From a virus: 22,721 bases of DNA. Below the pieces are notes generated by a model. It was not told where the DNA came from. It saw only the letters and a program-made list of their open reading frames with translations, and made no database searches. The stretch's first letter is position 1, and each line of letters begins with the position of its first letter. The position numbers and the translations under genes are program-made. The stretch covers positions 1-22,721 of the IMG/VR virus record IMGVR_UViG_3300043099_000485; one strand, 5' to 3'. Below are positions 1 to 22,721 of the stretch, piece after piece.

Positions 1-2
1 TT

Positions 3-146
3 GAACTAGACGGCTCATTAGAGTATAATATAGTAGGAATGGATAGGCATGGCGTTGTAGCTGTAGACACCAGTCCTTGGCGTGCTTTTGAACATATTGA
101 AAGGTTAGAGCATATATGTAAAATTATTTTACATGGAGCTACATAG
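3..146 (+). CDS. Unknown phage protein, C-terminal fragment (5' end outside window)
   Basis: The frame is open from the left edge of the window and ends at TAG 144-146, giving the last 47 residues of a protein. The fragment contains GMDRHGVVAVDTSPWRAFEHIE and ends in HGAT. Its stop overlaps the GTG start of the next gene by one base (TAGTG), so the two are probably translated together. The first two reading frames stop at once, which makes this the only open frame here. I do not recognise the family, and the visible part shows no membrane segment or metal-binding motif. Confidence 0.6.
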   Translation, partial: ELDGSLEYNIVGMDRHGVVAVDTSPWRAFEHIERLEHICKIILHGAT

Positions 147-328
147 TGAAGCCCAAACGCTCAAAGATTGTAAAAGGCAAGCATACCACATTTGTTTATC
201 ACGCTGGTGGTAAACTAGACATGATAACTGATTGGGATGCCCTAGCCCTAGAAATAAATCAAGCAATAGATAACTGGAAAAATCCTAAGCCCGTGGGTTT
301 ACTTCCAAAAGTTCGTCGTGGTAGATAG
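146..328 (+). CDS. Small basic protein, 60 aa, unknown function
   Basis: This is a GTG-started reading frame whose first base is the last base of the preceding stop codon. It overlaps the start of the nuclease gene by 11 bases. The protein has a basic N-terminus (KPKRSKIVKGK), a central part that looks helical (residues about 28-45, with alternating acidic and hydrophobic residues) and a basic C-terminus (KVRRGR), so nucleic-acid binding is possible but unproven. No signal peptide or membrane helix is visible. Tight packing between two coding genes on the same strand is the main reason to call it real. I do not recognise the family. Confidence 0.6.
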   Translation: MKPKRSKIVKGKHTTFVYHAGGKLDMITDWDALALEINQAIDNWKNPKPVGLLPKVRRGR

Positions 329-773
329 CCGACAAAAGGGCGCTAGAACCGAAACCAAAGTAAAAGAATTTTTACGAGAACATACCCAGTTAAAGTGGGA
401 ACGAGTTCCAGGCTCTGGTGCACTAAATGAAAAACATGGCCTAAAAGGTGACTTATATATTCCGGGCGAAAAGAATATATACTGTGTAGAAGTAAAAGGC
501 TATGCAGACGATCATCTTACTAGCCATATATTAACCAGTAAAAGTCCTACGCTTCTAGACTGGTGGCAGCAAACACTACGAGAAAGTGGTCAAGTCGGTA
601 AACAACCACTACTATTCTTTAAGTTTGATCGTAGTAAAATATTTGTAGCCTTTCAAGATATACCTAATGATCTATATCCTTATGTGTATATAAACAGAGA
701 TGATTATAAATTTTTTGTTGCACTAGCAGAAGATTGGATAACAAATGAAAATATTGAGTTTATCAAAACCTAG
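318..773 (+). CDS. PD-(D/E)XK nuclease, Holliday-junction-resolvase-like
   Basis: This 151-aa protein carries the metal-binding core of the PD-(D/E)XK nuclease fold. An N-terminal helix holds Glu12 in GARTETKVKEFL, followed by Asp45 in KGDLYIP and the Glu58-Val-Lys60 signature in CVEVKGY. The motif GARxE...VPGSGA...GD...VEVK is typical of small archaeal-type Holliday junction resolvases and of phage nucleases of that kind. Such enzymes cut branched DNA during recombination or before packaging. The role here is inferred from the motif and from the neighbouring exonuclease. The start is GTG; no later start preserves the Glu12 helix. A general DNA-repair or restriction-type endonuclease remains possible, since the fold alone does not set the substrate. 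Confidence 0.75.
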   Translation: MVDSRQKGARTETKVKEFLREHTQLKWERVPGSGALNEKHGLKGDLYIPGEKNIYCVEVKGYADDHLTSHILTSKSPTLLDWWQQTLRESGQVGKQPLLFFKFDRSKIFVAFQDIPNDLYPYVYINRDDYKFFVALAEDWITNENIEFIKT

Positions 774-781
774 GATTGTCT

Positions 782-1792
782 ATGATTAATAAATTAGTTG
801 GAATTATTCTTGCTACAGCCTCTATTTCAGTTGCAGCTCAAACAATTACAGCAGCAGGAGCTACTTTTCCTTATCCAATATACGCTAAATGGGCTGAAGC
901 CTATCAAAAAGAGACTAAAATTGGATTAAATTATCAAAGTATTGGCAGTTCTGGCGGTATTCGTCAAATTAATAATAAAACAGTAACATTTGGAGCTACA
1001 GATGCTCCGGTTAAGGGTGAAGATCTGGATAAGCTGGGACAAGTTCAATTTCCTGCAATTATAGGTGGAACAGTCCCTGTTATTAATCTTGACGGATTTC
1101 AACCTGGTGAACTTGTTATTACCGGACCCGTACTGGCTGAAGTGTTTATGGGTACTATAGTAAAGTGGAATGACCCTAAACTTCAGCAACTTAATCCAGC
1201 CAAAAAATTACCAGATATGGCTATTACCGTAGTACACAGAGCTGATGGATCGGGAACTACTTTTAATTTTACTGATTACTTGAGCACAGTAAGCCCAGAC
1301 TGGATGAGTCGTGTAGGACGTGGCGCAGCAGTAAAATGGCCTGCTAGTAGCAGTGTAGGTGGCAAAGGTAATGAAGGCGTGGCTGCTAATGTGCGTAGGG
1401 TACGTGGTTCTGTGGGATATGTAGAGTATGCCTATGTTAAGAAAAATAACATGACCTACATGAAACTACAAAACAAGGACGGTATATTTGTTAATCCTGA
1501 TGATACTACTTTTGCTGCCGCTGCGGCTGGTGCAGATTGGTTTAGTGTACCCGGTATGGGTCTAAGTATTGTTGATCAACCGGGTAAGAATACTTGGCCA
1601 ATTAGTACTGCTAGTTTTATTATCATGTACAAAGATCCACAAGATAAAAAATCCAGCCAAGAAGCTATTAAGTTTTTTGATTGGGCATTTAAACACGGTG
1701 CTAAAATGAGTGAAGAACTTGATTATGTACACCTTCCAGAGACACTACAAGCTCAAATTAGAACCCGTGTTTGGAGTCAGATTAAGCACTAA
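782..1792 (+). CDS. pstS: PstS-like periplasmic phosphate-binding protein (auxiliary metabolic gene)
   Basis: The product is a phosphate ABC transporter substrate-binding protein that would work in the host periplasm and deliver phosphate to host PstCAB. It has a Sec signal peptide (hydrophobic residues about 5-15, ending near VAAQ), followed by the mature start GAGATFP-like (AAGATFPYPIYAKW). Family blocks seen are IGSSGGIRQI, FGATDAPV, HRADGSGTTFNFTDYLS, GGKGNEGVAANVRR, GSVGYVEYAY and a C-terminal FFDWAFKHGAK. The serine, Arg-Ala-Asp-Gly-Ser-Gly and Thr positions that hold phosphate are all present. At 336 aa it has about the length of bacterial PstS, so it looks intact. I place the start at ATG 782, which has AGGA six bases upstream; a TTG two codons earlier would have no room for a ribosome-binding site. 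No pstCAB genes are in the window. Confidence 0.93.
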   Translation: MINKLVGIILATASISVAAQTITAAGATFPYPIYAKWAEAYQKETKIGLNYQSIGSSGGIRQINNKTVTFGATDAPVKGEDLDKLGQVQFPAIIGGTVPVINLDGFQPGELVITGPVLAEVFMGTIVKWNDPKLQQLNPAKKLPDMAITVVHRADGSGTTFNFTDYLSTVSPDWMSRVGRGAAVKWPASSSVGGKGNEGVAANVRRVRGSVGYVEYAYVKKNNMTYMKLQNKDGIFVNPDDTTFAAAAAGADWFSVPGMGLSIVDQPGKNTWPISTASFIIMYKDPQDKKSSQEAIKFFDWAFKHGAKMSEELDYVHLPETLQAQIRTRVWSQIKH

Positions 1793-1794
1793 AT

Positions 1795-2637
1795 ATGAGT
1801 AAATCATTTCAACAAGTAAGTGAATTAGAAAATACCTTAATGGTAGTGGATGCACTAAACTTAGCATTTCGCTGGAAGCATAATGGCGCAACAGACTTTT
1901 ATGAAGATTACTTGCGTACAATAGATAGTCTTAAAAAGAGTTACAAAGCTCGCTGGGTTATTGTGGCTGCGGATCAAGGTTCAAGCAGCTATCGTAAACA
2001 GATTTATCCTGAATATAAACAAAACCGAAAAGATAAATTTGCTGAGCAAACTGAAGCGGAACGTGCAGCTTTTGAGCGATTTTTTGAAGATTATCAGCAC
2101 ACACTAGACTGGATTCGTACTCAGACTACATACCCGATTGTTCAGTTTCCACAAACTGAGGCTGATGATATAGCCGCTTACATAACTCAACAGGTCAAAA
2201 ATTATCCCGTTACCCATACTTGGCTAATTAGTAGCGATAAAGACTGGGATCTACTAGTGGGTGAAGATACTAGCAGATTTAGTTATGTAACACGCAAAGA
2301 AGTTACAGCTAATAATTGGCACACTCACTACGACTTTACACAAGATCAATACATTAGTATTAAATGCCTAATGGGTGATACTGGAGATAATGTTCGCGGA
2401 GTAGAAGGCATCGGCCCTAAACGTGCTCATCAACTTGTGGAAGAGTGGGGCACTGCTCTTGATATAGTTGCAAATCTACCTATCTCCAGCAAACTAAAAT
2501 ACGTTAAAACACTTAATGATAGTGCAGATACTATCATGCTAAACTATCAGCTTATGGACTTAGTTACATACTGTGCAGATGCACTAGGTTCTAACACACA
2601 ACATATAGATACTATCCTACAAGAGTATATTAAATGA
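1795..2637 (+). CDS. 5'-3' exonuclease, FEN/PolA N-terminal-domain family
   Basis: This 280-aa protein has the acidic metal-ion ligands of the flap endonuclease/5'-3' exonuclease family in order: Asp19 (VVDALNL), Asp60 (VAADQG), the Tyr66-Arg67 arch start, Glu122/Asp124/Asp125 (TEADDIAAY), Asp148/Asp150 (SSDKDWDLL) and Asp195/Asp198 (MGDTGDNV). It then has the helix-3-turn-helix DNA clamp GVEGIGPKRA at 202-211. It should remove RNA primers or degrade dsDNA from 5' ends, as T4 RNase H and T7 gp6 do. No polymerase domain follows, so this is a stand-alone enzyme. The start ATG lies two bases after the pstS stop and has no clear Shine-Dalgarno site, which suggests coupling. The 3' end overlaps the dUTPase start as ATGA. 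Confidence 0.92.
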   Translation: MSKSFQQVSELENTLMVVDALNLAFRWKHNGATDFYEDYLRTIDSLKKSYKARWVIVAADQGSSSYRKQIYPEYKQNRKDKFAEQTEAERAAFERFFEDYQHTLDWIRTQTTYPIVQFPQTEADDIAAYITQQVKNYPVTHTWLISSDKDWDLLVGEDTSRFSYVTRKEVTANNWHTHYDFTQDQYISIKCLMGDTGDNVRGVEGIGPKRAHQLVEEWGTALDIVANLPISSKLKYVKTLNDSADTIMLNYQLMDLVTYCADALGSNTQHIDTILQEYIK

Positions 2638-3116
2638 TAAATGGCGCAACAACATTAACAGGAACAACTAGTATACAAGGATTTTATGCTAGTACACTTA
2701 ATATTCAATGTTTACGACTAACGGCAGATGCAGAGCTACCTAAACGTCAGCACCCCACAGATGCAGGAGCCGATCTGTGTAGTGCGGAAACTATTGATCT
2801 TTATCCTGAAGAAACCAAAGCTGTTGGTACAGGTATAGCAGTCAAAATTCCAGTAGGCTTTGTCGGGTTAATCTTTAACAGATCCAGTCAAGGAAAAAGG
2901 GGAATCATACTGCCTAATAGCGTAGGCGTTATAGACAGTGATTACCGTGGCGAACTAAAAGTTCTGTTAAAAAATATTTCAGGCGACTTATATAAAATTA
3001 AACAAGGCGACAGAATTGCACAACTAGTAATAGTACCAATTCAATTAGCCACATTTACAGACTGCTGGAATGATACCCAACGAGGTACAGGCGGCTTTGG
3101 CAGCACAGGAACATAG
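2634..3116 (+). CDS. dut: dUTP diphosphatase (trimeric dUTPase)
   Basis: The enzyme hydrolyses dUTP to dUMP and pyrophosphate, keeping uracil out of DNA and feeding dTMP synthesis. All five motifs of the homotrimeric family are visible: I DAGADLCSA (43-51), II RSSQGKRG (83-90), III GVIDSDYRGE (98-107, with the catalytic Asp101 and the Tyr104 that discriminates deoxyribose), IV GDRIAQL (125-131) and V RGTGGFGSTG (150-159). At 160 aa it is slightly longer than typical. Residues 1-22 (MINGATTLTGTTSIQGFYAS and so on) form a Thr/Gly-rich extension before the usual first strand. The start overlaps the exonuclease stop (ATGA). Nine bases separate it from the reductase gene, which agrees with a shared dNTP-supply unit. 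Confidence 0.95.
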   Translation: MINGATTLTGTTSIQGFYASTLNIQCLRLTADAELPKRQHPTDAGADLCSAETIDLYPEETKAVGTGIAVKIPVGFVGLIFNRSSQGKRGIILPNSVGVIDSDYRGELKVLLKNISGDLYKIKQGDRIAQLVIVPIQLATFTDCWNDTQRGTGGFGSTGT

Positions 3117-3125
3117 AGGAGTAAC

Positions 3126-5087
3126 ATGACAAGCACACGAGCACAAGTAATTACCCGACGAACTTATAACAGACCCATCAGTGATGATGGCAAACAATTT
3201 GAAACTTGGCAAGATACTGTTAGCCGAGTAATCTCACATCAGGCATGGTTGTGGGAACGTGCTGCCGGTAGGCAGCTGCTTCCCAATGAGTACGCAGAAC
3301 TAAATCGCCTAGAACAACTTATGCTTGAGCGTAAAGTTTCTATGAGCGGTCGTACCTTATGGCTAGGCGGCACACAAGTAGCTAAAAATCGTGAAGCATC
3401 ACAGTTTAATTGTAGCTTTACAGAAGTAGAAACTGTATATGACGTAGTAGATGTACTATGGCTACTTTTACAAGGTTGCGGCGTAGGATTTAAGCCTATT
3501 ATAGGCACACTAAATGGATTCTCAAAACCTATTCAAAATATCGAAGTGGTACGATCACAGCGTACTGAAAAGGGTGGCTGTGAACATAATGTAGAAACTT
3601 GGGACCCGCAAACAAAAACTTGGCGTATTCAGGTTGGCGATAGTGCAGAAGCATGGGCTAAAAGCATTGGTAAACTAATGGCAGGAAAATATCCTGCTGA
3701 TACTCTTGTTCTAGACTTCAGTCAACTGCGTCCTGCTGGTGAAAGGTTAAAAGGCTATGGATGGATTAGTTCGGGTGACTCGGCTATCAGTACTGCTTAT
3801 GTTGCTATCGCCCGTATCCTTAATGGACGGGCAGATTCACTACTCACCAGAATGGATATCATGGATATTGTTAATTGGCTTGGTACCATTCTGTCTAGTC
3901 GCCGAAGTGCTGAGATTGCGCTTTTCGACTACGGCCAACCGGAGTGGCAAGAATTTGCAGTAGCTAAAAAAGACTGGTGGTTGCATGGCAATGCACATCG
4001 TCAGCAAAGTAACAATAGTCTAGTGTTTAATGAAAAGCCTACCTACGAGCAACTAAGCGAAATATTTGCAATTATGCAAGAAGCTGGCGGAAGTGAGCCA
4101 GGGTTTATTAATGCACAAGAAGCACGTCGTCGTGCACCTTGGTATAAGGGAGCAAATCCTTGTGTTGAGATTCTACTCGGAAACAAATCATTCTGTAATC
4201 TTACAGAAACAGATATTGGAAAGTTTAAGGGAAATACCGCAGGACTTCACGAAGCTATACGGCTTGCCGCCCGAGCTAATTACCGTCAAACCTGTGTTAA
4301 CCTCAAAGACGGTATCCTCCAAGAAGCATGGCATCTCAACAATTACTTCTTGCGACTGTGTGGTGTAGGCCTAACTGGTATTGCTAAGCGTCCAGACATG
4401 ACTGGATATGATTATGAATACCTAAAGCGTACAGCTACTAGTGCAGCCATTGGTATGGCAGATGAGCTAGGGTTGCCTCGTCCTAAAAACATTACTTGCG
4501 TTAAGCCGTCAGGCACACTAAGTAAAATTATGGATACAACTGAGGGTGTTCACAAGCCGCTAGGCAAGTACATTTTCAACAATGTGCAGTTTAGCAAGTA
4601 CGATCCAGTTGTAGATAAGCTACGTGAGGCAAACTACAAAGTATTTAATCATCCTACTGATGATACCGGTGTTCTAGTAACCTTTCCAGTAGAGTGGTCG
4701 GATGTTCCGTTCCATAAACAAGACGGTAAAGAAGTTAACCTAGAAACTGCTATTGATCAGCTAGAGCGTTACAAGTTAATTCAGACTAGTTGGACTCAGC
4801 AAAATACGTCAGTAACTATTAGCTACGAGCCACATGAAGTTCCACAAATTGTGGATTGGTTAATGAATAATTGGGACTGCTATGTTGGCGTTTCATTTAT
4901 TTATAGAAGTGATCCTACAAAAACAGCCAAAGATCTTGGCTACTTATACCTACCACAAGAAGTTGTCGACGAATATACGTTTCGCACATATGTTCAAGAC
5001 CTAAAAGCCGTCAATATAGATAGTGCCAATAGTTTTGACGCAATCTTAGATGACGAATGTTTAACCGGCGCATGCCCAGTAAAGTAA
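3126..5087 (+). CDS. nrdJ: Adenosylcobalamin-dependent (class II, monomeric) ribonucleoside-triphosphate reductase
   Basis: The enzyme reduces ribonucleoside triphosphates to dNTPs with a 5'-deoxyadenosyl radical from vitamin B12. Seen in the 653-aa sequence: Cys96 in SQFNCSF, GCGVGF at 117-122, the radical loop NPCVE with Cys346 and Glu348, Cys357 in SFCNLTE, and the C-terminal pair Cys645/Cys650 in ECLTGACPVK. The spacings match my recollection of the Lactobacillus leichmannii enzyme (radical Cys408 to redox Cys419, eleven residues; tail pair 731/736, five residues), so the redox chain appears complete. It is some 85 residues shorter than that enzyme (739 aa), with the shortfall spread upstream of the active site. 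The start has a strong GAGGAG four bases before ATG. No separate small subunit or glycyl-radical activase is needed or seen. Activity would depend on host cobalamin. Confidence 0.92.
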   Translation: MTSTRAQVITRRTYNRPISDDGKQFETWQDTVSRVISHQAWLWERAAGRQLLPNEYAELNRLEQLMLERKVSMSGRTLWLGGTQVAKNREASQFNCSFTEVETVYDVVDVLWLLLQGCGVGFKPIIGTLNGFSKPIQNIEVVRSQRTEKGGCEHNVETWDPQTKTWRIQVGDSAEAWAKSIGKLMAGKYPADTLVLDFSQLRPAGERLKGYGWISSGDSAISTAYVAIARILNGRADSLLTRMDIMDIVNWLGTILSSRRSAEIALFDYGQPEWQEFAVAKKDWWLHGNAHRQQSNNSLVFNEKPTYEQLSEIFAIMQEAGGSEPGFINAQEARRRAPWYKGANPCVEILLGNKSFCNLTETDIGKFKGNTAGLHEAIRLAARANYRQTCVNLKDGILQEAWHLNNYFLRLCGVGLTGIAKRPDMTGYDYEYLKRTATSAAIGMADELGLPRPKNITCVKPSGTLSKIMDTTEGVHKPLGKYIFNNVQFSKYDPVVDKLREANYKVFNHPTDDTGVLVTFPVEWSDVPFHKQDGKEVNLETAIDQLERYKLIQTSWTQQNTSVTISYEPHEVPQIVDWLMNNWDCYVGVSFIYRSDPTKTAKDLGYLYLPQEVVDEYTFRTYVQDLKAVNIDSANSFDAILDDECLTGACPVK

Positions 5088-5096
5088 TATTTAAAT

Positions 5097-5273
5097 ATGA
5101 ATAATGATCCTATCTTAACACTTACACTTAGCGTAAACGAAATTAATGCACTCCTAGCAGGCTTACAAGAATTGCCTGCTAAAGTTTGCAATCCTCTAAG
5201 TCAAAAGATTCAAAAAGAAGCACAAGAACAACTACAAGCACTTCAGCCTCCACCTGAAACGCCTGCTAGTTAA
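5097..5273 (+). CDS. Small protein, 58 aa, conserved-looking phage ORF
   Basis: This short reading frame lies between the reductase and the terminator. It starts at ATG 5097 and ends at TAA 5271-5273. It reads MNNDPILTLTLSVNEINALL, then AGLQELPAKV, a predicted helix KIQKEAQEQLQAL and a Pro-rich end QPPPETPAS. The layout, with a beta-like LTLTLS followed by a helix, a LPAKV turn and a second amphipathic helix, resembles tiny proteins I recall from marine phages, but I cannot name the family. It is the last gene before the terminator, on the same strand and nine bases after nrdJ. No strong ribosome-binding site is visible, so it may be read by coupling. A longer reading frame on the opposite strand (4994-5191) is taken as a shadow. 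Confidence 0.62.
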   Translation: MNNDPILTLTLSVNEINALLAGLQELPAKVCNPLSQKIQKEAQEQLQALQPPPETPAS

Positions 5274-5275
5274 AT

Positions 5276-5311
5276 AAAAAGCCCCGTTACCTTACAGTAA
5301 CGGGGCTTTTT
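5276..5311. terminator. Bidirectional rho-independent terminator
   Basis: A perfect 15-bp inverted repeat (five A, then GCCCCGTTAC, six-base loop CTTACA, then GTAACGGGGC and five T) sits between the convergent gene blocks. The GC-rich stem is followed by a T run on both strands, so it should stop transcription from either side. The right arm ends one base before the stop codon of the minus-strand gene ending at 5313. The left arm begins two bases after the stop of the small plus-strand gene. Confidence 0.93.
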
Positions 5312-5312
5312 G

Positions 5313-5963
5313 TTATCTGGGTGAATCGTCAGTGTCTTGGTCACTGTCCTCATCATCCATATCATCCGAACTATCTTCATCACTATCATATAGTGTACTA
5401 ACTATTTCTACTAGTATGTCACGATAAGGCTGATCTACATCTGGCAAATCTTGTAGGTATACATCAACATGACCATTACGTAGTAGTTCTGCATGGTACA
5501 TAAACTGACCAAAAGCCTCTATTTCTTCTCCAATATTTTCATTAGCATAGTCTTCAATTGCTTGAGCTACAATGTCTAAGTATTCTTGCTTTACATATGC
5601 TTTTACTGTTAGGCTTAGTAGTTTAAGAGCTTTGCCTTCACGTTCGCGCATAATTTGATTACGCTTAGCACGACTCCACGAATAACCACCATCACCTCCC
5701 CAGAGATCCCAAGCTACTCTACCCTTACTAGGAAACCCTTCTTCACCACTACGAAAACCTGTAGCCCTTTTGTCTACTTCGTGACGGGAAAAAAAGCTGT
5801 ACATTCGTAGTACAGTTGAAGCGCTTAATGGTTCTCGGTCCTTTAATTGATTAGCTCTGGCTAAACCTACTAGAGTACCGCCAGGCTTACCTTCCTGTTT
5901 CCACTTTAGGGCACGACGGGCCGCCGATGCCATGCCACTAGTGGGTTTGTAAGTTTTTGCCAT
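5313..5963 (-). CDS. Phage protein with an RHEVDK...WLLWGGD-type domain and an acidic tail
   Basis: Residues 3-110 of this 216-aa protein (KPTSGMASAARRALKWKQE, then GLARANQL, RMYSFFSRHEVDK, AWDLWGGDGGYSWS) match a domain I remember from phage structural-gene regions, often at the C-terminus of prohead proteases or as separate proteins. Its function is not known to me. The middle part is helical (about 110-190). The tail from about 193 to 216 is almost only Asp, Glu and Ser (DSDEDSSDDMDDEDSDQD), which could mimic DNA or bind basic proteins. The gene starts one base after the phoH stop, with AAGGA five bases before ATG, so the two are one unit. No protease catalytic triad is seen, so I do not call it a protease. 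Confidence 0.7.
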   Translation of the reverse strand: MAKTYKPTSGMASAARRALKWKQEGKPGGTLVGLARANQLKDREPLSASTVLRMYSFFSRHEVDKRATGFRSGEEGFPSKGRVAWDLWGGDGGYSWSRAKRNQIMREREGKALKLLSLTVKAYVKQEYLDIVAQAIEDYANENIGEEIEAFGQFMYHAELLRNGHVDVYLQDLPDVDQPYRDILVEIVSTLYDSDEDSSDDMDDEDSDQDTDDSPR

Positions 5964-5964
5964 T

Positions 5965-6654
5965 TTAATCCTTGTATGCTAAAATTATTTGTTTACACAT
6001 TTTACTACGAACTATGTCTTGATCTAAGAATCTAACTACTTCTATACCTTCAATGCCTTCTAGTCTTTTTATAGCATCTTCAAGTCCTGAGTTAGCTAAG
6101 TCTCGCTGGTCTGGATCTCCGCTTAGAATTACTTTACAATTTTTACCTATGCGTGATAAGAGCATTTTTAGTTCAGTTTTAGTTAAGTTTTGTGCTTCAT
6201 CCACTAAAACTATTGCATTATCAAATGTTGCTCCACGCATAAATCCTATAGGTCTGGGTTCTATATCATGATTTTTAAGTGCATATTCATAGAATCCTTT
6301 GCCTAAAGATCGTTGAAACACGTTGTCAAATGGTTCTAAGTATGGGGCATACTTTTCCTCTAATTCACCTGGTAAAAATCCTAGTCCACGACCTGTTTCT
6401 ATATTAGGACGAGTTAGTATAATTTTATTTACGCGTCTATGAAAAAGCTCTCCTGCAGCGTAACTAGCGGCTACAAATGTTTTACCTGTACCTGCGCTAC
6501 CTACTCCAAAAACTACCTCGTTTTGTTTTATAGCATTTAAGTATTGTTCTTGTATAAAATTCAGAGGTTTTACATCCTTAAAACCATACTCAATAGGGTT
6601 TGACTGAGTATTGGTTTGTTGTTTGCGAGCTTTTTTACCTGATCTAGTTGCCAT
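5965..6654 (-). CDS. phoH: PhoH-like ATPase
   Basis: This 229-aa protein is a P-loop NTPase of the PhoH family. It has Walker A GSAGTGKT (52-59), the family block LTRPNIETGRGLGFLPG (80-96), Walker B VLVDEAQN (149-156) and the sensor-like SGDPDQRDL (178-186). The N-terminus (SGKKARKQQTN) is basic and disordered-looking. PhoH is common in aquatic phages; in E. coli it belongs to the phosphate-starvation regulon, but its biochemical role is unsettled, with helicase/RNase-like activity proposed for relatives. Finding it with pstS in the same genome fits a phosphate theme but does not prove one. The start ATG has AGGG eight bases upstream. The 40-bp gap before it is the largest in the minus block. 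Confidence 0.93.
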   Translation of the reverse strand: MATRSGKKARKQQTNTQSNPIEYGFKDVKPLNFIQEQYLNAIKQNEVVFGVGSAGTGKTFVAASYAAGELFHRRVNKIILTRPNIETGRGLGFLPGELEEKYAPYLEPFDNVFQRSLGKGFYEYALKNHDIEPRPIGFMRGATFDNAIVLVDEAQNLTKTELKMLLSRIGKNCKVILSGDPDQRDLANSGLEDAIKRLEGIEGIEVVRFLDQDIVRSKMCKQIILAYKD

Positions 6655-6694
6655 CGATTCGACCCTGTTAAGAAGTTAAAGTTAAATACTTAGA
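6655..6694 (-). other. Longest untranslated gap within the minus-strand gene block
   Basis: The 40 bases between the small exported protein gene and phoH are the only spacer of note between 5313 and 22721. They are AT-rich and contain the phoH ribosome-binding site near 6663-6666. I could not see a convincing -35/-10 pair or a T4-type late promoter, so a separate phoH promoter is possible but not shown. Confidence 0.4.
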
Positions 6695-6892
6695 TTACTT
6701 TTTTGCGTCTGGTTTTACCTCACTAGGTTTTTGAGCACCTTCTAGCTTTTTGTGAATCTTTATAGTTTTACAAACTTCTTGCTCTTTACCTTTGCTATCT
6801 TTTTGAATTTCACAAACCCGTTTAGTTTCGGGTTCTGCTAGTACATAACCTGTACCAGATAAGGCAATTAACACGGCTAAAATATATTTCAT
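6695..6892 (-). CDS. Small exported protein, 65 aa, unknown function
   Basis: An N-terminal signal peptide (MKYILAVLIALSGTGYVLAE, likely cut after VLA) is followed by about 45 hydrophilic residues. These include two cysteines (RVCEIQKDSKGKEQEVCKT) that could form one disulfide in the periplasm, and a lysine-rich end (KPSEVKPDAKK). The ribosome-binding site AAGGA lies six bases before ATG. It is the last envelope gene before phoH and lies two bases after the 72-aa membrane protein gene. The signal peptide has no lipobox. I do not recognise the family; a periplasmic accessory to lysis or to superinfection control is a guess from position only. Confidence 0.72.
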   Translation of the reverse strand: MKYILAVLIALSGTGYVLAEPETKRVCEIQKDSKGKEQEVCKTIKIHKKLEGAQKPSEVKPDAKK

Positions 6893-6894
6893 GG

Positions 6895-7113
6895 TTAGTC
6901 CTTTTTGTGTGGGCTAAACTTTTCAGTAACAATTACACCTAGGCCTACTAATACTATATACATCATACTATCGTATAACGTCCCGTCTACTTTATACCCA
7001 AAAAATAAATTAGCTACAAAACCTAAGCTACATAACATAAAAGCTAAAAATGTTATTACACGTTTGCTGCTTAGGCTGCCGTCTACTCCATCTTGTAGTA
7101 GTGATTTAAGCAT
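6895..7113 (-). CDS. Two-helix membrane protein, holin candidate
   Basis: This 72-aa protein has two predicted membrane helices (about 18-39 and 47-63), a short N-terminus and a charged C-terminus (EKFSPHKKD). Size, topology and position close to the endolysin gene agree with a class II holin. A second small membrane protein upstream (gene ending at 7114) has equal claim, so which of them forms the lethal pore, and whether the other is an antiholin, cannot be settled from sequence. GGAG lies six bases before ATG, and the gene directly abuts the stop of its upstream neighbour. Confidence 0.68.
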   Translation of the reverse strand: MLKSLLQDGVDGSLSSKRVITFLAFMLCSLGFVANLFFGYKVDGTLYDSMMYIVLVGLGVIVTEKFSPHKKD

Positions 7114-7557
7114 TTAAATCTCCGGTTGTGGTGCTTGTGGAGGCTTAGGTTTTCCGCCGTATCCCGATTCTGGCTGACCACTAGCAAACAGTACTGGCTC
7201 TTGTCTGACGTGCTGCGGTTTAGGTTCTGGTGTACGTATAGCCTCAATAGTAGTTTTAAATCCCTCTTGTTGCTGTTTTTGTGCTTGAAGCATTACTTCT
7301 TGATCTTCTTTTTTAACTCCTGCAAGCATAATACCACTAAGTGTACCAGTTAAAAATGTTGCTATAGGTACAATAAGTTCAAAGAACTTTTGATCAATTG
7401 GACTCATAGCATTAAGTGGCTGTGTAACAAATATTATACTGTAGAGAACTACAAATACAATGCCTGTTAGTGTAAGTGCTAGACAAACTCCTATAAAGAA
7501 TTTAAGTCTAGCCATTAGTTGTTCTTCGGTATAAATTAAAGTCTCCTTATTTTGCAC
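7114..7557 (-). CDS. Two-helix membrane protein with Pro/Gln-rich tail, holin candidate
   Basis: This 147-aa protein has helices at about 19-44 (FFIGVCLALTLTGIVFVVL) and 58-81 (FFELIVPIATFLTGTLSGIM), followed by a cytosol-type tail rich in Gln, Pro and Lys (QKQQQEG, PEPKPQ, KPKPPQAPQPEI). The second helix with ATFLTGTLSGIMLAG resembles a phage membrane protein type I recall as holin-like in aquatic phages, but I cannot verify this. The start is GTG 7557, supported by AAAGGAGGAG six bases upstream inside the preceding gene; the first ATG is at codon 15 and has no site. It overlaps its upstream neighbour by 11 bases. Confidence 0.7.
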   Translation of the reverse strand: MQNKETLIYTEEQLMARLKFFIGVCLALTLTGIVFVVLYSIIFVTQPLNAMSPIDQKFFELIVPIATFLTGTLSGIMLAGVKKEDQEVMLQAQKQQQEGFKTTIEAIRTPEPKPQHVRQEPVLFASGQPESGYGGKPKPPQAPQPEI

Positions 7558-7837
7558 CTTTAGCTCCTCCTTTATCTGGTTGACATTGTTGGCAAGTCTG
7601 ACCTATCGGTTCAACTCTAGTCTCTGGCGGCCCTAGTCTAGGATCTCGCTGCCCTTTAAATATATGCTCTGGACAAGTACGAGTAACGTCGCATAATGGT
7701 TTTTGGCACTGCTTAGTTTCCCAGTTTTGAGGATCTTGACAAGGATACCTAAACCTATCGCTACCAAAAGCAGCTAGTGCAACAGGTAATGCAAGTAAAA
7801 TTAACAAGAATAGAAATAGTTTTTTATCACTAATCAC
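7547..7837 (-). CDS. Cys-rich exported or membrane-tethered small protein, 96 aa
   Basis: A hydrophobic N-terminus (residues about 6-23) acts as a signal peptide or anchor. The rest holds six cysteines (33, 44, 49, 55, 82, 85) in CQDPQNW, KQCQKPLCD, TCPEH and CQQC, which suggests a disulfide-linked periplasmic domain. The C-terminus is KGGAKGAK. The start is GTG, with AGGAGG six bases upstream; that site also encodes the end of the endolysin. I recall similar small proteins near lysis genes in aquatic phages but know no function. It could be a periplasmic partner of the endolysin or a lysis timing factor; both are guesses from position. Confidence 0.7.
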   Translation of the reverse strand: MISDKKLFLFLLILLALPVALAAFGSDRFRYPCQDPQNWETKQCQKPLCDVTRTCPEHIFKGQRDPRLGPPETRVEPIGQTCQQCQPDKGGAKGAK

Positions 7838-7839
7838 CG

Positions 7840-8463
7840 TTAGCCTCCTAGTATGTGTAAGGCGTGCTCGTAGTGTTTTTTACGATCTTCTATGCCTATT
7901 GTACCACCATTAATTCGTTTTGTCAAGGTTAAAATATCCCCTTGGTCTGCCCAACGATTTAAGCTATTAGTTTCCCAAAACCAGCACGCACTTTGAGCAG
8001 CTCCTTCAAAAGTTTCTAGGTAATCTGCTGCTTCTTCTGGTTTGATTTCTATGCTGTGAGCAAACCAAGTATAATTATCCTTACCAGTTAGCTGAATAAG
8101 TCCTCGGCCACGGTATCGCCATCCATCCCCTGAAGCCTCATCGCCATTACCCATACGATTAGCATATACACGGTTAGCTATTGCCTCTTGCTTATTGGGT
8201 TTACCAGCATACTGTTGTGCTAGTTCATCCGTAGGAAAGTATTTAGAAAATACTTTGCGTAGGCTTTGCCAACGATAGTTAAGATTTTCTTGTAGGACAG
8301 TAAACTCAGCCGATTCATGAGCACACTGTGCAATCCAAGCTGCTTGACGTAGGGGAGTGTTAATCTCATAATCAGGAAATAGCTGATTAATAACTTGTAA
8401 CCAATAGCTTGTATACTTATTGCGTGGTATTAATTTTTGTAATTGTTCTAGGGTTAAGGTCAT
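7840..8463 (-). CDS. Endolysin, glycoside hydrolase family 19 (chitinase/lysozyme-like)
   Basis: The 207-aa protein is a single GH19 domain that should hydrolyse the glycan strands of peptidoglycan. The catalytic helix AQCAHESAEF carries Glu50 as likely general acid, and the ENLNY segment (59-63) carries the second acidic residue. GWRYRGRGLIQLTGKDNY (114-131) is the substrate-cleft signature, and TKRINGG near residue 180 is the other family block. No signal peptide, membrane helix or cell-wall-binding domain is seen, so release must depend on a holin. The start overlaps the o-spanin stop as ATGA, with AGGA six bases upstream. Its end overlaps the ribosome-binding site of the next gene. Confidence 0.93.
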   Translation of the reverse strand: MTLTLEQLQKLIPRNKYTSYWLQVINQLFPDYEINTPLRQAAWIAQCAHESAEFTVLQENLNYRWQSLRKVFSKYFPTDELAQQYAGKPNKQEAIANRVYANRMGNGDEASGDGWRYRGRGLIQLTGKDNYTWFAHSIEIKPEEAADYLETFEGAAQSACWFWETNSLNRWADQGDILTLTKRINGGTIGIEDRKKHYEHALHILGG

Positions 8464-8723
8464 TTTACATCCTCAAATAATTTACGTTGAGTTTTGTACC
8501 ACTCCTGCCACATACTGGACTTTAAGCTACAATCATGGTAAAGGTGATAATTTTCTGTAACCGTTTTAGCTACATCACTAAGTTTAGCATTTTGTTCTAG
8601 TGATTTTAGTGATCTGCAAGGCTCTAGTAATATCTGTGGTGCTTCTGGAAATTTAGGTTTTAGTGGAACAGGAGTGCTACAACCTACTAACACTAGTGAT
8701 AATAATATTACTATCGATTTCAT
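8460..8723 (-). CDS. Outer-membrane lipoprotein, o-spanin (Rz1-like) candidate
   Basis: This 87-aa lipoprotein has a short signal peptide ending in the lipobox LVGC with Cys15. After it comes a Pro-rich stretch (STPVPLKPKFPEAP), then two more cysteines (36 and about 65) and a helical C-terminus (SSMWQEWYKTQRKLFEDVK). A Pro-rich lipoprotein encoded directly after a membrane-anchored coiled-coil protein is the hallmark of the two-component spanin that fuses inner and outer membranes at lysis. Unlike lambda Rz1 it is not nested within the i-spanin gene; the overlap is only ATGA. It is also longer than lambda Rz1. The role is inferred from features and neighbours. Confidence 0.8.
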   Translation of the reverse strand: MKSIVILLSLVLVGCSTPVPLKPKFPEAPQILLEPCRSLKSLEQNAKLSDVAKTVTENYHLYHDCSLKSSMWQEWYKTQRKLFEDVK

Positions 8724-9154
8724 TGTATTTTTTCCGCCGCACGATTATGTGCGTCTACAAATGGTTGTGGAATTTCACACTTAGTATCATACTTAACTAC
8801 TTCTCGGTCAACATACTGTACTATATTTTGACCGCGTTCGCGTACTATTTTCTGTTGCACAACTACTTTTTCTACTATCTTAATATTTTCTTTTGCCCCT
8901 TCAGCCTCAGCTTGTGCTAGTTTAACTTCTAGTTCTTTTATCCTAGCTTGCCAAGCACGTTCATTAGCTATAGATCCTAGCATATAGACCCCAATAACTA
9001 CAAGTATAATAGACCCAATTTGTAGTGGAGTTTTGTACACATGAATTATGGGTAGTGGAATAAACTTAAGTAAATAAGTTACCACTAGTCCAAATAATCC
9101 TAAGGCTAGTACCATATAAAATAGCCACCAAGGTAGCCATTGAAGAATCCACAT
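8720..9154 (-). CDS. Membrane-anchored coiled-coil protein, i-spanin (Rz-like) candidate
   Basis: Taken from ATG 9154 the protein has 144 aa. Two hydrophobic helices (about 7-32 and 43-62) are joined by a basic loop (KFIPLPIIHVYKTP). They are followed by a charged coiled-coil part (about 67-115) and a C-terminal YDTKCEIPQPFVDAHNRAAE with one Cys126. The C-terminal half looks like i-spanin endings I recall. With two membrane helices, the basic loop should be cytosolic and both ends periplasmic, which puts the coiled coil where a spanin needs it. I chose ATG 9154 over an ATG at 9169 because AGGAG lies five bases before 9154, after the upper ATG. It would pair with the lipoprotein encoded directly downstream. 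Confidence 0.78.
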   Translation of the reverse strand: MWILQWLPWWLFYMVLALGLFGLVVTYLLKFIPLPIIHVYKTPLQIGSIILVVIGVYMLGSIANERAWQARIKELEVKLAQAEAEGAKENIKIVEKVVVQQKIVRERGQNIVQYVDREVVKYDTKCEIPQPFVDAHNRAAEKIQ

Positions 9155-9162
9155 TGCGTCTC

Positions 9163-9681
9163 CTACCATCGGCCTGCTTCGCGGCCAATATCAAATAACC
9201 ATACAAAAAATTTAATTGCAATAGTAAGTGTTATAACTAGTAAGGTTCCCCAGAATAGGTTTTCAATAAACCGTTTTCTACGACGGGCTTGATCACGAAT
9301 CATACGCTCACGGCGCTCACGAATTTCACGACGTAGCTGATTAAACTGACTATAGCCCTCTGCTCCTAGGTGTTGAAGTTCACCATAATAAAACATATGA
9401 TATATTTCAGCTTCCATTTCTCGCAATTTTTGCTGTGCTATAATTATATCAAAGGCTTCTGCTGTTGCGGTTTTACCAAATCCTATTTTTTCAAACAAGC
9501 CAGGTTTTTGCTCACCCGTATCCGTTTTATTATCATTGATTAGTTGTTGAAGTTGCCCTGCAGCATCCGCCCACTTACTTAATTGACGGTATACTCCCTC
9601 GACTTCTTGACCTACTTTTACAGCAGCTTTTAGGCCATTAAATGCAGCTGTTACCGTACCCATTAGCGTTAGCGGATCCAT
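9163..9681 (-). CDS. Arg-rich membrane protein, 172 aa, unknown function
   Basis: The start at ATG 9681 (MDPLTLMGTVTAAFNGLKAA) has AAGGGGAG five bases upstream. A TTG seven codons earlier would lie before that site, so I reject it. The protein has a mildly hydrophobic N-terminal helix (1-35), a helical middle (75-110), a strongly basic segment RREIRERRERMIRDQARRRKR (117-137 region) and one clear membrane helix at about 143-163, then a short tail. The basic segment directly before the helix should stay in the cytosol, giving an N-in topology. I recall similar proteins in aquatic phages but no function. It is transcribed right before the i-spanin gene. Confidence 0.75.
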   Translation of the reverse strand: MDPLTLMGTVTAAFNGLKAAVKVGQEVEGVYRQLSKWADAAGQLQQLINDNKTDTGEQKPGLFEKIGFGKTATAEAFDIIIAQQKLREMEAEIYHMFYYGELQHLGAEGYSQFNQLRREIRERRERMIRDQARRRKRFIENLFWGTLLVITLTIAIKFFVWLFDIGREAGRW

Positions 9682-9691
9682 ACTACTCCCC

Positions 9692-10348
9692 TTAATTAGC
9701 AAGAGGATTATCTAGTGCCTTTTTAATCTTGTCATCTACCTCACGCCGAATAGCTCGTAGTTCACCGTTAGTATCACGTTCAATTCTGTTTACACGTTCA
9801 TTTACGGTTTGTACAGTTGCATCAACTTGTTTTTGCATTTCACGAACACTGGTATCAGCACTACGACGTATTTCTTTTATTTCTGTATCAACTTGTCGTC
9901 GTATTTCTTTAACGTCATCATCAACCTGTCTACGAATACTAACCACTTCTTTTTCGGTTTCACGTTGAGCAACTTTAGTTCCGCGCTCTACACCCTCTAA
10001 GACAGTTTCTGTGCGACGAATATCGCCTTTTAGATTTTGATTAATGTCTCGTGTATAGTCTACTACTTTTTCACTATCCGTTTCTAGTTTAATTATGCGA
10101 GCTTCATATTCACTAAAGTCGGGTGCAACATAGTTAGCAATCTTTTTCTTCATATTTTCGTAGTCTTTGTAGGCTTCAAAAACTCCGTACATGCCGCCGA
10201 CTACACTACTTATAATACCGGCCGCAATCATTAGCTTTGCAGGTGTAAAACTGTACCCACCTATACTAATCACAGTATCTTTGCTCATATACTGCTTTTG
10301 AGCTTGTTCTAGTTTTTCTACCTGTTTATTTAGATCTGTATTGCTCAT
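9692..10348 (-). CDS. Membrane-anchored coiled-coil rod with 11-residue repeats
   Basis: The 218-aa protein has a short charged N-terminus, one membrane helix (about 38-56, AKLMIAAGIISSVVGG) and a long coiled coil. Five consecutive 11-residue repeats occupy 134-188 (EVVSIRRQVDD, DVKEIRRQVDT, EIKEIRRSADT, SVREMQKQVDA, TVQTVNERVNR). After a seven-residue step, a sixth (ELRAIRREVDD) occupies 196-206. Such hendecads give straight or slightly right-handed bundles, unlike ordinary heptads. The start has GGGAG eight bases upstream and overlaps its upstream neighbour by 23 bases. The orientation in the membrane is unclear because both flanks carry lysines. Function is unknown; an oligomeric rod in the envelope or virion is an inference. 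Confidence 0.78.
   Translation of the reverse strand: MSNTDLNKQVEKLEQAQKQYMSKDTVISIGGYSFTPAKLMIAAGIISSVVGGMYGVFEAYKDYENMKKKIANYVAPDFSEYEARIIKLETDSEKVVDYTRDINQNLKGDIRRTETVLEGVERGTKVAQRETEKEVVSIRRQVDDDVKEIRRQVDTEIKEIRRSADTSVREMQKQVDATVQTVNERVNRIERDTNGELRAIRREVDDKIKKALDNPLAN
9731..9949 (-). repeat. 33-bp repeats encoding the hendecad coiled coil
   Basis: Five tandem 33-bp units (9785-9949) and a sixth (9731-9763) set off by 21 bp encode the x-V-x-x-I-R-R-x-V-D-x pattern. The copies have diverged at third positions, so they are selected at protein level. A reading frame on the other strand (9729-9968) is a by-product of this repetition. Confidence 0.8.
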
Positions 10349-11366
10349 CTACCATTCTCCCATGATTTAGGTTAGAGCTACCAGTTAGGCCGCGAAGTAA
10401 TCTTTGATTGTCTACTGGCTGAACAGTTTTATAAATATCTTTTGTTACATAAAATGCCGCATCTAAGATTACTTGTCGCTGGTACTGGTCTAGACTAGGG
10501 GCTTGGCTAGTCATATTTGCAATAGTTACTAGTTCATTAGTAGTTTGTTTACTATTGGATTGCTGTGTAACCTGAGTACTAATTCTAGTGGCTGCGGTAG
10601 TTTTGGGCTTTTCTTCGGTAGTTGTGGTGCTAGGTATGCCGCGGTTTAGGGTTGGTGCTTGATACTCGCGCGTTGTTTCTGGTTTTTCTAGGACTTGATT
10701 AACTATAGGATCTTGTACTAATTTTGGTAGGGCATCTTTAACTGGATCAACATAGGTTCCTAATACTTGTTCTGGTTTTTGAAGGATAAGTTGCTGTGGT
10801 ATTTGTGGCAGTTTTGGTTGTGGTATTTCTGGTTGTGGTGTAGTAATATTAGGCATATAAGTAAATCTATAATATGGATTTACTACACTAGGGCCTTGCC
10901 ACTGTTTTTCTTGCCACAGCTGCTGACCTTGAAACCCGAGTTTAAAAGTGTCTAGTGTAGCAGCCTTTAATTCTCCTAGTGTTACCCTTTCTGCAACACT
11001 GCCTATACCTGTTAGTGTATAGTTTTTACTATAAATAGTACCTATTCTATCACTAAGTACAGTAGTAGCTGTTAAGTAATTTTTACAACCTGTACAACCT
11101 AAGCTATAATCCCAGCCGTATTCTACGCCTGTAATGGTTAAGGGTATGCCTGTATCTTGTAAGATTTTTTGTGTAAGTATACCTGTGTAGGTTAGACTAC
11201 CTCCACCTTTTCCAAATACTACAGCATCTCCTGGCGAAAATTTAAGGTTGCCTTGTAGGCTTATACTTGAGTAGGGTACTAAGTTAGCACTTGTTTGGCT
11301 ATAGGAGTAGGATGAGTAAGAGAATAGTGCCCAAGCCAAAACTAAAGTTTTTCCAAAATGATTCAT
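10326..11366 (-). CDS. Exported Pro/Gln- and Ser/Thr-rich protein, 346 aa
   Basis: A signal peptide (MNHFGKTLVLAWALFSYSSY, cut near SYSQ) is followed by a probable beta-rich domain (about 30-165) with a CxxC pair (GCTGCKN, Cys91/Cys94). Next comes a Pro/Gln-rich linker (about 172-205, PQPEIPQPKLPQIPQQ), then a Thr/Ser-rich low-complexity part (about 230-285) and a helical end. There is no lipobox and no C-terminal membrane anchor. Its first 68 bases overlap the end of the upstream gene in another frame. I do not recognise a family with known function. A host-envelope surface or periplasmic protein, for example in entry blocking, is possible but only inferred from export. Confidence 0.72.
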   Translation of the reverse strand: MNHFGKTLVLAWALFSYSSYSYSQTSANLVPYSSISLQGNLKFSPGDAVVFGKGGGSLTYTGILTQKILQDTGIPLTITGVEYGWDYSLGCTGCKNYLTATTVLSDRIGTIYSKNYTLTGIGSVAERVTLGELKAATLDTFKLGFQGQQLWQEKQWQGPSVVNPYYRFTYMPNITTPQPEIPQPKLPQIPQQLILQKPEQVLGTYVDPVKDALPKLVQDPIVNQVLEKPETTREYQAPTLNRGIPSTTTTEEKPKTTAATRISTQVTQQSNSKQTTNELVTIANMTSQAPSLDQYQRQVILDAAFYVTKDIYKTVQPVDNQRLLRGLTGSSNLNHGRMVDEQYRSK

Positions 11367-11844
11367 TTGTGGTAGCCTGTAGTGGTTTTGGTTGTAGACC
11401 GGGATTATCTTGCCATAGTTGACGAGCTTGTTCTCCTATTTTTCCTTGTATAGGACACGGAGTACCAGCATCCATCATAGCATCAAATACTCTGGAATCT
11501 TGGCACAAGGTACTTACAGCAGCTACTTTCATGCCCATGTCGTATAAGTTTTTAGCTAGTTTTAATCGCTCACAGTTTAAGTCACGAACAGTACTACCAC
11601 CGCTAATGCCTAGGATTTGAGTTTGCACAGCACCCGAAACTCCTACAACACATAGGTCATTACTTATAATTGTTATAGGAGGACTAGTAGCACTAGGTGG
11701 TGGCGATTTAACTGTGGTTTCATTTATGCTAGTACTAGTCGAATTAGATTGACTATTACTTGTTGATTCTGAAATAATCCTGTCTGTTGTTTGGGCAAAG
11801 GTAAGGGTTGAGATCAAAAATAATAGCCAAGCTAATTGCCGCAT
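11299..11844 (-). CDS. Exported protein with Cys-containing domain and C-terminal membrane anchor, 181 aa
   Basis: The protein begins with a signal peptide (MRQLAWLLFLISTLTFAQ) and a Ser/Thr/Asn-rich linker (about 19-62). Residues 63-140 form a compact domain with four cysteines (NDLCVVG, LNCERLK, TLCQDSR, GTPCPIQ) that could make two disulfides. The last 17 residues (NFSFGLGTILLLILLL) are a membrane helix that ends at the C-terminus. The domain, with VSGAVQTQILGISGG, recalls a conserved phage protein type I have seen without a function. The start has AGAGG five bases upstream. The membrane anchor is encoded by the same DNA as the signal peptide of the next gene. Confidence 0.74.
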   Translation of the reverse strand: MRQLAWLLFLISTLTFAQTTDRIISESTSNSQSNSTSTSINETTVKSPPPSATSPPITIISNDLCVVGVSGAVQTQILGISGGSTVRDLNCERLKLAKNLYDMGMKVAAVSTLCQDSRVFDAMMDAGTPCPIQGKIGEQARQLWQDNPGLQPKPLQATTNESFWKNFSFGLGTILLLILLL

Positions 11845-11859
11845 AGTAACCTCTAAGTA

Positions 11860-12267
11860 TTAAGGATTAGTAGGTGGAGGGGCTGAATTAATAGGGGGCG
11901 TAGTAACTGGAGCTTCGGTTGGCGCAACAGGAGTAGTAGGCTCAGGAGCTGGCGGTGCCCAAGGTAAGCTTTCTTGGGTTAAATCGGCTTTTGCTGCTTC
12001 TTTATTAAGCACAAATTCAATATGTGCTTTTATAGGTTGTAAATCTACAGTATTTTCAATCCACTGAACTACCTGTTGTTCAGTTATTTGATTTAAGGGA
12101 ATAAAATTAGCAGGTTCTGGATCTTGTAATGTAGTAGTTTGTGGTAATGAAAATTTTTGGCCACTAAGTTCGCCTTCTAGTATCCACTCTACTAGTTTTA
12201 CTACGCCGGTTAATCCATCCAGAGTTTTAGTACGAATGCTTGTTGGTTTAATTGTAAAGGTTACCAT
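11860..12267 (-). CDS. Tail-locus protein with Pro-rich C-terminus, 135 aa
   Basis: Residues 1-85 form a small domain (MVTFTIKPTSIRTKTLDGLT, VVKLVEWILEGE, FIPLNQITEQQVVQWIENT) of a type I recall beside tail-fibre genes in many aquatic phages; its role is not known to me. From about 100 the chain is a disordered Pro/Ala/Thr tail (PPAPEPTTPVAPTEAPVTTP and so on). No signal peptide or membrane helix is present. AAGGA lies six bases before ATG. It sits between the tail assembly chaperone-like gene and the envelope cassette, so assignment to the tail module is from context. Confidence 0.68.
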   Translation of the reverse strand: MVTFTIKPTSIRTKTLDGLTGVVKLVEWILEGELSGQKFSLPQTTTLQDPEPANFIPLNQITEQQVVQWIENTVDLQPIKAHIEFVLNKEAAKADLTQESLPWAPPAPEPTTPVAPTEAPVTTPPINSAPPPTNP

Positions 12268-12279
12268 AATAATTCCTTA

Positions 12280-12738
12280 TTATACGGGTTGGGTTGGCCA
12301 TTCTACTGACCAAGGAAAGTTTGATTGTGTGGTAATATTTCTAAGAGCTTGTCTATACGTTGCCCATGTTTGTTTATCTACAGGGGTGTCTGCTACTTGT
12401 GTCCAATCTGTGCTTGAAAGTAGTTCATTTCTACGTTTTCTTATGTCGTATGCAGCAGTATCAAATTTAGTTTGAATGTGTTCTGGAAGTGCATCTACTA
12501 CACTCCAAACCCTTGTCCAAGTTCCGTTTTGTAGAGTTGGTTGTAATTCAACTAATTCTTTAGTATGATCAATCTGTGGCATTACGCTTTCTGCTACCCT
12601 AAAAATACCTCTACTATTCAGAGAACTTTCTTCTACAGGAATAGTAAACGATGTATTAGGAAAATCTACTCTTAAATCGTACAGATTATAAGGGTATTTT
12701 TCAATTTCACCATTACTATTTAATTTTACATATATCAT
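12280..12738 (-). CDS. Phage tail assembly chaperone-like protein
   Basis: The C-terminal third of this 152-aa protein (about 98-150) has the block RRNELLSSTDWTQVADTPVD, then ATYRQALRNI and FPWSVEWPTQP. This block is characteristic of a phage tail assembly chaperone/tail fibre assembly family whose usual form is R..LL..TDWTQ..D.P.....W..YRQ.LR.I......P....WP. The N-terminal part (MIYVKLNSNGEIEKYPYNLY, LRVDFPN) is a small beta domain seen in such proteins. It should help fibre folding or attachment. The start has AAGGA six bases upstream, and the gene follows the fibre gene set directly. Confidence 0.82.
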   Translation of the reverse strand: MIYVKLNSNGEIEKYPYNLYDLRVDFPNTSFTIPVEESSLNSRGIFRVAESVMPQIDHTKELVELQPTLQNGTWTRVWSVVDALPEHIQTKFDTAAYDIRKRRNELLSSTDWTQVADTPVDKQTWATYRQALRNITTQSNFPWSVEWPTQPV

Positions 12739-12751
12739 TAGTTTTCCTTAA

Positions 12752-13426
12752 TTAGTATCCTGTGTTAGCCATATAGTATCCAGTATATATAGTCCATGCG
12801 GTACCGCCCGAAGCATTGCCTACAAAAACATAGCTTTGATTTGCTGAAAAGTATCCTGCAGGAGAGGGTGTAGCTAGATAAGAGTTTGTAGTAGCTATGC
12901 CAGATGCACCACTCGTTCTATTATGATTACCAAATAATACTTCTAGTACAGGTACTCCGTCTGTTTTTGCGCTATTAAAAAAAGTAGCTTCATATACAAT
13001 ACCAGGTGAACCAATAGTACCGCTAGGACTACCATTACCTTCATATCTAATTCTTGTATAATCAGTTCCAGATTGAATCATTGAAACTTGTTGATATGAA
13101 TTATCGGCAGCTCCTAAGTGAATTTTATGTAGAGCAGGATTACTTGCACTTAAACTACTAAAAACAGTTGACCCACTGCCAAAAGTAATATAAGTATTTG
13201 AACCGATATAGGCTGTTGTAAAACCATTTAGATTAAGTGCAAAGCTTGGTATAGTAACACTAACAAAACTATCATCAACATTTCCATATGATAAACCTGT
13301 CCAACCACTAGGAGGATAATTAGGATGTCCACCAGCACCTAGGGTTGGCGCTTTAGTTCCGGCTGTTAGTGTATACCCTCTGGGTTGGCCACTAGCCATA
13401 AAATTATTAAAACTAATTGTATCCAT
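12752..13426 (-). CDS. Beta-rich tail-associated protein, 224 aa, likely adhesin or fibre tip
   Basis: The sequence is rich in Gly, Ser, Thr, Asn and Tyr and alternates polar and hydrophobic residues as beta-sheet fibre proteins do. Blocks such as YPPSGWTGLSYGNVDDSFVS, TAYIGSNTYITFGSG and YEATFFNSAKTDG recall a domain found in phage fibre loci. No signal peptide is present. The start ATG lies two bases (AA) beyond the TAA stop of the 1183-aa fibre gene (TAAAATG), and no Shine-Dalgarno site is visible, so re-initiation by ribosomes finishing the fibre is likely. This would tie its amount to that of the fibre. The receptor-binding role is inferred. Confidence 0.72.
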   Translation of the reverse strand: MDTISFNNFMASGQPRGYTLTAGTKAPTLGAGGHPNYPPSGWTGLSYGNVDDSFVSVTIPSFALNLNGFTTAYIGSNTYITFGSGSTVFSSLSASNPALHKIHLGAADNSYQQVSMIQSGTDYTRIRYEGNGSPSGTIGSPGIVYEATFFNSAKTDGVPVLEVLFGNHNRTSGASGIATTNSYLATPSPAGYFSANQSYVFVGNASGGTAWTIYTGYYMANTGY

Positions 13427-13427
13427 T

Positions 13428-16400
13428 TTAATTATCGTAGTTAGTTAAATAAGAACCGCGCCATCTACTTCCAGCATCATCTGTAACAAACATAAATAAG
13501 TGAGTTTTACCAGTTGTTAGGGAAGGAGCAGTATTACCAGGCCATTTTACACTTGCAGGCCAAGTAACCGTACCGCTAGTATGTGTTAGTTCAAGTGTAA
13601 ATGAATACGCAACATTAAACCCGGACGCAGCAGGTACATTACTAAAAGTAAATGTGCTATTGCTACTAATAGTTCTTGTAAAGTAATTGCCTTCTCTACA
13701 ATCAATATCTAATGAAGAGGTAGATCCGCTGTAGGTGTAAATTACGGCTTTTACATTCATAATAAAAGTTTCGGCTACTTGCATAGAAGAAGAACTTCCT
13801 GCACGCAAAACTACGCGATCGTTTGTACCAGATCCAGCATCTAAGAATAAATCTTGTGAAGTTAAACGGTTAAATGAGTAAATCTGTGAAGATATTTCGG
13901 TACCCGAACTATTCTTATCAGCAAATCGTATCATTCCTCCAAATCTGCTACCAACAGGTGTTAGAGTTCTTCTAATAACAATGACAGGATAGTCAATACT
14001 ACTATTAACGTTATTTTCAATTAAAAATGTTGATTGAGTACGAGTACTACCAAACATATACATGGGTATGTCTGTTGCCGTTCCATATGCATTATCGCTT
14101 GGGCCGCTGGCCGTATTAACTCGTAGTTTACTATTAATAAACAAGGTGCCGGTCATTGTGCCGCCGGTTAGTGGTACCTTACTAGGATCACTTGCTGTAC
14201 CAGTTATATTGATGCCCCAAGTACCCGACGCTCCACCGCCTGTTAGGGTTGGACTATAGCTAGTGTAGTTACCGGCGTGTAGTACAGCATTACCATTGTC
14301 GTAGAAGTTGACGTCGCCAGAAGTTGAAATCAAATTAAATCCGGCAAAGATTGGCTGTGTCGAGCCGGGATCGGTTGTTCCTTGTAGAGTACTGAAATCA
14401 CAACCAGTGCCGCCATGAAGAGCTTCTCTAAAGTAGTAGGTAATACCAGCTCTAACTCGAAGGTAAACCCAGTTACCATTACCAGCAAGATCCGCAATAC
14501 GAGCGTTAGAAATGTAAAAGCCTTGCCCAAAACTTGCATTTGCACCATGCTCTCCATATTGCACAACCATCATTTCTTGACCGCTGTGCCATTCGCGAGC
14601 TTGAGCGGTGAACTTTGCAGTGCAACCACCATATGGGCTATTGCTATTCTCGTTGATTGAGCGAGTTACATAGAACTCTATCTGGTGTTGGCCAGAATTG
14701 AAAGTGTTACCGTTAGCATAATTAAACCTAATCCATATATATCCGCTAGCATCACTTGGTGTAGTATAGATAACAATGGGGGCAACTTGAGATGACGAAA
14801 TATTAGTAACTGTACCTGCACTGTCTGCATAACCTACATGGGTATCAGCATGTGCACTATCTCCACTATAACCATACAACCTCCAATAACTACCAGTCCA
14901 GTGAGTTTGCACACTGTAATTAGTATCATCTTCACGGCGGTATAGGCGGTAGGGGCCTGGACGAGCGGCACTTGTCCACATACCAACCTGACCAGTAATT
15001 GCAGATGCTGCAACGCTGGCAGCACTGCCTGCACTATTAGCATATCCCGCATTACTAGCACTAGCTGCACTACCGGTAATACTTATACTCCAAGTTCCTG
15101 ATGCTCCGCCACCTGTTAGGGTGGGTGCATAGTTATTATAGTTGCCGGCAGCAAGAAGTTTACCAGTTTGACCCCTAGTAGTCCAAGGGTTTGTGTACAG
15201 TTCACCATCGTTTTCATATAGTGTAGTTGCGCTATATCCACCACGATGAAAGGATAAGCCTGGTGGTGTGTTATCAGTAGTATAAACCTCAATATTTGAT
15301 TGGCTGTAACTTGTACCACGACCATTTACACTTACTATTAGTCGCCCAGTTAAATTTCCTCCACCTAGTGGTAGTGTGTAGTTGGTGTAGTTTGAGCTAT
15401 CAAGAACTGCAGCAGCTGTACCGCCTCCGTACGAATTTTTGTGTACATATGCAGTACCATTGTTCCACCGCCATTGCCAGCCATAGCTGTTATTATGAAA
15501 TCCTGATGTATTTGAGTCTGTATTAATCATTAGGGATACATTGCCATTACTAGCATCAAACTCTATACCGCCCCAACCATTACGCGATCCAGCACTTCTC
15601 CAACTACCATAACTAGAATTATTTGGATAAAAATGAGCAGCATTTAATCCAGAGTACAGTCCACTATGGTTTGGAAATTCAATCCACTCGTTTGAATAGT
15701 TACGAGCACTAGTAGTCCAAGCAGTAGTGGTAAGTCTACCTGTCATTGTTCCGCCAGTTAAAGGAACCGCATAGCTACTATAATTATCAGCGTGTAGTAC
15801 TTGATTGCCGTTTATAGTTACAACACCACTACCGTTACCAATAATAAAATCGGCACCTCCAGTAGTTGTAAATCTGTGCCGATTACCACTACCTGCTCTG
15901 TACCACGAGTCGGTACCATCAGCATCTAGTTGAAGTCGCGAAAATATTACTGCTTGCCCTGTGCCGTTTGCTGCGCCGCTATCAATGGTATTAATATATA
16001 GAGGTGCCCAAGCACCAAGTGCATCATTATGAGCAAATACACCAGCAACTCCGCCATAGGTGCCAAGAAAGGCAGCCTTATCCATACTAGAATTTCTTGA
16101 TACAATTCGACCAAACCAAGCAGTACCAGTACCATTATGTTGTACTGAAAGAGATTGATTAGAAGTAGGAGTTATTGTTAAATTATCGTCTATAGTAACT
16201 GAACCATTAAAGTAGCTGGAACCATTATTATAAAAATCAAAATTAGCATTGTTGGAACTACCAACACCTAACTGATTAATACGCGTGTTACCTGTAACAG
16301 TACCACCACTTAGTGGTAGTGCATAGCTACTATAGTTTCCAGCATGTAGTACCTGATTGCCGCCTTGTTGTAGCACAGTCTCAATATTTACAGTGCCGTA

Positions 16401-16979
16401 TCCAAGACTTATTTGCTTTTGCCAACTAGAACCATTATTAGCCCAGAAGGTAAGACCAGGATCTTGTGCATCAATAGCACCTAGAGCTCTAGAACCATTA
16501 GTCCACCATACTGACGGTGTGCTGTTACCATTACCATCAAAGTTTACAACTCTACTACTACCAGTAGTTGCAGCTAAGGTATGAGGAAATGTAGTACTGG
16601 CAGGCGAACTATTCCAACCGTTGACTCCGGCTCGTAAATTTCCACGTACTTGTAATTTACTACCGTCATCAATACCTGTACCAACTAGTACATTACCACT
16701 ATACTGTGCAAACTTAACCAGTCCGGTATCTAATACTTCTATGCTGGGAATTCCCGACACATCATTTACACTATAAATAGTTCCAGTTAATGTATTAGTT
16801 ACGCTAAATAGCTGACCGGCGCTACCCTCCAAGCTAATAGTTCCACTACTAGTTGGATACACACGTAGGGTAATTGTTTGTGGGCCTAGTGTGCTGCTTG
16901 CTCCAACAAACTCAATTTTAGGGTCGGCAGTTTGACTCCGATTAGGGGTAATTAAAATATTTTTGTCAGACAAGGCCAT
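13428..16979 (-). CDS. Large modular tail fibre protein, 1183 aa
   Basis: The N-terminus (DKNILITPNRSQTADPKIEF, TLRVYPTSSGTISLEGSAGQ, SVNDVSGIPSIEV) is a common tail-fibre start in aquatic phages and probably attaches to the virion. The shaft repeats modules headed by LHAGNYSSY followed by (P/A)LxGGTxTG or PTLTGGGASGTW, at about residues 210, 400, 534, 617, 910 and 937. The spaces between hold Asn/Gly/Ser-rich beta domains. The C-terminus (about 1085-1183, with LDIDCREGNYFTRTISSNST, LELTHTSGTVTWPASVKWPG and LFMFVTDD) is a conserved beta cap. Host-receptor recognition is the expected role. The start has AGGA seven bases upstream. No frame break is visible. Confidence 0.9.
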   Translation of the reverse strand: MALSDKNILITPNRSQTADPKIEFVGASSTLGPQTITLRVYPTSSGTISLEGSAGQLFSVTNTLTGTIYSVNDVSGIPSIEVLDTGLVKFAQYSGNVLVGTGIDDGSKLQVRGNLRAGVNGWNSSPASTTFPHTLAATTGSSRVVNFDGNGNSTPSVWWTNGSRALGAIDAQDPGLTFWANNGSSWQKQISLGYGTVNIETVLQQGGNQVLHAGNYSSYALPLSGGTVTGNTRINQLGVGSSNNANFDFYNNGSSYFNGSVTIDDNLTITPTSNQSLSVQHNGTGTAWFGRIVSRNSSMDKAAFLGTYGGVAGVFAHNDALGAWAPLYINTIDSGAANGTGQAVIFSRLQLDADGTDSWYRAGSGNRHRFTTTGGADFIIGNGSGVVTINGNQVLHADNYSSYAVPLTGGTMTGRLTTTAWTTSARNYSNEWIEFPNHSGLYSGLNAAHFYPNNSSYGSWRSAGSRNGWGGIEFDASNGNVSLMINTDSNTSGFHNNSYGWQWRWNNGTAYVHKNSYGGGTAAAVLDSSNYTNYTLPLGGGNLTGRLIVSVNGRGTSYSQSNIEVYTTDNTPPGLSFHRGGYSATTLYENDGELYTNPWTTRGQTGKLLAAGNYNNYAPTLTGGGASGTWSISITGSAASASNAGYANSAGSAASVAASAITGQVGMWTSAARPGPYRLYRREDDTNYSVQTHWTGSYWRLYGYSGDSAHADTHVGYADSAGTVTNISSSQVAPIVIYTTPSDASGYIWIRFNYANGNTFNSGQHQIEFYVTRSINENSNSPYGGCTAKFTAQAREWHSGQEMMVVQYGEHGANASFGQGFYISNARIADLAGNGNWVYLRVRAGITYYFREALHGGTGCDFSTLQGTTDPGSTQPIFAGFNLISTSGDVNFYDNGNAVLHAGNYTSYSPTLTGGGASGTWGINITGTASDPSKVPLTGGTMTGTLFINSKLRVNTASGPSDNAYGTATDIPMYMFGSTRTQSTFLIENNVNSSIDYPVIVIRRTLTPVGSRFGGMIRFADKNSSGTEISSQIYSFNRLTSQDLFLDAGSGTNDRVVLRAGSSSSMQVAETFIMNVKAVIYTYSGSTSSLDIDCREGNYFTRTISSNSTFTFSNVPAASGFNVAYSFTLELTHTSGTVTWPASVKWPGNTAPSLTTGKTHLFMFVTDDAGSRWRGSYLTNYDN
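14201..14283 (-). repeat. Fibre shaft DNA repeat, copy A (PTLTGGGASGTWGINITG module)
   Basis: This segment encodes the HAGNYTSYSPTLTGGGASGT, then WGINITG unit. Its bases 14227-14252 are identical to 21061-21086 in the other fibre gene. Similarity extends across the whole unit. Confidence 0.85.
15073..15153 (-). repeat. Fibre shaft DNA repeat, copy B
   Basis: This copy lies in the same gene as copy A and encodes NYNNYAPTLTGGGASGTWSI followed by SITG. It is more diverged than copy A but keeps the CCTGTTAGGGT core. Confidence 0.8.
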
Positions 16980-16996
16980 AATTAGTTCCTATTATT

Positions 16997-18076
16997 TTAT
17001 ATGCCAAATCTGGCACGTTCAGCATAAAAAATTGTTTGTATCTCTGCGTCCGTTAGTACTCGGTTATACGCATACACAAATGAAAATTCTGCATCTGAGT
17101 ATTCGCCGTTTGTGCCGACACCTATACCGTTAGGCCCAGCACTTGCATTAGCATTAGGTCCAGCCACTAAATTACCATTTACGTACAGGCTAGCACTATC
17201 TGTACCGGTATTCCAAGTTGCTGCATGTATTCGCCAGTTGGTGTCGCTTGCTCCTGCTCCTACTCCGCTAACCCAGCCCTCTGCATAGTAATTTTCTGTA
17301 GTAGTGTTCCAGTGACCAATTAACCAGTTGTTATTTATTCCATTAACTATTCTGCCACGAGTACCCCCAGTATATCTGGCTGCAGATACTACTGTATAAC
17401 TACTACTAGCTAAATTTAGATTAGTAATCTGAAGATTATTTCCAGCACTATAGCTAAGTTTTCCACCATTACTAGGCGACCAAGTCATTGTACCAAACAT
17501 AGGAGCAGGGTAAGTACCAGCAACTAAATCCTCTAAGCCTGCTCGCTTACACTGTACATCCTCTAGCCAGATACTTATATTGCTATAATCATACCCGTGT
17601 ACTATAAAACTAGCAGCTGTTGAGCCTGTGGTAAAATATGCCCAAGTAAAGTAAAAGCCGTCGCCTAAGTCTACTATATTGCTAGACGAAAATATACCGT
17701 ACTCCGAAATCTGAGATCCACTAGAATTGTACTGGCGAATATAGAATAGATTAGGGTTGGGTGTGTTTGTTTGCCAACGAACTCTAGCAGTTACTATATA
17801 CGGAACACTTGGAGTGCAGGCTGTAACTGAATGATTACTATTCCACCAATTAACTCCGCCGCCATTGCTATTAGTAATCGTTAGGGTAACACCAGTTTTT
17901 CCTGTTTTACTAACATACGAGCCACTAGTTCCTACTAGACCATTCCAGTTATTAAAGCTAGAGTATGTACTCTGTATTCTTTCGGGGCCCGTACCCATCA
18001 TAGATTTAATATTGCTAGCATCAATGGCAGCAATTAGTCCACTTGTTACGATTTGGGGTCCGTTATATACACTCAT
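16997..18076 (-). CDS. LamG/concanavalin-like tail adhesin, copy 2, 359 aa
   Basis: The protein starts with MSVYNGPQIVTSGLIAAIDA and ends with YNRVLTDAEIQTIFYAERAR followed by FGI. These are the first and last strands of LamG-like (concanavalin A-like lectin) domains in phage tail proteins. The middle holds a carbohydrate-binding-module-like part (about 70-175, with PYIVTARVRWQTNT, DLGDGFYFTWAYF) and the LamG domain (about 215-359, with TWSPSNGGKLSYSAG, YTVVSAARYTGG, WRIHAATWNTGTDSASLYVN). It would bind host surface sugars. It overlaps its upstream paralogue by ATGA and has only a weak upstream GGA, so coupled translation is likely. It looks complete. Confidence 0.84.
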   Translation of the reverse strand: MSVYNGPQIVTSGLIAAIDASNIKSMMGTGPERIQSTYSSFNNWNGLVGTSGSYVSKTGKTGVTLTITNSNGGGVNWWNSNHSVTACTPSVPYIVTARVRWQTNTPNPNLFYIRQYNSSGSQISEYGIFSSSNIVDLGDGFYFTWAYFTTGSTAASFIVHGYDYSNISIWLEDVQCKRAGLEDLVAGTYPAPMFGTMTWSPSNGGKLSYSAGNNLQITNLNLASSSYTVVSAARYTGGTRGRIVNGINNNWLIGHWNTTTENYYAEGWVSGVGAGASDTNWRIHAATWNTGTDSASLYVNGNLVAGPNANASAGPNGIGVGTNGEYSDAEFSFVYAYNRVLTDAEIQTIFYAERARFGI

Positions 18077-19281
18077 ATTCCGTATAACCCCCGTTGTGCA
18101 GCAAAGTTTTGTAGGACTTCACTAGCTGTTAATCCTCGGTTATAAATTCTAACATAATAAATTTTTCCAATAAACCATCTTTCACTAGATGTCGAGAATC
18201 CTCTACCTATTTGTATGTCATTAAAATTTCCTGGCCAAGTATATGCTGCTGTTCCAGTTTGAACTTGCGTTCCATTATAATATGATGTATAGTTCAAATT
18301 ATCTTTTACAATTGTTGCTACATGTGTTGCTGCTTGATTTAAACCTGAAGTAACGACAGTTCTAGTATCATAATTACCCGAAGTATCACCAATTAACCAA
18401 ACTAAAGTACCTGAACTATTTTGTTCTAATCTAGGACCAATATTACTATATGAACCATTAAATCTTAACCAATTGCAATCAATGGGATTTCTATAATTCT
18501 CAACACTATCTGATTTAAATGCTATTTCAACTGTAAAATTAGATATATTACTTAAAGAGCTATTAATATAATTGCTACCATTAAAACTAAAAGTACCGTC
18601 CGTATTATAAGTCAAGCTTTGTGCAGTAATTGTACTTTGACCGGTTAAATCTAATACAGCTTGTGTATTAGAACGAGAACTTGGAGTATATTGAGCAACA
18701 AAGGTAGAATTATTTCTGTCTTCTTTAAAAGGCCCAGCCCAATATATAACTATGGGAACGTTTAATGTAGCAGATAGTGGATTTATAGCCCAGTATTTTC
18801 CATCACTTCTTGTTACAGTATCATACCATATAACATGTGCCTTATACCAGCCATCACCCATAGCATAATTATTACTACTGCTTTGCCAACCGGCTATATT
18901 TGAATAATGAGTATATATTGGTGTACTTGCTAGCGGTACTGTAGATTTAAAGAATATAGAGTGACCTGTATATCGATTTGCAGTACCTCCTCCTCCTCCA
19001 CTTACTACACCAATGCCAGGATTATTTGCATTTGACAACCAACTAACACCACTAGCAGTTGTAGGAGTTAGTGTTAATTTATAAACTGTTGCTCCTTTAT
19101 AGTATTCGCCAGTAGTTGTTAAAGAGGCACTAACATCTCCTGATACATTATTATAAATACTCATACCATCGCCAACAAGATTAGTTGTAGGCTGACCTAA
19201 CCATGATTTTTGAGTATTTTGTATGTCATAATAAAAAACTAAACCATTGGTAACTATTTGAGGAGAGTGTATAAGTGCCAT
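18073..19281 (-). CDS. LamG/concanavalin-like tail adhesin, copy 1, 402 aa
   Basis: This is a paralogue of the next gene. It starts MALIHSPQIVTNGLVFYYDI and ends YNRGLTASEVLQNFAAQRGL followed by YGI. A carbohydrate-binding-like part (about 60-190, with YTGHSIFFKST, MGDGWYKAHVIWYDT) precedes the LamG domain (about 225-402, with TYNTDGTFSFNGSNYINSSL, FTVEIAFKSD, IQIGRGFSTSSERWFIGKIY). The DNA is AT-poorer in its paralogue: sampled lines here have 25-32% G+C, against 52-58% in the richest lines of copy 2. That suggests the copies did not arise by a recent local duplication. GGAG lies five bases before ATG. Confidence 0.85.
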   Translation of the reverse strand: MALIHSPQIVTNGLVFYYDIQNTQKSWLGQPTTNLVGDGMSIYNNVSGDVSASLTTTGEYYKGATVYKLTLTPTTASGVSWLSNANNPGIGVVSGGGGGTANRYTGHSIFFKSTVPLASTPIYTHYSNIAGWQSSSNNYAMGDGWYKAHVIWYDTVTRSDGKYWAINPLSATLNVPIVIYWAGPFKEDRNNSTFVAQYTPSSRSNTQAVLDLTGQSTITAQSLTYNTDGTFSFNGSNYINSSLSNISNFTVEIAFKSDSVENYRNPIDCNWLRFNGSYSNIGPRLEQNSSGTLVWLIGDTSGNYDTRTVVTSGLNQAATHVATIVKDNLNYTSYYNGTQVQTGTAAYTWPGNFNDIQIGRGFSTSSERWFIGKIYYVRIYNRGLTASEVLQNFAAQRGLYGI

Positions 19282-19282
19282 A

Positions 19283-19843
19283 TTATCTCCATATTCTTAT
19301 GTTTTTTATTACGGTAATAGCATTTGATCCAACTTCACTACATGCCCTACCATGATGAATTCCACCTAAATTGCCATTAACATTTCTGCGACGAACAAAT
19401 GTACATTTTCTATATGTAGTTGTATTGTACCGCATAAAGTTATTTGCATCATTATCACACGCAGATGCTTTGTAATGTGTTACAAATTGCGCTTCATCTT
19501 GTGCTAAATATGTTCTAATGCATTTATCTCCGGCAGATTCATCATAATTGTAAATATTTCCATCACCATTTGAAGAGCCATATCCACCAGGTTCCATATA
19601 TGTCCAACATGCTGCAGCACCTTTAGTCCAAAATTCTGCAGATATTCTAGTCCAAGGAATAGTATCTTTAAGTTGAACAAAAACTCCAGTAGAATCACAA
19701 CTACTTCCAGTATTATGTTGAATCATCATAGAATAGCCATCATTTTCTTCATCCTGTGATAATATAGTTGCACCTACTAAATAGATAGCATTAACATCAG
19801 AATATGTAACAATTTTTGGCGCTATATTATAAATAACTCCCAT
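19283..19843 (-). CDS. Cys-rich putative tail adhesin, 186 aa
   Basis: The N-terminus (MGVIYNIAPKIVTYSDVNAI) echoes the PQIVT start of the two LamG proteins downstream. The body has six cysteines (SSCDSTG, AACWTY, DKCIRT, SACDND, RKCTFV, RACSEV), many aromatic residues and an end IKNIRIWR that could be a closing beta strand. No signal peptide is seen. I do not recognise the family; position between a fibre gene and LamG adhesins suggests a virion-tip role. Two ATGs compete: the one at 19843 forms TAATG with the stop of the gene before and has AGGA eight bases upstream, while that at 19849 has only two bases of spacing. I prefer 19843. Confidence 0.66.
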   Translation of the reverse strand: MGVIYNIAPKIVTYSDVNAIYLVGATILSQDEENDGYSMMIQHNTGSSCDSTGVFVQLKDTIPWTRISAEFWTKGAAACWTYMEPGGYGSSNGDGNIYNYDESAGDKCIRTYLAQDEAQFVTHYKASACDNDANNFMRYNTTTYRKCTFVRRRNVNGNLGGIHHGRACSEVGSNAITVIKNIRIWR

Positions 19844-20055
19844 TACCATTTTCCTTCTGGGCAGTGTATATCTATATACTTAGTTCTATGTTGAACTAGA
19901 CAAGAGCATTTTGAACACTTATCGTTGTCTAAAAATTCGCATAAATTGCATATTTTTATTCTTTTAGTAACTAATTCTGGTGAAGCATAGTCTTGATCTT
20001 CTTCTATAGACTCATAGATTGCTATACCATTTACATTATGTTGTATAGTTTTCAT
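19843..20055 (-). CDS. Small Cys-cluster (zinc-ribbon-like) protein, 70 aa
   Basis: The C-terminal half has ICNLCEF (Cys36, Cys39), KCSKCSC (Cys47, 50, 52) and a final HCPEGKW (Cys65). The pattern CxxC...CxxCxC...CPxGKW is a small zinc-binding module that I recall beside fibre genes in several aquatic phages. The N-terminal half (MKTIQHNVNGIAIYESIEED) looks like a short beta-hairpin with an acidic loop. A role in fibre assembly or as a chaperone is possible; function is unknown. The start overlaps the fibre stop as ATGA, with AGAGG seven bases upstream. Confidence 0.76.
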   Translation of the reverse strand: MKTIQHNVNGIAIYESIEEDQDYASPELVTKRIKICNLCEFLDNDKCSKCSCLVQHRTKYIDIHCPEGKW

Positions 20056-22721
20056 TCTTCTACCTCTACCTCCAACTTAGCTACATCCTTACGCTCTGCT
20101 TGTACAAAGTAGTAGCAGTCTATGTCTGCAGCCCAAGCTCCGTCTATGTCAACCCACATACAGTTGTTCCGGACTTCACGAATATATAGTTGCTGCGGTT
20201 TGCCGCGACAAGTAAGTTGTACGGTTATACTATCCGGGTCTACTAGTTCAGTCCAATACTCAGGTAGTTGAATACAATCTGTACCCTGCAGCCTGCCGCG
20301 AACATACACGCCATTTTCTGGACCTTCAAGCGATCCATAACGTAACTTTTTGCCGGGCTTGGTTGGGTGTGGGATAAGAAATGACTTAGTAAGAGCAGTA
20401 AGTCCACCATTAGGTAAGTTTAAGGATCCTGCGTTTGACAACGACATCCTAGTAACACCATCAAACTGAAATTCTAAGCCAGTTTCAGCTCCGCGTGCAT
20501 TGATATAGTGTGTTGCACCATCTGCATTAAGATCAAGAGAGTCCCAATCTGCCCCACCATTTTGAACTCGTAAAATATTTTGAGCAATAAAACTACCGGT
20601 AGTCATGTAGTCGCCAGTACCACCAGTTTTACTGGTTAAACTATCAAAAGAATGTGTGTGCGATATAGGAACAGTATAGTTTGTGTAATTACCAGCATGT
20701 AGAATTTGATTACCACTTAGTTTTACACTAGTTGTATTAAAATTAAGTGAAGTTGTTGTATCTGCATAAAAACCAAGTAAGGTACCATAAGCAGAGTTAT
20801 TTGAGGAAAAAAATCCTCCGTTTTCATATGCATAGTAAGAGCCATCGACTAGAGTATACCCTCGACCACCGTTTGAAAGTAAAACAAACTCAGCCCCACC
20901 AGTCATTGACACGCCATTTTCGCGTGTAAATCCATTAGATCCTAGATCTCCAAGCCACGAACCAGACTGATACCATAATGCCGGTATGCTCGTTATGCCA
21001 GACCAGGGAACACTACCAGCACTACCAGCACTACCAGTTATATTAATACCCCAGGTACCTGACGCTCCACCGCCTGTTAGGGTTGGGCTGTAACTGTTGT
21101 AGTTGCCACTATGTAAAGACTGACGAATATTAGCAGAAAGCGCAACTTCTTTTGCTGTAGTAGGTTTTGCTACACCAGTAATTGAAGTAACACGATTTGT
21201 AGCTCGTGTTGCGTAAGCTGAATAAACCTTTACGTTGTATCCGTTCCAATATCCTTGACTTGGAAACCAGAAACATAAGTTGCCGCCGTTGTTAATTGCA
21301 ACAAGACCAGTAATATTAAATCCATTGGAAATACCGCCGTGGTTAATAATCGTGTCGGCATAGATATAACCCTGATATACCAAGTCTAACGGTATAATAT
21401 TTCCGTAGCTGTTACCACGAATTTCAAGAACAAAGGGATCCCCCTCACTAACTGCGTAGTTAATATTTGTAGTAATTAATGTACCGTTTGGAAAGTCACG
21501 ATCTGAGTGATACCATTCAGTTGTATCAATGTTAGCTGAACCGTTAAAGCTTGTACCGTTTATTAAACGCGTAGTTCCAAGAATGTTAGCACTACCAGCA
21601 TTTCCTGTAATATTTATACCCCAAGTACCACTAGCTCCCGTACCTGTTAGGGTTGGACTATAGCTGTTGTAGTTGCCAGCATGTAGTACCTGATTGCTAT
21701 TTTGAGTAATTCCTCCAATAACATTAAGAACTCCTGCTTGAGTAAGAGTCATTACCTGCGTATTAGTATTTGATTGGTACCAAGCGAGAATATTTGAATT
21801 ATTGTCTAGGAAATTCCACCAATTTGTAGTTCCGGCAGTCTGGAATTGAATACCTGCTTGATTGGCTATTACACTTCTGTTCGCAAAAAAATATCCATTA
21901 GAACTACTTGCTGTAAATTGATTACCTGTATAGTTGTTTCCGGTATTTAGAGCATTAGCTGTAGCAGCATTGCCACTTATACTTATATCCCAAGTACCCG
22001 ACGCACTTCCGCCTGTTAGGGTTGGGCTATAACTGTTGTAGTTTGCAGCATTTAGAATTTTATCGCCAAAATGATAAGTGCTTGACTTATCGTCGTTAAC
22101 ATAAGCTATATCTGCTGCACTAGGACTGTCATAAAAAACTGTATAACACCCACTGGTTCCATCCGTAGGATTTGTACTTTGATAGCTATGCCCATATGTT
22201 GTTGCGGTTACACGAACTGTTGTATAATAATCTACATCAATATAAACATCTTGATAATACGTATTTTGACCAGAGTATTGCCAACCAGCATAAGTTACTG
22301 TACCTAAACTAACTCTAAAATAACCAGTATTTACTCCATCAGCATCTTTTAGTCGTAATATCCAACTAGTTCCGTTACCCATTCCGTAGTAACCAAACAA
22401 ATTGTAGTCTACGTATCCACTACTCCAATCTTCTTGAACTATTTTTATACGAATATTTTGCCACGTATTTATCCAATGGTTTGGAGTACCGTATACTCTA
22501 CCGATTGTATGTCGACGTCCCTGTGCTCCGTTTGCAGCAACTACCCATTGCTTAGTTCTTTCAGCTCCATCGGGCAATACTAGATCTGCAATAGACCAAG
22601 TAACGGCAGCACTACCATTTACAGACCTAGAAGTTCCGCCTATTGTAATATCTCTAGCAGTACCCCAATTGGCTGTAGTAATATTAGCACTTCCATTAAA
22701 ACTAGTACCATTAATATTTCT
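20052..22721 (-). CDS. Large modular tail fibre protein, N-terminus outside window (889 aa visible)
   Basis: The frame stays open to the right edge, so the gene is cut. The first visible residues are RNINGTSFNGSANITTANWG. An internal TTG near 22577 is not a start. The shaft repeats NYNSYSPTLTGGGASGTWGI and related units three times (copies C-E below), between domains rich in Asn, Gly, Ser and Tyr. The C-terminus (about 110 residues, with KSFLIPHPTKPGKKLRYGSL, EGPENGVYVRGRLQG, then LPEYWTELVDPDSITVQLTC and FVQAERKDV) is a conserved tail-fibre end domain. I recall it in many phage fibres, where it may help trimerisation or chaperone folding. Host recognition is the expected role. Its stop overlaps the start of the small Cys-cluster gene. 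Confidence 0.9.
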   Translation of the reverse strand, partial: RNINGTSFNGSANITTANWGTARDITIGGTSRSVNGSAAVTWSIADLVLPDGAERTKQWVVAANGAQGRRHTIGRVYGTPNHWINTWQNIRIKIVQEDWSSGYVDYNLFGYYGMGNGTSWILRLKDADGVNTGYFRVSLGTVTYAGWQYSGQNTYYQDVYIDVDYYTTVRVTATTYGHSYQSTNPTDGTSGCYTVFYDSPSAADIAYVNDDKSSTYHFGDKILNAANYNSYSPTLTGGSASGTWDISISGNAATANALNTGNNYTGNQFTASSSNGYFFANRSVIANQAGIQFQTAGTTNWWNFLDNNSNILAWYQSNTNTQVMTLTQAGVLNVIGGITQNSNQVLHAGNYNSYSPTLTGTGASGTWGINITGNAGSANILGTTRLINGTSFNGSANIDTTEWYHSDRDFPNGTLITTNINYAVSEGDPFVLEIRGNSYGNIIPLDLVYQGYIYADTIINHGGISNGFNITGLVAINNGGNLCFWFPSQGYWNGYNVKVYSAYATRATNRVTSITGVAKPTTAKEVALSANIRQSLHSGNYNSYSPTLTGGGASGTWGINITGSAGSAGSVPWSGITSIPALWYQSGSWLGDLGSNGFTRENGVSMTGGAEFVLLSNGGRGYTLVDGSYYAYENGGFFSSNNSAYGTLLGFYADTTTSLNFNTTSVKLSGNQILHAGNYTNYTVPISHTHSFDSLTSKTGGTGDYMTTGSFIAQNILRVQNGGADWDSLDLNADGATHYINARGAETGLEFQFDGVTRMSLSNAGSLNLPNGGLTALTKSFLIPHPTKPGKKLRYGSLEGPENGVYVRGRLQGTDCIQLPEYWTELVDPDSITVQLTCRGKPQQLYIREVRNNCMWVDIDGAWAADIDCYYFVQAERKDVAKLEVEVEE
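21034..21116 (-). repeat. Fibre shaft DNA repeat, copy C
   Basis: Encodes the NYNSYSPTLTGGGASGTWGI unit. It shares 26 identical bases with copy A in the other fibre gene (21061-21086 against 14227-14252). Confidence 0.85.
21604..21690 (-). repeat. Fibre shaft DNA repeat, copy D
   Basis: Encodes a LHAGNYNSYSPTLTGTGASG unit. Its high-coordinate end (GCATGTAGTACCTGATTGC) is also found at 16343-16361 in the other fibre gene. Confidence 0.82.
21973..22055 (-). repeat. Fibre shaft DNA repeat, copy E
   Basis: Encodes the NYNSYSPTLTGGSASGTWDI unit. It keeps the GCCTGTTAGGGTTGG core of copies A and C, with changes on the low-coordinate side. Confidence 0.82.

Follow-up and report, generated by a model that had tools for sequence, protein, structure and literature searches.

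Both tail fibre genes of the phage analysed here, F1 and F2, are probably modular, whereby a repeated linker would act as the usual joint of a pool of cassettes that is shared by the two genes and by other phages. Junctions fall in this linker, and the linkage of neighbouring segments is lost across the linker and kept inside a cassette. The exchange of fibre cassettes is thought to be a main way in which phages follow changing hosts, and its joints are as a rule deduced from protein domains alone; in the uncultured phage group studied here, natural joins are resolved to the linker.

Two fibre genes divided by a repeated linker

The stretch of DNA that was analysed, referred to as the window, comprises 22,721 bases of a virus record and carries the two minus-strand fibre genes in its right half (Table 1). 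Both genes match PHROG tail-fibre families, and a tail assembly chaperone (PF16778) is encoded next to them at 12280-12738, which places them in a tail gene cluster. The full length of F2, 1782 aa, was taken from a longer contig in another record (L005/L015), which is identical to the window across at least 19,291 nt. The Pfam search of F1 and F2 yielded no fibre family, and solved structures searched by F1/F2 sequence gave no useful match (best E 0.49). Named phages gave short matches only, so that the rearranged variants described below were drawn from IMG/VR contigs. Between F1 and F2 lie three genes and 3.1 kb; an earlier, sequence-only reading of this DNA had put the genes 7 kb apart, which is too far, the linker copies themselves being separated by 6-8 kb. 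A gene for a Laminin_G_3/ConA-like domain (18073-19281) is located between the two fibre genes. Its sequence is largely different in the relative L016 (see below), and whole-gene exchange may have occurred there as well.

Outside the fibre genes, the window encodes phosphate-related host-type genes in a phage, namely a PstS-like phosphate-binding protein (PF12849, E 1.4e-32) and a PhoH-like protein, at 776-1792 and 5965-6654. A ribonucleotide reductase at 3126-5087, which looks B12-dependent (PF17975; PF21995 below its cut-off), adjoins a dUTPase and a 5'-3' exonuclease. Upstream, positions 1-3123 of L005 encode a protein in which collagen-like GTNGTNG runs occur together with near-identical tandem repeats, each roughly 90-110 residues long; this may represent another recombining repeat array.

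F1 is laid out as a conserved N-terminal domain, five LHAGNY-type anchors and a conserved C-terminal domain. Over F1 and F2 there are nine anchors, at which a conserved motif is repeated between variable fibre segments with a spacing of 83-291 residues. The linker is rich in glycine, serine and threonine and has the consensus LHAGNY-xxY-xPTLTGGGASGTWGINITG, with a shorter form LHAGNYxxYxLPLTGGTMTG. Five copies of PTLTGGGASGTW are present in the window, A and B in F1 and C, D and E in F2, as the sequence-only reading had described and as the repeat listing confirmed; four LHAGNY-type anchors are without GASGTW (L1-L3 in F1, L4 in F2). The 26 bases reported as identical between copies A and C match exactly, and the LHAGNY-type boundary reported for both genes corresponds to a 22-base identity. 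To call the modules near-identical was too strong, since the pairwise DNA identity of copies A-E is 62-72% over 126 nt and 70-87% over the 72-nt core, with longest exact matches of 11-26 nt in the ten pairs. A second recurring linker, INGTSFNGSANI, occurs at F2 residues about 897 and 1281 (the latter near window position 21564), and near it the linkage of neighbours is likewise lost in most relatives.

Several similar repeats across two fibre genes could also suggest that a dedicated diversity generator acts on F1 and F2, either by retroelement-driven hypermutation or as a site-specific invertase or shufflon. However, copies A-E are direct repeats, and the repeat listing of the window contained no inverted pair joining linkers. 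Furthermore, matches to reverse transcriptase (PF00078) and to serine and tyrosine recombinases (PF00239 and PF00589) were found in 0 of 5 records each, whereby these records may be fragments. We consider such a generator most unlikely for F1 and F2.

Table 1. Fibre genes, linkers, anchors and cassettes of the window.
Feature	Position	Strand	Evidence or remark
Fibre gene F1, 1183 aa	13428..16979	-	ORF; C-terminus matches PHROG 9017 tail fiber protein, E 9e-17
Fibre gene F2, 889 aa in window, open at window end	20052..22721	-	ORF; PHROG tail fiber matches
Linker copy A (NYTSYSPTLTGGGASGTWGINITG), F1	14183..14297	-	repeat family D1; L016 homology starts here, L018 homology stops here
Linker copy B, F1	15056..15170	-	repeat family D1; L016 homology starts here
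Linker copy C, F2	21017..21131	-	repeat family; DNA homology end in ten non-redundant relatives
Linker copy D, F2	21587..21701	-	repeat family; L007 and L013 homology stops here
Linker copy E, F2	21956..22070	-	repeat family; L069 97-100% identical over ~120 nt before copy, unrelated after
A/C match, 26 identical bases	14227..14252 and 21061..21086	-	exact comparison
LHAGNY boundary GCATGTAGTACCTGATTGC, 22-base identity	16339..16360 (anchor L1, F1) and 21676..21697 (copy D, F2)	-	
Anchor L2 (LHADNYSSYAVPLTGGTMTG), F1	15737..15810	-	repeat family D2; L018 homology starts here
Anchor L3 (SNYTNYTLPLGGG), F1	15346..15393	-	its preceding cassette joins copy A instead in L016/L017
Anchor L4 (LHAGNYTNYTVPI), F2	20642..20715	-	site of additional cassette in L016
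B-A cassette	14298..15055	-	distal part in L018, followed there by L1-type cassette at LHAGNYTSY
HFYPNN...SSNY cassette	15379..15644	-	before L3 here; before copy A in L016/L017; F2 homologue in L069
D-C cassette, predicted beta-sandwich	21132..21586	-	precedes different downstream neighbours in other phage contigs

Rearranged relatives and the position of the joins

All rearranged variants are metagenome contigs. Leaving the variable parts aside, L016 (3300032093_000663) shares about 89-93% identity with the window, and L017 (3300008110_000111), which carries a different IMG sample number, is 99.92% identical to L016 where the two overlap. F1 of L016 retains the N-terminal part of the window gene (89% aa, 272 columns) and its C-terminal part (95% aa, 285 columns), and its interior runs from the L1 cassette through another cassette, a B-type linker with part of the B-A cassette and the HFYPNN cassette to copy A. 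The HFYPNN cassette, which precedes B in the window, is joined directly to copy A in both L016 and L017. L017 likewise retains the F1 C-terminal part, preceded by other or permuted cassettes, and covers only this last of the L016 F1 joins. When a single crossover was fitted to the HFYPNN-to-A join, the optimum fell at the linker's NY codon; 71 of 90 positions then match one parent upstream, and 71 of 90 match the other downstream. F2 of L016 holds one cassette more than the window at anchor L4, and the cassette that precedes its copy C is a different one.

A second arrangement is found in L069 (3300005805_000085), whose other genes are 92% identical to L016 over 7136 nt and whose F2 shares 87.6% identity with the window along 774 nt upstream of E. 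Here, F2 is kept as far as copy E; what follows is homologous to the HFYPNN cassette, which is part of F1 in the window and in L016 (45% aa to L016 F1, 238 columns; 43% to window F1, 217 columns). The occurrence of one cassette family in F1 here and in F2 in L069 at this degree of protein identity reflects old traffic through a shared pool. At 6658-8916 of L069, F1 is cut to a 160-codon frame with conserved N-terminus (83% aa, 124 columns), followed by other short genes. L018 (3300044729_003591) belongs to an only distantly related phage; its B-A cassette (76% aa, 199 columns) leads at LHAGNYTSY into an L1-type cassette, the reverse of the window order. Variants bounded by the repeats, which the sequence-only reading had proposed to look for, do exist.

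As every variant comes from a metagenome, it might be that assemblers have joined unrelated fibres at the repeats. Against this, the exact repeats among copies A-E extend to at most 26 nt in the window, and the k-mers used by assemblers are usually longer than that. In addition, L016 and L017 carry the same HFYPNN-to-A junction, and the window agrees with L005 over the identical stretch given above. We regard chimeric assembly as scarcely credible.

When the window was compared with its relatives in ungapped alignments anchored at the linkers, the switch in identity lay within the linker or directly next to it in 15 of 17 comparisons, which were picked where the relative shares a cassette and are a description, not a test. 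Against L069, the roughly 120 nt leading up to copy E are 97-100% identical, the copy itself is 77-90% identical, and beyond it the identity is 20-50%. For L4 against L016 it falls from 83-100% before the linker to 10-47% after it, and for copy A against L016 it rises from 13-37% before to 90-100% after. There are two exceptions. Homology of L1 to L016 passes through the linker and is lost about 150 nt beyond it, and the identity of L3 to L018 falls off gradually, beginning about 75 nt ahead of the linker.

Linkage was counted in 42 contigs, after near-identical ones had been dropped, at the nine anchors and with 40-residue stretches as flanks. This led to 73 relative-by-anchor cases with at least one flank homologue, and only in one of them were both flanks present in register. 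Inside the D-C cassette the flanks stay linked in 14 of 15 and 15 of 15 cases. Taken over every interior position that is not near a linker, 26-27% of the contig-positions are linked; this figure is low because of additional mosaic borders and of stretches shared widely, chiefly in the N-terminal parts. The loss of linkage between flanking cassettes also bears on an old tandem or segmental duplication inside the window phage, after which the copies would be diverged paralogues without any exchange. That the copies encode one unit and that their DNA identity has decayed would agree with such an origin. However, close relatives differ in cassette order and content with junctions in the linker, the arrangements of L016, L018 and L069 contradict it, and the copies are sorted neither by gene nor by genome (see the next section), so that we consider it very unlikely.

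The ends of DNA homology were collected from 35 contigs, again with near-identical ones dropped; ten of these had no match of 150 nt, and the other 25 provided 38 DNA matches of at least 150 nt with 64 internal ends. Linker windows contain 22 of the 64 ends, compared to 10.4 expected by anchor rotation (P=0.038), and 13 of 38 distinct end sites, compared to 6.1 (P=0.016), whereby these enrichments are upper estimates since BLAST extends into conserved linkers. The remaining 42 ends lie outside linker windows. Further clusters of ends are located at the end of the F1 N-terminal domain (16652-16690), at the start of the F2 C-terminal domain (20390-20412) and at the start of the D-C beta-sandwich (21497-21564), and these look like domain borders too. 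The linkers are apparently preferred, not exclusive, joints. Of the earlier proposal that each module boundary could be a site for swapping receptor domains, the role of the linkers as joints for swapping fibre domains is well supported; breaks also occur elsewhere, and a receptor-binding role of the domains is presumed.

The 42 ends outside the linker windows, many of them at domain borders without a linker, are what would be expected if any domain border serves, and they speak against a linker-specific joint. It could therefore be that selection alone has shaped the pattern. Illegitimate joins would then occur anywhere, the survivors would be those at domain borders, and the linker would be alike because the protein needs it and not because its DNA guides the exchange. 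The codon choice within the linker copies is relevant to this point.

Codon choice in the linker copies

In the window, codon identity was compared for ten pairs of copies, with the expectation derived from the codon usage of the two fibre genes and P values left uncorrected. Over the 12-codon core, where 3.65 identical codons would be expected for copies A and C, 9 of their 11 same-residue codons agree (P=0.0013); for copies A and E it is 9 of 10, with 3.3 expected (P=0.0003). The other eight pairs show a weaker excess or none, with A-B (5/11), B-C (5/11) and B-E (4/10) near expectation, and no synonymous excess was seen in the 3' flanks of copies A-E in any of the ten pairs. A wider comparison with ten copies from the window phage and two close relatives (45 pairs, 27 codons) yielded 575 identical codons among 985 same-residue codons, where 387 were expected (58% vs 39%). 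Synonymous identity therefore exceeds what codon preference explains, in agreement with the sequence-only reading.

Within genomes 197 of 345 synonymous comparisons are identical (57%) and between genomes 378 of 640 (59%); within genes the value is 263 of 438 (60%, by subtraction) and across genes 312 of 547 (57%). The copies sort neither by genome nor by gene, which fits free circulation or common descent and does not demonstrate a recent event between F1 and F2. Of the earlier suggestion of recent exchange or ongoing shuffling, a shuffling of cassettes is supported by the permuted variants, and the recent F1-F2 exchange is not upheld by these figures. A recent gene conversion between F1 and F2 in the window phage that keeps the copies alike was considered here. 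Copy A is closer to C and E than to its F1 neighbour B, and the strongest of all 45 pairs is F1B and F2a of L016, which have the same codon at 19 of 24 synonymous positions (P=4e-5). That identity is no higher within than between genomes argues against conversion, which we find unlikely. As a general claim, recent conversion within genomes is ruled out by this comparison; the single pairs L016 F1B-F2a and window A-E look strong.

Copy A agrees with its L016 counterpart in 12 of 22 synonymous codons, and the 200 codons downstream agree in 176 of 192. The corresponding values are 17 of 24 for copy C and its L016 counterpart, with 87 of 94 in the next 100 codons, and 16 of 22 for copy E and L069, with 119 of 140 upstream. 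The linker has thus diverged further than the conserved sequence beside it and has had a history of its own, clearly for A and more weakly for C and E. This would be expected if an exchange ends inside the linker and imports the version of another copy.

A DNA pattern for PTLTGGGASGTW matched at least 119 stretches of viral contigs. Among 116 exact copies from 81 loci, codon sharing amounts to 43.8% within loci (32.8% expected) and to a modest 32.0% between loci (27.0% expected). In a survey of 129 distinct cores from 95 loci, which are not independent of each other, the codon choice deviates from the gene's own usage at 7 of 11 positions once the following residue is taken into account, with P at about 0.01 or below for each. 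These position-specific choices, which recur across loci, are suggestive only. Should the linker be a common joint, its circulation would have left the recurring codons (such as CCA, CTA/CTG, ACA, GGT and ACT, each at a fixed place) behind as a trace. In other phages two or more copies within a locus were present in 56 of 126 sources, with a mean excess of +0.115 and the window in 8th place; this survey is for loose use only, as it counts some contigs twice (L164 is the contig of the window phage, L197 that of L016, L174 that of L032 and L157 that of L030) and as L118 and L138 share six cores.

The wide occurrence of the linker together with its modest codon sharing between loci is in line with selection alone. 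The synonymous excess in the ten-copy comparison speaks against it, as do the position-specific codons, with the dependence between cores noted above. Selection alone is thus a possible explanation, if not the one we prefer, and selection for joins at flexible domain borders does account for part of the pattern. A far-reaching version of the modular reading holds that the linker is kept as DNA, not only as protein, and provides a common recombination joint or "adapter" for trading receptor cassettes between unrelated phages and fibre genes. We put this forward tentatively and consider it rather doubtful; if true, the sequence would predict which phages can exchange which receptor cassettes.

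Joining, cassette function and known systems

For modular fibres with the linker as usual joint, we propose the following course. F1 and F2 would each have their own N-terminal and C-terminal domain, with linker-separated cassettes in between. Linkers from different cassettes, genes and phages are about 60-90% identical in their DNA, and in the window they share exact runs of 11-26 nt. This likeness would suffice for homologous strand exchange or template switching within a linker, and the products would be in-frame fibres with cassettes substituted, added, lost or moved to another place. A single cassette pool would serve both fibre genes as well as unrelated phages. The joining might be performed by SbcCD-like and single-strand-binding proteins together with the RecA of the host. 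Among the relatives, G004 carries genes for an SbcC-like, an SbcD-like and a single-strand-binding protein, and no member of the RecA, RecT, Rad52 and Erf families was found in the close-relative records, which may be fragments. Whether linker homology drives the joining or merely tolerates it appears to us evenly balanced.

AlphaFold2, given the D-C cassette together with 13 relatives, predicted a fairly confident beta-sandwich for the cassette, with a whole-model mean pLDDT of 64. The core residues 61-200 reach a pLDDT of 63-90 per 10-residue block, and both linkers are under 50. The solved structures nearest to the D-C model are the C-terminal part of WceF (Z 9.0) as well as phage tailspikes, C-terminal domains included, and T4 gp9 (Z 6-7). 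These structural neighbours of the model fit a fibre domain and name no ligand. A galectin-like resemblance (Z about 5) was discarded, being within the range of common beta-sandwich matches. A scan for the D-C cassette led to 25 loci. Most of the cassette is covered in 16 of them, including the window phage's own and some near-identical contigs; the remaining loci are weak matches, mostly to the linker part only. The cassettes would presumably bind receptors and decide host recognition.

A literature search for the letters of the linker motif returned nothing relevant. Exchange of fibre segments is already known from T-even fibres and from domain-shuffling surveys, and F1/F2 are a clear new case. 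At the distal tail-fibre/adhesin locus of T-even phages, recombination at short conserved motifs reportedly swaps segments, as is said to have been described by Tetart, Desplats and Krisch in 1998. F1 and F2 resemble this locus in having a conserved repeated motif and natural variants with junctions inside the motif. They differ from it in that the linker LHAGNY-xPTLTGGGASGTW is common to two separate fibre genes and that cassettes of beta-sandwich size move. In gp38 of the T4 superfamily, the segments are said to be short hypervariable stretches (reportedly Trojet et al. in 2011), whereas the anchors in F1/F2 are 83-291 residues apart.

A survey of phage receptor-binding proteins describes fragments shared by otherwise unrelated fibres and recent domain exchange in closely related phages, and declares itself agnostic about the genetic process (PMC10684548). 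F1/F2 likewise share fragments with unrelated fibres and show exchange among close phages, whereas their joins are tied to a named linker with similarity at the DNA level. In cryoconite phage pan-genomes, close aquatic phages interchange variants, including fibre variants, from a common pool (PMC7468147). There, gene variants or modules are exchanged, whereas in F1/F2 the exchanged units are cassettes below the level of the gene.
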